From Candidatus Woesearchaeota archaeon (GTDB lineage: Archaea; Nanobdellota; Nanobdellia; Woesearchaeales; 21-14-0-10-32-9): a stretch of DNA of 64,000 bases. Every line of letters begins with the position of its first letter. Position 1 is the stretch's first letter. The notes beneath the pieces were generated by a model. It did no database searches and was not told the DNA's origin. It was given only the letters and a program-made list of their open reading frames with translations. The translations under genes were made by a program, and so were the position numbers. The DNA is taken from positions 1 through 64,000 of the forward strand of contig JAHKLZ010000018.1 in assembly GCA_020854775.1 (NCBI GenBank), read 5' to 3'. This document shows, piece after piece, positions 1-64,000 of the stretch.

Positions 1-323
1 CTATTAAGAGCAACACCACTAGGTGTCTCACTCAAAAAAGCACTCCACTCCTCACTCGTATTACTAGGAATAAAAATCTGATCATTCCTACTATTAACAA
101 CTCTTCTAAAATCATCATACAAACAAATATCAAACGAAGTATTTACATCAATATAAGTACCAAGAACTTTACCATCAGAATCAGAAACTACTTGACTAAC
201 ACCTGTTTTAATATTGATTATTTGTGTGTTAAACGAAGCTGTTTGAGCGTTAACTATTGTTAAAATTGAAAGAAGTATTATTGCTATAAATATTAGTAGT
301 GATTTTATTTTTTTTTTATTCAT
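1..323 (-). CDS. Secreted protein, C-terminus cut off by window edge
   Basis: This reading frame starts at an ATG on the minus strand and runs open off the left edge, giving 107 residues. It begins with a charged MNKKKIK stretch, then a hydrophobic run ending in VNA-Q, which is a plausible signal peptide with cleavage near residue 26. The mature part is polar and has one Cys in the visible portion (FDICLYDDF). I recognise no domain. It lies 11 bases downstream of the S74-domain gene on the same strand and has an AAAGGA ribosome site 6 bases before the ATG, so the two are probably co-transcribed and exported together. Codon use is less skewed than in most of the window. Confidence 0.7.
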   Translation of the reverse strand, partial: MNKKKIKSLLIFIAIILLSILTIVNAQTASFNTQIINIKTGVSQVVSDSDGKVLGTYIDVNTSFDICLYDDFRRVVNSRNDQIFIPSNTSEEWSAFLSETPSGVALN

Positions 324-334
324 AATTAATCCTT

Positions 335-1747
335 TTAAGAGTTTATTAGTTTTGTTAACTCGTTGATTGTTTGTTGTTGTTCTTCTAGTTTTTGGGTTAG
401 TTCGTTGATTTGTTCTTGTTGTTCTTTTATTGCTTGTATTGCTGGAACTACGAGTAATGAGTAATCTACTCCTTTGTATTCTCCTTTTTCGTGTACTAGT
501 TCAGGGTATATTTTTTCTAATTCTTGCGCTATTATTCCTATTTGTTGTTCTTTTGATTCTTTGAAGTTGAATGTGTACGTGTTTAGAGATGTTATTTTGT
601 TTAATGCATTGTTTAGTGGTACAAGGTTTTCTTTTAGTTCTATGTCTGAATCGTGTATGAATGCTGACGCGTATACATTACCTGTTACGATTGCGTTTCC
701 TTTTACATGTAATTTTTCAGTAGGCGCATCTATTCCTATACCTACATCATCGTTAAAATAAGATTTTTTATCTGCTTTTAGCACAAGATTTGGTTGACCT
801 CCTGATACACCTCTAGCCCTATCACCTGTTATGAATGCCATATAAGCAGAATCTCCTCCAGTGGCCATAATATAGTTAGCATCATTTCTACTAAATTCTA
901 AATGATTTTGATCATCTGTAGCTGTTGATATTAATCTAGTCCCCGCTATATCTCCCGATACATCTAAAGCTCTGCTTGGTGATGTTATTCCTATTCCTAG
1001 TCTTGAATTAGTATTGTCCCAGTGTAGATTCGTAGGACTTATAACTGCGTCTTCTCCGTTTCCTACTAAGACTTTGTTTGCTGCGAGGATTGTTTTGCCT
1101 GTTCCTCCGCGAGGTACAGTTACAAGATCTAAATTTATTGTTACTTGTCTTGTTGATCCTGCTACTGTGCTTATTCCTGTTCCTCCTGTGATTGTTGCTG
1201 TTTGCATACTTCCTATTGTTTGTGCTGTTCCACTATCTCCTGCTAATGTCCAACTCGCGTAGTTATCTGCGCTATCTGGGAGTCCGTCTAATTTTGATTT
1301 ATCAGCTGCACTCATCACTCCTGCAAGAGTATCTGTTGCTATGTTTAGCGTTGCGGGCGTTCCTGTGCTTGATGTTATTAGAACTGTTGTTGCGGTTCTT
1401 GTTCCTTGCGCTATGTTTGTTGGTGAAACATCTAATTTGTTTGTGTCTGAATTCCACGTTAAAAAAAGTCCCGCTATTTGACTTCCTCTTTGTGCAAATG
1501 CCGTGTTCCAGTTTCCTGAGTTTCCTCCTAGTGCTATTATTGTATCTGATACATCTAGTCCTCCGCTAATCGCTACTCTTCCACCCGAACCTAGATCCAT
1601 ATTAGTTATTGTGTCTGTATATAGAATTGTGTGGTATCCTGCTATTCTAGCGTTGTTTGATTGCGCTAGTGTTAGTGTTGAGCTTATTAGTATAAGCAGT
1701 GTTATTATTGTGATTGTTAAGATTCTTGATTTTTTTAAGTTAGCCAT
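335..1747 (-). CDS. Secreted tail-fibre-like protein with C-terminal S74 intramolecular chaperone domain
   Basis: 470 residues. Residues 1-29 are a signal peptide (basic start, hydrophobic core, ending TLA-QS). The middle is Gly/Thr/Asn-rich with motifs usual in trimeric beta fibres, such as VPRGGTGKT and LGIGITSPSRALDVSG. The last 100 or so residues match the peptidase S74 / endosialidase chaperone domain: SDIELKENLVPLNNALNKI, then IGIIAQELEKIYPELV, then VDYSLLVVPAIQAIKEQQ and a C-terminal coiled coil. In this family the chaperone directs fibre trimerisation and cuts itself off just before the Ser of the SD motif. Such domains are best known from phage tail spikes; a signal peptide on one points to a cell-surface fibre. 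The substrate or ligand cannot be told. It is followed by another secreted protein gene. Confidence 0.85.
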   Translation of the reverse strand: MANLKKSRILTITIITLLILISSTLTLAQSNNARIAGYHTILYTDTITNMDLGSGGRVAISGGLDVSDTIIALGGNSGNWNTAFAQRGSQIAGLFLTWNSDTNKLDVSPTNIAQGTRTATTVLITSSTGTPATLNIATDTLAGVMSAADKSKLDGLPDSADNYASWTLAGDSGTAQTIGSMQTATITGGTGISTVAGSTRQVTINLDLVTVPRGGTGKTILAANKVLVGNGEDAVISPTNLHWDNTNSRLGIGITSPSRALDVSGDIAGTRLISTATDDQNHLEFSRNDANYIMATGGDSAYMAFITGDRARGVSGGQPNLVLKADKKSYFNDDVGIGIDAPTEKLHVKGNAIVTGNVYASAFIHDSDIELKENLVPLNNALNKITSLNTYTFNFKESKEQQIGIIAQELEKIYPELVHEKGEYKGVDYSLLVVPAIQAIKEQQEQINELTQKLEEQQQTINELTKLINS

Positions 1748-1844
1748 GTTGTTTGTTCTTTTCTTTTTTGTTTATATACTTTTCTATTATTTGTCGTCTT
1801 TACCACTTCTTAGTTAATTCTTTTTGTTTTGTTTTTTTTATGGA

Positions 1845-1862
1845 AAGTTATTTAAATAACTT
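1845..1862. promoter_or_regulatory. Perfect 18-base palindrome containing a TATA-like element
   Basis: AAGTTATTTAAATAACTT is perfectly self-complementary and holds TTTAAATA in its centre. It lies between divergent genes starting at 1747 (minus) and 1911 (plus). Either strand offers a TATA box, so it could serve one or both genes; the distance to the + ATG is 49 bases and that gene has an AGGTGAG ribosome site, so its leader would be about 20 bases. Role inferred from position only. Confidence 0.45.
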
Positions 1863-1910
1863 AATTAATTGTTTTGTTATTATTTTTTTTTTAATTGTAG
1901 GTGAGTTGTT

Positions 1911-2360
1911 ATGAATAATAGGTTTAAGAAGAGGTTTAAGAGGGATTTCTTGATGTTTTATCTTGGTATTTCTTTGTATATTATTTTTTTAGTTCTTTGG
2001 TTTGTTACTTTGCCTAAGCCCGAGAAATCTTTTGATGCTATGACTGTTGGTGAGAAATTGGATAGTGTTAGGGCTAGTGAGTCTAAGATGCTTGATGATT
2101 CTAATTATTTGAGAGCTGTTAACAGTAATAACAATGTTTACTGTGATAAAATCGTTGATGTTAAGCTTAGAGAAAAGTGTTTTAAGGAAGTTACTTCTTC
2201 TGAGGTTTTAGTTGTTGATGATAGGTCTGAGCAAGATATTCTTGATGATTCTAATTATTTAAGAGCTGTTAACAGTAATAATGTTGTTTATTGTGATAGA
2301 ATATTTGATGTTGATTTGAGATATGAATGTTTGGTTGAGGTTCAGTCTTTAAGTAATTGA
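1911..2360 (+). CDS. Membrane-anchored protein with two tandem cysteine modules
   Basis: 149 residues, not recognised as a named family. A basic N-terminus (NNRFKKRFKRD) precedes one transmembrane helix at about 13-35, so the rest probably faces outward. The remainder contains two near-identical modules: LDDSNYLRAVNSNN, then VYC-D, then D-V-LR-C, at about residues 61-96 and 111-146. Each module has two Cys in the pattern YCD(K/R)I-DV-LR--C, able to form one disulfide. A clear ribosome site AGGTGAG precedes the ATG. The next gene begins 3 bases after its stop, so they are likely an operon. Function unknown. Confidence 0.7.
   Translation: MNNRFKKRFKRDFLMFYLGISLYIIFLVLWFVTLPKPEKSFDAMTVGEKLDSVRASESKMLDDSNYLRAVNSNNNVYCDKIVDVKLREKCFKEVTSSEVLVVDDRSEQDILDDSNYLRAVNSNNVVYCDRIFDVDLRYECLVEVQSLSN
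2091..2325 (+). repeat. Tandem duplication inside the 1911 gene
   Basis: A 40-base stretch beginning CTTGATGATTCTAATTATTT at 2091 recurs at 2241 with one difference, and similarity continues for about another 45 bases. The period is 150 bases (50 codons), in frame. This shows a fairly recent in-frame duplication of the cysteine module. Confidence 0.85.
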
Positions 2361-2363
2361 TCG

Positions 2364-2624
2364 GTGTTTTTGAGAATGGTTGCAGGAATTATTTTATTGA
2401 ATGCTTTTTTTGGGATTTTGTCTGTTGCTTGTTTAGTTTTTTCTTTGTATAAATTGGTGTTTATTATTTCTCAGTATAAGAAGTATGAAGTTGTTATGGC
2501 CAAGGTTCTTGAGTTGTCTAAGGATAATAATTCTAAGAGTTTTGTTAAAGCTAATCTTATTAGTGAGGATTATGCTGAGTACGTTGTTGATGATATTCTT
2601 GATGAGTATTATTCTAGTGAATAA
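2364..2624 (+). CDS. Small membrane protein of unknown function
   Basis: 86 residues from a GTG start; an ATG at 2376 is an alternative (82 residues). The N-terminal 35 residues are one or two hydrophobic segments (IILLNAFFGILSVACLVF and nearby). The C-terminal half is polar and acidic, ending DDILDEYYSSE, and looks helical. It begins 3 bases after the stop of the cysteine-module gene, so it is likely translated from the same message. No family recognised. Confidence 0.5.
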   Translation: MFLRMVAGIILLNAFFGILSVACLVFSLYKLVFIISQYKKYEVVMAKVLELSKDNNSKSFVKANLISEDYAEYVVDDILDEYYSSE

Positions 2625-2659
2625 TAATATTTTTTTTGGAGAATTAATATTTTTTTGAT

Positions 2660-3286
2660 TTATATGTTTCCTTTAGTTAATAAGAACATTGCGAATGCGC
2701 CTACTAATAATATTACTATCATTCCTAGTACTTTTGGGTGGAATAGTGTGGCCGTTACGTCTTCTCCGAAACTTGATGGATCAGAACTTCTTGTTGTTGT
2801 CGTAGTTGTTGTGTAGTCATCTCCGTAGTATATTTGTCCTGGTTCTCCTGTGCTTGGCGTAGTTGTTTCTGTGAGCGTGGTTGGTCCTGTTGTTGCTTCT
2901 CTTGTTGTTTGTCCGAATGCTGCGCCTAATCCGAATAACATTAGTACCACAGTTATTATTATAACCCATGTTCTTAGTTCTGATGTTGTTCCAGCTACTA
3001 AATCTTTTTGTTTTAGTCCGAACATCATTAGTACGAATAATATAAAGAATCCTATGAATATTATTGTGAAGAACCATGGCGTTATGTATGCTATTAGTGT
3101 TATGAATCCTTCGCTTGTCATACTTATTATTGCGAATCCGAATGCTATTAGTGCGTAGAGTCCTTGGTTTTTGTCTCCAAATGGTTTGGTCCAGGAGAGG
3201 AAGCCGTACATGATTACAAATACTAATATTATCATGAATAACGAGCTCACTGCTCCTAGTAAACCTATATCTAGAAACGTTACCAT
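2660..3286 (-). CDS. Polytopic membrane protein with Thr-rich loop, member of a three-gene paralogous set
   Basis: 208 residues. Three to four hydrophobic helices fill residues 5-130. A Thr/Ser/Pro-rich linker follows at about 130-175, with a run of Thr after GDDYT and a GEPGQIYY segment, and a final helix (VLGMIVILLVGAFAMFLL) ends the protein. The start resembles the two genes upstream: a hydrophobic first helix, then a T-K-(P/I)-(F/L)-G turn and a second helix. The Thr-rich loop could be exposed and glycosylated (inference). It starts 8 bases after the preceding stop, so it is the last gene of a three-gene unit. Confidence 0.7.
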   Translation of the reverse strand: MVTFLDIGLLGAVSSLFMIILVFVIMYGFLSWTKPFGDKNQGLYALIAFGFAIISMTSEGFITLIAYITPWFFTIIFIGFFILFVLMMFGLKQKDLVAGTTSELRTWVIIITVVLMLFGLGAAFGQTTREATTGPTTLTETTTPSTGEPGQIYYGDDYTTTTTTTRSSDPSSFGEDVTATLFHPKVLGMIVILLVGAFAMFLLTKGNI

Positions 3287-3294
3287 TTTAGGTT

Positions 3295-3906
3295 TTAGTT
3301 TCCTCCGAACATTTTGTTGAATTCTTTTGCGAATCCTTTTAGTCCTGAGTTGTCATCTTTTGGTTTATCTTCTTTTGTTATGAAGTTTATTATTAATGCG
3401 AAGACTAGTAATGTTACTATTAGTGCTTGGAATTGTGGATCATACAAGAAATATAGCCATCTTGGTATGTATCCTCTTCCTATCCATCCTGCTGCTATTG
3501 CGAATATTAATCCTACTGCTAGTATTGATAATGCTACGAATCCTCCGCCTAGGTAGCTTTTACTTGTGTTTAGTGGGTTTCCAAAAACGCCTGTTACTAA
3601 TAATACCATCACTACTCCTACTACTAGTAGTGCTACGTTTGGTATTGCTCTGTTTATTACATCTACTACGTCTAATCCGTAGATGTATCTTCCTGTTATG
3701 TGTGGTATTACTACTCCTAGTGCCATTACTAGTGATAGTATTACGTTAAAGTTTTTTCTTGGTTTATCATGTTCATCTGTTCCTAGTATTTTGGTTTTTT
3801 GTAATACCGCGAATACTAATGTAAATATTAGTATAAATGGTAGTAGTACATCTAGAAGTCCTATTGCTTCTAAGTTTTGTATCATACCTCTGAAGTCTAA
3901 ATACAT
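3295..3906 (-). CDS. Polytopic membrane protein, paralogue of the 3993 gene
   Basis: 203 residues with about five transmembrane segments and a charged C-terminal tail (residues 175-203, rich in Lys and Asp). The N-terminus has LLPFILIFTLVFAVL, then KTKILGT, closely matching LPFLLVFTMVFAFL then KTKIYGT in the next gene. I know of such small proteins as uncharacterised conserved membrane proteins in DPANN archaea; no function is established. A GGTGAT ribosome site precedes the ATG. Confidence 0.7.
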   Translation of the reverse strand: MYLDFRGMIQNLEAIGLLDVLLPFILIFTLVFAVLQKTKILGTDEHDKPRKNFNVILSLVMALGVVIPHITGRYIYGLDVVDVINRAIPNVALLVVGVVMVLLVTGVFGNPLNTSKSYLGGGFVALSILAVGLIFAIAAGWIGRGYIPRWLYFLYDPQFQALIVTLLVFALIINFITKEDKPKDDNSGLKGFAKEFNKMFGGN

Positions 3907-3992
3907 TCGTGATCACCTTTTTTGTTTTTTTGTTATTTTTTAGTGTTATTTTTTTATTTGTTTTTTTTGTTCTTTTTATTTGTTTGTTTTTT

Positions 3993-4568
3993 TTAGTCTT
4001 TCTTTTTTTCTTGTTTAGGATTTGGATCTTTCGTTATGTACCATATAAATCCTATGAATATCGCCATCATTAGTACAGTTGCTAATATTTCTCCGCTCCA
4101 ATTACTTTGTAAATACGCGTATATTTTGTCTAACCATCCTAGTGAGTTTAGGAATATTAATGCTATTCCTATGAATACTATTACTTCGAATATTATTGTC
4201 CATGTTTTGTTTAGGAAGAAACCGTCTTTTTCTTGTTTTTGGAATGCCCCTATTGTGAGTGTGAATGAGAATACTAGCACTATTAGTAGTACTACTTTTG
4301 ATGTTACTTCACTTATTAGTGATACAAGTTGTGCTGATGCTACTACGAAGAATGCGATTACGAATGCTGTCATGCTGTTTAGGTTTTTTCTGGTTACTTG
4401 GTGTATTTTTCCGTCGTTTTCTGATCTGTATTCTTCTGTTCCATATATTTTTGTTTTTTCTAGGAATGCGAATACCATTGTGAATACGAGCAGGAATGGT
4501 AGTATTATTTCGAATACGCCTAGTTCAACTAAGAAATTCATCGCGTTACCTAGTACTGTGTTAGCCAT
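3993..4568 (-). CDS. Polytopic membrane protein, first of three paralogues
   Basis: 191 residues, four to five transmembrane segments, and a charged tail ending in Lys-rich residues. Its first helix and following KTKIYGTEEY turn align with the KTKILGTDEH turn of the 3295 gene, then both have a polar loop and a second helix. The gene precedes the other two paralogues on the same strand. Head-to-tail paralogues that differ in their soluble parts suggest subunits of one membrane complex (inference). Confidence 0.7.
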   Translation of the reverse strand: MANTVLGNAMNFLVELGVFEIILPFLLVFTMVFAFLEKTKIYGTEEYRSENDGKIHQVTRKNLNSMTAFVIAFFVVASAQLVSLISEVTSKVVLLIVLVFSFTLTIGAFQKQEKDGFFLNKTWTIIFEVIVFIGIALIFLNSLGWLDKIYAYLQSNWSGEILATVLMMAIFIGFIWYITKDPNPKQEKKKD

Positions 4569-4682
4569 AGTTGATAACTGGCGTTTAAGAGTTTATAAAA
4601 CTTTTGTTTTTTTCTTAGTCTTATTTTTATTTTTTTGTTGGTTTGGAAATTTTTAAATAATACTGTTGTTTCTTTGTTTTTT

Positions 4683-5351
4683 ATGAAGAGCAGAATTCGT
4701 AATGTGTTTTTTATTTTGATTATTGTTAATATTAGTGTGTTTTTGTTGCAATTTTTGTTAGGTGATTCTTTTACTAGGGCTTTGATGCTTGTTCCTGAAG
4801 ATATTCTTAGTAGGCCTTGGACTTTGTTGACTTCTATGTTTCTTCATGGTAGTCCTGCTCATTTATTGTTTAATATGTATGCTTTGTTTATTTTTGGTGG
4901 TTTGATTGAGCAAAGAATTGGTACGTCTAGGTTTTTAGGTGTTTATTTGTTTGCTGGTTTGTTCGCAGGTGTTTTGTATTCTGTTTTTTCTTCTGTTCCT
5001 GCTCTTGGTGCTAGTGGTGCTATTATGGCTGTTCTTGGTTTGGCTATTATGTTGTTGCCTGATCTTCAGGTTTTGTTTTTCTTTGTTATTCCTATGTCTC
5101 TTAGGACTGCTGGTATTATTTTTGCTGCTATTGATATTTTTGGTTTGTTTAATCCTGGTTCTGGTATTGCTCATCTTGCACATCTTGGTGGTTTATTTGT
5201 TGGTTTGGTTTATGGTTTTTATTTGGTTTCTAAGAAAAAGAAGCTTGTTGCTAAATTTGTTAGGCCTCCTAAGAAAGTTTTTGGTAAGAAAGACACTATT
5301 GAGTTAAGTGATGAAGATATTGAAGAATATATTAAGAATGGTCGTCTTTGA
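4683..5351 (+). CDS. Rhomboid family intramembrane serine protease
   Basis: 222 residues from the ATG at 4683, chosen because a TATA-like TTTTAAATA at 4651-4659 places transcription start close to it. An upstream in-frame start would put 16 residues over the promoter. Six transmembrane helices are visible. The rhomboid motifs are complete: HGSPAHLLFNM before helix 2, the catalytic Ser in GASGA, and the catalytic His in the last helix (AHLAHLGG). The C-terminal 45 residues are cytosolic, basic then acidic. Rhomboids cut transmembrane substrates within the bilayer; the substrate here is unknown. Confidence 0.92.
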   Translation: MKSRIRNVFFILIIVNISVFLLQFLLGDSFTRALMLVPEDILSRPWTLLTSMFLHGSPAHLLFNMYALFIFGGLIEQRIGTSRFLGVYLFAGLFAGVLYSVFSSVPALGASGAIMAVLGLAIMLLPDLQVLFFFVIPMSLRTAGIIFAAIDIFGLFNPGSGIAHLAHLGGLFVGLVYGFYLVSKKKKLVAKFVRPPKKVFGKKDTIELSDEDIEEYIKNGRL

Positions 5352-5356
5352 TTATT

Positions 5357-5854
5357 TTATTGTTTGTTTCCTTTCATCATGCCCGCCATGTCTAGTAGTG
5401 ATGCTTTGTTGTTTCTTATTATTTGGCCTGTTTCTGCGTTGATTCTTATGTTTATTATGTTCATGCTTTTGCATATGAATGTCATGTTCCATACTGGTTC
5501 CATGATGTGTTGTAGTATTATTATTTTTTTGTTTACTAGTTCCGCAGAGTGTTCTTTTTTTAGTATTTCGTTTGTTTTTTGTGTTGCTTCTTCGTAGTTA
5601 ATTTTTATTTTTTTTATTTCTAATTGTTGTATTGTTTTTCCTTCTTTGAATATGTCTTCTTCTTTTTGTTTTGTTATCGGATTAGTTTTGAATATTGTTA
5701 TTTTGTCTGTTCTTGGATTGTAGTATCCTATTTCTAGTTCTTGTTCGTTTTCTGGTACTAATATGTGTACTAAGTAGTATTCTTTGTTGTTTCGCATGAA
5801 TTTTTTGTATTCTATGTTTTGCGTGAGTTTTTCGTATTCTTTTATTACATTCAT
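5357..5854 (-). CDS. PepSY-like domain protein, cytosolic
   Basis: 165 residues with no signal peptide. Residues 1-75 have two beta-rich segments (YYLVHILVPENEQ and similar). Residues 85-155 look like a PepSY fold: a helix INYEEATQKTNEILKKE, then strands PVWNMTFIC and NIRINAETGQII. PepSY domains are small alpha/beta modules often linked with protease inhibition or metal and peptide binding. The C-terminus MAGMMKGNKQ is Met-rich. It is convergent with the rhomboid gene, ending 6 bases away. The family call is by pattern only. Confidence 0.5.
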   Translation of the reverse strand: MNVIKEYEKLTQNIEYKKFMRNNKEYYLVHILVPENEQELEIGYYNPRTDKITIFKTNPITKQKEEDIFKEGKTIQQLEIKKIKINYEEATQKTNEILKKEHSAELVNKKIIILQHIMEPVWNMTFICKSMNIINIRINAETGQIIRNNKASLLDMAGMMKGNKQ

Positions 5855-5975
5855 TATTTTTTAGAATGCGTTATTATTTATAAGTTTTTTTGAGGCGTAA
5901 AAATTTTTGTTAGTATTTAGAAAAAAGTATTTAATAATTTTAATTATGTTTTTAAATACTGTTTTTAATATTTCA

Positions 5976-5997
5976 AATAAATGCGAAGGATGGGATT
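5976..5997 (-). repeat. Partial copy of the tRNA-Gly 3' end and downstream flank
   Basis: This 22-base stretch matches 6074-6095, which covers the last 15 transcribed bases of tRNA-Gly and 6-7 bases beyond it, with one mismatch. The copies are in the same orientation, 98 bases apart. After it the sequence departs from the tRNA. It looks like an old attachment-site duplication or tRNA remnant. It belongs to a GC-richer patch reaching about 6030. Confidence 0.65.
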
Positions 5998-6079
5998 CCT
6001 CGAACGTAGCTGAGAGGTGCCAAAAATATTTCTTGATTTTTGAGCATGTTCAAATTCCGTTTGTTGCATTTAGAATAAA

Positions 6080-6151
6080 TGCGAAGGACGGGATTTGAAC
6101 CCGTGTCCCAGCCTTGGCAAGGCCGAATACTAACCACTATACTACCTTCGC
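6080..6151 (-). tRNA. tRNA-Gly (anticodon GCC)
   Basis: Read on the minus strand it folds fully. The acceptor GCGAAGG pairs with CCTTCGC, the D arm is GTAT/GTAT, the anticodon stem CGGCC pairs with GGCTG around loop TTGCCAA, and the T arm is ACGGG-TTCAAAT-CCCGT. Position 73 is A and no CCA is encoded. A TATA-like TTTAAAAT lies at 6179-6186 on the minus strand, about 30 bases upstream. Confidence 0.95.
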
Positions 6152-6210
6152 GTTTTTATTCTTGGGATGTGGTTTTTTATTTTAAAGGTTTCGATTGGTT
6201 TTAGAATTGT

Positions 6211-6612
6211 TTATTTTTTTAGTTCTTTTGTTATTCTTGAGAGTTCCGCGACGTTTTCTGCGAATAATGGTAGGACTTTTGAGAATACTTTTTCCATTGC
6301 TTTTACTTCTGCTCCTACGTTAGTCATGTTTCTATCGTAGTCTTCTACTTTTGATATTATTACTGTGTGTACTTTGTCAAATTCTCTTCTTAGGTCTTCG
6401 AATTTTTGTTCAAGCGTGGTTACTCTCGTTGTCATTGTGTTTTTCCATTCTGCTAGTTTTGTTAGGTCTTTTAGTAGGTCTTCCCATTTTTCTTCTATTA
6501 TTGCTTCTATTAATTCTTCGTTTCCCGTCGTATTTGTTAATTGTTGAGGTTGTTGAGGAGCGTAATTTTTTTCTTGTAGTTTTTGGAATGGATTTTCATC
6601 GAATTGATTCAT
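6211..6612 (-). CDS. Coiled-coil protein of unknown function
   Basis: 133 residues from the ATG at 6612, preceded by GGTGTGCCCA; an in-frame start 3 codons earlier is less likely. Residues 1-35 are Pro/Gln-rich and disordered. Residues 45-133 are almost entirely helical with heptad spacing (WKNTMTTRVTTLEQKFEDLRREF and following), ending in AELSRITKELKK. No enzyme motif is seen. Its start overlaps the stop of the 62-residue gene, so translation is probably coupled. The general plan resembles cytosolic coiled-coil accessory proteins of archaella and pili, but I cannot confirm that. Confidence 0.65.
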   Translation of the reverse strand: MNQFDENPFQKLQEKNYAPQQPQQLTNTTGNEELIEAIIEEKWEDLLKDLTKLAEWKNTMTTRVTTLEQKFEDLRREFDKVHTVIISKVEDYDRNMTNVGAEVKAMEKVFSKVLPLFAENVAELSRITKELKK

Positions 6613-6784
6613 TGGGCACACCTTGTTTTTTTGTTATTTGGTCGAACGCGTCGAATATTGCGTTGAAGCAACAGCCTTGTTGTTTTAGTTGTTGTATTAT
6701 TTTTTTGTTTTTTAGTCCTTGTTCTTTTTTTGTTTTTATTATGTTTGTTAAATTTTTTATTGAACAAAAATTATTGTTTTCCAT
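6596..6784 (-). CDS. Small helical protein (62 residues)
   Basis: Predicted mostly helical. The centre (KIIQQLKQQGCCFNAIFDAF) resembles short helical repeats of the form 'L-K-x-QG-x-x-x-x-I-x-x-AF' seen in small archaeal proteins; there are two adjacent Cys. An AGAGGAAG ribosome site lies just before the ATG. It overlaps the start of the next coiled-coil gene by 17 bases. Function unknown. Confidence 0.6.
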   Translation of the reverse strand: MENNNFCSIKNLTNIIKTKKEQGLKNKKIIQQLKQQGCCFNAIFDAFDQITKKQGVPNESIR

Positions 6785-6868
6785 GTCTTCTTCCTCTTGT
6801 TATTTCTGTGTTTTTGTCCTTTTTTTGTACGCTTTTATTTTTTGGGTTTTGTTTTTATAAAAAGTTTT

Positions 6869-7306
6869 CTAATAATTTTTTTGTTTTAGTAGTTGTTCTA
6901 TTTCTTTTCTTGTTACGAATTGCATGGGTTCCCATAAGTCTAGGTATGTGTTTAGTACTTTTAGGTCTTTTTGTTTTGCTGTGTCTTTTAATTCTCCTTT
7001 CATTACGTGTAAGTCATCTGTTAATTCTTGTATTTTTATTTTTGCTTCTAGTAATTCTTGGTTTAAGTGTTTTTTTTCTTTGAAGTATTCTTTTTGTAGT
7101 TCCATGAAGTTTTGGTCTGTTAGTTGTGATTTTTTTCTTAAATTTAAGTATCTATCTTCTAGTATTCTTATGCTTGATGCTACTTCAGATATTGTTTTTG
7201 TTACTTCGTCACTGTCTGGTTTTGCCCATGCTGCTTTTGTTTGTGGAAAATTGTTTTGGAAATTAGCTTGTTCTGGTATTATTGGCTTTTCGTTATTTGG
7301 TTCCAC
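6869..7306 (-). CDS. Coiled-coil protein of unknown function
   Basis: 145 residues. Residues 1-35 are Pro/Asn-rich and disordered, residues 35-110 form a long charged coiled coil (SIRILEDRYLNLRKK, then FMELQKEYFKEKKHL), and the end is a conserved-looking module WEPMQFVTRKEIEQLLKQ. It is first of three small helical proteins on the minus strand and begins 20 bases after the PEP synthase stop. No known domain recognised; a scaffold role is inference. Confidence 0.6.
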   Translation of the reverse strand: MEPNNEKPIIPEQANFQNNFPQTKAAWAKPDSDEVTKTISEVASSIRILEDRYLNLRKKSQLTDQNFMELQKEYFKEKKHLNQELLEAKIKIQELTDDLHVMKGELKDTAKQKDLKVLNTYLDLWEPMQFVTRKEIEQLLKQKNY

Positions 7307-7326
7307 TTAATTTCCACCTTTGTTTT

Positions 7327-9735
7327 TTATCTTCCTAGTTGTTCTTCTTTTTCTGCTATTGTTATTCTTGTTTTTACAACTGTGTCAGGATTTAGGCTTA
7401 TGCTTTGTATTCCTTCTTCTACTAAGAATTCTGCGAAGTCTGGGAAGTCGCTTGGTGCTTGTCCGCATATTCCTATGTATTTTTCTTTATCGTTTGCTAC
7501 TTTGATTACGCGTCTTAGGAATTTTTTGACTGCTTCGTTTCTTTCGTCGTATACGTGACTTACTAATTCTGAATCTCTGTCTACTCCTAATGTCATTTGT
7601 GTTAAGTCATTGCTTCCTATGCTGTATCCATCGAATACGTCTAGGAATTCTTCTGCTAATATGACGTTGGAAGGTATTTCACACATAGCATATACTTTTA
7701 ATCCTTTGTGTCCTTGTTTTAATCCGTTTTCTTCCAGTATTTTAAGTACTTTTTTTCCTTCTTCTACTGTTCTACAAATAGGCACCATTATGATTATGTT
7801 GTCTAATCCGTATTCGTTTATTACTTTGTGGAATGCTTTACATTCTAAATCAAACGCTGGTTTATACTTTGGGTCGTAGTATCTTGATGCTCCTCGCCAT
7901 CCTATCATAGGGTTATCCTCTACTGGTTCGAATTCTTTTCCTCCTAGCAGGTTTGCGTATTCATTTGATTTAAAATCTGACAATCTTACGATTACATCTT
8001 TTGGGTAGAACGCGGCCGCAATTGTTCCTATTCCTTGTGCTAATTTATCTACGAAGAATTGTTTTTTATCTTCGTATCCGTACGTTAGTTCTTTAATTTT
8101 TTGTTTAGCTTCTTGATCTTTTAATGTATCGTAGTTCATTAGTGCAAGAGGGTGTGCAACTATGCTATTGTTTATTATGAATTCCTCTCTTGCTAATCCT
8201 ACACCTTCGTTTGGTATGAAGCTTAAATCGAATGCTTGGCTCGGGTCCCCTACGTTCATCATTATTTTTGTTTTTGGTTTTTTTACTGCGCCTAAGTCTA
8301 GTTTTTCTATTTCGAAATTTAGTAAGCCTTTGTATACGTATCCTTCATCTCCTTGTGAACAATCTACTGTTATGTCTTCTCCTGTTTTTAGTTTCTCTGT
8401 TGCGTTTCCTGAACCTACTAAGCAAGGTATTCCTAATTCTCTTGAAATGATTGCCGCGTGACAGGTTCTTCCGCCTCTGTTTGTTACGATTGCTGAGGCT
8501 ATTTTCATTATTGGTTCCCAGTCAGGATCAGTCATATCTGTTACTAGTACTTCTCCTTTTTTGAATTGTCTTATGTCTTTTACGTCTTTTATTACGTTTG
8601 CTTTTCCTTTTCCTATTCTTGAGCCTACGCTTCTTCCCGTTACTATTCTTTCTCCTTGTTCTTTCATTACGTAAGTTTCTAGTACGTTAAGGTCTTTTCT
8701 GCTTTGTACTGTTTCTGGTCTTGCTTGTACTATGAATAATTCTCCGCTTTTTCCGTCTTTTGCCCATTCCATATCCATTGGTTTAAAGTATCCTGCTTTC
8801 TCTGAGTAATGGTCTTCTATTATTTGCGCCCATTTAGCAAGTGTTAATACGTCTTCGTCGTTTATGCAGAAAACTCTTTGTTCTTCTTCCGGTACTGGTA
8901 TATTTTTCACGGTTTTGTTTCCTTGTAAATCGTAAACCATTCTGATTTGTTTTGATCCTATTTTTTTTGTTATTATTGGTTTGTATCCTTCTCGTAGTTT
9001 TGGTTTAAACACGTAGAATTCGTCAGGGTTTACTGCTCCTTGTACTACGTTTTCTCCTAATCCGTAAGCCGCAGTTATTAGTATTGCGTCTTTGAATCCT
9101 GTTTCTGTATCTATTGAAAACATAACTCCTGACGTTGATAAATCTGATCGCACCATTTTTTGTACACCTATACTTAGTGCTATGTTGAAATGATCAAAGT
9201 TCTTGTCTTGTCTGTAGCTTATTGCTCTGTTTGTGAATAATGATGCGAAACATTTTTTGCAGGCTTCCATTAACATTGATTCTCCTTTTATATTCAAATA
9301 AGTTTCTTGTTGTCCTGCGAAGCTAGCATCAGGTAAATCCTCAGCTGTAGCGCTACTTCTTACTGCGACGTCAGTATTATTTCCGTATTGAATGCACATG
9401 TGTTTGTATCCTTCTTTTATTGTATTTTTTAGATCTTCTGGGAATTCTGCGCTTCTTATCATATCTCTTATTTTGTGTCCTCTTTCGTATAAATTATCCA
9501 TGTTATGAGTATCTAAGTCTTGCAGTGTTTCTCTTATTTTGTCAGGTAAATGATTGTGTTCTAAGAATCTTCTATAAGCGTGCGCTGTTAATGCAAAGCC
9601 ATTAGGTATTTTTACTCCCTTCGGCGTTAATAATCTGTACATCTCTCCTAATGATGCGTTTTTTCCACCTACTATTGGTACGTCTTCTATTCCTAATTGA
9701 TCAAACCACAGAATTAAAGCATTATGTTTATCCAA
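7327..9735 (-). CDS. ppsA: Phosphoenolpyruvate synthase (pyruvate, water dikinase)
   Basis: 802 residues, the normal length for the family. It converts pyruvate, ATP and water to PEP, AMP and phosphate, the entry step of gluconeogenesis. The N-terminal ATP-binding domain covers about 15-345 (IVGGKNASLGEM; VAVRSSATAEDLPDASFAG). The swivelling phosphohistidine domain has GGRTCHAAIISRELG with the catalytic His near 426. The C-terminal PEP-binding barrel ends with GYSIGSNDLTQMTLGVDRD and a GQAPSD motif carrying Gln where many homologues have the catalytic Cys region GICGQAPS; here the Cys is present in GICGQ. Start is TTG with GAGGTG upstream. Together with PGK and the glycogen genes it suggests flux toward sugar storage. 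Confidence 0.95.
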   Translation of the reverse strand: MDKHNALILWFDQLGIEDVPIVGGKNASLGEMYRLLTPKGVKIPNGFALTAHAYRRFLEHNHLPDKIRETLQDLDTHNMDNLYERGHKIRDMIRSAEFPEDLKNTIKEGYKHMCIQYGNNTDVAVRSSATAEDLPDASFAGQQETYLNIKGESMLMEACKKCFASLFTNRAISYRQDKNFDHFNIALSIGVQKMVRSDLSTSGVMFSIDTETGFKDAILITAAYGLGENVVQGAVNPDEFYVFKPKLREGYKPIITKKIGSKQIRMVYDLQGNKTVKNIPVPEEEQRVFCINDEDVLTLAKWAQIIEDHYSEKAGYFKPMDMEWAKDGKSGELFIVQARPETVQSRKDLNVLETYVMKEQGERIVTGRSVGSRIGKGKANVIKDVKDIRQFKKGEVLVTDMTDPDWEPIMKIASAIVTNRGGRTCHAAIISRELGIPCLVGSGNATEKLKTGEDITVDCSQGDEGYVYKGLLNFEIEKLDLGAVKKPKTKIMMNVGDPSQAFDLSFIPNEGVGLAREEFIINNSIVAHPLALMNYDTLKDQEAKQKIKELTYGYEDKKQFFVDKLAQGIGTIAAAFYPKDVIVRLSDFKSNEYANLLGGKEFEPVEDNPMIGWRGASRYYDPKYKPAFDLECKAFHKVINEYGLDNIIIMVPICRTVEEGKKVLKILEENGLKQGHKGLKVYAMCEIPSNVILAEEFLDVFDGYSIGSNDLTQMTLGVDRDSELVSHVYDERNEAVKKFLRRVIKVANDKEKYIGICGQAPSDFPDFAEFLVEEGIQSISLNPDTVVKTRITIAEKEEQLGR

Positions 9736-9826
9736 ATTAATACACCTCTTTTAAGTAACCCTCTTTTTTATACTTTCTTTAAATTGATGTTGTATATAAA
9801 TCTTTCTGAATGTTTAGAGTAAAAAA

Positions 9827-10075
9827 TTAAATTATTTTTAGTACTAAGTAAGCTGTTAATCCGAGTAAAAAAGGATATATTATGAATAAGAAAAATATTG
9901 ATAATATGCTTTCTTGTTTTATTGCGCTGATACCATGTTTTGTTACATTGTTTAACAAATCATACCAAGTTGTTATTTTCAGGAGGTTTGCTAACACGTT
10001 TAGTATTATAGCCATGATTAATATTGCGAAGCCCGTTGTTAGTATTTTTATTATCGTTGTTATTTCTGGTTGCAT
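9827..10075 (-). CDS. Small two-helix membrane protein
   Basis: 82 residues with two transmembrane segments, at about 10-32 and 58-80, joined by a polar loop containing TWYDLLNNVTKHG. No family recognised. It stands alone just before the tRNA-Glu-associated island, outside the outermost tRNA fragment. Confidence 0.55.
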   Translation of the reverse strand: MQPEITTIIKILTTGFAILIMAIILNVLANLLKITTWYDLLNNVTKHGISAIKQESILSIFFLFIIYPFLLGLTAYLVLKII

Positions 10076-10122
10076 GTTTCTTGTTTTATTTTTGGATCAT
10101 TTATATTTTTTTAAAAGAAAAA

Positions 10123-10160
10123 TGCCCCCGCCGGACTCCGAACCTTTCAGGTTCGAATCC
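10123..10160 (-). repeat. tRNA-Glu 3'-end fragment (outer att-like copy) with hairpin
   Basis: Bases 10123-10134 are identical to the last 12 bases of the intact tRNA-Glu at 12233-12244, and over 23 bases 19 match, covering the acceptor strand and half the T arm. The rest of the tRNA is absent. Bases 10133-10160 also form an imperfect inverted repeat of about 12 bases around a TTC loop, made of two T-arm-like sequences facing each other. Position and orientation fit an attachment site left by integration at tRNA-Glu. Confidence 0.75.
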
Positions 10161-10187
10161 CTCTCTTTTTTATAAATATTGCTTGGA

Positions 10188-10649
10188 TCATAATTGTTTA
10201 ATTTTTTCTTGGATTTTTTGTATTTCTGTTTTTTTTAATGTTGCTATTTTCTCTCTTATTTCTGTGTTGAATTCCTCTGCGATAATTATTCCTTTTTTGA
10301 CATCTTCTTTTGTTGCTTTGAAGTCTGTGTAATATTGTTTATCTACTCTTTCTTTTTTTGCTTCTTGTAATTTTTTATTATCTATTTTGAAAAATTCTTT
10401 TAATAAAATTATTGTAGCCGTGTGATTTTCTGATTTTATTCCTATTTTATATAATAATGCCAAAGAACAATAGTACATAGAATAATATGTGAGTGCTACG
10501 GCATCATCATAATTTTCTATTTTTGTTAATGTTTTTGCTGATATTAGTGATTTTTCTGATTTTTCTAAATAAGCAAAGCAAATTTCTTGGCTTGGCTCTG
10601 TTATTTTTATTTTTTCTTCTTTTTTTAGTTTTTTAATAAATGAGTTCAT
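10188..10649 (-). CDS. HEPN-domain protein, toxin-like partner of the adjacent nucleotidyltransferase
   Basis: 153 residues. The core at about 25-120 is the HEPN four-helix pattern: YLEKSEKSLISAKTL, then DDAVALTYYSMYYCSLALLY, then SENHTATIILLKEFF. The fold is typical of UPF0332-type HEPN proteins, which pair with MNT nucleotidyltransferases as toxin-antitoxin or related defence modules. The usual R-x4-6-H ribonuclease motif is not evident, so RNase activity is uncertain. Its ATG lies 17 bases inside the upstream nucleotidyltransferase gene, giving coupled translation. It lies within the tRNA-Glu island and its base composition is less strand-skewed than core genes. Confidence 0.8.
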   Translation of the reverse strand: MNSFIKKLKKEEKIKITEPSQEICFAYLEKSEKSLISAKTLTKIENYDDAVALTYYSMYYCSLALLYKIGIKSENHTATIILLKEFFKIDNKKLQEAKKERVDKQYYTDFKATKEDVKKGIIIAEEFNTEIREKIATLKKTEIQKIQEKIKQL

Positions 10650-11166
10650 AGTATCTGTCTACACCTTTTAAAATTATATGATTTTTTATTATTTCCTTTG
10701 TTAATAAACTTTCCTTGTTAAAATCCCCTGTTTTTACGTTAATTTTAGAATCTTGTAATTCTATTTCTTTTTTTATTTGTTTATTTTTTGTTTCAACATA
10801 TATATCAATATCGCTACTTTCTTGTTGTGTGTGTTTTGCATATGAACCAAACAATATTGCTAATTTTATGTCTGGGTTTGATTTTATTTTTTCTACTATT
10901 TTTCTTAGTCTTGGTTGTTTTTTTATTATTTCTAAGAGTTTGTAGTGTTCTATTATTTTTTTGTATTCTTTTGTTTCTAAGTTATTTTTTAAGAAATAAA
11001 CTTTGTTTTTTCCCTCATAAACATAATCAACAAGGTTTTGTTGTTCTAACTCTTGCATTTTTCTCGCAATGGTTGTTTGATTCGTGTTTAGTGCTTTTGC
11101 CAATCCTCTTATATGGTTGTTCTTTTTTATTAGTTCCAAAACGATTTCGTAATTTATTTGTGACAT
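10633..11166 (-). CDS. MNT-type nucleotidyltransferase with N-terminal winged helix, antitoxin-like
   Basis: 177 residues from ATG 11166; an ATG three codons earlier overlaps the operator. Residues 5-55 are a winged helix-turn-helix (GLAKALNTNQTTIARKMQELE). The catalytic domain follows with LAILFGSYAKHT, then SSDIDIYV, a complete GS-x10-D-x-D motif. MNT antitoxins of this type modify their HEPN toxin with nucleotides; the added DNA-binding domain suggests it also represses its own promoter. A palindrome TGTAAC-N6-GTTACA and TATA box sit just upstream. The HEPN gene follows with overlap. Confidence 0.85.
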   Translation of the reverse strand: MSQINYEIVLELIKKNNHIRGLAKALNTNQTTIARKMQELEQQNLVDYVYEGKNKVYFLKNNLETKEYKKIIEHYKLLEIIKKQPRLRKIVEKIKSNPDIKLAILFGSYAKHTQQESSDIDIYVETKNKQIKKEIELQDSKINVKTGDFNKESLLTKEIIKNHIILKGVDRYYELIY

Positions 11167-11167
11167 A

Positions 11168-11198
11168 TGTAACATAAAAGTTACAATATTATTTAAAT
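11168..11198 (-). promoter_or_regulatory. Promoter and palindromic operator of the MNT-HEPN pair
   Basis: TGTAAC and GTTACA form a perfect 6-base inverted repeat with a 6-base spacer at 11168-11185. A TATA-like ATTTAAAT lies at 11191-11198, about 28 bases before the ATG at 11166, so the message is nearly leaderless and the palindrome covers the expected transcription start. The winged-helix domain of the first gene is the obvious candidate to bind it (inference). Confidence 0.6.
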
Positions 11199-11244
11199 GT
11201 ATCGAAAAACTCTGAGAACAACTCGATCATTAACCTAAAAGGAA

Positions 11245-11260
11245 AGTGCTCCCACCGGAC
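11245..11260 (-). repeat. tRNA-Glu 3'-end fragment (middle att-like copy)
   Basis: AGTGCTCCCACCGGAC matches the end of tRNA-Glu and its flank (12231-12244) at 12 of 14 positions. Beyond the tRNA-like part it shares CCGGAC and a following TTTCAG with the outer copy at 10123, so the two remnants resemble each other as well as the tRNA. It separates the MNT-HEPN pair from the Bro-N gene. Confidence 0.6.
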
Positions 11261-11265
11261 CCTTT

Positions 11266-12108
11266 TCAGTCTAGTTTCTTTTTGCTTTTTTGTTTTGGTA
11301 AAAAATTATCTTCAGAGATTACGCTTTTCCCCAGATTTTTTTCTAAGTCTTCTCTAGCTCTTTTCGCAACATTTCCGCCTTTGTTTGCAGAGTTTTTGCA
11401 TTCTTGGAATCCTTGAGAATCTTTTTCTTTAGTTATCACAGTCGTAGAAGCTTCACCGAGCATGGTAAATATTAGTTCTAAGTCAGTCATGTGATCTCTT
11501 AAATTTTGATTCTTTTTTTGTAGTTGTTTGAATTCTTTATATTCAGGAATTGTTTTACCAAATGTGGCTTTACTAATCTCGTTAGTTAGTATCGCAAATT
11601 CTTGTTCTGTTTTTATATCCCTATTTTTCCACTCTTGTGTTAGTTCTTGTCTAATCGCGATTCCTCTAAGTCGCTTATCTATCCACTCTTTAGGATATCC
11701 TTTTAATTCATAATAATTCTTTATTCTATCCTGACCTAGTTCTGGGTTTTCTATTTCTTCAATACGTTCATAACCAACTTGCGCAAGCCATTGCTTGAAT
11801 GGCTCGGCTTTCTTTGATGGAATTGATTGAATTATTCTAAAAAGAGATTTTGTGTTCGCACAATCAGTAGCATAAAATTTACCATCGGAGGATTCTAATT
11901 TGAGTTGTCGACAATTTGTCGATAACTCAACGCCGACTTCTGATTCTCTCTTTTTTAGCCTGTACCAATAATCTTTCGCATCCGAACTATCTGTTAAAAC
12001 TCGCACCACATCAACAACAGAAAAAAACCACTCTTCATTATATCTTATTCGTCTGATTTTTTTATTTTGAAATACTACTAAATTATTGGTTTTATTATTT
12101 TGATTCAT
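11266..12108 (-). CDS. Bro-N domain protein, virus/mobile element antirepressor type
   Basis: 280 residues from ATG 12108. The earlier ATG at 12147 would overlap a TATA box (TTTATATA, 12134-12141) that sits 30 bases from 12108. The N-terminal Bro-N domain spans about 10-110: KIRRIRYNEEWFFSVVDVV, then YWYRLKKRE, ending in an IPSKKAEPFKQWLA motif. The C-terminal half is charged, includes GNVAKRAREDLEKNLG near 250, and ends in a Lys-rich tail. Bro-N proteins bind DNA and are carried by viruses, plasmids and integrated elements. Codon use is more neutral than that of neighbours, supporting recent arrival. It lies between two tRNA-Glu 3' sequences. Confidence 0.85.
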   Translation of the reverse strand: MNQNNKTNNLVVFQNKKIRRIRYNEEWFFSVVDVVRVLTDSSDAKDYWYRLKKRESEVGVELSTNCRQLKLESSDGKFYATDCANTKSLFRIIQSIPSKKAEPFKQWLAQVGYERIEEIENPELGQDRIKNYYELKGYPKEWIDKRLRGIAIRQELTQEWKNRDIKTEQEFAILTNEISKATFGKTIPEYKEFKQLQKKNQNLRDHMTDLELIFTMLGEASTTVITKEKDSQGFQECKNSANKGGNVAKRAREDLEKNLGKSVISEDNFLPKQKSKKKLD

Positions 12109-12133
12109 TTTAAAGTTTGATAGTATTAATTCA

Positions 12134-12141
12134 TTTATATA
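12134..12141 (-). promoter_or_regulatory. TATA box of the Bro-N gene
   Basis: TATATAAA on the minus strand, centred about 30 bases before the ATG at 12108. This spacing predicts a leaderless or nearly leaderless message and decides the start codon. Confidence 0.5.
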
Positions 12142-12232
12142 TTTCACGCGCGTACTTGTTCTTGTGCTAATGAAAAAACAACCATAAATATCTCATCTAT
12201 AAATGCACTCATTGTTTTAGAAAAAAGAAAAG

Positions 12233-12307
12233 TGCCCCCGCCGGGATTCGAACCCGAGTCTTAGCCTCGAAAGGGCTAAATGATTGGCCGGACTACACCA
12301 CAGGGGC
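12233..12307 (-). tRNA. tRNA-Glu (anticodon TTC)
   Basis: On the minus strand: acceptor GCCCCTG pairs with CGGGGGC (one G-U), anticodon stem TAGCC/GGCTA holds loop CTTTCGA with anticodon TTC, and the T arm is TCGGG-TTCGAAT-CCCGG. Discriminator is A and CCA is not encoded. The D arm GTGTAGTCCGGCCAATCAT is typical of archaeal tRNA-Glu. A TATA-like TTTATAAAT lies at about 12339-12348. Its 3' end is the integration target of the island on its downstream side. Confidence 0.95.
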
Positions 12308-12370
12308 GTGGTTTGTTTGTTTTATTGGAAAATTATTTTATTTATAAATTATTATGTTTTTTTTTAAGAG

Positions 12371-12484
12371 TGGGCCTGGGGAGATTTGAACTCCCGACCA
12401 CTGGCTCTCTTAGAGCAGTTGTTTTTTTTTGTTTGAAACGTTGTCATATAAGACCAGCGCTCCACCAGACTAAGCTACAGGCCC
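12371..12484 (-). tRNA. tRNA-Ile (anticodon TAT) with a 40-base intron
   Basis: Exon 1 is 12447-12484 and exon 2 is 12371-12406. Joined, they give a 74-base tRNA: acceptor GGGCCTG/CAGGCCC, anticodon stem CTGGT/GCCAG, loop CTTATAA with anticodon TAT, and T arm closing TTCAAAT. The intron (12407-12446) sits after position 37, the usual archaeal site. CTTA of the loop pairs with TAAG near the intron end, leaving three-base bulges TAT and AGA as in a bulge-helix-bulge splice motif; the intron-side helix is weak. Body sequence matches archaeal tRNA-Ile. CCA is not encoded. A TATA-like CTTTAAAA lies at about 12520-12528. Confidence 0.85.
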
Positions 12485-12628
12485 GGTTTACTTAGTCTTA
12501 TTTTGTGAATAGTTGTTCTTTTTTAAAGTTTATTAAAGTTGTTTTTTTTGGTTTTTTAGGTTTTTTATAGAAAAAGATTTAAATTGAGAGCATTATAGTG
12601 TTTTTTAGTTTAGAGGTGAGTTTTTATT

Positions 12629-13078
12629 TTGTTTCGTAATTTTAAGGGTCAGAGTTCAGTTGAGTATCTTAGTATTGTAGCTATTGCTTTGATGGTTCTT
12701 GTTCCTGGTTCTTATTTGTTTTTTAATTATTCTAAGAGTACTAGTGATCAGGTTGCTGCTAATCAGCTTAATCTTGCTGGTGTTGAGATTCTTAATGAGG
12801 CTGAGAAGATGTATGTTTTAGGTAAGAATTCTTGGGTTACTTTGGATGTTAGTTTTCCTGGTATCTTTATGGATGCTGGTATTTATGATGAGCGCGAATT
12901 ATTTTTTAGGTATAGTACTGGTTCCGGGGAGTCTTATGTTGTTTTTTTCGCGGTTGGTTTTAATATTTCTAATAGTACTGTTGCTTGTGGTGAGTATTGT
13001 TCTTTGGGTTTTAATCCAGGTGTTAATAGGGTTAGGATTCAGTCTCAAGGTAATTATGTTAGTATCGTGAAAATATGA
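12629..13078 (+). CDS. Pilin-like protein with class III signal peptide
   Basis: 149 residues from a TTG start with GAGGTGAG ten bases upstream. The N-terminus MFRNFKG-QSSVEYLSIVAIAL is a class III signal: short basic leader, cut after Gly by a prepilin peptidase, then a hydrophobic helix with Glu at +5. The C-terminal domain is beta-rich with a Cys pair (VACGEYC). Such proteins polymerise into type IV pilus-like filaments. The next gene overlaps by 4 bases (ATGA) and encodes another. A TATA-like GATTTAAATT is at 12576-12585. Confidence 0.85.
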   Translation: MFRNFKGQSSVEYLSIVAIALMVLVPGSYLFFNYSKSTSDQVAANQLNLAGVEILNEAEKMYVLGKNSWVTLDVSFPGIFMDAGIYDERELFFRYSTGSGESYVVFFAVGFNISNSTVACGEYCSLGFNPGVNRVRIQSQGNYVSIVKI

Positions 13079-13497
13079 TTTGGTTTAGTTTTTCGAGGAA
13101 GGGGCAGTCCGCGATGGAGTTTCTTATACTTGTTGGTTTTGCTTTGATTATGATTGGTGCTTTAGTTGTTGTTTTTCATAATAATATTGTTTCTATGGAG
13201 AAGGTTCGTGAGGATGTTTTGATGAATCAAGTTTTTAATATTGTTTTTAGTGAGTTCGAGTTTGCTAGGTTGGCTATGCCTGTTTATAATCGTACTTTTT
13301 ATTTGCCTAGTGGTATTGATGGTAATGTTTATAATATTTCTATTTATGATGATGTTGAAGTCGTTATTAATTATAAGGGTAGGGAATATGTTAAGTTTTT
13401 GAGTGATGATGTTGTTATTGTTGGTGATTCTTTTTTGGTTCCTGGGCCCAATTATTTGGTTAAAGAATGTGTTGATTGCGCGCTTTTGTTAAATTAA
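13075..13497 (+). CDS. Pilin-like protein with class III signal peptide
   Basis: 140 residues. The start MIWFSFSRKG-QSAMEFLILVGFAL is a class III signal peptide with Glu at +5 and a long hydrophobic helix. The remaining 100 residues are beta-rich and end with a Cys pair (VKECVDCALLLN). The ATG overlaps the stop of the previous pilin, so both are made from one message, possibly as major and minor subunits. Its 3' end overlaps the convergent glycogen synthase gene by 9 bases. The probable export ATPase and platform are encoded at 19.6-24.1 kb. Confidence 0.85.
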   Translation: MIWFSFSRKGQSAMEFLILVGFALIMIGALVVVFHNNIVSMEKVREDVLMNQVFNIVFSEFEFARLAMPVYNRTFYLPSGIDGNVYNISIYDDVEVVINYKGREYVKFLSDDVVIVGDSFLVPGPNYLVKECVDCALLLN

Positions 13498-15282
13498 GAT
13501 TTTTTTGAGTGAGTGGTTGTGTGCTTCTACGTAGTTTTTTATTAGGTCTTTCCAGTCCGCTGTGTTTGCTAGTTTTTTGGCTTGAATTTTGTGTTCTACT
13601 CTTTCTGAGTGTGTGTATTCGGTGTATTCTTTGAATACTTCGTATAGTTCTTGTATTGCTTTTTCTTTGTTTTTGTAGTCTCTTTTTATTATGTATATTC
13701 CTTTTTGTTCTTCTTGTTCTTGTTCTTGTATGTATCTTCCGAATCCTGCTAGGTCAGTTGTTATTGCTGGCACTCCTAGTGCTGCTGATTCTAGGGGTGT
13801 ATATCCCCATGGTTCGTAGTAGCTCGGAAATACTCCTAGGTGTGTTCCTGGTATTAGTTCATAGAATTCTTTGTTGAATAATCCGTCTGCTCCGTTTAGG
13901 TATGCAGGGTATAGTATTATTTTTACTGGGTTTTCTTTGTTGTTGTTTAGTCCTTCTTGTTTGGCTAGATTTATTATTGGGTCTTGTTCTTCGTTTTGTA
14001 TGTTGTGCGTGCATATTTCTGGGTTTCCTTGTTTTTTGAATCTTTTTATTTCTTTTTTTAGTTCTTCTATGAATTCTTCTGTGAATAATTCGCAAGGTTG
14101 TGTTTTTTCTCCGTTTGTGAAGTGTTGTATTATTTTTTGTGGTAGTGATTTGTTGTTTTGATGTATATATTTTTTTATGTGTCTGTAATAATTTTTTTGT
14201 TCTAATAGTTCTTTTTTTACGCCTTGGTTCGGCATTGCTATTAAGAATAGTGCCGTGATTGTTATTTTGTTGTTTTTTTCTTTTAGGTGTTGGTTTAATT
14301 TTGATAGTGCTTTTATGAATATGTCCATTCCTTTGTTTTCGAATTCGTATCTGCTTGCTAAGTAGAATGTTAAATTATTATTTGTGTCAAACGAATAATA
14401 GGGGAAAAACATGTATTCTAGGAATTCTTGTATGTCTTTTTTTTCTTTTCTGTGTCTTATTGATGCTTCTTCCATTGATGGGAATAAATCTGTGTCTAAT
14501 CCGTTGAGTGTTAATACGTGTGGTTTTTTACTTAGTATGTATTCTGCTTCTCTCGATGTTATTTGTGATACTGTTGTGAATGTTTCTGCTGTGTGTGCGC
14601 ATGCTTTTTCTGTTGTGTGTTTGTCTTCTACGTTTAGTTCTTTTGCTTTTTCTTCTGGGTTGAATTTTCCTAGTGTTCCGTACAAGTCTTGGTTATTTCC
14701 TGCTATGCTTCTTCCTAGCATCGTCGCGTGCGTTGTGAAAGTTGTTCCTATCTTGGTTTGTTTGTTTTTTAGGAATAGTATTGTGAACCCAGTCATCCAT
14801 TCATGTGTTTGTAGCGCTGTTTTTTGTTTTTTTCTTTGTTCTAATTCATGTATTAGTTCTGCTGCTGCGTATGAAAAAAGCATTGGTTCTTCGAAGTCCC
14901 ATCTTGATTTGTATGAATCTATTTCGTGTTTTTCCCATAGCCATTGTTTTAGTTCATTTATTTTATTTATTGTTCCTGAGAATTCTAATAATATCGTGTT
15001 TGGTTGTCCTTTTATTAGCCACGTGCCGTATCTCGCGTTTATTCCTTTGTTTTTTATTGTGTTGAATGCTTCTTGGTATTCTTTGGGTGGTTCTTTTTCT
15101 TGAAATTCTTGTTTGGCTTGTTCTTCTATGTATGGCCCTATGCAAGTGTATTCTTTGTATATTTCTTTTGTTTTTTTAGCTTTTGTTGAGATTACTGAGT
15201 AGATTCCGCCTACTTTATTACATATCTCCCAAGATATTTCTATTAAGTGTTCCGCTTCTGGAACTAAGTTTTTTTGATTCAT
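13489..15282 (-). CDS. Glycogen synthase, GT3 (eukaryotic-type) family
   Basis: 597 residues. The N-terminus (HLIEISWEICNKVGGIYSVIS) carries the GT3 donor-site KVGGIY motif, followed by THEWMTG, TFTTHATMLGR and, near the C-terminus, PSYYEPWGYTPLESAALG with the catalytic Glu pair, all diagnostic of the GYS family. These enzymes extend alpha-1,4-glucan from UDP-glucose. A matching UDP-glucose pyrophosphorylase lies at 34986-36368. The ATG overlaps the upstream DUF5752 stop (ATGA), making it the last gene of a glycogen operon. Confidence 0.92.
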   Translation of the reverse strand: MNQKNLVPEAEHLIEISWEICNKVGGIYSVISTKAKKTKEIYKEYTCIGPYIEEQAKQEFQEKEPPKEYQEAFNTIKNKGINARYGTWLIKGQPNTILLEFSGTINKINELKQWLWEKHEIDSYKSRWDFEEPMLFSYAAAELIHELEQRKKQKTALQTHEWMTGFTILFLKNKQTKIGTTFTTHATMLGRSIAGNNQDLYGTLGKFNPEEKAKELNVEDKHTTEKACAHTAETFTTVSQITSREAEYILSKKPHVLTLNGLDTDLFPSMEEASIRHRKEKKDIQEFLEYMFFPYYSFDTNNNLTFYLASRYEFENKGMDIFIKALSKLNQHLKEKNNKITITALFLIAMPNQGVKKELLEQKNYYRHIKKYIHQNNKSLPQKIIQHFTNGEKTQPCELFTEEFIEELKKEIKRFKKQGNPEICTHNIQNEEQDPIINLAKQEGLNNNKENPVKIILYPAYLNGADGLFNKEFYELIPGTHLGVFPSYYEPWGYTPLESAALGVPAITTDLAGFGRYIQEQEQEEQKGIYIIKRDYKNKEKAIQELYEVFKEYTEYTHSERVEHKIQAKKLANTADWKDLIKNYVEAHNHSLKKILI

Positions 15283-15629
15283 TTTTTCTTGGGTGTTTTT
15301 TTTACTATGTGTTTGTATATTGCTAGTCTTATATGGTCTTTATTTTTTAGTCCTGCTATTTCTTCTGCTAGTTCTACTTCTTCAAATACATCTTTTACCC
15401 AGTTCACGAAGTCGTTTCTGTTTTCTGTTACGTGATGATTAAATACTTCTTCTTGTATGTTTTCTAATTTTTCTGCTAGTTGAGTCACGTTTCTTACAGG
15501 ATGCCCATCACAAAACACGAAGTATTTGTTTTCTGGGGCGTCTTTTAGTATTTTTGATGCTTTCTTTGTTTTTGTTGTTTTCCTGGTTGTTTTCTTTTTT
15601 GGTTTTGTTGATTTTTTCTTTTTTTCCAT
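15279..15629 (-). CDS. DUF5752-type protein with Lys-rich N-terminus
   Basis: 116 residues from ATG 15629; GTG three codons earlier is part of the ribosome site GAAGGTG. Residues 1-30 are Lys/Thr-rich. The domain at about 38-110 reads FVFCDGHPVRNVTQLAEKL, then VFNHHVTENRNDFVNWVKDV, then LAEEIAGL. I recognise this as resembling DUF5752, a small helical domain often found near glycogen and trehalose genes; its role is unknown. It sits between the GH57 and GT3 genes and overlaps the latter by 4 bases, so it probably acts in the same pathway. Confidence 0.7.
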   Translation of the reverse strand: MEKKKKSTKPKKKTTRKTTKTKKASKILKDAPENKYFVFCDGHPVRNVTQLAEKLENIQEEVFNHHVTENRNDFVNWVKDVFEEVELAEEIAGLKNKDHIRLAIYKHIVKKTPKKK

Positions 15630-15669
15630 TTTTTTCACCTTCTTTATGTTTTTGTTCTTTTTTTCTTCG

Positions 15670-16932
15670 TTAGTTCGTTTTTGTTTCCAGGAGTAGTTCA
15701 GGGTTCTCCCTGATTTCGTAGGTGAATGTTGTATCTTTTTGTTTTTGTTGTTTTTGGTGTATTCTTCTAACGAAGTCGTTTAGAACCGTCATGAATATTA
15801 TGTATGCGTCATATGGGCTGTCGTATGGGCTGAAGTATTTGTGTACGTCTCCATCATTGAACCACTTTGTGCACATGTAGTATACGTGGTCTGATGTTGT
15901 TAGGTTTCTCCAGTCTCTTATTAGTTCTTCGTCTTTTGTTTCTTTAACGTGTTTTTCTATTTTGTATAGTGCTTGCATGGCTGAATCTTGTAGTGGGTTT
16001 CCTAGCCACGCTGTTAAGTCACGTTCTATGTCCGCCCATGATACGTAGTTATGTACATCTATTGTGTCTCGTATAGGATATTTTTCTGCTGCTTCTGTTA
16101 CTGTTAAGAATTCGTTGTGTGGATGTTTTAGTAATTCTTCTGGTAAGTGTTTCATGAATTCGAAGATTCCTGTGTCTTCCCATTGGTGTTCTCCGAATGT
16201 TTCATAATCCATGAATAGGTTTACTAGTTCTCCTCCTCCATTTATTTCATTTATCCATCTTGAATATTTATCAACGGTTAATGGGTGTTCGTTCCATTCT
16301 TTGTTGCTGAATCTGAATGCTATGTCATCGCTTAATTTGTAATTTTTTAATAATAATTTTATTTTGTCTGCGAAGACTGATTTGTAAACGTGGTTGGGTG
16401 TTCTTCCGTTCAATACGTGGTCTGCTCCTTCTGCTAGTATTGCTTTGTATCCTAGGTCTTGTACGAATTTTGCTAGTTCGTTGTTGAATATTAGTTCTGT
16501 GTTTCTGAATACTTTTGGTTTTATTCCGAATAGTTCTTTAATTTTTTTTTCGTGTAATTTTACTTGTTCTTTGAATTCTTCTTTTGAGAATATGTATGCT
16601 AGGCTGTGGTGGTATGTTTCTCCTACTATGTCTACGTGTCCTGTTTTTATTAGTTCTTTGAAGCTTTCTAGTGCTTCAGGGGAGTATTTTTCCATTTGTT
16701 CTAGTACTGTTCCTGTTATGCTGAAGCTTATTTTGAATTTTCCTTTATGTTTTTTTATTAAATCTAATAATACTTTGTTTGTTGGTAAGTAGCATTTCTT
16801 GGTTACTTTGTGCATTATTTCTTTGTTTTTTTGTTCGTCAAAATAGTTTGAGTGTTCTCCGAAGTCTAGTACTCCGTATTTTCCTAGTCTGTGTGGTTGG
16901 TGTACGTGAAAGTAAAAGCATATGCTTACCAT
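15670..16932 (-). CDS. Glycoside hydrolase family 57 (alpha-amylase-like)
   Basis: 420 residues. GH57 motifs are present: HVHQPHRLG at the start, GHVDIVGETYHHSLAY, FRNTELIFNNE with the likely nucleophile Glu, and FMDYETFGEHQ with the acid Asp. No signal peptide, so it acts in the cytosol on stored alpha-glucan, as an amylase or 4-alpha-glucanotransferase; the sequence cannot decide which. It lies between the GT4 and DUF5752 genes with short spacers and has AGGGG before the ATG. Confidence 0.9.
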   Translation of the reverse strand: MVSICFYFHVHQPHRLGKYGVLDFGEHSNYFDEQKNKEIMHKVTKKCYLPTNKVLLDLIKKHKGKFKISFSITGTVLEQMEKYSPEALESFKELIKTGHVDIVGETYHHSLAYIFSKEEFKEQVKLHEKKIKELFGIKPKVFRNTELIFNNELAKFVQDLGYKAILAEGADHVLNGRTPNHVYKSVFADKIKLLLKNYKLSDDIAFRFSNKEWNEHPLTVDKYSRWINEINGGGELVNLFMDYETFGEHQWEDTGIFEFMKHLPEELLKHPHNEFLTVTEAAEKYPIRDTIDVHNYVSWADIERDLTAWLGNPLQDSAMQALYKIEKHVKETKDEELIRDWRNLTTSDHVYYMCTKWFNDGDVHKYFSPYDSPYDAYIIFMTVLNDFVRRIHQKQQKQKDTTFTYEIRENPELLLETKTN

Positions 16933-16965
16933 TTTTGTTTTTCCCCTTGTTTTATTTTTTTGATT

Positions 16966-18243
16966 TTATTTTTTCATGTTTATTGCTTCGTTGTATACTT
17001 CTATGCATCTCGTGGCTGGTTTGTCCCATGTGGATAGTTTGGCTTCCCAGTATCCTTTTTCGCTTAATTCTTTGTTTAATGTTGTATATTTTAGTAATGC
17101 TAGTATTTTGTTTGCTAATTCTCTGACGTCCCAGAAGTCTACTTTTAATGTGTGGTATAGTACTTCTGCTATGCCTGATTGTTTTGATATTATTGTTGGT
17201 GTTTTTTTGATTTGTGCTTCGAAGGGTACTACTCCGAATGGTTCGCTTACGCTTGGCATTACGAATACGTCGGCCATGCTGAATAACTTTTCTGCTTGTT
17301 CTCTTGTGTAGAATCCTGTGAATATGAATTTTTCTGATAGTCCTATTCTTGCTACTTTTTCTATTATTTGTGGTAGCATATCTCCTGATCCTGCTACTAT
17401 GAACATAGTGTTTGGTTGTTTTTCTAGGACTAATTTTGCTGCGTCTACGAAATAATCTGGTCCTTTTTGTAGGGTTACTCTGCCTGCGAATAGTACTACT
17501 TTGTCTGTTGCTTTTATGTGTTTGTTATCGTAGAATACGTTATCATTCATAGGTGTCGCGGCGTTGTGTATTACTCTTATTTTGTGTTCTGGTACTCCGT
17601 ATCTTTCCATGCATGTTTGTTTTATTTTATTGCTTACTACTATTATTAGGTCTGATTCGTGCATTCCTCTTCGTTCTATTTCGTATACTTCTGGGTCTGC
17701 ACAAGTTTGTCCTGTTTTGTCAAATTCTGTTATGTGTACGTGTGCTATTAGTGGTTTTCCTGTTTTTTCTTTTAGTGCAATTCCTGCTATGTTTGTTACC
17801 CAGTCATGTGAGTGTATTACATCGAACTCTTCATCTTCTACTAGTAGTTTTACTTGTTCTGCGAATCTGTATATTTCTTGTTTTAGGTCTTTTCCATATA
17901 TTGGTTTGTTTTTAGTTAAATTTTTTCCTCGTTCTATGTATGATTCGTATTCTTTTTTGTATGATAATGTGTCTGTGTATGCTGTTAGTAAAGAATTAAT
18001 TTTTGCTGTTTTTAATCTGACATTTTTGTAACGGTTATTCGTTATTATTATTTTGAATTTTCCTTTACCGCAAGGTGATCTTTTTTGGTTTAAATCTTGA
18101 TATAAATCTTCGGGTCCTGAGGGCATTACGTAAGTTAAATCTATGCCATGATTTACTAATGCGTCTGATAGTGCTGCGCACACCATGCCTACGCCTCCTG
18201 CGAAGAAAGGCGGGAACTCCCAACCTAGTTTTAATACTTTCAA
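16966..18243 (-). CDS. GT4/GT5-like glycosyltransferase, glycogen-synthase-like
   Basis: 425 residues, TTG start with GAGGG 9 bases upstream. The N-terminal Rossmann domain begins KVLKLGWEFPPFFAGGVG, the glycine-rich nucleotide-sugar motif of GT5/GT4 enzymes. FDVIHSHDWVTNIAG and VVLFAGRVTLQKGPDYF follow. The donor-site motif is SVSEPFGVVPFEAQ. Cytosolic, with no membrane segment. In the same operon as a GT3 synthase, it may initiate or branch the glucan or transfer another sugar (inference). Confidence 0.85.
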   Translation of the reverse strand: MKVLKLGWEFPPFFAGGVGMVCAALSDALVNHGIDLTYVMPSGPEDLYQDLNQKRSPCGKGKFKIIITNNRYKNVRLKTAKINSLLTAYTDTLSYKKEYESYIERGKNLTKNKPIYGKDLKQEIYRFAEQVKLLVEDEEFDVIHSHDWVTNIAGIALKEKTGKPLIAHVHITEFDKTGQTCADPEVYEIERRGMHESDLIIVVSNKIKQTCMERYGVPEHKIRVIHNAATPMNDNVFYDNKHIKATDKVVLFAGRVTLQKGPDYFVDAAKLVLEKQPNTMFIVAGSGDMLPQIIEKVARIGLSEKFIFTGFYTREQAEKLFSMADVFVMPSVSEPFGVVPFEAQIKKTPTIISKQSGIAEVLYHTLKVDFWDVRELANKILALLKYTTLNKELSEKGYWEAKLSTWDKPATRCIEVYNEAINMKK

Positions 18244-18615
18244 ATATCGACCCTCTTTTTCCTTTTTTGTTTTGGATTTTTTGAATCCTTTGTTGTGTTT
18301 TTTTTTAACAAAAATTTGTGTTAATTAATCTATTTTTGTTATTTTTGTTTATGTGGGTTTAACCCATATATAAATGTTATGCATTTTCAGTCGAGAAAAA
18401 AATATCTTGAGTTTTTTATGTTATTTTGAGTTTTTTTGTGATTTTTTTTGTGAGTTTTGTCGTGTTAAAAACAAAAATATATTAAATCTAATACTTTATT
18501 ATGTTATTTTGATATTATTTTATTTAAATAATCAAACAATACATTATCATCTTATCATAATATATGTTGTAAGACATAAATGTTTATAAAAAAAAGAATT
18601 AATTTTTTTAGTTGA
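18244..18615. other. AT-rich divergent intergenic region, 372 bases
   Basis: It separates the glycogen operon (minus) from the pilus regulator (plus). It contains the palindrome and TATA box at 18354-18373 and TATA-like sequence TTTATAAAA near 18582 ahead of the 18616 gene. A 71-codon open frame here is rich in Phe, Leu and Tyr, has no ribosome site, and is not credible as a gene. No RNA structure was seen. Confidence 0.6.
18354..18373 (-). promoter_or_regulatory. Palindrome TGGGTTTAACCCA next to a TATA box
   Basis: TGGGTT-T-AACCCA is an inverted repeat of 6-base arms. It abuts TATATAAA (18367-18374). Read on the minus strand, TTTATATA is followed directly by the palindrome, placing it between TATA box and transcription start about 100 bases before the glycogen operon, a common repressor position. 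The regulator is not identified. Confidence 0.45.
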
Positions 18616-19278
18616 ATGAGTGACTTTGATTTTGATTTTTCAGGAACTAAATGGGTATTATTAAAACAGCTTGAAAAAGAGCCTTTATCACCTAAGGAAC
18701 TTGCTAGTTTAACTAGTACTAGTGTTGCTAATGCTAGTCAGCAATTAAAGCTTTTGGAAGCTCAAGGTTATCTTAAAAAAATTAAGATTAAAGGAGATTA
18801 TACTAGGAAGGATCGAGATGCTAGAATTCTTTACAGCATATCTAAGCCCATGGTTTGGATTAGTAAGATTGGTAAAGATTATGTTAATAGGAAAGAAATT
18901 AAGAATCCTGATAATTTTTTGTTTAATCTTTTACTTTGTGATTTGAAAGATGCTATGCCTGTTTTGAAATTTTTTCTTAATAAAGAAGAGTTGTTTAAGC
19001 GCATTAATTGTTTGTTTTATTTGCAGACTATTAACAATGAAATTCATTTCCTCATAGTTACTGATGATTTAGATTTTTTTAGGAAAGAACATCATTCTTC
19101 TGAAGTTTTATTTGATAATAAGAAGCACGTGGTGAAATTTTGGAGTCATTCTGTTGATGAGTTAAAAGTTGGTTTGGAACGTAATGAGCACTACTTTGTT
19201 GATTTGATTAAGCGAGCTGAGATTGTTCTTTGTGATAATGAAGATGTTAAGGTTTTGTTTAAGGAGTGGCGGAAATGA
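18616..19278 (+). CDS. Winged-helix regulator, first gene of the pilus ATPase cluster
   Basis: 220 residues. Residues 8-70 are a winged helix-turn-helix: GTKWVLLKQLEKEPLSPKEL, then TSVANASQQLKLLEAQGYL, followed by a basic wing ending in RILYSISKP. The C-terminal 150 residues are alpha/beta (FLIVTDDLDFF; VKFWSHSVDEL) and resemble the nucleotidyltransferase-like sensor regions attached to some archaeal regulators, but no active-site motif is evident. The next gene's ATG overlaps its stop. It probably controls the downstream secretion genes (inference). Confidence 0.7.
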   Translation: MSDFDFDFSGTKWVLLKQLEKEPLSPKELASLTSTSVANASQQLKLLEAQGYLKKIKIKGDYTRKDRDARILYSISKPMVWISKIGKDYVNRKEIKNPDNFLFNLLLCDLKDAMPVLKFFLNKEELFKRINCLFYLQTINNEIHFLIVTDDLDFFRKEHHSSEVLFDNKKHVVKFWSHSVDELKVGLERNEHYFVDLIKRAEIVLCDNEDVKVLFKEWRK

Positions 19279-19577
19279 ATAAGCTTTCAAGAATTATTAG
19301 TTCATTGAGTGAAGAGGATTTGTTGAAGATTAAGCGCGACTTAGTTGCAGGCAATGTTGATAGATTAGTTGAGATGCGTTTGTCTGAGTTTCAAGAAGTT
19401 AAATTTTCGTCTAAGCAGTGTCCTGTTTGTGGTGGTAAAATAACTAATGATTCGTTTGTTTTAGAGTTTGGTAAATCATATATTAGGAGACGTGCTTTTT
19501 TTGATGGGTTAGATTGTCTTGAGTACTTTGTTAGTGTTAAGCTTAAGAAGGAAGATTTAAAAGAAGTTCATGATTAG
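19275..19577 (+). CDS. Small protein with one CPVC zinc-binding-like pair
   Basis: 100 residues from ATG 19275, which overlaps the previous stop as ATGA; an in-frame GTG three codons earlier is less likely. Residues 1-45 are helical (IISSLSEEDLLKIKRDLVAG). Then QCPVCGGKITNDSFVLEFG supplies one Cys pair, with a later single Cys. The function is unknown; its place between regulator and ATPase suggests a role with them. Confidence 0.6.
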   Translation: MNKLSRIISSLSEEDLLKIKRDLVAGNVDRLVEMRLSEFQEVKFSSKQCPVCGGKITNDSFVLEFGKSYIRRRAFFDGLDCLEYFVSVKLKKEDLKEVHD

Positions 19578-19603
19578 TTTTTTTTAAAAAGAGGGGATTT
19601 ATT

Positions 19604-21910
19604 TTGATTAGAAAGAAAAAAGGAAGTGGGTTTTTTGAAGATTACTCTATTAGTAAGGAAAGTGTTGATAATGTTTTAAAGGTTAATTATTTGAATACTC
19701 CTAGGATTCCTTCTATTGAAGAAGATTCTTTGTGTATGGCTAAGACTTGTGAGTTGCTTGCTAGTAATCCTAATATTACTAAGATTATTTTTTCTCAGAA
19801 GCATGATTTCGAGTACGAGTATGATCAAGTTCGTTTGTTGTTAGAAATTGCTAAGTTATATAAGCGTTTAATTAAGCAAAAAGATGTTTTTTCTTATTCT
19901 TCTCTTAATTCTATTAGTTCTGGTCCTGATATGTTGACTGAGCGTTATAACGAGGTTCAGAGTCTTATTTTTAGTCATTTAACTAAGGATCCTATTGGTT
20001 GTTATGTTGAGTTAAAGCGTATTACTCGTAGGGAAAAAATTGAATTGGATAAAGAAATTGATCCTGTTATTCTTGAGTCTAGGAAGAAGTACGTTGAATT
20101 GCTAAATTATCTTATTCAGAGTCTTGAGAATACTCGTTTGATCCAGTTGTCTTCGCATTATTTGGCTGGTTTTAAGGTTGGTAGTAGAGATATTTATCGT
20201 AAGTTATTCAAGCCTAATATTAAGCCTGATTTTATGTTTACTAAGCTCATGGCTACTTATCCTAAGGGCGCTGAGGAAATTATGAATTATAGTCTTGGTG
20301 ATACTGAAGTTATCATTTTTAAGTTGCCTGAGAATGTTCAGTATTTGTATCATGTGACTCCTCCTGAGTTTAATCTTAGTGAAGATAAATATGAAGTTCT
20401 TGATATGGCTCGTAATATTATGTCTGAGTATAGTCCTGATGAGCAAGACTTTGTTGATCCTGAGCGTATCAGAGAAATTTTTTATAACGTGGGTGCTGAT
20501 TTGTTGGAGGAGCTTTGCGTTCATAAAAATCTTGATGTTGATACTACTGAGCTTGAGGAGTTGACTCAGATTCTTGTTCGTTACACTGTTGGGTTTGGTT
20601 TGATTGAAGTCTTGTTGAAAGATACTAATGTTCAAGATATTAGTGTTAATAGTCCTACTGGTCAAGCACCTATTTTTTTAGTTCATAATATTTTTGGTGA
20701 TTGTAAGACTAATATTTGGCCTAGTCTTAGTGATGCTGAGTCTTGGGCTTCTAAGCTTAGAATGATTTCTGGTCGTCCTCTTGATGAGGCTAATCCTATT
20801 CTTGATACTGATTTGGAAATTCCTGGTGTTGCTACTGCTAGGATTAGTGTTATTAATAAACCTTTGAATCCTACTGGTTTGGCTTATTCTTTTAGGCGTC
20901 ATCGTGATAAGCCTTGGACTTTGGCTTTGTTTATTAAGTATAAGATGATTAATTCTTTGGCTGCTGGTCTGCTTAGTTTTTTGATTGATGGTAATAGGAC
21001 TATGTTGGTCGCTGGTACTCGTAGTGCAGGTAAATCTTCTTTGCTTGGTGGAGTTTTGGTTGAAATTATGCGTAATTATCGTATTATTACTATTGAGGAC
21101 ACTCTTGAGTTGCCTAGTTCTGCTTTGCGTCAGCTTGGTTATAATATTCAGTCTATGAGGGTTGCTTCTGCTTTGTCTAAGGGTACTAATGAGCTTGCGG
21201 CTGATGAGGGTATTAGGACTACTCTTCGTCTTGGTGATAGTGCTTTGTTTGTTGGTGAAGTTCGTAGTACTGAGGCTCGTGCTTTGTATGAAGCTATGAG
21301 GGTTGGTGCTCTTGCGAGCGTGGTTGCTGGTACTATTCATGGCGATAGTCCTTATGGTGTTTTTGATCGTGTGGTGAATGATTTGAATGTTCCTAGAACT
21401 AGTTTTAAAGCGACTGATTTGATTATTGTTGCTAATCCTATTCGTAGTCCTGATGGTCTTCATAAGTGGAGACGTGTTACTCAAATTACCGAGGTTCGTA
21501 AGGATTGGGAGCATGATCCTATGGTTGAGAAGGGTTTTGTTGATTTGATGAAGTATAATTCTGTTACTGATGAGTTAGAGCCTAGTGATGCTTTGATTAA
21601 TGGTGATTCTGAGATTTTGAAGGCTATTGCTAGTAATGTTAAGGAATGGGCTGGTTCTTGGGATGCTATTTGGGATAATATTTTGCTTAGGACTCGTATT
21701 AAGGAGACATTAGTTAATAGTGCTGAGACTCATAATGATCTTGATATGTTGGAGGCTGAGTTTGTTATTCTTTGTAATGATCAGTTTCATAAAATTAGTG
21801 AACGAGTTAAAGATGAACGCGGAGTGCTTGATAGTGAGAGGATTTTTTTTGAGTGGAATGAGTGGCTTAAGAAACAGGTTAAATTAAGGATGGATGAGCG
21901 TAATGCTTAG
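19604..21910 (+). CDS. Type IV pilus/archaellum-type secretion ATPase (GspE/VirB11 superfamily)
   Basis: 768 residues from TTG with GAGGGG upstream. Residues 1-270 are an N-terminal extension, long for this family. The ATPase core begins near 320 (VRYTVGFGLIEVLLKDTNV). Walker A is GTRSAGKSS at about 471-479; the Asp/Glu and His boxes follow (IITIEDTLELP; GDSALFVGEVRSTEA; GTIHGDSPYGVFDRV). It would energise assembly of the class III signal-peptide pilins. The membrane platform gene follows 12 bases later. The specific system (archaellum, adhesive pilus or other) cannot be told; no archaellin cluster is visible. Confidence 0.92.
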   Translation: MIRKKKGSGFFEDYSISKESVDNVLKVNYLNTPRIPSIEEDSLCMAKTCELLASNPNITKIIFSQKHDFEYEYDQVRLLLEIAKLYKRLIKQKDVFSYSSLNSISSGPDMLTERYNEVQSLIFSHLTKDPIGCYVELKRITRREKIELDKEIDPVILESRKKYVELLNYLIQSLENTRLIQLSSHYLAGFKVGSRDIYRKLFKPNIKPDFMFTKLMATYPKGAEEIMNYSLGDTEVIIFKLPENVQYLYHVTPPEFNLSEDKYEVLDMARNIMSEYSPDEQDFVDPERIREIFYNVGADLLEELCVHKNLDVDTTELEELTQILVRYTVGFGLIEVLLKDTNVQDISVNSPTGQAPIFLVHNIFGDCKTNIWPSLSDAESWASKLRMISGRPLDEANPILDTDLEIPGVATARISVINKPLNPTGLAYSFRRHRDKPWTLALFIKYKMINSLAAGLLSFLIDGNRTMLVAGTRSAGKSSLLGGVLVEIMRNYRIITIEDTLELPSSALRQLGYNIQSMRVASALSKGTNELAADEGIRTTLRLGDSALFVGEVRSTEARALYEAMRVGALASVVAGTIHGDSPYGVFDRVVNDLNVPRTSFKATDLIIVANPIRSPDGLHKWRRVTQITEVRKDWEHDPMVEKGFVDLMKYNSVTDELEPSDALINGDSEILKAIASNVKEWAGSWDAIWDNILLRTRIKETLVNSAETHNDLDMLEAEFVILCNDQFHKISERVKDERGVLDSERIFFEWNEWLKKQVKLRMDERNA

Positions 21911-21921
21911 GGTAGGTTATT

Positions 21922-24144
21922 ATGAAAAAGGACGAGCTTGATTTTTTGAATGTGAAGAATAAGTATAAGCGTAAGTTAGTTCAGGAAATCGGCGGTACTC
22001 CTGAGGAGGTTAAAAGGGTTAGTTCTAGTGATTATGATTCTTTTAAGAAATCTTTTATGCCTAAGAATCTTTCTTTGTATGAGAAAGTTTGTAATTTTGG
22101 TGAGAAAATTCTTCCTATTAAGCCTGATAAGAATGATATTCCTAAGATTCAAGATGCTATTAAGACTAGTCATTTGAATATTACTCCTAGTGGTACTATG
22201 AGTTTTGCTGCTGTTGGGTCTATTAGTGTTGTTCTTGCGTTTATTGTTCTTGGTTATATGGTTCCTTTGGTTCTTAGTGGTGGTAAGACGATCGATATGT
22301 ATTTTTTCGTGTTTTTTGGTTTAATGGCTGGTTTGGCTTTGTTTGTTCCTATGACTAAGTTGCCTTTTATTATTGCTAAATCTTGGCGTATGAAGGCTTC
22401 TAATCAGATGGTTCTTAGTATTTTTTATGTTGTTACTTATATGCGCCATACTCCTAACTTGGAGTTGGCTATTAATTTTGCGGGTGAGCATTTGGCTCCT
22501 CCTTTGTCTTTGGATTTTAAAAAGATTATTTGGGATATTGAGACTGGTAAGTTTGATAATGTTAATCAATCTTTGGATTCTTATTTGGATGGTTGGCAGA
22601 AGCATAATCCTGAGTTTGTTGAGAGTATTCATTTAATTCAAGGTAGTTTGTTTGAGTCTTCTGAGACTAGGCGTATTAGTGCTTTGGATAAGAGTTTGAG
22701 TGTTATTTTGGATGAGACTTTTGAGAAGATGCTTCATTATTCTCATGATTTGAAGAATCCTATTACTACTCTTCACATGCTTGGTATTGTTTTGCCTATT
22801 CTTGGTTTGGTCATTCTTCCTTTGATTACTGCTTTTATGTCTGAGATTAAATGGTATCATTTGTTTGCTTTGTATAATTTGGCTTTGCCCGCGATGGTTT
22901 TTTATCTTGGCAAGGATATTTTGTCTAATCGTCCTACGGGTTACGGTGGCATTAATCTTTCTGAGTTGGAAGAAGATACTCCTTTGGTTAAGTTGAAGCT
23001 TGGTTCTAGTAGTTTTGATTTGGCTCCTCTTAGTGCTGCGTTGTTAATAGGTGTTTTTTTCTTATTTATTGGTTTTTCTCCTTTGCTTATTTATTCTGTT
23101 AATCCTGATTTTGATTTGTATTTGACTGAGGATATTCAGATTTTACAGCCTGGTGATGTTGATCCTAGGACTGTTGTTTATGCTAAGTTCTTAGATTATA
23201 GGGAGCAGAAGGATGAGAATCATCTTTTTACTGGTGATTATATGGGTCCTTATGGTGTTGGTGCTAATCTTCTTAGTATTGCTATTCCTCTTGGTCTTGG
23301 TTTGGCTTTTGGTTTATTTTATTCTTGGAAGACTAAGCGTTTGGCTAATCTTCGTAAGGAAACTATGAAGTTGGAGCAGGAATTTGCGTCTGCTTTGTTT
23401 CAGCTTGGTAATCGTTTGGGTGATGGTATTCCTGCTGAGTTGGCTTTTAGTAAGGTTGCTCAGGTTATGCAGAATACTAAGTCAGGTAATTTTTTTGATA
23501 AGATTTCTTTGAATATTGTTAAGCTAGGCATGGGTGTTGAGGATGCTATTTTTGATCCTGAGCGCGGAGCTATTAATGATTTTCCTTCTAGTATTGTTGA
23601 GAGTGCTATGAAGGTTTTTGTTGAGAGTAGTAAGAAGGGTCCTTTGATTGCTAGTCAGGCTTTGGGTACCGTTGCGGAGTATATTAAATCTATGCATCGT
23701 GTTGATGAACGTCTTAAGGATTTGATGGCTGATGTTGTTAGTAGTATGCGTAGTCAGATTAATTTTTTGACTCCTATTATTGCGGGCATCGTTGTTGGTA
23801 TTACTAGTATGATTATTCAGATTCTTGGTATTTTGAGTGAAAAAATGGATGAGTTCGGTGATATTCAAGGTACTGGTACTGGTATGGAGGGTATGTTGGA
23901 GATGTTTGGTCAGGGCGGTATTCCTACTTTCTTTTTTCAAGTTATTGTTGGTTTGTATGTTGTTCAGATTACTTATATTTTGAGTATTATTATTAATGGT
24001 ATTGAGAATGGTTCTGATAAGATTGGTGAGATGCAGTGTTTGGCTACTAATATGATGAGTTCTACTCTTCTTTATTTGGCGGTTTCTGCTTTGTCTACTA
24101 TTGGTTTTAGTTTTGTTGCTGCAGGCGTTGTTTCTAGTATTTGA
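21922..24144 (+). CDS. Type IV pilus/archaellum membrane platform protein (TadC/ArlJ-like), two T2SSF domains
   Basis: 740 residues. A charged cytosolic N-terminus is followed by two helices (about 93-145), a T2SSF domain with FYVVTYMRHTPNLELAINFAG, further helices (about 285-330), then a second set of helices and a second T2SSF domain with GNRLGDGIPAELAFSKV, ending with three helices. The duplicated T2SSF plan is usual for archaeal platform proteins. It partners the upstream ATPase; together they would extrude pilins such as those at 12629-13497. Confidence 0.9.
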   Translation: MKKDELDFLNVKNKYKRKLVQEIGGTPEEVKRVSSSDYDSFKKSFMPKNLSLYEKVCNFGEKILPIKPDKNDIPKIQDAIKTSHLNITPSGTMSFAAVGSISVVLAFIVLGYMVPLVLSGGKTIDMYFFVFFGLMAGLALFVPMTKLPFIIAKSWRMKASNQMVLSIFYVVTYMRHTPNLELAINFAGEHLAPPLSLDFKKIIWDIETGKFDNVNQSLDSYLDGWQKHNPEFVESIHLIQGSLFESSETRRISALDKSLSVILDETFEKMLHYSHDLKNPITTLHMLGIVLPILGLVILPLITAFMSEIKWYHLFALYNLALPAMVFYLGKDILSNRPTGYGGINLSELEEDTPLVKLKLGSSSFDLAPLSAALLIGVFFLFIGFSPLLIYSVNPDFDLYLTEDIQILQPGDVDPRTVVYAKFLDYREQKDENHLFTGDYMGPYGVGANLLSIAIPLGLGLAFGLFYSWKTKRLANLRKETMKLEQEFASALFQLGNRLGDGIPAELAFSKVAQVMQNTKSGNFFDKISLNIVKLGMGVEDAIFDPERGAINDFPSSIVESAMKVFVESSKKGPLIASQALGTVAEYIKSMHRVDERLKDLMADVVSSMRSQINFLTPIIAGIVVGITSMIIQILGILSEKMDEFGDIQGTGTGMEGMLEMFGQGGIPTFFFQVIVGLYVVQITYILSIIINGIENGSDKIGEMQCLATNMMSSTLLYLAVSALSTIGFSFVAAGVVSSI

Positions 24145-24232
24145 TTCTTTGTGATTATTTTTGTTGTCGTTACTGGAAATATTTATATACTTAGGTTATT
24201 GGTTTTTATGTAATTGTTTGGAGGTCGTCTTT

Positions 24233-24574
24233 ATGGGTGATTCTGAGTTGAGCGTGATTTGTAGGGTTTGTCAGCGTAAGGTTAGTATGGATCGTGTTAG
24301 GTTTGATGAGGTTCGTAAGCTTTATGTTTGTGATAATTGTTTTAATTCTAATCATGGGTTTGATGAACGTAATTCTTTTGTTGGTGAGGCTGAGCGTAGT
24401 GTTAAGTCTTTGAAGGATAGTTTGGTTAAGTATACTTGTGTTAAGTGCAGGTATCATTTTGTTAGGCAGAAGAATAAAGAAATTAGTAGTTGTCCTTATT
24501 GTGGTTCTGATAAATTAGAGATTCTCGATACTGGGGCTAGTAAGATTATTGAAGAGTCTCATAAGTTTTTTTGA
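24233..24574 (+). CDS. Double zinc-ribbon protein
   Basis: 113 residues from ATG 24233, chosen for GGAGGT 8 bases upstream and a TATA-like ATTTATATA at 24181; a longer frame from 24161 runs over this promoter. Two zinc ribbons are present: CRVC...CDNC at about 9-36 and CVKC...CPYC at about 68-88. Between them is a charged helix. No other domain. It follows the pilus genes but has its own promoter. Possibly nucleic-acid or protein binding. Confidence 0.7.
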   Translation: MGDSELSVICRVCQRKVSMDRVRFDEVRKLYVCDNCFNSNHGFDERNSFVGEAERSVKSLKDSLVKYTCVKCRYHFVRQKNKEISSCPYCGSDKLEILDTGASKIIEESHKFF

Positions 24575-24583
24575 TTTTTTTGG

Positions 24584-25873
24584 TTATTTTTTTATTGTTT
24601 CTAATTTTGTTTTTCCGTACATGTATGGTTGTAGTGCTTTTGGTATTGTTACGCTTCCATCTTTTTCTTGGTAGTTTTCTAGTATTGCCACCATGATTCT
24701 CGAGGTTGCTAGTGCTGTATTATTTAGTGTGTGTAAGTATTCATAAGTGTTGTTTTGTTTTCTGTGCATTTTTATGTTGGCTCTTCTTGCGTGGTAGTCT
24801 GTAAAGTTTGAGTTTGATCCGGTTTCTTTGTATTCTTTTTGTCTTGGCATCCATGTTTCTATGTCGTATTTTTTTGCTGCTAAATCTCCTATATCTCCTG
24901 TGCATATGTTTACTACGCGGTACGGTAATTCTAGTTTTTCGTATAGTTCTTCAGCATTTTTTTGTATTTCTTCATGATATTTCCATGATTCTTCTGGTTT
25001 GCATAATATTATTTGTTCTACTTTGTTGAATTGGTGCGTTCTGAATAATCCTTTAGTATCTATTCCTCTGCTTCCTACTTCTCTTCTGAAGCACATGCTG
25101 TATCCTATTAGTTTTATTGGTAGTTCGTCTTCTTGTAGTGTTTCGTCTTTGTATTGTGCTAATAGTGGATGCTCGGAAGTTGCGATTAGGTATGTGTTTT
25201 CTCCTTCTATTTTGTACATTACGTTTTCAAAGTCAGCCATGGATACTCCTGTTTCGTATGCTTCTCGGTTCATCATTAGTGGTGGTTCTACGTAGGTGTA
25301 TCCTTTTTTTATTAGTTCGTCTACTGAGAATCTTATTATTGCTTGGTTTAGTAATGCGAGATCTCCTTTTAGGAAGTAGAATCCGTGGCCCGCTATTTTT
25401 GCGCTTCTTTCGAAATCTGCTACGCCTAGGTTCTCTGCTATTTCTTGATGTGGTTTTAGTTCGAAATCTTGTTTTTTTGGTTTGCCTATTTTTTTTAGTT
25501 CTACGTTTTCTGTGTCATCTTTTCCGTAGGGAACTGAGTCGTGTAACATGTTAGGTATTGATTTTAAGTAATTATTTAGTTCTTTTTCTAATTCGAGTCT
25601 TTTTTCTTCTATTTTTTTTAGTTGTTCAGGTATTTTTTTGGCTTCTTCCAGTATCGGTGTTGGGTCTTTTCCTGTTTTTTTGGCTTCACTTATTAGTTTG
25701 CTTGTTTGGTTTCTCTTGCTTCTTATTTGGTCTTCTTCGTGTTTGAGTTCTCGCCATTCTTTATCTAGATTTATTGTTTTTTGTAGAAGTTTTATTTTTT
25801 CTGGGTCTTTTCTTCTTTCTAAGTTTTTTTGTACTTCTTCTGGTTTTTCTCTTATTAGTTTTATGTCGAACAT
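24584..25873 (-). CDS. serS: Seryl-tRNA synthetase
   Basis: 429 residues, the usual bacterial/archaeal type II length. Residues 1-110 form the long tRNA-binding coiled coil (IRSKRNQTSKLISEAKKTG). The class II core follows with motif 2 (YSMCFRREVGSRGIDTKGLFRTHQF in part) and motif 3 (TLNNTALATSRIMVAILENYQ). It charges tRNA-Ser with serine. It has its own start next to a divergent small-protein operon. Confidence 0.96.
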   Translation of the reverse strand: MFDIKLIREKPEEVQKNLERRKDPEKIKLLQKTINLDKEWRELKHEEDQIRSKRNQTSKLISEAKKTGKDPTPILEEAKKIPEQLKKIEEKRLELEKELNNYLKSIPNMLHDSVPYGKDDTENVELKKIGKPKKQDFELKPHQEIAENLGVADFERSAKIAGHGFYFLKGDLALLNQAIIRFSVDELIKKGYTYVEPPLMMNREAYETGVSMADFENVMYKIEGENTYLIATSEHPLLAQYKDETLQEDELPIKLIGYSMCFRREVGSRGIDTKGLFRTHQFNKVEQIILCKPEESWKYHEEIQKNAEELYEKLELPYRVVNICTGDIGDLAAKKYDIETWMPRQKEYKETGSNSNFTDYHARRANIKMHRKQNNTYEYLHTLNNTALATSRIMVAILENYQEKDGSVTIPKALQPYMYGKTKLETIKK

Positions 25874-26023
25874 TTTGTTAGAGGAGTTTTTTTATTATAA
25901 AAATGTTGTTATCTTTTTCAAAACCACTTAAAACTTATTATCACTTGAGAGTGGAAACATTTATATATTTGTTGTTGTTAATCTTTTTTAAATTTTTTAA
26001 TTAATTTATTAGAGGTAATTTTT

Positions 26024-26359
26024 ATGGATAAAAAAATGGAAGTTTTGAAAAAAGCAGTTATGAGTGTTAATGACGCTAAGCATAGTTATAAAAAAGTTTT
26101 GGAAGATACAAGGAGTAAGATTACGACTATTCAATTCATGCTGAACAATGAACGATTTCCTGTTTCTGAGTCCATTGATACTGTTCTTGATGAATTTAAA
26201 AATCTTAAGGCTCAGGAAAGAGTATTAATTAGTAATTTGTCTGGTTTAAGTGTTGTTCAATCTGAACTTAAAGATCCTTGTTATTTGAGCTTGGTTGGTA
26301 AAGTTACTAGTTCGGCTGTTTCTAATGCTTATGCTTTGAATGGAAATAATTATTTGTAA
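26024..26359 (+). CDS. Small helical protein of unknown function
   Basis: 111 residues, AGAGGTAA before the ATG. Residues 1-80 are helical with heptad-like spacing (LKKAVMSVNDAKHSYKKVL), and the end is less ordered. No recognised motif. It is first of two close genes (15-base gap), with a TATA-like TTTATATAT about 60 bases upstream. Confidence 0.6.
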   Translation: MDKKMEVLKKAVMSVNDAKHSYKKVLEDTRSKITTIQFMLNNERFPVSESIDTVLDEFKNLKAQERVLISNLSGLSVVQSELKDPCYLSLVGKVTSSAVSNAYALNGNNYL

Positions 26360-26374
26360 TTAGGTGAATTTTTT

Positions 26375-26785
26375 ATGAATGAAGTTAAACTTGGTTTGAT
26401 AAGAACAAGTATTTTTAGTGGTTTGTTAGTTGGTTTGATGTATTTAGCTAGTACTTACTTGGTTGGTGATAAGCCTAAGCATCCTGGTATTATTTCTAAG
26501 GGTTTGCCTGAGAGTCATTTTGTTTTTGATTATTCTTTGAATAATACTAACGTTGTTACTAGTATTAGTATTGATACCGCTAAATTTAATTATGATAAGT
26601 TTGTTAATGATAAAGGTGTTAAAACTTTTTCAGGTCCTGTTTTTTATGAGCAAGTCATTTTTAATAAGGATTTTAATTTTTCTGATTTCAATAAAGGAAT
26701 TTATGATTCTAAATTAAGAATTGATAGGTTTGGTTCTGTTAGTGTTGCTCCTGATTCTTTAGAGCACGTGTTAAAGAAATTCTAA
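26375..26785 (+). CDS. Membrane-anchored protein of unknown function
   Basis: 136 residues. A single helix at about 11-30 (TSIFSGLLVGLMYLASTYLV) anchors it, with the remainder probably outside. The outer part alternates beta-like segments (NNTNVVTSISIDTAKFNY) and has no Cys. AGGTGAA precedes the ATG. It is probably co-transcribed with the upstream helical protein. No family recognised. Confidence 0.6.
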   Translation: MNEVKLGLIRTSIFSGLLVGLMYLASTYLVGDKPKHPGIISKGLPESHFVFDYSLNNTNVVTSISIDTAKFNYDKFVNDKGVKTFSGPVFYEQVIFNKDFNFSDFNKGIYDSKLRIDRFGSVSVAPDSLEHVLKKF

Positions 26786-26832
26786 TTTGTTTAATGAAAA
26801 AATATAAATAAGACTTGAGCTATTTTTTGTTA

Positions 26833-27192
26833 ATGGTTAAAATTCATGGCTCTGTATGGATGATTCTCGGCGTGTTAATGGCTGTTTATTCTAAGTTTAT
26901 TCAAAGTAAGATTCAGAAGAGTAGTTTGTCTTTGTTTTTTTGGGTTGGTATTGGTTTCGTTGTTTTTGGAGTTTTTAGGTTGATTATTGATTATGTTTTA
27001 AGTGATTCTTCTAAAAAATCTAGAAAAGATAATGATGTTGATTCTGTTTTGGATCGTTTAAAGAAAGAAAAAGATGAAATGTCTAAGAATCATGTTTATT
27101 CTAGCAAAGAAATTATTTCTTGTGCTAGGTGCGGTACTAGGCATTATAGTAATAGTAATTTTTGTCATATGTGTGGTTATTCTTTAAAGTGA
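26833..27192 (+). CDS. Two-helix membrane protein with C-terminal zinc ribbon
   Basis: 119 residues from ATG 26833; a TATA-like AATATAAATA at 26801-26810 predicts a leaderless start here and argues against a TTG at 26815. Two transmembrane helices (about 9-27 and 35-60) are followed by a charged linker and a zinc ribbon CARCGTRHYS-x6-CHMCGYSLK at the end. Similar layouts occur in membrane-tethered zinc-ribbon proteins of unknown role. It ends one base before the convergent RFC gene. Confidence 0.65.
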   Translation: MVKIHGSVWMILGVLMAVYSKFIQSKIQKSSLSLFFWVGIGFVVFGVFRLIIDYVLSDSSKKSRKDNDVDSVLDRLKKEKDEMSKNHVYSSKEIISCARCGTRHYSNSNFCHMCGYSLK

Positions 27193-28158
27193 TTATTTTA
27201 GCAATATGAACTTTGCGAGTAGTGCTTCTAGTTGTATGTATTCGTCGCTTCCTTCTACCATTCTGAATTCTGCTTCTCCGCATGCTTTTATCATTTCTAG
27301 TTTTGATTTGTTGCTTACTTGGGAGTTCCATGCTTCTTTTTGTATTTGTTTTATTATGTCTATGCCTGATAATCCTTGTTTTATCATTGTTTCTAAGAGT
27401 AGTTTTCTTGCTTCTTGAAAGTTTTCTTGGAAGCATAATTCTAGTATTTTTCTGATATCTTTTGGTTCTGCGAAGCTCGCTACTGAGTATATGCTTTCTT
27501 CATCTATGTTCTTGGTTAGGGATGACGTGCTTTGCATTATGTTTTCTAGTTTTCTACAGTCTCCTCCTGATACTTGGTACAGGGCTTCTTTTGCTGAATC
27601 TGTTATTTCTAATCCTTCTTTTTTTGCTATTGCTTCTATGATTTCTATTATTTCTTTTTTTGGTATTGGTTTGAATTTGAATACTGCGCATCTGCTTTGT
27701 ATGGGGTCTAAGATTTTACTGCTGTAGTTGCATGATAATATGAACCTAGTGGTTTGTGTGTAGTTTTCCATTGTTCTTCTTAGTGCTTGTTGTGCTTCTC
27801 TTGTTAGTGCGTCCGATTCGTCTAAGTATATGATTTTGAATGGTGCGTCTCCCAGGGTTTTTGTTCTTGCGAAGTCTTTTACTTTTTGTCTTATCACATC
27901 TATTCCTCTTTCATCTGACGCGTTTAGTTCTAAGAAGTTTTCTCTCCATTCTTCTCCAAATAATTGTTTCACTATTACTAGTGCCAGAGTAGTTTTTCCT
28001 ACTCCTGCTGGGCCTGAGAATAATAGGTGAGGCATATTTTTTGTTTTAACGAAGGATTCTACTCTTTGCACTATGGGTTCTTGTCCTTTTATTTCTTTGA
28101 ATGTTTGTGGTCTGTATTTCTCTGTCCATATGCTGTATTCGTTTATTTTAATGTCCAT
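27193..28158 (-). CDS. rfcS: Replication factor C small subunit (clamp loader)
   Basis: 321 residues, normal length. The AAA+ motifs are complete: WTEKYRPQTFKEIKGQE, Walker A in FSGPAGVGKTTLA, Walker B IIYLDESDAL (DExx box), sensor 1 with SCNYSSKI and the SRC motif of clamp loaders (PIQSRCAVF). It loads the PCNA ring on primer-template DNA. The large subunit is not in the window. Confidence 0.96.
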   Translation of the reverse strand: MDIKINEYSIWTEKYRPQTFKEIKGQEPIVQRVESFVKTKNMPHLLFSGPAGVGKTTLALVIVKQLFGEEWRENFLELNASDERGIDVIRQKVKDFARTKTLGDAPFKIIYLDESDALTREAQQALRRTMENYTQTTRFILSCNYSSKILDPIQSRCAVFKFKPIPKKEIIEIIEAIAKKEGLEITDSAKEALYQVSGGDCRKLENIMQSTSSLTKNIDEESIYSVASFAEPKDIRKILELCFQENFQEARKLLLETMIKQGLSGIDIIKQIQKEAWNSQVSNKSKLEMIKACGEAEFRMVEGSDEYIQLEALLAKFILLK

Positions 28159-28198
28159 GTTTTGAGGGAAAGAAATTGTTTTTATATAGTTTGTTGTT

Positions 28199-28219
28199 AA
28201 AAGAAAAAAAAGAAAAAAA
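28199..28219 (-). terminator. T-rich terminator of the lipoprotein gene cluster
   Basis: On the minus strand this reads as runs of seven to eight T separated by single C, immediately after the stop of the last lipoprotein gene and before the RFC start. Archaeal transcription typically ends at such T tracts. Confidence 0.5.
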
Positions 28220-28232
28220 AGTTTTTTTGGGT

Positions 28233-29189
28233 TTATTCAGGTGTGTATACTACTGTTACTGTTTCGTCTATGTACGTTGAATAGTCGTATCCTAGTGTTA
28301 TTCTGAATGGTTGCACTCTTGTGTTTCTGTCTGCTAGTGTTATTGTACAAGATACTTCTCTTGGTTCGTTCTTCGTCAAGGTTATGTATCCTGATGAGCT
28401 ATCTCCTCCTATTAAACCTATGCATCTTACTTCGTCTGTTGTTCCTGTTACTAGTCCTGTTACGCTTACGAATACTCTTTCTTCATCTTGTTGAGCAGTA
28501 CTACATTCTGTGTTTGTTCTTGAGACTTTTCCTGCTGGATTAAGATCTTTTTGTTGTATTGAGAATGTTATTGTGGATTTATCTCTTCCTTGTGGTGCTT
28601 GTCTTATGCTTGTTACTTGTACTGGTGCTCCTGAGTTTGATACTGTTCTTTCACCACTTACTTTACATAAGTCTCCTGCTCTGTCATCGTTGTAATTTTC
28701 TTTTACACAAATATCTGTTATTGCTATTGTTTCGTATGTGTAACAAGCTTTTGCTCTAAAAGTAAAAGGTACATTTGCTGGAGCACTTAGTTGATAATTT
28801 AATCCTTCAAATACTACAGGTATTGATGGTGATGTTATTATTGATCCGTCCGGACTTTTTCTTACTGCGAATAAGTCATCTTCTGGGTGTGCTATTAAGT
28901 CGTTGTTTGTTACTCCGAAAGAACTAGCTGAGAATCCTTCTAGTTTTACGAATACATCTTCTCTTAGAACTTCGTGTTCCCCTCTATTTGTTAGTTCTAT
29001 TACTACGTCAAAAGGTTCTTGTCCTCCATCTGATACTTTTTCTGGGGGCGCGTTTGTTACAAAGGACATTTCTATTCCTTTTGTTCCACCAACAAATCCT
29101 GTTTGTTGATTTGGAGCTTGTCCTTCTTCGCACGCAGTTAATAATAGTAGTGTAACTGCGAGTATTATTAATAGTATTTTTTGTTTCAT
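28233..29189 (-). CDS. Lipoprotein, third of three paralogues
   Basis: 318 residues. A signal peptide ends in a lipobox LLTAC with the lipidated Cys at 20. Next comes the shared motif GTKGIEMSFVTNAPPEKV, then a beta domain (DVVIELTNRGEHEV), then a Cys module: ACYTYET, ICVKEN, LCK, SGAPVQVTSI. A second beta domain with three Cys follows. This order is the same in the two upstream genes, so the three are tandem paralogues. AGGAGG precedes the ATG. The folds look immunoglobulin-like (CARDB type), suited to extracellular binding. Function unknown. Confidence 0.75.
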   Translation of the reverse strand: MKQKILLIILAVTLLLLTACEEGQAPNQQTGFVGGTKGIEMSFVTNAPPEKVSDGGQEPFDVVIELTNRGEHEVLREDVFVKLEGFSASSFGVTNNDLIAHPEDDLFAVRKSPDGSIITSPSIPVVFEGLNYQLSAPANVPFTFRAKACYTYETIAITDICVKENYNDDRAGDLCKVSGERTVSNSGAPVQVTSIRQAPQGRDKSTITFSIQQKDLNPAGKVSRTNTECSTAQQDEERVFVSVTGLVTGTTDEVRCIGLIGGDSSSGYITLTKNEPREVSCTITLADRNTRVQPFRITLGYDYSTYIDETVTVVYTPE

Positions 29190-29222
29190 ATTTTTACCTC
29201 CTTTAGGGTTTTTTTTGTTTGA

Positions 29223-30542
29223 TTATCTTACTCTTCTAACTGTTATTGGTGGTGCAGGCGCGTGTTTTTCGTATCCGTACCATAGTTCTAGTCTCAGTGG
29301 TGTTTCGTATGCGCTTCCTATGTATGCTGAGTCTGCGATGTCGTATCTGCATCTTAGTGTTGCTTCGTTTGTTCTTGGATCTAGTCTCATTCTGAACGTG
29401 TTTCCACAATCTAGTAATCTGTCTTCCATTATTGCATATCCTACGTATATCACGTTTTTCATTGAGTCTCTTACCGTTGATGGATAATATGGGCTGCAGT
29501 ATTCTAAGTATCCTACGTCCCAGACTTCTCCCCCGCCTATATTTCTTATTGTCATTTCTATGAATACGTTGCTTCCTGTGTTTTCTGTTCTTATGTTGGT
29601 TACTGCGACTGGTGCTCCTTGTGAGCTTTGTATTTTTTGTGAGTAGTCACTGCATACTTTTTTTTCTGATGAGAATGGATCAGGGTCTATGCATACTTGT
29701 GGACTTACATAAGTCGTGTATGCGTAGCACGTTCTTATTTGATAATTTAATGTGTAGTAATCTGTTCCTGCTGGCCAAGGTCCTACCATTTGCATTTGGA
29801 ATGTTTTATAGTCTGCTTCTCCTCCTGGGAATTGAGGGTTGTTTCCGTGTAAGTAGAATGATGCTCCTCCGAATGATTCAAAGTCTAGTGATGATACTAA
29901 TAGCATTAGTGATCTTCCAAAATTTAGAAGTCCTAGGTTTGATCCTAGTGAGAATTGTGTTAGTTCTCCATCTCTTAGTTGTAATCTTACATCGTTTATT
30001 CCTAAGTCTACCACTCTTTGAAATATTGGTATGTTTTCTGCTAGTGTTCTGAAGTTTACATCTATGTTTGTTCTGTCGCCGTATTTGCTTATTCCTCCTC
30101 CTGTGCATCTAGTCATGAAGTTCCATGTTCCTACGTCTTTTATGTCGCCTACGTTGAAGATGTCTAAGTAGCATGCTTGTGATGTTCTTAATCCGTCTAC
30201 TGGTCTTTTTCCCATTGAGTCTATTCTGAATAAGTCAAATGTTGTTAGGCTTATTCCTGTTAGGAATACTGCGCCGTACGCGTCTGATGCTCCTTTGTTA
30301 TCTACTCTTAGGTTTACTTCCACCATGTTTCCTTCAGCGGTTCCTGCGTCTAAAGTGTTGTAATAGAAATTTGTTGGTGGTCTATTCATGTAGGTTTCTA
30401 CTCCTTGTGATCCTACGAAGTATCTGCAGTGGTCTCCTGTGCATGCTGGTGTTCTTCCAGGCATTCCACTGCACGCAGTTATTAGCAGTAAAGACATTAT
30501 TAGACTTGTTAGTATTATTTTTTTCACGAGCTCTTTTTTCAT
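29223..30542 (-). CDS. Lipoprotein, second of three paralogues
   Basis: 439 residues from ATG 30542, with GTGAT 5 bases upstream. The lipobox is LITAC, Cys at 24. It shares GSQGVETYMNRPP, a beta domain, the Cys module (TCYAYTT, VCIDPD, VCS, QGAPVAVTNI) and the final three-Cys domain (YCSPYY, DCGN, RCRYD) with its neighbours, but carries about 100 additional residues before the Cys module. Probably exposed on the outer face of the membrane. No known function. Confidence 0.75.
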   Translation of the reverse strand: MKKELVKKIILTSLIMSLLLITACSGMPGRTPACTGDHCRYFVGSQGVETYMNRPPTNFYYNTLDAGTAEGNMVEVNLRVDNKGASDAYGAVFLTGISLTTFDLFRIDSMGKRPVDGLRTSQACYLDIFNVGDIKDVGTWNFMTRCTGGGISKYGDRTNIDVNFRTLAENIPIFQRVVDLGINDVRLQLRDGELTQFSLGSNLGLLNFGRSLMLLVSSLDFESFGGASFYLHGNNPQFPGGEADYKTFQMQMVGPWPAGTDYYTLNYQIRTCYAYTTYVSPQVCIDPDPFSSEKKVCSDYSQKIQSSQGAPVAVTNIRTENTGSNVFIEMTIRNIGGGEVWDVGYLEYCSPYYPSTVRDSMKNVIYVGYAIMEDRLLDCGNTFRMRLDPRTNEATLRCRYDIADSAYIGSAYETPLRLELWYGYEKHAPAPPITVRRVR

Positions 30543-30607
30543 TTTTATCACGCTTATGTTGTTTAATTTGATACGATTAGTATATAAATATTGCTTTTTG
30601 TTTTTTT

Positions 30608-31687
30608 TTATGATGTTCTTTGTATTCTTATTGGTTTAGTTATTGATTCTCTGTAGTAGTAGTCTAGTTCTATATATAATGGTACTTCTAGGTTTTGTCT
30701 TAAGTATCCTGTTTGGTTCGGGTGTAATCTACACGTTATGAAATCTGATGATAGTGCTAGGTTTAATGTGTTTTTTGTTCCGCAATCCATGTCTAGTCCG
30801 TCTAGTGTCGCGTTTAGTAATTTTACTTTGTTGTGGTCTCTGTACATGAATGATTCGTCTCTGAATGTACATAAGTTCATTGTTTCTGTGTTTTCTTGTT
30901 TTGATATGAATACATCTCCTCTTCCTAAGTTTCTTGCATATATTCTTATTACGGGTTCTACTAGTACTAATGTTCCTGCTCCTGATGTTAGTTCTAGTCC
31001 TATTAGTTCTCCTGTTTCGTTAACTACGGGTGCGTGGCTGTCTGTTACTGGTGATTCTATGAATCCCATTGGTAGTATGTCTACTTCTATCTTTGTTATC
31101 GCGATGGGTGCTCCTTGGTTTGAATGAATATATGTTTCTCTGTTTCTACATATTGGGTTTTTGTCTACTCCGTATATGTCTGTGTCTAAGCATATTGTTT
31201 GTGTTAGGAATGTTTTGTAAGGATAGCAAGCTACTAATTCTATGTTCGTTGTTGGTGTTTCTCTTGTTCCTAGTATTTGTAAAACGTTTAGTCTTGTTAA
31301 GGGCAGTAGTAGTCTTTCTCCTGCGGGCCATTCTTGTGATTTTCCTGCTAATTCATTTTTTAGTAGTCCTTCTGGGTTTTGTGATGTGAATAAGTATTCA
31401 TCTGTTAAGTCTTCTTTGAAGTATATGTCGTCGTATTTTAGGCTCAGTAATAATTCGTTTTCTGGTATGTTGTATGCTCCTTTGTTCCATATTTCTATCA
31501 TTATGTTTGTGAATGAATTTTCTTGTACTGTGTTTGGTGGTGCATTATTCATGAAGCTTAATTCTATTCCTTGTGTTCCTCTGTACGTGTCTGGTATTTG
31601 ATGGTTTGTTGCACATCCTTGTATTGTTATTAGTGTTAGTACTAGGAGTATTATTTTCGTTGTTTGTTTTTTTGTTTTTGTTTTCAT
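30608..31687 (-). CDS. Lipoprotein, first of three paralogues
   Basis: 359 residues. The signal peptide ends in TIQGC, the lipidated Cys at 25. GTQGIELSFMNNAPPNTV, ACYPYKT, ICLDTD, ICRNRE and QGAPIAITKI follow in the same order as in the other two. The last domain has LCTFRD, DCGTKN and TCRLHP. Its ATG overlaps the stop of the large membrane protein gene by 4 bases, tying the lipoproteins to that protein. Confidence 0.75.
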   Translation of the reverse strand: MKTKTKKQTTKIILLVLTLITIQGCATNHQIPDTYRGTQGIELSFMNNAPPNTVQENSFTNIMIEIWNKGAYNIPENELLLSLKYDDIYFKEDLTDEYLFTSQNPEGLLKNELAGKSQEWPAGERLLLPLTRLNVLQILGTRETPTTNIELVACYPYKTFLTQTICLDTDIYGVDKNPICRNRETYIHSNQGAPIAITKIEVDILPMGFIESPVTDSHAPVVNETGELIGLELTSGAGTLVLVEPVIRIYARNLGRGDVFISKQENTETMNLCTFRDESFMYRDHNKVKLLNATLDGLDMDCGTKNTLNLALSSDFITCRLHPNQTGYLRQNLEVPLYIELDYYYRESITKPIRIQRTS

Positions 31688-33684
31688 ATGTTTCTCACAT
31701 CTATGAATTCTCTTCTTGTTAATTTGTAATCGTATGTTGTTGATCCTGCTATTGTTATGTCTCTTTTTCCTGTCGGATCATTTAGTAGTGTTCTTGCTCC
31801 TGTTGCCGTTATTTCTGCGTTGCATGAAACTGTTAAGTATTTTCCTGGTAGTTCTTCGCTTACTTTGAATGAGTAAATATCGTATCCGGTTACTTTGTCT
31901 TTTGTTTTTTCTAGTTCTGTTCCTGTTATTCCACCAGGCATTATGCATTTTTCTTTTGATATTTGTATTTGTGGTGGAACTCTTATTTGGAACGTGTTTA
32001 CGCTTATTAGTTCTCCTCTCGCTGTTCCTGTTGGTGGTCTGTCATCTATTGTTATTCCTAGTGGTATGCTGTTTGTTTGATCTGTTTGTGTTGATATTGC
32101 TAGTGGTAATTCTAGGTTATCGTTTAGTCCTAGCATGATTGGTCCGTTTGTGTATATTGTTCTTATTCTTGGTTGGATGTTGTATCTTCTTTGTATATCT
32201 ACGTCATTTAAGTATAGGCTTGATAAGAAGTCTCGGTCCATGAATGATATTGTTATGTATGCCCATGTTTCGAAGTTAAATTCTACTTCGAAGAATACTT
32301 CGTATCTTCCTCTTGGTAAATTAGTTGAGTTGAATGAGCATTTTACTCCTCGGTAGTCTTCTCTGTATACATTTATTAGTTTTGGTGGATCCGTTGTTCC
32401 GTATGCTACGAATTCTCCTCTTGCATCTTTTGCGTAGCAACTCGTTGTTAGGTTTATTTCATCTACGAAGCTTCTCATTCTTAGTGTTGCGAATAGTTCT
32501 ACTGGTTGTCCTTCGTAGTATGTTCCCATTGTTCTTAGTTCTGTTATGAATACTCCTGTTAGTTCTTTGTTTTGTTCTACTTGTCCTGTGTAGTATTCTC
32601 CTAGTGAATCATTTCTTAGTTGAGTGTATGTATTGTTTAGCTGTGTGCCTATTCCTTTTATTGCGTTTAGTACACTTTCGAAGGGTGTTGATATTATTTT
32701 TATGGCTCCGCTTATAGCTATTCTAGTATCAAATCCTGATCCTGTTATTCCTGCTTGTTCTGATCCTAGTGTTGCTAGGTTTATCATTAGTGACATTAGT
32801 GAGAATGTTATTATTATGAATAATAGAACTGTTAGTCCTCTTACCCATCCTGATGGTTTTAATATTCCGTCTTTGAATCTGTCCCATCTCGTGGCTCCGT
32901 TTAATGAATAATCTATTCCTGATAAGTATAATAAGTATAATGCGTATATTGGTAGCATTAGTGAGAATCCTGCTATTATTTCTGTTACTTCTGGTGATAC
33001 TCCTAGTAATCTTACTGTGTAGTCTAGTAGTGGGATTATGAATAGTACTACTGCTGCTGGTTTAAAGAATTTGAAGAATGCGTGAAAGAAATGGCTTAGT
33101 TGTCCTACTAGTATTGATGTTAGTATTAATAGTATGAAGTATATTGTTATTCTTCCTTGTATGGCTCCTGAGTCTATTGATAGTCCTGTTAGTGTCCAAT
33201 CGATTATGTGAGCTATTAATGCGAGTAGCATTATTATTTCTGCTAGGAATCTGTCTTGAGGCATAGGTACGTTCTTTGATGATAATACATTACCTATTTT
33301 TTTGAATAGTGTTTTTCCTCCTCTGAGTATTCCTCGTCCTAAGTTTTTTGTGCCTCTTGCTGTTTTTCTTAGTCCTTGTCCTATGTTTCTTCCAGGAATA
33401 GTTGTTCCTTCTCCTATGTCTTCATAATTATTTTCTGGTTCCTCAGTTGTTTCTGATTCTTCATTTTTTTCTTCGTGTTCTTTTATTCTGTGATAATTAT
33501 TAGTTCTTACAAAAAAAGTTGTTTTTTTTCCATTACTTTGTATGTATAGTAATTGTACTCCTTCAGGGTCGCTCATAGGTTGTACTACTTCGCAAGTTAT
33601 TACGTCAGAACCATCAGCTTTTGTATAATCTACTTTATCTCCTTTTTTGTATGTTTTTCCGTTTATTTCTATTTCGTCGCTCAT
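31684..33684 (-). CDS. Large membrane protein with extracellular beta domains
   Basis: 666 residues. Residues 1-70 are a small beta domain (INGKTYKKGDKVDYTKADG), probably cytosolic. An acidic linker and a Gly/Arg/Lys-rich stretch (to about 135) follow, then five transmembrane helices (about 145-305), then about 350 residues of beta-rich sequence with a few Cys, probably outside (GTYYEGQPVELFATLRMRS; LPRGRYEVFFEVEF). It lies between an anchored protein and three lipoproteins with coupled starts, so it may be the membrane core of a complex. I recognise no family. Confidence 0.75.
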   Translation of the reverse strand: MSDEIEINGKTYKKGDKVDYTKADGSDVITCEVVQPMSDPEGVQLLYIQSNGKKTTFFVRTNNYHRIKEHEEKNEESETTEEPENNYEDIGEGTTIPGRNIGQGLRKTARGTKNLGRGILRGGKTLFKKIGNVLSSKNVPMPQDRFLAEIIMLLALIAHIIDWTLTGLSIDSGAIQGRITIYFILLILTSILVGQLSHFFHAFFKFFKPAAVVLFIIPLLDYTVRLLGVSPEVTEIIAGFSLMLPIYALYLLYLSGIDYSLNGATRWDRFKDGILKPSGWVRGLTVLLFIIITFSLMSLMINLATLGSEQAGITGSGFDTRIAISGAIKIISTPFESVLNAIKGIGTQLNNTYTQLRNDSLGEYYTGQVEQNKELTGVFITELRTMGTYYEGQPVELFATLRMRSFVDEINLTTSCYAKDARGEFVAYGTTDPPKLINVYREDYRGVKCSFNSTNLPRGRYEVFFEVEFNFETWAYITISFMDRDFLSSLYLNDVDIQRRYNIQPRIRTIYTNGPIMLGLNDNLELPLAISTQTDQTNSIPLGITIDDRPPTGTARGELISVNTFQIRVPPQIQISKEKCIMPGGITGTELEKTKDKVTGYDIYSFKVSEELPGKYLTVSCNAEITATGARTLLNDPTGKRDITIAGSTTYDYKLTRREFIDVRNI

Positions 33685-33715
33685 TTTTTCTTTAGAGAAT
33701 AGTTTGTTTTATTTT

Positions 33716-34909
33716 TTATTTTTCTCTTATTCTAATTCTTATCTCTGTTATTGTTAGTTCGCTTTTAGGATTTATTTGTATCGAGTTAGTTCCTGGTTGT
33801 AAGAAGAACTGCATGCTTCTTGTTTCTCTTAGTCTCGCTGTGTTGAAGCTTATTGGTTTTCCGTTTATTGTTAGTTCGAATCTTTTTTGGTTATTGTTTG
33901 GAAAAGTTATATCTAGCATTGTTTCGTAATTATTTTTTAGTTCGTATTCGTCATTTACGAAGTTGAAGTATTTGTCTTGTACTTCGAAGTAATATGTTAA
34001 TGTGTATGGTTTTTCTAGTGAGTTTTGTATTATTGCTCTGTCTATGAGTACTCGTCCTTCTTCTATTTGAAATGTTATATCATTTATTCCTTCGTACAAG
34101 TAGTTTATTGGTATTTGTATTGTGTTGAATACTTCGCAATCTGGTATTCCTGAGAATATTTCAAAGTTATTTATGTGTACTCTTAAGTTCTTGGTTGTTT
34201 CTGGTTTACATGCTGGTAAGTATCTTATGTTTGATGCTTTTAGTTCGTTTGCTTCTTTTGTTGCTATGTTGAATACTTGTGTTGCTTTGCTTCTTGTTAG
34301 GTCCGTTATGTCTCCGTACAAGTTTATGTCTTTTATTGTGTAATGATTGTATCTCCAGAAGGCTGCTCCTGGTCCTGATACTTGGAATTGTAATGTGTTT
34401 TCTTGTCTTAACAGTGATGGTGCTATGTTTATTGGTGGTGAGTTTCCTGGTCTTATTGGCGCGTTATATATTGTTTCTCCGTTTAAGTGTATTATTAGTG
34501 AGCCTGATGATTGTTCTACGTTAAAATTTAGTAATATGTTGTTAGTTGTTTCTGGGTTTATTTTGAATGTTATTGTGTCTGTTATTTTTTCGAACGCGGA
34601 ATTTTTTAAGTACATTGAGTTCTTTGTGTGTATTAGTTCTCCTTTCACTTCCGCGTTTAAATTAAATGGTGAGAATTCGTGTATTATTTCTGTTTCTGGA
34701 GAATATTTGACTTGTCCTGGTACTGCTCTTATTAGTGTTGTTGATCCTGGGAATAATGGGTCTTCCCCGTTAGTTGTTGTTTCATCATTCAATAGTTTTT
34801 CTCTTTCTTCAGGGGATATGGATAGTACGAATAGTACTAGTAGCCCTGTTATTATTATTACTAGAATTGCAGCATGATTTCCTGCTTGAGCTTTTGTTTT
34901 TTTTATCAT
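33716..34909 (-). CDS. N-terminally anchored extracellular beta protein
   Basis: 397 residues from ATG 34909, with GTGAG 7 bases upstream; an in-frame GTG 4 codons earlier overlaps that site. The start (KKTKAQAG-NHAAILVIIITGLLVL) is a short basic leader, AG, then one hydrophobic helix, somewhat like a class III signal, followed by SPEEREKLL. The rest is beta-rich, with jelly-roll-like segments such as LIIHLNGETIYN and LRVHINNFEIF. First gene of the lipoprotein cluster, likely one operon of five. Role unknown. Confidence 0.7.
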   Translation of the reverse strand: MIKKTKAQAGNHAAILVIIITGLLVLFVLSISPEEREKLLNDETTTNGEDPLFPGSTTLIRAVPGQVKYSPETEIIHEFSPFNLNAEVKGELIHTKNSMYLKNSAFEKITDTITFKINPETTNNILLNFNVEQSSGSLIIHLNGETIYNAPIRPGNSPPINIAPSLLRQENTLQFQVSGPGAAFWRYNHYTIKDINLYGDITDLTRSKATQVFNIATKEANELKASNIRYLPACKPETTKNLRVHINNFEIFSGIPDCEVFNTIQIPINYLYEGINDITFQIEEGRVLIDRAIIQNSLEKPYTLTYYFEVQDKYFNFVNDEYELKNNYETMLDITFPNNNQKRFELTINGKPISFNTARLRETRSMQFFLQPGTNSIQINPKSELTITEIRIRIREK

Positions 34910-34985
34910 ATGGATTCTCACATTGTTTAAACGTGAATATTCCTATATAAACGTTTTGTTTTTTTTGTTCGTGGTTTATTCTCGA

Positions 34986-36368
34986 TTATTTGTTTTGTTG
35001 TGTTATCACTTCGTTATCTTTTATGTTGTGGTTTTGTTCCGTTATGGTTATTTTTCCTTTGAATGTGACGTTTCTTCCTATTTTTCCATCTTTAGCGTCC
35101 CATTTTAGTTCTTCTAATTCTTCGAAATTGGTTGTTTCTCCTCCGTCTGCTATTTTTTGTTCAAAGTCTTCTAGGTTTTTTAGGAATGTTTCTGGTATTT
35201 TCATGATTGGTTTTTTTTCTTTTATTTGGTGTACTGCTGATGTTTCTTCTTGTAATTTCATGAAGTTACTTCTTAGTAACCATAGGTCTGATAAGTATTT
35301 TATTGGTAGAAATCTTTGTTGTCTTTTTACTTCTATTAGTTTTGAGGGTTTTATTCCGAATATTAGTCCTATTGCTGCTTCGAATCCTATCATTTCTTTT
35401 TCGTCTATTTTTTTCTTGTTTATGAACGTAGGTATTTGGTTGTTTATTTCTTCGTAGTAATCTAATATTTTTGTGTCTAAGTATATTAGGTTAGTGTTGA
35501 AGTATTTGTTCGTGTTTGTATCGTTAAATTGTTCTTCGTATTCTTTTGGTACCATTGGTCCTTCTAATAGTCTTAGTTTGTTTGATATTCTTGCGAATGT
35601 TCCTCCTTTGTCATTTGGTTCTTTTCTTGATATTTCTGGTGTGAATAAGGATTCTTCTTTTAAGTGTATTCCTAACAGTAAAGGATTTATTGTTGCTCCT
35701 AAGTTATCTATGTTGTTTATGAATATTGTTTGTATTCCTTTTTGTTTTAGTTCTTGTTTTATTTCTTTTAGTAACGTGAAAGCGTCATAGTGTCCGCCTG
35801 GTGCGTAGCTTATTTCTCCGTTTTTTTGTTTTGCTACGTTTAGTTCTTTTCTTGTTTTGTTTTCTTGTTCTTCGAATCTTATTGTTACTGGTTGTATTAT
35901 TTTTATTAAGTCTATGTTTTGTAATCTGTTTTCTTTTTCTAAGAATTCTGTTATTGATTTGTCTGTTTCTTCATTAGTCATTATTATGACTGGTATTTTA
36001 CAATCATATTTTTTTTGCGTTTTTCTTATGTGATCTAATTTTATTTCTAAGAATGTCTTGTTTTGTTTTGCATTTAGTATTGCTTTTGAGCATCCTCCCA
36101 TCGAGGTAGATATTCCTCCTGCCATTACGAAGTAAGCGTACTTTGATTCTTTTAGGTGTTGTATTCCTTTTTTTTCTATTTCTTTTTTTTTGTTTTCAAT
36201 AATGAGTCGTGGTTTTATTATGTCTTCTTCTTTTAATGGTTGTATGTTTTTTGCTTCATATTTTGTGATTAGTGTTCCTTCTTCGTATTTTTTTGCGTTT
36301 TGTATTGCTCTTTGTGTTACCCATTCTGGTTGTGTTAGTAGTGCTTTTTTTATTTCTTCTATGTTCAA
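34986..36368 (-). CDS. UDP-glucose pyrophosphorylase, eukaryotic-type (UDPGP family)
   Basis: 460 residues from TTG with AAAGGTGAT upstream. The nucleotide-binding loop reads FVMAGGISTSMGGCSKA, close to the GG-L-GTSMG--GPK motif of eukaryotic UGPases. PGGHYDAF and FINNIDNLGATI give the uridine and sugar-site motifs, and a C-terminal region with VTFKGKITI suggests the start of a beta helix. It makes UDP-glucose from UTP and glucose-1-phosphate. The product is the donor for the GT3 glycogen synthase in this window. Substrate range (glucose or N-acetylhexosamine) is inferred. Confidence 0.8.
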   Translation of the reverse strand: MNIEEIKKALLTQPEWVTQRAIQNAKKYEEGTLITKYEAKNIQPLKEEDIIKPRLIIENKKKEIEKKGIQHLKESKYAYFVMAGGISTSMGGCSKAILNAKQNKTFLEIKLDHIRKTQKKYDCKIPVIIMTNEETDKSITEFLEKENRLQNIDLIKIIQPVTIRFEEQENKTRKELNVAKQKNGEISYAPGGHYDAFTLLKEIKQELKQKGIQTIFINNIDNLGATINPLLLGIHLKEESLFTPEISRKEPNDKGGTFARISNKLRLLEGPMVPKEYEEQFNDTNTNKYFNTNLIYLDTKILDYYEEINNQIPTFINKKKIDEKEMIGFEAAIGLIFGIKPSKLIEVKRQQRFLPIKYLSDLWLLRSNFMKLQEETSAVHQIKEKKPIMKIPETFLKNLEDFEQKIADGGETTNFEELEELKWDAKDGKIGRNVTFKGKITITEQNHNIKDNEVITQQNK

Positions 36369-36417
36369 AGTATCACCTTTGTTTATTTATTTAGATTAAA
36401 TTATTTAAAATTAACTA

Positions 36418-36666
36418 ATGTTTTTTTATCGAAAAGCATTTAAATTCTTTGAGTGTTGTTTGTGGTTCTTTTTTTTGATTGCTGAATTAGTAATTTTGTT
36501 TTTGTTTTTAATTGAGTATATATTAAGGATTTATTCTGCTAGGAATAGGAAGAAGTATGTTTTTAGTTTTTATGTCGTCATTGCTGTTCCTACAGGTATC
36601 ATTGTTTCTGATTATGGTGATGTTTTTAGAAAAACTAAAGATGATGTTGTTTCTAGTGATAAATAA
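36418..36666 (+). pseudogene. Voltage-sensor fragment of a potassium channel
   Basis: 82 residues. FFFLIAELVILFLFLIEYILRIYSARNRKKYVFSFY strongly resembles the S2 helix, the R-x-Y/RKY linker and the start of S3 in voltage-gated potassium channels, but the protein then turns to PTGIIVSDYGDVF and stops; no S4 or pore follows. The S1 region is also short. It is probably a truncated remnant, though a small functional membrane protein is possible since it has ATG and a TATA-like TTATTTAAAAT at 36397. Confidence 0.5.
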
Positions 36667-36722
36667 AACTTGATTTTTTTTTTAAGAATAGTTTTATATA
36701 TTTTGTTTGTTTTTGTTTTTTT

Positions 36723-37115
36723 ATGTCTTTGAAAAGTAAGGGTATTAATGCTGAGCGTGATTTGGTTCATAAGTTTTGGGAGTTTGGTTGGGCTTGTATA
36801 AGGGTTGCTGGTAGTGGTAGTTCTAAGTATCCTAGTCCTGATTTGCTTGCTGGTAATAATCTTCGTAAATTCGCTATTGAGACTAAGACTACTTCTGGTA
36901 CTAATCAGTATTTTTCTAAGAAGGAGATTATTGAGTTGAAGGATTTCGCAGGTAGGTTCGGCGCTGAGTCTTGGGTCGCGATTAAGTTTAAGGGTTGTAG
37001 TTGGTTTTTTCTTAGTTTGGAAGATTTGGTTGAGACAGGTAAGGGTTTTTCTGCTTCTAAGTCTTTATGTGAGCGTCGTGGGTTGTTGTTTGAAGAATTA
37101 ACTCGTGGTTTTTGA
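36723..37115 (+). CDS. hjc: Archaeal Holliday junction resolvase
   Basis: 130 residues. Conserved Hjc features: GINAERDLVHKFWEFG, RVAGSGSSKYPSPDLLA, and AIETKTTSG with catalytic Glu and Lys, followed by the helix with REF-type GRFGAESWVAIKF. It resolves four-way DNA junctions in recombination. A TATA-like TTTATATATT about 25 bases upstream implies a leaderless message. Its last 59 bases overlap the convergent nuclease gene. Confidence 0.95.
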   Translation: MSLKSKGINAERDLVHKFWEFGWACIRVAGSGSSKYPSPDLLAGNNLRKFAIETKTTSGTNQYFSKKEIIELKDFAGRFGAESWVAIKFKGCSWFFLSLEDLVETGKGFSASKSLCERRGLLFEELTRGF

Positions 37116-37734
37116 TTATTTCATTTAATATTATTTTTGATGGGTCAAATGTGTATGTGTTTTTGTCATCAAAGTATCCGCACATGAATTCTGTTAGTGG
37201 TATTCCTGATCTTTTGCTTAGCATTAATGCGTAGAAATATGTTTGTGTTGTTGCGTATTTTTCTCTGTGTGCGTTTGGTTTGTAGTCCCATATCCATATC
37301 TTGTTGTTTTCTATTCTTATTATGTCTATGTGTCCTGTTAGTGGTTTTTCTTCTTTGAATATTGTTTTATATTCTTCTATTTCTTCAGGGAGTAACCATA
37401 TAGGTGTTTCTATTGCTATTGTTTTTTGGTCGTAGGATAGCATGAACATTTGTACGTTACTGTGTGCGTCTTGGTAGTAATTGCTGTCCAGTCCCATTCT
37501 TGCTAGTAGTGTTACTTCGTGTTGTATTCGTGGTGGTTTTTCTTTTAGTACTGAGAATTTTAGTATTGAGCTTCTTGGTCCTTCTAAGAAGTATTTGTTT
37601 GGGCAATTAGTGAAACTAGTCATTATGTATTTTTTTAGTTCCGCATATTTTTTTTCGCATAGTTGTTCTAATTTGTGTTTGTGTATTCTGTAGTGGTATC
37701 TTACTCCGTGTGGGAGTGACGCGCTTATTATCAT
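37057..37734 (-). CDS. PD-(D/E)XK nuclease, RecB/Cas4-like
   Basis: 225 residues. The C-terminal half has GHIDIIRIENNKIWIWDYKP, giving the D and D-x-K catalytic residues, followed by QTYFYALMLSKRSG, the Q-x3-Y helix of RecB-like nucleases. The N-terminal half is helical with a conserved-looking YFLEGPRSS region. No Fe-S Cys cluster is seen, unlike Cas4. It converges on hjc with a 59-base overlap, so both could be linked to DNA repair. Confidence 0.75.
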   Translation of the reverse strand: MIISASLPHGVRYHYRIHKHKLEQLCEKKYAELKKYIMTSFTNCPNKYFLEGPRSSILKFSVLKEKPPRIQHEVTLLARMGLDSNYYQDAHSNVQMFMLSYDQKTIAIETPIWLLPEEIEEYKTIFKEEKPLTGHIDIIRIENNKIWIWDYKPNAHREKYATTQTYFYALMLSKRSGIPLTEFMCGYFDDKNTYTFDPSKIILNEIIKNHELILQTTTHDAHIKT

Positions 37735-37764
37735 GTTTTTTTAGAAATTGTGTTTGTTTAAAAA

Positions 37765-37803
37765 AATTGTTGTTATAAAAAAATAAAAAAATAAAAAAGA
37801 TTA
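37765..37803 (-). terminator. T-rich terminator after the 37809 gene
   Basis: On the minus strand this is several T runs of six to seven separated by A, directly downstream of the stop at 37809 and before the start of the PD-(D/E)XK gene. It fits an archaeal intrinsic terminator. Confidence 0.45.
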
Positions 37804-37808
37804 AGGAT

Positions 37809-38102
37809 TTATTTTCTTTTTTTCTTTACTGTTTTCTTTTTCGTTGTTTTTTTCTTCGTCGCTGGTTTCTTTACTGCTTTTTTTAGTCCTTTAACTTCGT
37901 TTAGTAGTGTTTCTATTTTTATTTCTTCTTGTTCTATTTTGTTTTCTTCTGCTAGGACTCTTGTTACTAATGATTCTATGTGCATGTCTATTCTTGCTAT
38001 TCTTCTTTCCATTAGTACTAATACTCTTAAACTATATACTATTGCGAATAGTGTTCCTAGTATTATTGCCAATATTACAACTTCTAATCCATGGGTTGCC
38101 AT
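37809..38102 (-). CDS. Single-helix membrane protein with coiled coil and Lys-rich tail
   Basis: 97 residues. A transmembrane helix (about 7-30) is followed by a coiled coil (RRIARIDMHIESLVTRVL, on to 75) and a tail of Lys and Thr (KKTTKKKTVKKKRK). The basic end could bind nucleic acid or acidic proteins under the membrane. AGGAGAGGTG precedes the ATG. Unknown family; the tail resembles the Lys/Ala-rich protein at 49435 only in composition. Confidence 0.65.
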   Translation of the reverse strand: MATHGLEVVILAIILGTLFAIVYSLRVLVLMERRIARIDMHIESLVTRVLAEENKIEQEEIKIETLLNEVKGLKKAVKKPATKKKTTKKKTVKKKRK

Positions 38103-38207
38103 TTTGTTTTTTCACCTCTCCTTTGCGAAACATAAATTTTTTTTTAATTTATTTTTTTTTACTTATTGTTTCTAATTTGTTTGATATATATTTAAATGTT
38201 TCTTTAA

Positions 38208-39110
38208 TTACATTGCTCTTAGTCTTTTTATTCTTTCTTCTGTTGGTGGATGAGTGCTAAATAGTTTAGTCATCATTCCTGTTTTTTTCTTTGATGGATT
38301 GCTTATGTATAAGTGTGCCATCGCGTTGTTTTGGCTTTTTAGTACCGCGGTATCTTTTGATATTTTTTCTAGTGCGCTTGCTAGTCCTTCTGGGTATCTT
38401 GTTAGGATTGCGCCTCCTGCGTCTGCTGAGTATTCTCTTTTTCTGCTTATTGATAGTTGTATTAGTTTTCCTATTATTGGCGATAGTATTGCTAGTGCTA
38501 TTCCTATTAGTATGAATATTAGTTGTGCGTTTCCTTTGTCTGATCTGTTTCTTCCTCCACCCCATAGGAATGTTCTTAGTAAGAAATCGCTTAGTAGCAC
38601 TATTACTCCTACCATTACTGCTGCTATCATCATTGATCTTATGTCATAGTTTTTTATGTGTGACATTTCGTGTGCTATTACTCCTTCTAGTTCTTGTCTG
38701 TTTAGTTTTTGTAATAATCCCCTAGTTACTATGATTGCTGAATTTTCTGGGTTTCTTCCTGTTGCGAAAGCGTTTGGTGCTGAGTCTTCTATTATGTATG
38801 CTTTCGGGGTTGGTATTCCTGCTGCGAGTGCTAATCCTTCTACTGTGTGGTATAAGTAAGGTTCTTCTTTTTTTGTTACTTCTTTTGCGTTCGCGAAGGA
38901 TACTAGCATTTTTCTTCCTGAGTAGTATGCTATTACTGAATAAGTTATTCCGAATATTGTTGCTATTATTAATCCGAAGTATATGTTTCCCCAGACTAGT
39001 CCTATTATTGCTCCTAGTCCTATTATTATTGTTAGAAATACTATGAATAAGATTATTGATTTTATGTTGTTGTTTCTTATCTCGTCAAAGTTCACTAGTT
39101 TTTTTTTCAT
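38208..39110 (-). CDS. htpX: HtpX family membrane metalloprotease (M48)
   Basis: 300 residues. Two N-terminal helices (about 15-62), then the zinc motif VIAHEMSHIKNYD (His 147 and 151), two further helices, and the third zinc ligand in SRKREYSADAGGA. HtpX degrades damaged membrane proteins. The LemA gene lies just upstream on the same strand; htpX and lemA are often paired in bacteria and archaea. Confidence 0.95.
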   Translation of the reverse strand: MKKKLVNFDEIRNNNIKSIILFIVFLTIIIGLGAIIGLVWGNIYFGLIIATIFGITYSVIAYYSGRKMLVSFANAKEVTKKEEPYLYHTVEGLALAAGIPTPKAYIIEDSAPNAFATGRNPENSAIIVTRGLLQKLNRQELEGVIAHEMSHIKNYDIRSMMIAAVMVGVIVLLSDFLLRTFLWGGGRNRSDKGNAQLIFILIGIALAILSPIIGKLIQLSISRKREYSADAGGAILTRYPEGLASALEKISKDTAVLKSQNNAMAHLYISNPSKKKTGMMTKLFSTHPPTEERIKRLRAM

Positions 39111-39157
39111 TTTTTATGCACCTTTTTTTGTTAAAGAAAATAATAAAAAAAAGGTTT

Positions 39158-39709
39158 TTAGAATTTTACTTTTACGTTTTTCTTTTCTTGTTCTGTTGCT
39201 TTAAACATTTGTTCTTGTTTAAAGTTTAGCATGTTGGCGAAAACGTTGTTTGGAAATAATTCTATTTTTGTGTTGAATCTCATTACCATGTCGTTGAAGT
39301 GTTGTCTTGAGTATGCTATTTTGTTTTCTGTTCCTGTTAGTTCTTCTTGTAGTTGTAAGAAGTTTTCGTTTGCTTTTAGTTGTGGGTAGTTTTCTGCTAC
39401 TGCGAATAATGATTTTAACGTGTTGCTTAGTTGGTTTGATGCTTCTGCTTTTTTTTCTGGGCCTGTTGCTTTCATTACTGATGTTCTTGCTTTTGTTACG
39501 TTTTCGAAGACTGTTTTTTCGTGTTTTGCGTATCCTTTTACTGTTTCTATTAAGTTAGGGATTAAGTCGTTTCTTCTTTTTAGTTGAACGTCTATTTGTG
39601 CCCACGCGTTTTTGACTTGGTTTTTTAGTCTTATTAGTGAGTTGTAGATGCTCCAAATCATTAGTATTATTAGTACTGCTATTCCTAGTATTATCCATGC
39701 TGTTGCCAT
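39158..39709 (-). CDS. lemA: LemA family protein
   Basis: 183 residues. One N-terminal helix (5-25) then the LemA helical domain: [38 protein letters not shown], and a C-terminal [15 protein letters not shown] with FPNNVFA. AGGAGG precedes the ATG. Function of LemA is unclear; it is commonly next to HtpX, as here. Confidence 0.95.
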
Positions 39710-39740
39710 TTTATTTTTCCTCCTTTATTTTTTATTTTTT

Positions 39741-39953
39741 TTAGAGTTTTGTTGCGAGTTTTATGTCTTCTGCTTTAACTGTTTTTCTTCCTGCGTGTAT
39801 TGCGTATTTTGATGCGCTTTCTCCTATTCTTAGAGCGTATTCTTCTAGTGAATCTTTGAGGGCTTGTTTCGCTGATTCTGATACCCTTGTTGCTCCTGCA
39901 TCTTTTAGAAGTCTTTCCATTGCTGCTAATGGTATTCCTTTTTTATTTGCCAT
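39741..39953 (-). CDS. Archaeal histone
   Basis: 70 residues, a single histone fold: GIPLAAMERLLKDAGATRVS, LKDSLEEYALRIG, KYAIHAGRKTVKAEDIKLA. This matches HMf-like histones that wrap DNA as dimers and longer stacks. A strong AGGAGG is upstream. It is co-oriented with lemA and htpX but probably has its own promoter. Confidence 0.97.
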   Translation of the reverse strand: MANKKGIPLAAMERLLKDAGATRVSESAKQALKDSLEEYALRIGESASKYAIHAGRKTVKAEDIKLATKL

Positions 39954-40153
39954 TTTTTACCCCTCCTTTTACGCGTTTCATGTTTTTATTTAGTTATTGT
40001 TACTTTTATTGGTAGTTAAGCTTTTATTATAAATGTTTTGGAGAAAAAAGGGTTTTAATAGGGTTTTTTTATTTTTTTGTGTCTTTTTTGTTATTTTTTA
40101 TTTTTTTATTTTTTTCAAAAGAGTTATTAAATAGTTGTTTTTTCTTTTTGTGT

Positions 40154-40738
40154 ATGGTTAAATTAATTGGTAAGGGTGCGGAGGCTGATTTGTTGTTGGA
40201 TAACGATGTTTTGAGAAAAGTTAGGTCTTTTAAGAGTTATAGGCTTAGGGAGTTGGATGATAGTATTCGTAAGAGTAGGACTCGTTCTGAGTCTAAGATT
40301 TTACAGAAGGTTGGTGATATTGGTCCTGGTTTTCTTGGTGGTGATGATATTCAGGAGATTAGGATGAATTTTATTCAGGGTGATTTGGTTAAGAATATTT
40401 TAGATAGTAATGTTTCTTTGGCTAAGGAGATTGGTTTAAAAGTTGGTTTGTTGCATGATTTGAATGTTGTTCATGGCGATTTGACTACTAGTAATATGAT
40501 TCTTTCTCCTCAAGGTTTGAAGATTATTGATTTTGGTTTAAGTTTTATTTCTGATAAAGTTGAGGATAAAGCTGTTGATTTGCATTTGTTTCGTGAGGCT
40601 GTGGAGAGTAAGCATTTTTCTAGAGAAGATGAAATTTGGAGTGCTTTTCTTGAGGGTTATAGTCCTAGTAATAGGGATTTTGTGCTTAAGAGATTGAATG
40701 TTGTTGAATCTCGTGGTAGGAATAAATTAAAGTATTAA
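40154..40738 (+). CDS. bud32: Bud32 kinase/ATPase of the KEOPS complex
   Basis: 194 residues from ATG 40154; the longer frame from 40079 runs through the TATA-like TTATTAAATA at 40124. Kinase motifs: IGKGAEADLLL, the RxxELDDSIRKSRTRSE region of Bud32, NVVHGDLTTSNM, and IIDFGLSF. It lacks the large lobe of full kinases, as Bud32 does. It supports t6A37 synthesis on tRNA with Kae1, which is not in the window. A membrane protease gene follows 12 bases later. Confidence 0.94.
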   Translation: MVKLIGKGAEADLLLDNDVLRKVRSFKSYRLRELDDSIRKSRTRSESKILQKVGDIGPGFLGGDDIQEIRMNFIQGDLVKNILDSNVSLAKEIGLKVGLLHDLNVVHGDLTTSNMILSPQGLKIIDFGLSFISDKVEDKAVDLHLFREAVESKHFSREDEIWSAFLEGYSPSNRDFVLKRLNVVESRGRNKLKY

Positions 40739-40750
40739 GGGTGTTAATTT

Positions 40751-42535
40751 ATGAGGGTTATGTTTGTTTTGTTGTTTTTTGTTTTGTTGTCTTCTTTTGT
40801 TTTTGGTGCTGAGGGCGAGATTACTTTGGTTACTATTGGCGAGTCTTCTTCTGGTTCTGTTGTTGGTGGTACTGCTGATCTTTTTTTGGTTGTGAAATCT
40901 GGTTCAGGTAGGATTTTTATTGATTCTTTTCCTTTTACTAGGGAGGATACTCAGGTTTCTATTCGTTTTGCCAGGGATGTTGCTTGTAATTTTTTAGAGG
41001 TTGATTGTTCTAGGTTGGATTTTTTTTATACTATTAATATTGGTTCTTCTTCTGTTGGCGGTCCTAGTGCTGGTGCTGCGATTGCTGTTCTTACTATTGG
41101 TGTTTTGAATAATGATGTTCTTGATGATGGTGTTGTTATTACTGGCACTATTAATTCTGGAGGTATTATTGGTCCTGTTTCTGGGTTGGAGGGTAAGGCT
41201 GTTGCTGCTAGGGATGCTGGTTTTAGTAAGATTTTGGTTCCTAGGAATAGTGTTTTGGTTAATAAGACGCTTAGTGGTTTGAATGATTCTATTAGTGGTT
41301 CTGATAATGTTACTGTTTTTTATGCTGATTCTCTTGTTGTTTCTGGTATTGATATTGTTCCTGTTTCTACTTTGGAAGAGGCTTTGTTTGAGTTTACGGG
41401 TGTAGTTTATCCTGATTTTTCTTATGACGTGGTTGTTTCTGATCAGTATCAGTTCATTATGGAGAGGGTTGCTTCTCAGTTGTGTAATCGTAGTTTTGAT
41501 ATTATTGATTTGGTTTCTGATGATGTTAAGTTAAGTCATGAATCTGAGTTTGAGGATGCTTTGGATTATGTTTCTTTGGGTGTTAATGCTAGTGAGTCTT
41601 TTGATTTTTATAGTGCTGCGAGTTTTTGTTTTTCTGCTAATTCTATTTTGAGGTCTTTAGAGTTTGAGTCTTATGATTTTGATATTTTGGTTGGTTTTGC
41701 TGATGATTTGGTTGTTAGTATTGATAATTCTCTTGATGAGTTGAATGCTCGTAAGTTGAGGACTTTGTCTGATTTGGAAACTTATATTATTGTTAAGGAG
41801 CGTTTGTTGGAGGCTAAGTCTTTGCTTGAGGAGGATTCTTTTGTTGAGAATCTTGGTTATATTGTTGAGCGTCGTTATAGTGCTATTGCGTGGTCTTCTT
41901 TTTTTGATTTTGTTGGTAAGGATGTTGTTTTGGATGATAATTATTTGTCTGATGCTTGTATTGCTAAGATTTCTGAGGCTGATGAGCGTTTGAGTTATAT
42001 TGATTTTTTGATTGGGTCTGTTTTTGATAGGTCTGAGTTGGATGAGGCTAGGTTTTTTTTTGATAGTGGCGATTTTGCTTTTTGTATTTTTAGGGCTTCT
42101 AAGGTTAAGGCTGATGCTAATGCTATTATTTTGTCTATGTATTTGAGTAGAGATAGGGTTGGTGAGCTTATTGATGATCAGTTGGCTTTTGCTAGGATGC
42201 AGATTAATAAGCAAGGGGATGATTTTCCCATTCTTGGTTATAGTTATTATAATTATGCTTCTACTCTTAGGGATTCTAGGCCTCAGTTGAGTATGATTTT
42301 TGCTGAGTATGCTTCTGAGTTTAGTAATCTTGGGATGTATTTTCCTTCTGAGCGTAGGGTTCCTTGGCGTTTGATTATTGGTTCTTATGAGGTTTTTTTG
42401 TTGGGTGTTTTGGTTGGTTTTTTTGTTTTTTTTAGTTTTTTGTTGGGTTTGATTTTGTTTTTTAGGTTTCGTAGTTCTAAAGTTATTAAGAAACACGTTG
42501 TGAAGCGTAGGAAATTTAAGGGTTCTAAGAAGTAG
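40751..42535 (+). CDS. Membrane-anchored Lon-like (S16) serine protease
   Basis: 594 residues. Signal peptide 1-19 (LLSSFVFGA), then a Lon protease domain with the catalytic Ser in GGPSAGAAIAV (Ser 106) and Lys in GLEGKAVAA (Lys 149), 43 apart as in Lon. No ATPase domain. A long helical region (about 230-530) and a C-terminal transmembrane helix (about 548-575) with a basic tail follow. The catalytic part therefore lies outside the membrane. It resembles archaeal secreted S16 proteases. It follows Bud32 with GGGTG before the ATG. Confidence 0.85.
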   Translation: MRVMFVLLFFVLLSSFVFGAEGEITLVTIGESSSGSVVGGTADLFLVVKSGSGRIFIDSFPFTREDTQVSIRFARDVACNFLEVDCSRLDFFYTINIGSSSVGGPSAGAAIAVLTIGVLNNDVLDDGVVITGTINSGGIIGPVSGLEGKAVAARDAGFSKILVPRNSVLVNKTLSGLNDSISGSDNVTVFYADSLVVSGIDIVPVSTLEEALFEFTGVVYPDFSYDVVVSDQYQFIMERVASQLCNRSFDIIDLVSDDVKLSHESEFEDALDYVSLGVNASESFDFYSAASFCFSANSILRSLEFESYDFDILVGFADDLVVSIDNSLDELNARKLRTLSDLETYIIVKERLLEAKSLLEEDSFVENLGYIVERRYSAIAWSSFFDFVGKDVVLDDNYLSDACIAKISEADERLSYIDFLIGSVFDRSELDEARFFFDSGDFAFCIFRASKVKADANAIILSMYLSRDRVGELIDDQLAFARMQINKQGDDFPILGYSYYNYASTLRDSRPQLSMIFAEYASEFSNLGMYFPSERRVPWRLIIGSYEVFLLGVLVGFFVFFSFLLGLILFFRFRSSKVIKKHVVKRRKFKGSKK

Positions 42536-42540
42536 TTTTT

Positions 42541-42610
42541 TTTTGGGTGATTTTAAACCCAGGAAGACCAAAGAACTTGCGTACGACGGTCTCCCCGGGA
42601 AAAAGAGGTG
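42541..42610 (+). ncRNA. Candidate structured RNA, family not recognised
   Basis: A GC-rich island in a very AT-rich intergenic region. GGGT-N7-ACCC forms a first hairpin, then CCCAGG-AAGACC pairs with GGTCTCCCCGGG around an 18-base loop containing a CGTACG palindrome. A TATA-like AAATTTAA at 42512-42519 would start transcription near 42543, inside the end of the protease gene, and T runs follow at 42615-42650. A GAGGTGAG at 42606 leads to no open frame. I could not match it to tRNA, C/D, H/ACA, SRP or RNase P RNA. Strand assumed from the TATA box. Confidence 0.5.
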
Positions 42611-42856
42611 AGTTTTATTTGTTATTTTTTTTCTGATTTAGATTATTATGTTTTTTTGAACGCTCTTTTTTATTTGTTTCTACTTTAGAAGAGTTATAAA
42701 ACTATTTAAATTTTTCTGTTCTGTAACTATTATTTAATAGATACACATTCTTGCATTTGTGGTTTTATAATGTGCCGTGTTAAATAAATATCGTGTTTCT
42801 TATTTTCTTTAATTGTTGAATTAGAATTTGTGGGTGAAGGAGTACGAAGTTTTTTT
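42611..42856. other. AT-rich intergenic region with no gene seen
   Basis: Between the candidate RNA and the small acidic-protein gene. It contains T runs at its left end and TATA-like TATTTAAATTT near 42711, but no reading frame with ribosome site. No repeat or RNA structure seen. Confidence 0.5.
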
Positions 42857-43030
42857 TTAGAATTCTTCTTCGTACTGTTCTTCTGCTTCGTCTAAAAAAA
42901 GTTCATCCATTTCCCATTTACTTAGTTTTTTTTGGTTTAGGATGTTCATTTTTGGTTTTCTTATGGTTTCGCCTCTTATTTTTTCTAGTTGGCGTTCATC
43001 TTCTAAGTTGTCTATTTCTATGTTTTCCAT
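42857..43030 (-). CDS. Small acidic protein (57 residues)
   Basis: An open frame with a strong AGGAGG 7 bases before the ATG and TATA-like TTTATATATG about 45 bases upstream. It reads MENIEIDNLEDERQLEKI, then a short basic segment (RKPKMNILNQKK), then a strongly acidic helix ending in EEQYEEEF. No Cys and no membrane segment. Well-placed signals make it a real gene in my view. Function unknown. Confidence 0.65.
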   Translation of the reverse strand: MENIEIDNLEDERQLEKIRGETIRKPKMNILNQKKLSKWEMDELFLDEAEEQYEEEF

Positions 43031-43254
43031 TTTTTTACCTCCTTTTGTTTTTTTGTTATTATTGATGTTTATTCACACATATATAAATGTTTTGGTTTTT
43101 TTACTACTTTGCAGTAAAAAATGTAGTGTTTTTTATAAGTACTCAATAACCCCCTTTAAGCAACCCTTGGACAAATAATATAACATTAAGAATTTATAAA
43201 TTTTGTTGAAAATATTAAACATGTTTTTTTAGACGAGAAAAAACAATTTTGTCG

Positions 43255-43605
43255 TCATTTATATTTATATCTGGAAATGTGTTTACAATTTAAACAAAGA
43301 ATCTTTATTTTTCCATCTGAAACCCTTATTCTTGACGTTTTAGCAGGCGTTAAATAAGTTCCACAATTTTTACAATATTGTTGTTTTTGTTCTTTTGAAA
43401 AAGAAACTTTGTATTTTAAAGCTATTTTTCTTGCCAATTTAACACAATTATCAGCATATTCTTGTTTTACACTTAAAAATTTATTTGCTTGGTCAAATAA
43501 TTCTCTTATTCTTTTTTCTGCTTGTATTTGAAAAGATTTCTTTTTAGATCTGTTACTTCTAAGAATTTTAGTACTTTTAGTACTTTTTTGGTTTTTTTCT
43601 GACAT
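43255..43605 (-). CDS. rnp4: Ribonuclease P protein component 4 (Rpr2/Rpp21)
   Basis: 116 residues. Basic N-terminus, helix (AEKRIRELFDQANKF, ADNCVKLARKIALKY), then the zinc ribbon CKNCGTYLTPAKTSRIRV and CLNCKHISRYKY. These are the marks of Rpr2/RNP4, a protein of archaeal RNase P that trims tRNA 5' ends. Composition is less strand-skewed than its neighbours. Confidence 0.9.
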   Translation of the reverse strand: MSEKNQKSTKSTKILRSNRSKKKSFQIQAEKRIRELFDQANKFLSVKQEYADNCVKLARKIALKYKVSFSKEQKQQYCKNCGTYLTPAKTSRIRVSDGKIKILCLNCKHISRYKYK

Positions 43606-43664
43606 TTACTTCTTTTAGAATTTTTAAATTATTTAAAAATGACGATTTAATTTTTTAAAAATTA

Positions 43665-43740
43665 ATACAACCAAAAAAAGCTATAAAACCAATAAGTATT
43701 ATATTTTAAACATCATACAACCAAAAAAAATTGTACAACC
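43665..43740. repeat. Short direct repeats in a divergent promoter region
   Basis: ATACAACCAAAAAAA occurs at 43665-43679 and again at 43715-43729, exactly 50 bases apart, and the shorter TACAACC recurs at 43734-43740. They lie between rnp4 (minus, start 43605) and the small frame at 43797 (plus). They might be binding sites for a regulator; no protein is identified. Confidence 0.55.
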
Positions 43741-43796
43741 TATTTTTATTGTATTTTTATTTTTTTTAGAAGGTTTAATATAGAAAAAACAGTATT

Positions 43797-43874
43797 ATGT
43801 CCAAAAAGATTAAAAGTAACAAAGATTTAACATCATTAGAAGCTTCATTGAGAAGTTATTTGTTGAAGGGTTAA
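43797..43874 (+). CDS. Short reading frame of 25 residues ahead of the 43877 gene
   Basis: ATG to TAA reads MSKKIKSNKDLTSLEASLRS then YLLKG. A TATA-like TTTAATATA at 43773-43781 lies about 20 bases upstream, which fits a leaderless message beginning at this ATG. Its stop is two bases before the ATG of the coiled-coil gene, and its last codons contain that gene's GAAGGG ribosome site. It may be a small protein or a leader peptide controlling entry to the next gene. Confidence 0.45.
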   Translation: MSKKIKSNKDLTSLEASLRSYLLKG

Positions 43875-43876
43875 TC

Positions 43877-45097
43877 ATGGTTTTTGGTTTATTTAAAAAA
43901 AAGAAGAAAATAGAAGTTATTCACGTTCAAGATATTGATTCTTGGATTAAAAAGACTTTTGAAGCAGAGAATCTTGGTTTAAAAATTGGTATTTTGAAGC
44001 GAGAGCTTAATTCTAAGAAAGCTAAAATTTATGAACTTTTAGAGGATTTAGATAAAGCAGAACTTGTTGATAGTAGCGTTATTCCTGAGAGGGCTAAAAG
44101 CATATTTCATGGAAATAAAAAGTCTTATGTTCAAAAAATTAGTTTGTTTCTTGATCAATTAATTTGTCCTGATGATGTTTCTGAGATTGAGTCTTTCTTA
44201 GAAGATGTTTCTTTGAAGCTTGAAGATTTAGCTCAGGAAACTAATAAGAATTATTTTATTATTAAGGAATTCATCGAGGATGATGTTAGAAAAGTTGCTA
44301 GTAAAATAAAAGAGATTGATGATGTTGTTAGTTCTGCTAGGTCTTCTGTTGATAAAACACCTATTAGTAAGTTTCGTGAACTTAAAGATCTTTTAAGTTT
44401 GTATTATGATAATGTTTCTAAGATTGATGAAACTAAGAAATTAATTGAGGCTGTTTTAGAAAGAAAGAGTTTAGAAGTTGAGAGGCGAAAAAAAGTTGAA
44501 TCTAAGATTCGTGATTTGGAGAAGTCTCCTCATTTTGTTGATTATTCTGAGTTGAATGAAAAGAAAGGTGTTGTTGAGGAAAATTTGAAAAAAGTCGAAT
44601 ATTCCGTTATTAATTTGTTTTCTGGTATTAGTTCTGTTTTGAAGAAGTATAGTAAAAAGAAAAAAAATAAATTGGCTGCGAGTTATTCTGATAATGCTGT
44701 TAATGCGTTATTATCTGATTCTAAGTTAGGTATTCTTAAAGTTTTAGAAGATGTTGTTAAAATTAAGGATTCTTTAGATATTAAAAGCACTAAGCTTAAG
44801 AAGTTAGATTCTGAAGTTGATAGTATTAGTGAGAAGAAATTGGATAAGTTTAGGTCTGAGCTTGTTAAGTTGGGTGATGATTTGAATGATTTGAATAATG
44901 TTATTAAGAATCATTCTTTTGGTCTTAATCTTAAGGAGCTTAAGGGTCGTTTAGATATTATTAATCAGAACATTGTTGATGTTGAGCGTGAAGAACAAGA
45001 ATTAGAGGATGTTTTGGAGCGTCTTAATCCTAGGTTGGTTAAGCAAAAGATGAGGGATTTGATTAAGAGTATCAGAGAAGGTACTGTTTTAGAATGA
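43877..45097 (+). CDS. Coiled-coil protein of unknown function
   Basis: 406 residues, no membrane segment. A short conserved-looking start (FGLFKKKKKIEVIHVQDID) precedes about 380 residues of charged helix with several heptad runs (SKIKEIDDVVSSARSSVDK; LKGRLDIINQNIVDVE). Cys is almost absent. Such proteins are often structural or SMC-like linkers, but no ATPase head is present. It is followed by a PUA-type gene overlapping by 4 bases. Confidence 0.7.
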   Translation: MVFGLFKKKKKIEVIHVQDIDSWIKKTFEAENLGLKIGILKRELNSKKAKIYELLEDLDKAELVDSSVIPERAKSIFHGNKKSYVQKISLFLDQLICPDDVSEIESFLEDVSLKLEDLAQETNKNYFIIKEFIEDDVRKVASKIKEIDDVVSSARSSVDKTPISKFRELKDLLSLYYDNVSKIDETKKLIEAVLERKSLEVERRKKVESKIRDLEKSPHFVDYSELNEKKGVVEENLKKVEYSVINLFSGISSVLKKYSKKKKNKLAASYSDNAVNALLSDSKLGILKVLEDVVKIKDSLDIKSTKLKKLDSEVDSISEKKLDKFRSELVKLGDDLNDLNNVIKNHSFGLNLKELKGRLDIINQNIVDVEREEQELEDVLERLNPRLVKQKMRDLIKSIREGTVLE

Positions 45098-45537
45098 TTC
45101 GTGCTAAAGATTTGGATGAGTTTGTTTCTTTTTTTGTGAATGATTTTAGTTATAAGTACGTTAAAGTAGGTAAGAATTATTTTTTGGTTAATTCTTTTTC
45201 TGATTCTTTTTCTGATAATAATCTTAGTTCTTTCATGATTGGTTCTCCTTTAGGTAAGGATAATAAGTTTTTTGAGCCTAGTTTGTTTTTATTAGAGCTT
45301 TTATCTAAGGATTCTAGGAATAAAGTTTTTATTAATGATCAGGCTGAGTGGTTGTTTCTTTGTGGTAGAGATGTGTTTCTTGATAACGTTGTTAAGAATC
45401 AGTCTAGTGGTGATGTTTTCTTGGTTCAGAATTCTAAGGATGAGAATCTTGGTCTTGGTTTTAAGACTAAGATAAATGGTAAAGTCATGGTTAAGAATTT
45501 GTTTGATCGAGGGGATTTTCTTAGGCGGGAGAATTAG
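45094..45537 (+). CDS. Nip7-like PUA domain protein
   Basis: 147 residues. The C-terminal part reads EWLFLCGRDVF, then GDVFLVQNSKDENLGLGF and FDRGDFLRRE, matching the pre-PUA/PUA layout of Nip7-type RNA-binding proteins (GRD-F motif, LG-G turn, DRG-LR end). The N-terminus (DLDEFVSFFVNDFSYKYVKVG) fits the pre-PUA alpha/beta part. Nip7 acts in large ribosomal subunit assembly. ATGA overlap with the coiled-coil gene indicates coupled translation. Confidence 0.65.
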   Translation: MIRAKDLDEFVSFFVNDFSYKYVKVGKNYFLVNSFSDSFSDNNLSSFMIGSPLGKDNKFFEPSLFLLELLSKDSRNKVFINDQAEWLFLCGRDVFLDNVVKNQSSGDVFLVQNSKDENLGLGFKTKINGKVMVKNLFDRGDFLRREN

Positions 45538-46716
45538 TTATTTTTTGTTTTTAGGGCTTTTTATGAGTGCTTGTATAGCTGTTAATTGTTTGCCTTCCAT
45601 TAGTGTTAGGCTCGCTCCTCCGCCTGTTGATACGTGATAAAATTCGTTTTGTATTTTTAGTTGTTCTGCTATGCTCGCGGTGTCTCCTCCTCCTATTATT
45701 GTTTTTATGTCTTTTCTGTTCGCTAAGTATTGTAGTATTTTTTTTGTTGCTTTTAGGAATTCGGGGTTTTCGTAATAACCTAAGGGGCCGTTCCATATCA
45801 TTGTTTTGCTGTTTCCTAGTATTTTTTTGAATTCTTCTATTGTTTCTTTTCCTAGGTCTAGTCCTGTTAAGTAGGATGGTATGTTTTTTGGTTGCATCGT
45901 TATTATTGTGCTTGGGTTATCTTTATCATCTGCTACTACTACGTCTTTTGGGAGTGTTATTTTTTCGTTGTTTCCTAGTAGTTTAGCGTTCATTACGTAT
46001 TTTTTGTCGTACATGCTTTTTCCGATGCTGTATCCTTTTGCTTTGTAGAAGGTGAATATCATTGCTCCTCCTAGTAATAAGTGGTCTACTTTGTGTATTA
46101 GGTTCATTATTAGTGGGAGTTTTGTTTCTAGTTTTGATCCTCCTATTATTGCTGTGAATGGTTTTTCTGGTTTTTCTAATTCTTTGAATATGTTTAGTTC
46201 TTTTTCTACTAGTAATCCTATTCCTCCTGGTATGTATTTTGTGATTGCGTGGACTGATGCGTGTTCTCTGTGGCTTACTCCGAATGCGTCATTTATGTAT
46301 ATGTCTGCTAGTTTTGCTAGTTTTTTTGCGTATTCTTTATCGTTTAATTTTTCTTCTTCTCTGAATCTTAGATTTTCTAGTAGTACTATTTTTGCTTCTC
46401 TCGGTGTTGGGAATTCGTCGAAGTCAACTGAATCATCTACTTTAGTTGTTTTTCTTCCTGTTAATTTGTATATTCTTTTTGCTATTTTGTTTGTTGTGTA
46501 TATTTCTTCTTTGTTTTTTGGTCTTCCTAGATGAGTTGCTATTATTATTTGTGTTGCTCCTTCTTTTATTAGTAGTTTTATTGTTGGTAGGCTTGCTTTT
46601 ATTCTGAAGTCATCTGTTATGTCTCCTTTTTGGTTTATTGGTACGTTGTAGTCTGTTCTTAGAAGTATTTTTTTTCCTTTTATTTTGAAGTCTTTGATTG
46701 TTAGTGGTTTTTGCAT
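45538..46716 (-). CDS. pgk: Phosphoglycerate kinase
   Basis: 392 residues, near the usual size. The N-terminal substrate motif RTDYNVPI, the basic patch ATHLGRPK, the hinge AIIGGSKLETK, MIWNGPLGYYE, and the C-terminal GGGDTASIAEQL then VSTGGGASLTLMEGK are all present. It interconverts 1,3-bisphosphoglycerate and 3-phosphoglycerate, in the gluconeogenic direction if PEP synthase feeds it. It directly adjoins the Nip7-like gene, convergent. Confidence 0.97.
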   Translation of the reverse strand: MQKPLTIKDFKIKGKKILLRTDYNVPINQKGDITDDFRIKASLPTIKLLIKEGATQIIIATHLGRPKNKEEIYTTNKIAKRIYKLTGRKTTKVDDSVDFDEFPTPREAKIVLLENLRFREEEKLNDKEYAKKLAKLADIYINDAFGVSHREHASVHAITKYIPGGIGLLVEKELNIFKELEKPEKPFTAIIGGSKLETKLPLIMNLIHKVDHLLLGGAMIFTFYKAKGYSIGKSMYDKKYVMNAKLLGNNEKITLPKDVVVADDKDNPSTIITMQPKNIPSYLTGLDLGKETIEEFKKILGNSKTMIWNGPLGYYENPEFLKATKKILQYLANRKDIKTIIGGGDTASIAEQLKIQNEFYHVSTGGGASLTLMEGKQLTAIQALIKSPKNKK

Positions 46717-46769
46717 TTTTCTTATTAGTTTTGGATAATATATAAATATAACTGTTGGATTCTTTTATT

Positions 46770-47468
46770 ATGGATTTGTCAGTTATTTTGGTTAGGCCTT
46801 TGTATCAAGGTAATGTTGGTGCTGTTGCTCGAGCTATGGTTAATTTTGGTTTGTCTAATTTGATTATTGTTGGTTCTTTTAGTGTTGAGGATGAGTCTCG
46901 TTGTAGGGCGAAGCATGCTAATCATGTTCTTGATAATATTAGATTTGTTGATTCTTTAGATAGTTTAAAATCTGATTTTGGTGTTCTTGTTGGTACTACT
47001 GGTGTTGTTGGTTCTGATTTTAATTTGCCTAGGAGTCCTTTGTTGCTTGAAGAGGTTGTTTCTGAGTGTAAGCACTTGAGTGGTAAGATTGGTTTGGTTT
47101 TTGGTTCTGAGGATTCTGGTTTGAGCAATAATGATTTGTTGTTGTGTGATTTTGCTTTACATATTCCGTCTAGTTCTGATTATCCTGTTCTTAATCTTAG
47201 TCATGCTGCTTCTATTGTTTTTTATGAGTTTTTTAAGAATGATGCTTTGCGTGGTACTCACAGTGTTGCGTCTGTGCGTGAGCGCGAGGAAGCTTTGGTT
47301 GTTTTGAATGAAATAATTGATGGTATGAGTTTTAGGTCGGAGAGTGATCGTGATACTCAAAGAGTTGTTTGGCGCAGAGTTATTGGTAAGAGTTTTTTGA
47401 CTAAGCGAGAATTGTTTGCTGTTATTGGTTTTTTTAGGAATGTTCTTTTTTCTTTGAAGAAGAAATAG
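46770..47468 (+). CDS. SpoU-class tRNA 2'-O-methyltransferase, TrmJ-like
   Basis: 232 residues from ATG 46770; a TATA-like TATAAATATA at 46741-46750 argues against the earlier TTG at 46755. Trefoil-knot SPOUT motifs: LVRPLYQGNVGAVARAM, LVFGSEDSGLSN, and VLNLSHAASIVFYEF. The start NVG-ARAM and the layout match TrmJ, which methylates tRNA position 32. Substrate position is inferred from family. Confidence 0.85.
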   Translation: MDLSVILVRPLYQGNVGAVARAMVNFGLSNLIIVGSFSVEDESRCRAKHANHVLDNIRFVDSLDSLKSDFGVLVGTTGVVGSDFNLPRSPLLLEEVVSECKHLSGKIGLVFGSEDSGLSNNDLLLCDFALHIPSSSDYPVLNLSHAASIVFYEFFKNDALRGTHSVASVREREEALVVLNEIIDGMSFRSESDRDTQRVVWRRVIGKSFLTKRELFAVIGFFRNVLFSLKKK

Positions 47469-47514
47469 TTTTTTTTGGGAAGTTTTTTATATTTCTTTGT
47501 TTTTTGTTGTTTTT

Positions 47515-48402
47515 ATGAGTAAGTCTAAGAAAGTTAATGATGATTCTAAGATTAGTGTTTGGTTTAGAGTTCTTATTTTTATTGGTAAGGTTTCTTGGTT
47601 TATTTTTAGGATTCCTTATTTTATTGGTAAGTATTTTTATTTGTTTGTTAGGTCTTTGTGTTGTAAGACTGAGCCTTTGCCTAGTATTAAGGGCGTTGTT
47701 TTTGTTAAGGGTGCTATTCGTAGTTCTAAGCCTGATGATGTTTCTTTTAGTGTTTTGGATTCTTTAAAGGGTAGTTTTAAGGGTTTTTTTAATTATTTGA
47801 GGAAGAATGATTCTTTTATTGCTTTGGTTATTGGTGCTCGTGGTTCTGGTAAGACTGCTGTTTCTCTTTCTTTGATGGATGCTTTGCGTGGTTCTAAGAA
47901 GCATTATTTTGCTATGGGTTTTTCTAGGGAAGCTTTGCCTAATTGGATTTTTTTGGTTGATGATGTTTCTTTTATTAAGAATGATTCTCTTGTTTTGGTT
48001 GATGAGGGCGGTATTTTGTTTTCTTCTCGTGATTCTATGTCTGATGCTAATAAGTTGTTGTCTGATCTTTTAATGATTGCGCGTCATAAGAATATTAGTA
48101 TTATTTTTATTTCTCAGAATTCTTCTAATCTTGAAATTAATACGTTGCGTCAGGCTGATGTTCTTATTTTGAAGAAGCATTCTTTGTTGCAGAAGAGTTT
48201 TGAGCGTAAGATTATTGCGAAGCTTTATGAAGAGTATGATTCTTATTTTGATAAGCATAAGTCTTTGAAGGGTGCGGCTTTGATTTATTCTGATTCTTTT
48301 GTTGGTTTTGTTAATGTTGGTCTTCCTAGTTTTTGGAGTGTTAAAACTAGTAAGAGTTTTGAGCATACTCAATCTAAGGATTCGAAGAGTGTTAAGAAAT
48401 AG
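47515..48402 (+). CDS. Membrane-associated P-loop ATPase, Zot-like
   Basis: 295 residues from ATG 47515. Two hydrophobic stretches (about 13-50) precede an ATPase domain with Walker A LVIGARGSGKTA, Walker B SLVLVDEGGILFSS, and FISQNSSNLEIN. The arrangement is that of Zot/FtsK-HerA-related packaging or assembly ATPases, but family placement is uncertain. A TATA-like TTTATATTT lies about 25 bases upstream. Its 3' end overlaps the convergent PLD gene by 34 bases. Confidence 0.65.
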   Translation: MSKSKKVNDDSKISVWFRVLIFIGKVSWFIFRIPYFIGKYFYLFVRSLCCKTEPLPSIKGVVFVKGAIRSSKPDDVSFSVLDSLKGSFKGFFNYLRKNDSFIALVIGARGSGKTAVSLSLMDALRGSKKHYFAMGFSREALPNWIFLVDDVSFIKNDSLVLVDEGGILFSSRDSMSDANKLLSDLLMIARHKNISIIFISQNSSNLEINTLRQADVLILKKHSLLQKSFERKIIAKLYEEYDSYFDKHKSLKGAALIYSDSFVGFVNVGLPSFWSVKTSKSFEHTQSKDSKSVKK

Positions 48403-49316
48403 TTTTTGTATTCCTGTACTATGTTTGGTTGTGTAATAATTAGTATGTTTTCGTCGTTTATTGTGTTTGCTACGTTTGTTGGGTTGTAGCTTCCTGTTAT
48501 TATTAAGTTGTCTATTATGATTATTTTGTTGTGTTGAAAAATGTTTGATGAGTGTATTTTTATTGTTATATTATTTTCTTGTAGCATAGGTGTTGTCCAG
48601 TATTGTTTGTTTTGAAAATTTTCTATTATTCCTTGTACTTGTAATCCTTGTTCGTGTTTTTTTATTATTTCTTGAGTTATTTCTTTATCTGTAAATGTGA
48701 ATAACATGAATTGTATTGTTTGGTTTGCTTGTTTTATTTTATTTATTATTTGTTCTTTGCATGCGTCTTGTGGGCAGAAATAATTTTCTAATGTGTAATT
48801 GTTGTATTTTATCTTTGTTGTTTGTGTTTTTTTCTTTGGTTGTTGTTCTTCGTTTATTTTTTTTAGTTGTTCAAATTCTTCTTCGTAATTCTTTGCGAGT
48901 GTTTTTGATTCTATTATTATTAGGTTTTCATGGTGTTGATTATTTTCTGTTGGATTATAGCTTCCTGTTATTATTGTTGTTTGGTTTATTACGCAAAATT
49001 TGTGATGCATTAGTCCTTTTGTGTTTATTTTTTCGAATTCTTCATCGTTATGCGTTATTATTTCCGCGTTTTCTTTTTTTAGTTTGTTTATTATTTCTTT
49101 GTTTGATATATCATAGAACGCGCATTTTAGTGTTTTGGAGTTGTTTGTTATTTTTATGAGTTGATGTTCGCAATTTGTTTCTTTACAAAAATATGTTTTT
49201 ATTTCTCCTTGTTCTTCGACTATTATGTTTTGTTTTTGTATTTCAAATAAGTCTATGTATATTATTGTTAATACAATAAGTAGTAGTATTATTTTTAGTT
49301 TTTTGTTCGTGTCCAC
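48369..49316 (-). CDS. Phospholipase D-like nuclease, membrane-anchored
   Basis: 315 residues from GTG. A transmembrane helix (about 7-27) then two PLD domains. The second HKD motif is intact (FQHNKIIIIDNLIITGSYNPT). The first is HHKFCVINQTTIITGSYNPT, with Asn where Asp is usual. Each domain starts with a Cys pair (YFCKETNCEHQ; YFCPQDACKEQ). Such proteins act as nucleases or phosphotransferases outside or at the membrane. It overlaps the ATPase gene at the 3' end. Confidence 0.8.
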   Translation of the reverse strand: MDTNKKLKIILLLIVLTIIYIDLFEIQKQNIIVEEQGEIKTYFCKETNCEHQLIKITNNSKTLKCAFYDISNKEIINKLKKENAEIITHNDEEFEKINTKGLMHHKFCVINQTTIITGSYNPTENNQHHENLIIIESKTLAKNYEEEFEQLKKINEEQQPKKKTQTTKIKYNNYTLENYFCPQDACKEQIINKIKQANQTIQFMLFTFTDKEITQEIIKKHEQGLQVQGIIENFQNKQYWTTPMLQENNITIKIHSSNIFQHNKIIIIDNLIITGSYNPTNVANTINDENILIITQPNIVQEYKNYFLTLFESLD

Positions 49317-49434
49317 TTTGTTTATTAATTTTTTTTTATTAAAATATTCTTCTTAGAAAAATCCGGAAAAAAACAAAAAGTATTTAAATAATCAATTCAA
49401 TAAAACAATTAATAAAATTTGTGAGGTAATATTT

Positions 49435-49644
49435 ATGGCAGCAAAAAAGAAAGCAACCAAAAAAGCAACTAAGAAAAAAGCAGCTCCAAAAAAAGCAGTA
49501 AAAAAAGTTGTAAAAAAAGTTGTAAAAAAGGCAAAAAAAGTTGCAAAGAAGGCAGCTCCAAAAAAGAAAGCGGCTCCTAAGAAAAAAGCAGTAAAAAAGA
49601 AAGTCGCTAAGAAGGCAGCTCCAAAAAAGAAAGCTAAAAAATAA
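49435..49644 (+). CDS. Lys/Ala-rich histone H1-like protein
   Basis: 69 residues made of AAPKKKA and KKA(V/T)KK repeats, with no acidic residues and almost no other types. This composition matches histone H1-like tails that condense DNA or RNA. A TATA-like TATTTAAATAA (49381-49391) and GTGAGGT ahead of the ATG show it is expressed on its own. T-rich sequence follows. It could work with the histone at 39741. Confidence 0.85.
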   Translation: MAAKKKATKKATKKKAAPKKAVKKVVKKVVKKAKKVAKKAAPKKKAAPKKKAVKKKVAKKAAPKKKAKK

Positions 49645-49646
49645 AT

Positions 49647-49690
49647 GTTTTTTTTAGTTAATTGTTTTTTTTATTTTTTTTTATTTTTTT
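49647..49690 (+). terminator. T-rich terminator after the H1-like gene
   Basis: Successive runs of eight or more T (after the stop at 49644) form a typical archaeal termination region. It reaches into the last codons of the convergent gene. Confidence 0.5.
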
Positions 49691-50208
49691 CTCAATCTTT
49701 GTTCTATGAATTCTTTTGATTTTAGTGTTGAGAATAGTATTTGAGGGTCTTTTTTTGTTAGTTCTTCGTGTTTTTTTGGTTTTATTGTTATTTTTATGTT
49801 TAGTATTTCCGCTATTTTTTTGAGTTCTTCATCTGTTATTACGTTTAAGGGTTTTATTTCTTGTTTTGTTATTTCTTTTTTGTTCATGAAGAAGTTTAGT
49901 AATTCTTCTGCTTCGTCATTCAAGGTTTTAGAGCTTATTATTTCTTTTTTTTCTTTATTTGTTATTTTTAGTTTGTCTTGGAATATTTTTTTTAGAAAAT
50001 ATTTAGTTATTAGGTGCGTGTTTTCTTTGTTTTCTTTTAAGTAGTATTCTTGTTCTTTGTTTTTTATGTTTATTGTTTTGTTTATTCTTAGGTTTTTTCG
50101 TATTCTTTTTTCTATTAGTTCTAAGAAGTGGTTTTCGCAGAATGTTTGATTCGTGTGATCAGTCCAGGTTGATTCTTTTTTGCACTTAATGCATTTTTTG
50201 GCATTCAT
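49681..50208 (-). CDS. NcsA/TtuA-like protein lacking the ATP-binding PP-loop
   Basis: 175 residues. The start KCIKCKKESTW then TFCENHFLELIEKRIRKNLR matches the N-terminal zinc region of the tRNA thiolase family NcsA/TtuA/Ctu1 (CxxC, then C-x2-HF). The middle LNDEAEELLNFFMNKKEI, and KPLNVITDEELKKIAEILNI, resemble later helices of that family. The SGGKDS loop that binds ATP is absent, so it is either a degenerate or a helper form. Similarity is by eye and moderate. Confidence 0.5.
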   Translation of the reverse strand: MNAKKCIKCKKESTWTDHTNQTFCENHFLELIEKRIRKNLRINKTINIKNKEQEYYLKENKENTHLITKYFLKKIFQDKLKITNKEKKEIISSKTLNDEAEELLNFFMNKKEITKQEIKPLNVITDEELKKIAEILNIKITIKPKKHEELTKKDPQILFSTLKSKEFIEQRLRKK

Positions 50209-50254
50209 TTGTTTGAGAAAGAAAAAGTTTTATATTAAGTTATTCTTTTCTAGT

Positions 50255-50315
50255 ATTGCGATGATGACGTGAACACCCGCTGATACGTGATGAACGGAAG
50301 TAACTGCTGAGCAAT
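50255..50315 (+). ncRNA. Box C/D guide sRNA
   Basis: 61 bases with all parts in order: terminal stem ATTGC, box C ATGATGA (50261), guide CGTGAACACCCG, box D' CTGA (50280), spacer TAC, box C' GTGATGA (50287), guide ACGGAAGTAACTG, box D CTGA (50307), closing GCAAT pairing with ATTGC. Guides of 12 and 13 bases are normal for archaea. They direct 2'-O-methylation of the target base paired to the fifth position before D' and D. The targets are not identified. TATA-like TTTATATTA at 50229-50237 lies about 20 bases upstream. Confidence 0.92.
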
Positions 50316-50326
50316 TATTATTATTT

Positions 50327-51469
<1,143 letters not shown>

Positions 51470-51514
51470 GTTTTTTAAAGAAAGTGGTTTTGTTATTTAA
51501 ATATTAGGGTTATT

Positions 51515-52549
51515 TTATTGTATTATTTTTAGTGTTTTTGGGGCTTTTTTCGTTAAAATTATTGGTTTTTCTTTTATTATGATTGTGTCTTCTATTCTTA
51601 TTCCATAATTTTCGTAATATCCTGGTTCTATTGTTAGTACTTGACTTTTTCTTATTATGTCTTCTGAATCAGGTTTTATGCTTGGTTTTTCGTGTATTTC
51701 TAGTCCTACTCCGTGTCCTAATCCGTGTATGAATAGTTCTGGTTTCTTCATTATTCTTAGTGTTTCTTCATAGAGTTTTTTTGCTTTTATTCCTGTTCTT
51801 GTCTTTTTTATCATTGTTTCTTGCACGTTTAATAATTCTTCATAGATTTGTTTTTCTTGGTTTGTTGGTTTTCCTAAGTAAATTGTTCTTGTCATGTCTG
51901 ATTTGTATCCTTCGTAGTCAAATCCTAAGTCTATTACTAAGAATCCTTTGTTTAATTTTTTTTGTGGTTCGTGGTGAGGTATCCCCGCGTTTTTTCCTGA
52001 GGCAACTACTGGATTGAATGCTAATCCTAGATTATTTCTTAATGCGTATATTTTTATGTGTTGTTCTATTTGTTTTTCTGTGTTTAGTTCTTTTTTTTCT
52101 AGTTTTTTTATTATTTGTTTCCAGCATTTAACTGCGTGGTTACACGCTGTTTTTATTTTTTTTATTTCTTCTTCGTTTTTTTGACTTCTTAGTTCTTGTA
52201 ATTCTGTGTTTATGTCTTTTGTTCTCCTTAGGTTTAGTTCTTCTTTGTCTTTTAGTGTGATTTGTTCATGATTTGTTAGTGTTAGTCCTTTTATGTTTAT
52301 TTTTTTTAGTTCTTTATTATTTTTTATTGTTAATATTTTTAGGTCTTTTTTTAGGAATTCTTTATTTATTGATTCTAATGGTTTTGTTAGTAAAATGTTT
52401 TCTTTTCTTGTTATTATTAGTGTTGCTTTTGTTATTTCTTTTTCAAGAAGCCATTTGAAATTTGGATCAGTTGATTTTAGAATTATTTGGTTAGCTTTGT
52501 GTTTTGTTAATATTTTCTTTATTGTTTTTAGTTTGTTTTGATATTTCAT
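51515..52549 (-). CDS. M24 metallopeptidase, Xaa-Pro aminopeptidase/dipeptidase type
   Basis: 344 residues. The N-terminal domain is variable (residues 1-125). The pita-bread domain has the metal ligands: VIDLGFDYEGYKSDMTRT (two Asp), HGLGHGVGLEIHEKP (His), EPGYYENYGIRIEDT (two Glu). It hydrolyses peptides before or after proline in the cytosol, downstream of the proteasome. Divergent from the helicase gene with start regions 55 bases apart. Confidence 0.92.
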   Translation of the reverse strand: MKYQNKLKTIKKILTKHKANQIILKSTDPNFKWLLEKEITKATLIITRKENILLTKPLESINKEFLKKDLKILTIKNNKELKKINIKGLTLTNHEQITLKDKEELNLRRTKDINTELQELRSQKNEEEIKKIKTACNHAVKCWKQIIKKLEKKELNTEKQIEQHIKIYALRNNLGLAFNPVVASGKNAGIPHHEPQKKLNKGFLVIDLGFDYEGYKSDMTRTIYLGKPTNQEKQIYEELLNVQETMIKKTRTGIKAKKLYEETLRIMKKPELFIHGLGHGVGLEIHEKPSIKPDSEDIIRKSQVLTIEPGYYENYGIRIEDTIIIKEKPIILTKKAPKTLKIIQ

Positions 52550-52603
52550 ATTATTATTGTGTTAATACAAGGGTTTTTAAACTTTAGGTTCTCTCTTGGT
52601 TTT

Positions 52604-54565
52604 ATGGTTGAAGAGCTTAAGTTTAAGGATTTTGTGCTTGATCGTTTTCAGATCGAGGCGATTCATAGCATTGAGAATAATCATTCCGTTGTTGTGAGTG
52701 CTGCTACTGGTACTGGTAAGACTTTGATTGCTGATTACGTGATTGATAAGTATTTGAAGCAAGGTAAGAAGATTGTTTATACTGCGCCTATTAAGGCTTT
52801 GTCTAATCAGAAGTTTAATGATTTTAGGAAGGATTATGGTGATGAATCTGTTGGTATTCTTACTGGAGATGTTACTATTAATCATGGTGCTCCTTTGTTG
52901 ATTATGACTACTGAGATTTATAGGAATATGCTTCTTAGTAATGATCCTTTTATTGATGATGTTGCTTATGTTGTGTTTGATGAGATTCATTTTCTTGGTG
53001 ATGTTGAGCGTGGTACGGTTTGGGAGGAGAGTATTATTTTTAGTAAGTCTCATACTCGTTTTCTTTGTTTAAGTGCGACTATTCCTAATGCTCGTCAGTT
53101 CGCGAATTGGATTAGTCATGTTAAGAATCACGAGGTGGATGTTGTTACTGAGAAGAAGCGCGCGGTTCCTTTGAAGCATGAGTTTTTTGATTCTGAGCAT
53201 GGTTTTGCTAAGCTTGATCAGATTGAGGAGTGGAAGCAACTTGATAAATATCCTAAGTATTATAGTTCTTTAAAGCATAAAAAGCGTGCGAGAGAGGAGC
53301 GTATGAATGTTAAGAAGAAGTCTCATGTTGATTTGGTTCGTGATCTTGAATCTAAGAATAAGTTACCTTGTATTTATTTTTGTTTTTCTCGTTTGCTTAC
53401 TGAACAAAAAAGTGATTCTTTGAAGCGTTTTAAGAATTATCTTAATGCTCAGGAAAGCGCGGAAGCTGGTAGGATTATTAGGGAAAAGATTAGTGGTGCT
53501 GATCCTAGTATTCGTGATTTGAAGACGACTAAGCTTCTTCGTGAGTGTCTTAGTAAGGGTGTTGGTTTTCATCATGCTGGTCTTCTTAGTGTTTTGAAGG
53601 AGTTAGTTGAGGATTTGTTTGGTCGTGGTTTGGTTAAGGTTTTGTTTGCTACGGAGACTTTCGCCGTTGGTATTAATATGCCTGCTAGGACTGTTTGTTT
53701 TGATTCTTTGGAGAAGTTTGATGGTATTAATTTTAGGTATTTGAATAGTAAGGAATATTTTCAGTTGGCTGGTAGGGCTGGTCGTCGTGGTATTGATAAG
53801 GAGGGTTTGGCTGTTAGTGTTATTGAGCGTAGGATGGCTGATATTCCTAAGATTAAGATTATTACAAGTGATGATAAAGAACCTTTAAAGTCTCAGTTCA
53901 AGGTTAGTTTTAATACTGTTCTTAATTTGCTTAGGAGTCATACTCCTGAGGAGCAGGAGTTGTTGTTGAAAAAGAGTTTTTATGCTTATCAGCAACTTGG
54001 TACTAAGGGCGCTTCTAGGATTGTTGCGAGTTTTGAAAAGAAGAAAGGTAGGTTGCTTAGTAAGGGTTTTATTTACAAGCAAGATGGTTCTTTTGAGTTG
54101 AGTGAGAAGGGTTTGTTTGCTAGTCGTATTTATAATGATGATTTGGTTGTTACTAACATTTTTTGTTCTGGTAAAACTAAGGAGTTGGGTGAACGTGATA
54201 TTTTGTTGCTTATTGGCGCGATTTCTTTTGAGGAGCGTAAGAATACTCGTTTTAAGTCTCGTTATAATAAAGTTACGAATAATGTTTTTGATTTGTTTCG
54301 TGATGATAAGGATGTTATGATTTATTTGAAGAAGAAGCCTGTGCAGAAGTTGGAGCAGTTCTTGATGAGTTGGCTTGATGGTTTTGAGTTTGTTGATGTT
54401 ATGCAATTCACGAATATTCTTGAGGGCGACATTGTTAGGTTTTTTAGGCAGATTATTGATTTGTTGCAACAGATTCAGCACGCGACTCTTGATGATGAGC
54501 TTCGTGAGAAAGTTATTGCGTTGAAGAAGAAGATTGATCGTGATGTTATTAGTGTTGCTTTTTAG
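52604..54565 (+). CDS. Ski2/Mtr4-like DExH RNA helicase
   Basis: 653 residues from ATG 52604; the frame extends upstream but a TATA-like TTTTTAAAC near 52572 sits there. Helicase motifs: AATGTGKTLIADY (I), TAPIKALSNQKF (Ia), DEIH (II, FDEIHFLGDVERG), LSATIPNA (III), FAVGINMPARTV (V) and QLAGRAGRRGID (VI). The order and sequences match the Ski2/Mtr4 group, which feeds RNA to the exosome. Archaeal members also include Hel308 but motif context favours Ski2-like. No exosome genes are nearby. Confidence 0.9.
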   Translation: MVEELKFKDFVLDRFQIEAIHSIENNHSVVVSAATGTGKTLIADYVIDKYLKQGKKIVYTAPIKALSNQKFNDFRKDYGDESVGILTGDVTINHGAPLLIMTTEIYRNMLLSNDPFIDDVAYVVFDEIHFLGDVERGTVWEESIIFSKSHTRFLCLSATIPNARQFANWISHVKNHEVDVVTEKKRAVPLKHEFFDSEHGFAKLDQIEEWKQLDKYPKYYSSLKHKKRAREERMNVKKKSHVDLVRDLESKNKLPCIYFCFSRLLTEQKSDSLKRFKNYLNAQESAEAGRIIREKISGADPSIRDLKTTKLLRECLSKGVGFHHAGLLSVLKELVEDLFGRGLVKVLFATETFAVGINMPARTVCFDSLEKFDGINFRYLNSKEYFQLAGRAGRRGIDKEGLAVSVIERRMADIPKIKIITSDDKEPLKSQFKVSFNTVLNLLRSHTPEEQELLLKKSFYAYQQLGTKGASRIVASFEKKKGRLLSKGFIYKQDGSFELSEKGLFASRIYNDDLVVTNIFCSGKTKELGERDILLLIGAISFEERKNTRFKSRYNKVTNNVFDLFRDDKDVMIYLKKKPVQKLEQFLMSWLDGFEFVDVMQFTNILEGDIVRFFRQIIDLLQQIQHATLDDELREKVIALKKKIDRDVISVAF

Positions 54566-54578
54566 TTTTTGTTTTTTT

Positions 54579-55328
54579 TTAAGAAATTATTTTTTTGAGT
54601 AAGAAGTAGTCGTAGAGGTCTTTTTCTATGTCGTGTCTTTCAGGTTTTATTACTGAGTCTATTAATACTTGTTCGTGAAAGGATGATATGTTTTCAAGAT
54701 TTAAGTAGCTGTTATTTAATATTTTTTTTCTTAAATCTTCGTAATCAGGTCTTAGTTCTTGTTTGAATTCTGCTTTTTTTTCTATTCTTTTTAATTTTCT
54801 TTTTAGTTCTAGTTCTGGTTTTCTTACTTTTAAATATAAATTGTTAGTATCTTCTATTTTAGCTTTGGTCATTATTGTTTCTGGTGTTATGTCTAGTTTT
54901 TTTAGAGGTATATTGTAAAAGTTGTTTTTTAGTTCGTGTTCTATGTCTTCTTTTATTTTTTTATATAATTCGTCTTGATATCTGGTGAAGCTTAGTAAAA
55001 AAACGTCTTTAGAACTTTCTACTTTGTTAGTGGTTGTGGTTATTGTGTTGGCGTTGTGATTTCTTTGAACGTGATAGTGTAGGTCGAATTTGTTTTTTAG
55101 AAAAACGCTTATTTCTTTTCCGTATCCTTGTAAGAAGTCTTTGAAAGATATGTTTTTTACTAGTATGTCTGCGTCAATTGTGGTTCTTAGGTAATTTTTG
55201 AATTGTTCATATGCGTGTATTTGAACATTTAAACCGCCAACAATCATGTATTCTAGTGTGGGGTTGAGAGAATCTATTTTTGCTAAGGCGTACAAATCTA
55301 TTTTTGTTAATTTTTTATTTAAACTCAT
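54579..55328 (-). CDS. AbiEii-like nucleotidyltransferase, orphan
   Basis: 249 residues. YMIVGGLNVQIHAYEQ then TTIDADILV gives the GG and D-x-D motif of the AbiEii/MNT-type nucleotidyltransferase fold. The C-terminal half is charged and helical (KPELELKRKLKRIEKK). In type IV toxin-antitoxin systems an AbiEi antitoxin is adjacent; none is seen here, so it is an orphan or has another role. It has GAGTGATC before the ATG. Confidence 0.7.
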   Translation of the reverse strand: MSLNKKLTKIDLYALAKIDSLNPTLEYMIVGGLNVQIHAYEQFKNYLRTTIDADILVKNISFKDFLQGYGKEISVFLKNKFDLHYHVQRNHNANTITTTTNKVESSKDVFLLSFTRYQDELYKKIKEDIEHELKNNFYNIPLKKLDITPETIMTKAKIEDTNNLYLKVRKPELELKRKLKRIEKKAEFKQELRPDYEDLRKKILNNSYLNLENISSFHEQVLIDSVIKPERHDIEKDLYDYFLLKKIIS

Positions 55329-55545
55329 TATTTCTGATCACTCAACAACAATATATAAACATTTCTATTTTTTTGTCACTTTATAGTAGATTCAAATGTT
55401 TTTTTTTGGTGTTTAAATCCGGACTTTTTTTATTAAATTAGTGATTTATAAATTTTATTAATTAGTTGATTAAATAATAAAAAAAACAATTAAGTTATGG
55501 TTTTGAAAGGTAACTTTTTTATTATTTCTTTATTTTCTAATGTTT

Positions 55546-56010
55546 ATGAAGCGAATATTTGTTGGTTTAGGCATTATTGTTGCGTTATTCGTAGGATTCA
55601 TTGTTTTCTCTGATTATTGCGTGGCTTGTGGTTGCGTTATTTGTAAAGCTGATTTTACAACCCCTGTTGTTAGTTCTAGCGTTGTTAATCAAGATGTTGT
55701 TAGTGTTGTTTCTGCTTCTGATTTTAATGATTTATTATCTGATAACGTTGTATTGATTGATATTCGTACACCTCAAGAATTTGATGAAAGACACATTAGT
55801 GGCGCCGTTAATATTGATTTTTATTCTTCTTCTTTCAGGAACGAGTTGAATTCTTTGGATAAAGATAAAGTTTATCTTATTTATTGTAGGACTGGTTCTA
55901 GAACCAATACTGCTTCTGAAATCATGAAGAATCTTGGGTTTGAAAAGGTTTATGTTCTTAGAGGTGGCATCACTGATTGGTCTAGAAGTGGTTTTCCTAT
56001 TGTTTCCTGA
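55546..56010 (+). CDS. Membrane-anchored rhodanese-like protein
   Basis: 154 residues from ATG 55546 (55540 is an alternative). One helix (about 5-23) then a Cys-rich stretch (CVACGCVIC), and a rhodanese domain with DIRTPQEFDERHISGAVNI and active Cys in YCRTGSRT, ending in GGITDWSRSGFP. The domain is probably outside the membrane and handles sulfur transfer or phosphate. The Cys cluster before the domain could bind metal or act in relay (inference). Confidence 0.85.
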   Translation: MKRIFVGLGIIVALFVGFIVFSDYCVACGCVICKADFTTPVVSSSVVNQDVVSVVSASDFNDLLSDNVVLIDIRTPQEFDERHISGAVNIDFYSSSFRNELNSLDKDKVYLIYCRTGSRTNTASEIMKNLGFEKVYVLRGGITDWSRSGFPIVS

Positions 56011-56040
56011 AAAATATTAAGATTTTGATTTTAAGATAAG

Positions 56041-56113
56041 ATTTAATTTAAAAGAATAAAAATAGAATAAGAAAAAAACAGAATTAAAAAATAAAATAAG
56101 AATAGAAAAAAAG
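56041..56113 (-). terminator. T-rich terminator after the PRC-barrel gene
   Basis: The + strand here is almost pure A with G, so the minus strand is a series of T runs directly after the stop at 56122. It is convergent with the rhodanese gene. Confidence 0.5.
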
Positions 56114-56121
56114 TTTAAGAA

Positions 56122-56385
56122 TTATATTATGTCTTCCTCTGCTACTACCATGAAGTCTCCGATTGCGATTACTGCTGAGAATGGTATTAGTGAATCTCCT
56201 TCTTTGTTTCTTTCTAGTTCTAGTTTCTTAGAATATGGTGTTTGATTTATTAGTACTATGTGTATTAGTTCTCCTGAGCTTGTTTCGAATACTATGTCTC
56301 CTACTTCTCCGAATCTTTTTCCTGTTTTAGAAACTACTGTTTTTCCTATTAGTTGTTTTGAGTATTTTTTTTCATCATCAGCCAT
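56122..56385 (-). CDS. PRC-barrel domain protein
   Basis: 87 residues. KQLIGKTVVSKTGKRFGEVGDIVFE then LIHIVLINQTP and SLIPFSAVIAIGDFMVV form the small PRC beta barrel. Archaeal members are linked to ribosome maturation or CdvB-like division proteins. GAGGGTG precedes the ATG. Which partner it binds cannot be told. Confidence 0.85.
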   Translation of the reverse strand: MADDEKKYSKQLIGKTVVSKTGKRFGEVGDIVFETSSGELIHIVLINQTPYSKKLELERNKEGDSLIPFSAVIAIGDFMVVAEEDII

Positions 56386-56475
56386 TATAACACCCTCGCT
56401 TACGTGATTGTAATACTTCTTTAGAGTTGTTATTAATATTTAAAGGTTTTGTTTTTATGGTGTTGTTTATCTCTT

Positions 56476-57297
56476 TTATGTGTTTTTTTTCGAGATTTTC
56501 TTGATTTTTTTGCATACTAGTATTGTTGAAAATATTAAGAATGTTACTAATATTATTGTTCCTGATGTTGCTGCGTCTATGTAATAAGATGTTATGATTC
56601 CTGTTATGACTGATGTCGTGCTTATTATTCCAGCAAATATTAATGTTTGTTTGAAGCTTTTTGCTATTTGTGTGGCTGTTACTGCTGGTATTATTATTAG
56701 TGATGATACTAGTAATAAACCGGTGATTCTCATTGATATCGCGATTGTGATTGCTGTTAGTATCATTAGCATAGTGTTTAGTTGTTGTGTGTTTACTCCT
56801 GATATTTTTGCGGATTCTTCGTCGAATGTCATTGCTAATAATTTTTTGTAGTTTAGAATTATGAATGTTAATGCTAGCAAAGTTAGTATTAGTGCTGTGA
56901 TTGTTTCTGTTTTTGTTATTGCGAGTATGCTTCCGAATAGGTAACTCATTATGTCTACGTTTACGCCTTGTGTGATGCTTATTATGAATATTCCTATTCC
57001 CATGCTTGTTTGGCTTAGTATTCCTATTGCTGCGTCTCCGTGTATCTTGGTTTTTTCTACGAGTTTTAGTATGCCTAGGCTTCCTAGGACTGCGAATATT
57101 GTTGCTGATAGTAATGGTTTTAGTCCGAATAGGAATCCTGCTGCGACTCCTCCGAATGATAGGTGTGCTAATCCGTCTCCTAGTAATGCGTATCTTCTTA
57201 GTACTAGGAATACTCCTAGGGTTGAGAGTGTTATTGCTATTAGTGTTCCTGTTATGAGCGCGTTTTGCATGAATCCGTATTGTAGTAGTTCTATCAT
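56476..57297 (-). CDS. znuB: Zinc/manganese ABC transporter permease
   Basis: 273 residues from ATG 57297; a longer frame starts inside the ATPase gene and its first 36 residues are basic and not credible. Eight or so transmembrane helices, with RRYALLGDGLAHLSFGGVAAG and the GDAAIGILSQTSMG loop typical of ABC-3 permeases (ZnuB/TroC). It lies 2 bases after the ATPase stop. Metal (zinc or manganese) is inferred from the His-rich binding protein, which favours zinc. Confidence 0.92.
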   Translation of the reverse strand: MIELLQYGFMQNALITGTLIAITLSTLGVFLVLRRYALLGDGLAHLSFGGVAAGFLFGLKPLLSATIFAVLGSLGILKLVEKTKIHGDAAIGILSQTSMGIGIFIISITQGVNVDIMSYLFGSILAITKTETITALILTLLALTFIILNYKKLLAMTFDEESAKISGVNTQQLNTMLMILTAITIAISMRITGLLLVSSLIIIPAVTATQIAKSFKQTLIFAGIISTTSVITGIITSYYIDAATSGTIILVTFLIFSTILVCKKIKKISKKNT

Positions 57298-57299
57298 TT

Positions 57300-58022
57300 T
57301 TAGTGTTCGTGGTTTAGTAAGTGATAATTTTGTGGTGTTTTTCCTGTTTCGTGTGCGCAGAATTCTTCGTGTGTTCCGTGGAAGTATAGTGTTTTGTTTA
57401 GGCATGCGACTTTGTTTACGTGTTTCGTGATGGTTCCTGTATCATGAGATACTAGTATTATTGTTATGCCTTTTTTATTTAGTTTGTTTAGTAATTCGTA
57501 GAATGATTTTCTGCTTTCTTTGTCTATGCCCGTTGTTGGTTCATCTAGTATTAGTAGTTCTGGTTTTTTTAGTAGTGCTCTCGCGATGAATACTCTTTGT
57601 TGTTGTCCTCCTGATAGTGCTCCTATTTTTCTTTTTATGTATGGACTCATATTCACTGTTTCTAGTGTTTTTGTTATGTTTTCGTTCGTGGTTTTTTTTG
57701 TGGTTCCTGTTTCTATTATTTCTTTTACTGTTGCGGGGAATGTTTGATCTATGTTTGTTGCTTTTTGTGGTACGTATCCTATTTTTTGCCAGTCTTTGAA
57801 TTCTTTGATGTTTTTTCCTAGTATTTTTATTGTTCCTTTTTCTGATTTGTTTAATCCTAGTATTAGTCGTAGTAGTGTTGTTTTTCCTGAGCCGTTTGGT
57901 CCTACTAGTCCTAGGAAGTCTCCTTTTTCAACTTCAAAATTTATGTTTTCTAGTACTTTTGTGTCTCCGTATTTGAAGTTCAGGTTTTTTATTTGGATTA
58001 TTTTTTTTTCTTTTATTCGCAT
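57300..58022 (-). CDS. znuC: Zinc/manganese ABC transporter ATPase
   Basis: 240 residues. Walker A GLVGPNGSGKTTLLRL, Q-loop GYVPQKATNIDQTFP, signature ALSGGQQQRVFIARAL and Walker B LLILDEPTTGID. A C-terminal His/Cys stretch (FHGTHEEFCAHETG) fits zinc ABC ATPases. Its ATG overlaps the end of the binding-protein gene by 10 bases. Confidence 0.94.
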   Translation of the reverse strand: MRIKEKKIIQIKNLNFKYGDTKVLENINFEVEKGDFLGLVGPNGSGKTTLLRLILGLNKSEKGTIKILGKNIKEFKDWQKIGYVPQKATNIDQTFPATVKEIIETGTTKKTTNENITKTLETVNMSPYIKRKIGALSGGQQQRVFIARALLKKPELLILDEPTTGIDKESRKSFYELLNKLNKKGITIILVSHDTGTITKHVNKVACLNKTLYFHGTHEEFCAHETGKTPQNYHLLNHEH

Positions 58023-59224
58023 CTTAGCCCTATTCTTAGGTTTTCAAGGTTTTGATTCATTAAGTCTATAAATGTTTTTTGGCCGAAGTCCTTTGCTGGT
58101 ATGTTTTCTCCTGGTGATAACATTAGTGTTTCTGCTCCTATTTCTTTTGCTAGTGCTTCTGATACTCTTGGGCTTGCTAGTTCTTCGAAGAATACGTGTT
58201 TTATGTCGTGTTCTCTTGCTTCTTTTATTATGTTAGTTATTGTTTTTGGGCTTGGTTCTTGTTCTGCGCTAAGTCCTCTGATTGGTATTTGTTTTAAGTC
58301 ATATTTATTCGCCAAATACCTGAAGGAGTCATGGTTTGTTATGAACGCGTTTATTTCACAATTTCTTAGTCCTGTTTGGTAATTTTGGTCTAGTTGTCTT
58401 AGTTTTTTTATGTATTCGTCCGCGTTTGCTCTGTATGTTTCTGTTTGTTCTGGGTTCATTGTTGATAGTTTTGTTGTTATCGCGTTCACGATTTCTATGC
58501 TGTTTTCGAAGTCGAGCCATATGTGTGGGTCGTATTCTGAGTCGTGGTGATGGTCATCATCTAAATATTTGTGTAGTAAATCTTCTATTTCTTCTAAAGC
58601 GTCTTCAGAAGTTATATCTCCGTTTTCCCATTCATGAACAATATGATCAATTTCCTCAATTAATTTGTGATCGTGGTCGTGCTCATCGTCGTGTTCATCA
58701 TCTAAATATTTGTGTATTAACTTTTCTATTTCTTCTAAAGCGTCTTCAGAAGTTATATCTCCGTTTTCCCATTCATGAACAATATGATCAATTTCTTCAA
58801 TTAGGTGTTCTAATTCATCATCAGGACTATGTTCATGTTCATCGCGTTCATGACTGTGTCCATGTGTGTGTTCTGCTTTAATTAGTTGTACTTTTTTTGT
58901 TGCTTGTAGTGTTTTTTCTTTGTGTTTTCCTTCAAGGTCTAGTACTGCTTCTAGCCATGGTTCCATTTCTTCTCCTATGAATATTATTAGATTTGCTTGT
59001 TCTAGTTTTACTAAGTCGCTTGGTTTTAGGTCGTAGTGATGTATGTCTACGCCTGGTGGTACTAGCATTTGGACGTTTTCTTGTGGTGCTATTTCTTTTG
59101 CGAATTCGTATAGTGGGAATGTTGATGTTAGTATTAGTAGTTCGTCTTCGTTTTGTGTTGTTTGTGTGCATCCTGTTATTATTAGTATTGATATTATTGT
59201 TATTGTTAGAATTATTTTTTTCAT
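58013..59224 (-). CDS. znuA: Zinc/manganese-binding lipoprotein with duplicated His-rich insert
   Basis: 403 residues, longer than usual (about 300). Lipobox IITGC, Cys 19. Core motifs: VPPGVDIHHYDLKPSD, YDPHIWLDF, ITNHDSFRYLANKY and HVFFEELASPRV. Between them is an insert with HTHGHSHERDEHEH and two copies of a 38-residue acidic segment (EIDHIVHEWENGDITSEDA), each followed by His/Asp clusters. It captures metal outside and passes it to ZnuB. A palindrome and TATA box lie upstream. Confidence 0.92.
   Translation of the reverse strand: MKKIILTITIISILIITGCTQTTQNEDELLILTSTFPLYEFAKEIAPQENVQMLVPPGVDIHHYDLKPSDLVKLEQANLIIFIGEEMEPWLEAVLDLEGKHKEKTLQATKKVQLIKAEHTHGHSHERDEHEHSPDDELEHLIEEIDHIVHEWENGDITSEDALEEIEKLIHKYLDDEHDDEHDHDHKLIEEIDHIVHEWENGDITSEDALEEIEDLLHKYLDDDHHHDSEYDPHIWLDFENSIEIVNAITTKLSTMNPEQTETYRANADEYIKKLRQLDQNYQTGLRNCEINAFITNHDSFRYLANKYDLKQIPIRGLSAEQEPSPKTITNIIKEAREHDIKHVFFEELASPRVSEALAKEIGAETLMLSPGENIPAKDFGQKTFIDLMNQNLENLRIGLRCE
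58560..58800 (-). repeat. Tandem duplication in the His-rich insert of the metal-binding lipoprotein
   Basis: A unit of about 110-120 bases beginning CATCTAAATATTTGTGTA at 58559 recurs at 58699 with only a handful of differences, and keeps frame. The two copies code for the same EWENGDITSEDALEEIE segment. It points to recent in-frame amplification. Confidence 0.85.
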
Positions 59225-59279
59225 TTTATTTACCTCGTCGAGTAATTTTTGTTTATATTTTATTTAGGAAAAGCACATT

Positions 59280-59314
59280 AATTTAAATACGTTATTGATT
59301 ATCATTATCAATAA
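59280..59314 (-). promoter_or_regulatory. Promoter and metal-regulator-like palindrome of the znu operon
   Basis: TTATTGAT-N7-ATCAATAA (59292-59314) is a perfect 8-base inverted repeat with a TATCATT centre, similar in look to Fur/Zur or DtxR-type boxes. A TATA-like TATTTAAAT (59280-59288) lies directly downstream on the minus strand, about 60 bases before the ATG at 59224. A metal-responsive repressor is inferred. Confidence 0.6.
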
Positions 59315-59383
59315 TTTTTGTGTGTATTTTCTAATTTTTGAACATTAATCATTTTTAATTAATTACTTGTAAAATAATATTTT

Positions 59384-59407
59384 GTTCTGCGTAAAGAACG
59401 TTCTGCG
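59384..59407. repeat. Direct repeats GTTCTGCG and palindrome AGAACGTTCT
   Basis: GTTCTGCG occurs at 59384 and 59400, 16 bases apart, and AGAACGTTCT at 59395-59404 is self-complementary. It lies in the 297-base region between the znu operon and the kinase gene. A second operator is possible; no factor is known. Confidence 0.4.
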
Positions 59408-59521
59408 AAGTAGAGTTATAAAATTTTTAACTAATTTTTTTTTTTAAGAAAAACATAATTTAGAATTTTAAGTTATTTATAGAATACTTTCGATAAGTTA
59501 TTTAAATTCGTATTATTTATT

Positions 59522-60172
59522 ATGAGTATGGTTAAGGTTTTAAACAACATTACTGATTTAAAAAATTATAAAATGTTTAATCTGATAAGTTTTTATCTTA
59601 AAAATAAAGAGCAAGTATGTATAGGTATAACGGGTGCAGGCGGTGCAGGGAAAACAACTCTTGCAATTAATTTAGTTAATTATTTTGGAGTTGATAATTC
59701 TTTAGCAATAGATTTGGATGATTATTTAATATCTCGTGAAGAGCGAGGTAAGTTGGGTTTGACAGGGTATCAGCCTGAAGCAAATAATTTAATTCTTGCA
59801 AGAGAACAAATTCTTGAATTAAAAAAAGGTAATGAAATAAAAAAACCTGTTTATGATCATTCAACGGGTAAGCGAGAAAGATTTGAAATAGTAATTCCGA
59901 AGCCAATAATGATTTTTGAGGGTGTTACGACTTTATATGATGAATTAGATGATGTTTATGATTTGTCTATATTTTTAGATGCTTTAGAAGAGACGCAAAT
60001 AAAAAGTCGTATTGAACGAGATGTTAATATAAGAAGTTATACTATTGATGAAGCTTTAGAGCTATATAAGAATTTAAAGCCTTATTATGCTAAATACATC
60101 GAGCCAACAAAAAAGAAAGCGAATATTATAGGGGAGGTGGGTGCTGATTATGTTATACATATCAAAGTTTAA
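59522..60172 (+). CDS. Uridine kinase/phosphoribulokinase-like P-loop kinase
   Basis: 216 residues. Walker A IGITGAGGAGKTTLAINL, then AIDLDDYLISREERG (substrate-binding D-D-Y), PVYDHSTGKRE (lid region) and MIFEGVTTLYDE. This is the uridine kinase family layout; the substrate could be a nucleoside or another small alcohol. A TATA-like TTATTTAAAT (59498-59506) predicts a leaderless start at ATG 59522. The next gene overlaps its end by 23 bases. Composition is more neutral than in neighbouring genes. Confidence 0.85.
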   Translation: MSMVKVLNNITDLKNYKMFNLISFYLKNKEQVCIGITGAGGAGKTTLAINLVNYFGVDNSLAIDLDDYLISREERGKLGLTGYQPEANNLILAREQILELKKGNEIKKPVYDHSTGKRERFEIVIPKPIMIFEGVTTLYDELDDVYDLSIFLDALEETQIKSRIERDVNIRSYTIDEALELYKNLKPYYAKYIEPTKKKANIIGEVGADYVIHIKV

Positions 60173-60767
60173 ACATTGTATTTTTGATTTTGATGGAGTC
60201 ATTATAGATTCTGAGAAGAAGAAGTTTAAGAATTTACAGGAAATTTTAAAGAAGTATGATTTTGATTTAAATGAGGATTGTTTTTTTGATTTTGTAGGTA
60301 AAAAACGAGTTTATTTTATCAAAGAATTAAAAAATGAAAGATTAAATTTTCATTTAAAAGAAATAATGGATGAAGTTCATAAAAAAGATTTTGATCTTGA
60401 TGATTTAGTTCTAATTCCTGGTTTGATTGATTTTTTATGTTTTTTAAAAAATAATAATGTTGAAGCACACATCGCGACGGGTTCTTCTCAAGATTTTGTT
60501 TTTAAAGTTTTAGAATTGTTTAAGATAAAAAAATATTTTTCTCACATACTAACAGGGGATCAAGTTAAAGAGTCGAAACCATCTCCTAAAATTTATTTAG
60601 AATTACGTAGAAAAATTAATAATGAATCTGCTTTTGTTATTGAAGATTCTTCTGCAGGTATTATTTCTGCAAAAAAAGCAAAATTTTTTGTTATTTCTTT
60701 GATAGAGCATGATGAGTCGGATCTTTTTGTTTCTGATTTTTTTGAATTGTTAAAAATAATTTCTTGA
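60150..60767 (+). CDS. HAD superfamily phosphatase
   Basis: 205 residues from ATG 60150, which has GGGGAGGTGG at the right distance; a GTG at 60141 lies directly against that site. HAD motifs: FDFDGVIIDSE (I), IATGSSQD (II), K in ESKPSPKIY (III) and FVIEDSSAGI (IV). The cap is helical as in beta-phosphoglucomutase-like enzymes. Overlap with the kinase gene suggests they share a pathway, for example salvage of a phosphorylated sugar or nucleoside. Confidence 0.85.
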   Translation: MLYISKFKHCIFDFDGVIIDSEKKKFKNLQEILKKYDFDLNEDCFFDFVGKKRVYFIKELKNERLNFHLKEIMDEVHKKDFDLDDLVLIPGLIDFLCFLKNNNVEAHIATGSSQDFVFKVLELFKIKKYFSHILTGDQVKESKPSPKIYLELRRKINNESAFVIEDSSAGIISAKKAKFFVISLIEHDESDLFVSDFFELLKIIS

Positions 60768-60819
60768 TATTTATTATAATGTGCGAGACAATTAGAAAAA
60801 AATAAGATTTGTTTTTGGT

Positions 60820-61851
60820 TTAGTTTTCTGGATAAGCTTCTTTGATTAGTGCTTCGTGTTTTTCAAGTTCTTCTCTTATTGGTGTTATTAGTTTGATTAG
60901 TTCGTCTGCTACGCCTTGTTTTAGGTCTATGCTTGATAGTTTTTTGTTTACGAAGTCTTGTTCTAATTCTTCATAGTTTTTGTATGTTATTTGTCCGCCG
61001 TATTGTTCTGGTCTGTTTATTTCAAAGTTTCTTTTTTCTTGTTCTAAGAATTTGAATAGTACATATTTTGTTATTGCTAGTAGTCCGTTTCCTTCTGCTT
61101 TCCCGTCTTCTGAGTATGCTTTGTTTATTTTTTTTCTTATTATTTTGTCTGAGTCGTCAAAGTCTATTTTTGAGTTTGGTTCGCTACTGCTCATTTTTCC
61201 GCTTTCTCCTAGTCCTGGTACTAATGGATTTAGTAAGTGTATTCTTTTTTGGTATCCTATTCTAGGTAGGTTTTCTCGGGCAAACATGAATATTTTTCTT
61301 TGGTCTACTCCTCCGAATTGTGCGTCTACTTGTAAGTATTCTTCGTCTAGTGCTTGTAGTATAGGGTATAGTAGTCCTGACATTTTTGGGTTTTCTACTT
61401 GTTTTACTACTTCTGCTCCTGCTTTTTGTGTGTCTTTAGTTGTTGTTAGTGCTGATATTTTGTACATGTCTAATGTGTATTTTTCTTGTAGTTGGAAGTC
61501 TGTTCCTTTTATGAATTTTAATTTGTCTAGTGATACTTTGGCTCTTTTTAGCATTTTTTTTATTAGTAATTCGTAGAATTGTGTTCTTTTTTCTAGTAGT
61601 TCCCAGTTTGTTTTCATGTTATCTAGGTATGCGTGCATGTTTGCGAATAATATTGTGACTTCGCATCCTGCGTTGAGTAAATCCGCTATTTTGAACATTG
61701 GTACTAGGTGTCCGACGTGTGGTTTTCCTGTTGGTGCTGCTCCCCAGTATACTTTTAAGTTTCTTTCGTTTAGTATTTCTAGGATTTTTTCTTCTCCTAC
61801 TACTTCTTGTAAGTCTCTTGTTATTAGTTCTTTTTTTTGTTCTGGGTTCAT
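60820..61851 (-). CDS. tyrS: Tyrosyl-tRNA synthetase, archaeal type
   Basis: 343 residues. The class I HIGH-like motif is [12 protein letters not shown] and the KMSKS motif appears as [14 protein letters not shown]. The tyrosine pocket ([14 protein letters not shown]) and short C-terminal domain fit the archaeal/eukaryotic type. It charges tRNA-Tyr. Confidence 0.95.
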
Positions 61852-61916
61852 TTTATTTTAGAGATATCTTTAGTTATTTATAGAATTTTTGTTTTTTTAT
61901 TATTTGCATCATTTTT

Positions 61917-62993
61917 TTATGTGAATAGTTTTGTTTCTTTTAGAACTAGTTCTTTTTGCCATTCTCTTAAGGATTTGTAGTTTTTGTTTCTTACTACTTC
62001 GTGTACTTGGTCTTTTGTCATTATCAAGTATGGTTCTATTCCTAGTTGGTTTCCTATTTTTACTCTTGTGTCTTCTAATTCTTGTAGTTGTGTTTTTTGT
62101 TCTTCTGTGTAATTTTTTCTTTCACGTTTTTGTTGTGGTTCTTGTTTTATGTTTAGTTTTTGTGTTTCGTAATATAGTCTTGGAGCCATAGCTTTTATTC
62201 TTGGGTGTATTCCTCTTATTTTTGTCCATTCTTCTTTTGTTCTTGGAGGGTTTTGTGTTATTTCTAGGATTTTTCTGTTTGATATTATTTTGTATGCTGG
62301 TTTGTCTGTTTTTTTTGCTATTGTTTCTCTTTCTTCGTATAGTTTTTGTGCGAATATTTTTTCTTTTTGGTTTAGTTTTGATACTCCTTTTAGGTCTTCG
62401 AATTCTGGTTCTTTGTAATAGTATTCTTTTTGTTCTAAGTGTTTTAGTTCTTCTCGTAGCCACGTTGTTCTGTTTAGTTCTTCTATTCTTGTTTCTAGTA
62501 ATTCTTTTAGTTTTATTAAGTACAATGTGTCTTTTACTGCGTATGTCATCATTTCTGGGTTTATTGGTCTTATTGTCCAGTCAGCCATTTGGAATTTTGA
62601 TTCTTTGTTTATTGAGAAATATTTTTCTAGTAGGGATCCTAGTCCTACGTTTTTTTCGCCTATGAATAGTGCTGCGATTTGTGTGTCAAATAAGTTTTTT
62701 GGTTGTATGTTTAATTCATATTTTAGTATTCTTAGGTCGAAGCTTACGTCGTGAAATATTTTTTGTATTTCTTCGTTTTCTAGTATTTTTTTTAGTGGTT
62801 CTATTTGTTTTATTGCTAATATATCTACGACCCAGTTTTTTTCTTTTGTTGATATTTGTATTATTGATATGTATGAGCCGTAGTGATGTAAATTATTTTC
62901 ACATTCTAGGTCTATAGCTATTGTTTTTTGTGTTTCTAGTTCTTTGCATGTTTTTTCTAGTTTTTGTTCGTTATCTACGTAGATGTATTCCAT
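61917..62993 (-). CDS. Ribonuclease D-like 3'-5' exonuclease with HRDC domain
   Basis: 358 residues, the size of bacterial RNase D. DEDD motifs: AIDLECENN (exo I), HDVSFDLRIL (exo II) and MMTYAVKDTLYL (exo III). An HRDC domain is at about 205-285 (RETIAKKTDKPAYKIISN). A second helical domain fills the C-terminus. It trims RNA 3' ends such as tRNA precursors. Whole RNase D is rare in archaea. Confidence 0.85.
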   Translation of the reverse strand: MEYIYVDNEQKLEKTCKELETQKTIAIDLECENNLHHYGSYISIIQISTKEKNWVVDILAIKQIEPLKKILENEEIQKIFHDVSFDLRILKYELNIQPKNLFDTQIAALFIGEKNVGLGSLLEKYFSINKESKFQMADWTIRPINPEMMTYAVKDTLYLIKLKELLETRIEELNRTTWLREELKHLEQKEYYYKEPEFEDLKGVSKLNQKEKIFAQKLYEERETIAKKTDKPAYKIISNRKILEITQNPPRTKEEWTKIRGIHPRIKAMAPRLYYETQKLNIKQEPQQKRERKNYTEEQKTQLQELEDTRVKIGNQLGIEPYLIMTKDQVHEVVRNKNYKSLREWQKELVLKETKLFT

Positions 62994-63115
62994 TTTTGTT
63001 TCGTTTTTTTAGAGGGTTTTGTTTTGTTTATATATTTTTTTAAGAAAGAAAAAAAACTACTTATTAGTAGTTATAAATAGAAATGTTTATATGTTGGTTG
63101 TTTTTAGCTAAAATT

Positions 63116-63640
63116 ATGATTTTAGAACCTAGAATGAGAAAAAATGAGATTTTTCAAGAAGACATAATTCTTAATAGTTATTGTCCTATGACTAAGAAGC
63201 TTGAAAGCATGTATGGTTATTCTCATCTTAGTAGGCCTATGTTTCATAAAATAATGTCTTTAGGTAATCCTGAGGGAAAAACTGTTTTAGATATTGGTTG
63301 TGGTAGTAACGGGCACGTAACTCGTAGTTTTGAACCTTGGTTATCTAGAAGTTTAACAATATTAGGTGCCAGAGTTATTGGTTTAGATATTGGTTATTTA
63401 GGTAATGAGATATTTGAAAATTACAAAGTTGATTTGACTAAGCTTGATTGTTTGTCTTTTATTAAAGATAATAGTGTTGATTTGGCTGTTGCTGATTCTT
63501 TTTTTAATGCGCCTTGTTTTAGTGATGGGAAAATTACTGGTAAACAAGTTTATGATTCTTTGCTTCCTCAGTTAGAACGCGTTGTTAAGCCCGATGGATA
63601 TTTTGTTTATGATGATTCTTTTGATGTTTTTGAATTATAA
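63116..63640 (+). CDS. SAM-dependent methyltransferase, class I
   Basis: 174 residues from ATG 63116; a TATA-like TTTATATG at 63084 lies where an upstream start would be. Motif I TVLDIGCGSNGHV, then VIGLDIGY (acidic loop), DSVDL-like DNSVDLAVADSFF and a carboxyl end VVKPDGYFVYDDSF. No substrate domain is recognisable. Confidence 0.8.
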   Translation: MILEPRMRKNEIFQEDIILNSYCPMTKKLESMYGYSHLSRPMFHKIMSLGNPEGKTVLDIGCGSNGHVTRSFEPWLSRSLTILGARVIGLDIGYLGNEIFENYKVDLTKLDCLSFIKDNSVDLAVADSFFNAPCFSDGKITGKQVYDSLLPQLERVVKPDGYFVYDDSFDVFEL

Positions 63641-63664
63641 AAAAAAGAAGAAATTAAAAAAATA

Positions 63665-63844
63665 TTATTTTTTTTCTATGAAGTAATAAGCGATAGCTGT
63701 TATTATGCTTAGTATTACTGCTAGGACTGTCCAGATTATTTTTCGTTCTTTTTTCATCTTTTTTTGGTTTGTCCACACATCATGTATTACCCATATCGCG
63801 CATATTAATGCGATTATTCCTATTAATCCTTGTCCTAGAACCAT
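63665..63844 (-). CDS. Small two-helix membrane protein, PLDc_N-like
   Basis: 59 residues with GGAGGGG 8 bases before the ATG. Two transmembrane helices (about 3-20 and 37-56) are separated by a basic loop with NQKKMKKERKIIWTV, and the end is AIAYYFIEKK. This plan (helix, basic loop, IW, helix, YY-F) matches the PLDc_N domain often found on cardiolipin synthase-like proteins or alone. Function unknown. Confidence 0.65.
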   Translation of the reverse strand: MVLGQGLIGIIALICAIWVIHDVWTNQKKMKKERKIIWTVLAVILSIITAIAYYFIEKK

Positions 63845-63928
63845 TTTGTTTTTCCCCTCCTAAAAAAAAAATTGTTATTACTTATTCTTTGAATAAGCTT
63901 TATATATTTTTCTAGAATCTTGGTTTCT

Positions 63929-64000
63929 ATGTTGGAAATTATTCCTGTTGGAGGTTATGGCGAGGTTGGTCGTAATTGTACTCTTATTAAGTGGAAATCT
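63929..64000 (+). CDS. RNase J (metallo-beta-lactamase), start only
   Basis: 24 residues before the window edge: MLEIIPVGGYGEVGRNCTLI then KWKS. This is the usual start of archaeal RNase J (VGG-EVGRN). TATA-like TTTATATA at 63899-63906 lies 28 bases ahead of the ATG, predicting a leaderless message. Only the start is visible, so the call rests on this motif. Confidence 0.75.
   Translation, partial: MLEIIPVGGYGEVGRNCTLIKWKS

Follow-up and report, generated by a model that had tools for sequence, protein, structure and literature searches.

Described systems closest to the locus

Archaeal peptidoglycan hydrolases are reported to kill bacteria (PMC12352652), and 'vampiristic' Woesearchaeota have been described (PMC9723730); both studies concern archaeal murein cutters, including those of Nanoarchaeota and Woesearchaeota, and interpret them as directed at bacteria. 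For DPANN Module 98 (fam00969), Castelle et al. 2021 (PMC8204110) proposed attachment to bacterial walls; they drew attention to families of lytic transglycosylases and suggested hosts among the bacteria, while stating that whether DPANN archaea have bacterial hosts remains to be seen. The Woesearchaeota, a large group of tiny archaea, are likely to depend on partners, and no bacterial host of a Woesearchaeote has been shown in the literature searched. The five-gene block described here offers concrete proteins with which the hosts of Woesearchaeota and their relatives, and their mode of grip, may be studied.

Archaeal murein cutters read as acting on bacteria are common to the block and to the first two reports, but these deal with modular enzymes or genome content, whereas in the block the domain is carried by a conserved membrane-anchored gene set. 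Secreted archaeal peptidoglycan hydrolases likewise share known murein-hydrolase domains with the block (in 15 relatives, not in the five proteins of the window), and free secreted wall-binding enzymes differ from it, as the block's domain is fused to an Ig-like membrane protein or lipoprotein. Module 98, to which the families of the block may or may not belong, is a statistical co-occurrence module, and neither an operon nor a membrane complex, paralogous lipoproteins or exchangeable hydrolase tips appear in the relevant sections of the paper. The type IV secretion system (T4SS) proposed for Patescibacteria (PMC12102498) resembles the block in combining a polytopic membrane protein with a wall hydrolase in host-dependent microbes, but the block has no recognised VirB4 ATPase or other T4SS parts (its neighbours being incompletely annotated), and its hydrolase is covalently fused in many lineages. 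No account of the five-gene block was found in the literature passages bearing on the topic, and the protein libraries searched are without it.

Organization of the five genes

The window (the whole stretch of 64,000 nucleotides analysed) carries five co-directional genes on its minus strand, running from 34909 to 28233 in the order P5, P4, LIP-A, LIP-B and LIP-C. P5 (33716..34909, minus strand) is an ORF of about 397 residues, and a TATA-like box, TTTATATA (34944..34951, minus strand), was read from the sequence approximately 35-40 nt ahead of its start codon. Archaeal promoters have a known TATA consensus, which is the basis for this naming, and a promoter role of the box is inferred. P4 (31684..33684, minus strand) encodes a membrane protein of 666 residues and is followed by the adjoining lipoprotein LIP-A (30608..31687, minus strand). 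LIP-B (29223..30551, minus strand) is a lipoprotein with a long insert and extra cysteine, which starts with GTG and has an in-frame ATG three codons downstream, while LIP-C (28233..29189, minus strand) is a lipoprotein with Ig-like beta-sandwich domains. The start of LIP-A overlaps the stop of P4 (ATGA), and the identical overlap is found in many homologous loci; the remaining intergenic gaps measure 31-56 nt, with 31 nt between P5 and P4. The block is flanked upstream by a UDPGP-family nucleotidyltransferase gene on the same strand and downstream by a replication factor C (RFC) small-subunit gene.

The first-pass annotation, made from sequence alone, had placed a five-gene cluster between 28233 and 34909, and all five ORFs were confirmed on the minus strand. 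Its description of a 666-residue protein with five helices and outer beta domains also held for P4 (ORF and AlphaFold2 model), as did that of an anchored beta protein upstream for P5, which has one N-terminal hydrophobic helix and is beta-rich outside. Coupled starts, claimed for the upstream genes, were confirmed in part only; they are literal for P4 and LIP-A, but P5 and P4 are separated by their 31-nt gap.

Search for known families and folds

All five proteins were compared with Pfam, NCBIfam, PADLOC and PDB sequences, and no match above cut-off was obtained, the anti-phage defence models of PADLOC included, so that assignment to a known family was rejected. In a PDB fold search, LIP-C and the outer domains of P4 retrieved Ig-like domains from many unrelated proteins, such as integrin, transglutaminase and adhesins, with TM scores of at most ~0.2 by query length and no overall match, and therefore no fold family is named for them. 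The earlier statement that no known secretion or adhesion system has this gene set thus held, as profile searches place none of the five in a described system.

Conservation and gene order

Within the order Woesearchaeales, nearly every sampled member has the block. A profile search found the lipoproteins in 58 of 60 relatives and in 37/37 high-quality genomes, while a single-sequence query found P4 in 38 of the 60; P5 occurs in 165/186 high-quality genomes of the phylum, and a class-wide search gave 176 of 281 genomes. The arrangement P5-P4-LIP-LIP-LIP, all in one direction, was seen in neighbourhoods from ~47 families, and since the same order and strand recur in dozens of families the block is not a chance grouping. 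Co-occurrence and gene order across genomes, the check suggested with the first-pass annotation, was thereby passed, the neighbours being kept together. The homologous loci often lie beside RFC and a gene that is Pelota-like by its first residues only. The mapped neighbourhoods, whose genes were annotated only in part, show no further family recurring within the block. Other orders of the class have a shorter block, comprising P5, a P4 homologue (mostly with a single hydrophobic helix) and two lipoproteins, while P5 and the lipoproteins are both missing from families f70 and f72 and from most of f78. ATP synthase was not found in seven of eight lineages without the block.

Genomes were sampled by family and not exhaustively, several are fragmented, the relatives are from within the phylum only, and the homologue sequences are mechanical ORF calls. 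The named relatives, taken from an alignment of close LIP-B sequences, are Woesearchaeota; their GTDB order and class were assigned by inference.

Lipoproteins LIP-A, LIP-B and LIP-C

The three lipoproteins can be aligned along their length and have in common the lipobox cysteine and the motif G-x-x-G-(I/V)-E, followed by a PP motif in the variants APPE, RPPT and APPN, the motif CY-x-Y-x-T, two more cysteines, (Q/S)GAP(V/I), and three cysteines in the last domain. The lipobox cysteine and the six later ones are each conserved in 88-100% of 178 homologues. The alignment and these cysteines bear out the single architecture that had been proposed for the three tandem proteins. The AlphaFold2 model of LIP-C (mean pLDDT 93) consists of beta-sandwich domains after the lipid-anchor signal.

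In a tree of 105 sequences from 35 three-copy loci, operon position can be mapped with 5 label changes, where 2 is the minimum possible and shuffled labels need 49.6 on average. LIP-A, LIP-B and LIP-C (positions 1, 2 and 3) accordingly represent three ancient orthologous clades of separately kept paralogues. Three such clades match the expectation for a hetero-oligomer, the assembly of which is inferred.

Membrane protein P4

The AlphaFold2 model of P4 has a cytoplasmic beta domain (residues 1-60), five long hydrophobic helices (143-303), a stalk helix (320-360) and an outer part of two beta-sandwich domains (377-664) with four conserved cysteines; the outer part is modelled confidently, and the helical region less so. 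The cysteines are conserved in 97-100% of 60 homologues. The P4 ectodomain aligned to the lipoprotein profile with a score of 37.1, whereas the controls reached at most 20.4 (30 block shuffles) and 16.7 and 15.5 (reversed). As this alignment stands well above the shuffled and reversed controls, the lipoproteins probably have a fourth, distant paralogue in the P4 ectodomain, a relation visible at the profile level only (hhalign probability 29%, E 0.0006).

Beta protein P5 with a prepilin-like N-terminus

P5 has a positively charged N-terminus with a K-A-Q motif, one hydrophobic helix and a beta-rich outer part, and no signal of homology to the lipoproteins or to P4 was found. The motif [KR][KR]?[GA]Q lies near the N-terminus in 38 of 60 P5 homologues vs 68 of 574 ORFs from the same loci. 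The N-terminus resembles a class III (prepilin) signal, where the evidence is sequence likeness only and cleavage is at most inferred. A Peptidase_A24 gene is present in 58/60 genomes and lies near P5 in at least one locus (L144). The archaeal type IV pilus shares with P5 the [KR][GA]Q-type motif before a hydrophobic helix, as well as Peptidase_A24 in the genomes and, in some other orders, near P5; it differs in that the outer part of P5 is large and beta-rich, and the block shows no recurrent gene for a pilus ATPase or platform protein, as far as its neighbours were annotated.

These features raise the alternative that the block forms a secretion, conjugation or DNA-uptake channel, in which P4 would correspond to VirB6 and the fused hydrolases of relatives to VirB1. 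The pairing of a polytopic membrane protein with a wall hydrolase recalls VirB6/VirB1 and the T4SS use proposed for Patescibacteria (PMC12102498), and the prepilin-like N-terminus of P5 and the wide occurrence of Peptidase_A24 are in its favour. Against it, the five proteins show no similarity to curated secretion families, the mapped neighbourhoods have no further gene family that recurs within the block next to P4, the outer domains of P4 are Ig-like, and its homologue mostly has one helix in other orders. P4 and its homologues gave no VirB6/TrbL match in Pfam, nor in NCBIfam for those scanned, and a VirB1-like wall hydrolase exists only in relatives, fused to P4 or LIP-A, and not in the operon of the window. 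The channel reading is considered unlikely.

In family f80 (L144, L145 and L154) P5 is present with no P4 or lipoproteins nearby, and P5 may therefore have a role of its own. Two P5 homologues (L063:13789-15468 and L064:4589-6265) contain a long Cys-rich insert, and one of them, submitted to Pfam, gave no match. In another order of the class, a protein of 1211 residues with fn3 and DUF4215 domains (L140:3574-7206) is encoded directly upstream of P5.

Peptidoglycan hydrolase domains fused to P4 and LIP-A

A peptidoglycan-hydrolase domain is fused to the C-terminus of P4 (13) or LIP-A (2) in 15 genomes from 15 different families, a functional clue that lay out of view of the first-pass annotation and is new in the present analysis. 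These tips belong to five unrelated Pfam families, where P4 carries SLT (L066, L082, L099, L118), M23 (L068, L071, L119, L122), Amidase_2 (L073, L103), glucosaminidase (L067, L100) or M15 (L080), and LIP-A carries SLT (L075, L120). The frame in L119 was counted as P4 solely by its place between P5 and the lipoproteins. Approximately 10 of the ~100 SLT and M23 frames in 60 genomes lie inside the five-gene block, against ~0.4 expected; the counts were made by hand, and the expectation follows gene number with 1200 genes assumed per genome. Most tips contain, by eye, motifs typical of active enzymes, such as AQES...GLMQF (L066), HWGLD...HLHF (L122) and SAHAWGVAVD...DPMHFE (L080), and their activity is inferred from sequence, while the M23 domain of L071 looks degenerate. 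The match in L076 was too weak and was not counted. Extensions that resemble NlpC/P60 (L111), RlpA (L125) or lysozyme (L104, L117, L121) by eye were also left uncounted for want of Pfam support. For the first seven tip-bearing loci with mapped flanks, contamination of the contigs was rejected, since each has an archaeal gene for the RFC small subunit next to the block.

Pfam detected no hydrolase domain in the five proteins of the window, and none is fused in the family f1 loci that were read. Most operons are without a fused hydrolase, and the lytic activity is therefore accessory. P4 and LIP-A come from adjacent genes that overlap, and the domain may sit on one or the other; from this it is inferred that the two subunits lie side by side with their C-termini pointing outward. 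Other extensions in homologues are fn3-like, PKD or Cys-rich.

One P4 homologue (L073:2853-6221) apparently has two different domains that act on walls, of which Amidase_2 is matched strongly and a lysozyme-like one weakly. Two P4 genes, on separate contigs (L111 and L125), occur in genome G038; their C-terminal extensions differ and have no Pfam name.

Target of the hydrolases

The window's genome gave no Mur-ligase matches, and 59 of 60 genomes gave at most one; more than one was found in 1/60 only. Synthesis of their own murein was rejected for the 59 genomes, the exception being G015. The missing Mur-ligase set makes it unlikely that the hydrolases act on murein of the archaeon itself, and bacterial cell walls are their likely target, while use against bacteria is inferred. 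In G015, a Woesearchaeal genome, three Mur-ligase-domain frames (contigs C2 and C7) may represent contamination or a real pathway.

The block could possibly be a housekeeping envelope scaffold for the archaeon's own surface, to which hydrolases were added late for defence or self-release. It is near-universal in the order and lies beside housekeeping genes, the hydrolase is missing from most operons, and the other extensions are of non-hydrolase kinds (fn3-like, PKD or Cys-rich). The scaffold leaves unexplained, however, why five kinds of murein cutter were placed on the same two termini in organisms without the Mur-ligase set, and why families f70, f72 and most of f78 do without P5 and the lipoproteins. 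A complex for scavenging, digesting wall debris for sugars or amino acids without contacting a living partner, would agree with the variety of hydrolases and with the degradative lifestyle proposed for Woesearchaeota (PMC9723730), but the core is kept without any enzyme, and the genes next to the block include no recurrent family of uptake transporters; this reading is very doubtful.

Putative contact complex

The reading preferred here, held at slightly under even odds, is that the five proteins form an undescribed contact complex with an optional lytic tip, which breaches the wall of bacterial prey or partners. P4 would be the membrane platform of an outer-face complex, its two outer Ig-like domains pairing with the paralogous tandem Ig-like domains of LIP-A, LIP-B and LIP-C, and P4 and the three lipid-anchored lipoproteins would together make up four distinct but related subunits, arranged as a stalk or ring and stabilised by disulfides. 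P5 would be a beta protein with an anchor of its own and a prepilin-like N-terminus, and might bind a ligand or form a cap. The complex is predicted to act on contact with another cell by binding the partner surface, whereupon the hydrolase, carried on the free C-terminal end of P4 or LIP-A, would locally open the bacterial murein wall; partner binding is inferred only, as is what would cross any opening.

The hetero-oligomeric surface complex suggested earlier is supported by the conserved gene set, itself well established, and by the three clades, while actual assembly of the products remains inferred; similarly, conservation of the outer cysteines is confirmed and the disulfides predicted from them remain a proposal. 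Against the contact complex, the block contains no energy source or channel, P5 stands alone in family f80, some tips look degenerate and most operons are tipless. If the contact complex is real, a very large archaeal group has in it a core envelope machine that is absent from the protein libraries searched, and the repeated acquisition of bacterial wall-cutting domains hints at how Woesearchaeota might engage bacterial partners or prey. A bolder version is one that we lean slightly against. In it, the block would encode a core contact apparatus that defines Woesearchaeales and related orders as a lineage, and P4 plus the three lipoproteins would form a hetero-tetrameric stalk of Ig-like domains whose exchangeable murein-cutting tips breach bacterial walls; if true, it would mean that bacteria, not archaea, are the usual partners or prey of these orders.

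In lineages like that of the window, the contact complex would rely on separate secreted enzymes in place of a fused tip. Outside the operon, the window's genome encodes two proteins that have an apparent signal sequence, one of them SLT (L158:1867-2808) and the other M23-like (L159:2849-3709). Beside the SLT gene lies a gene for a membrane-anchored thioredoxin-like protein with a CGFC motif (L158:1435-1839), which could possibly support disulfide formation on the outer face.
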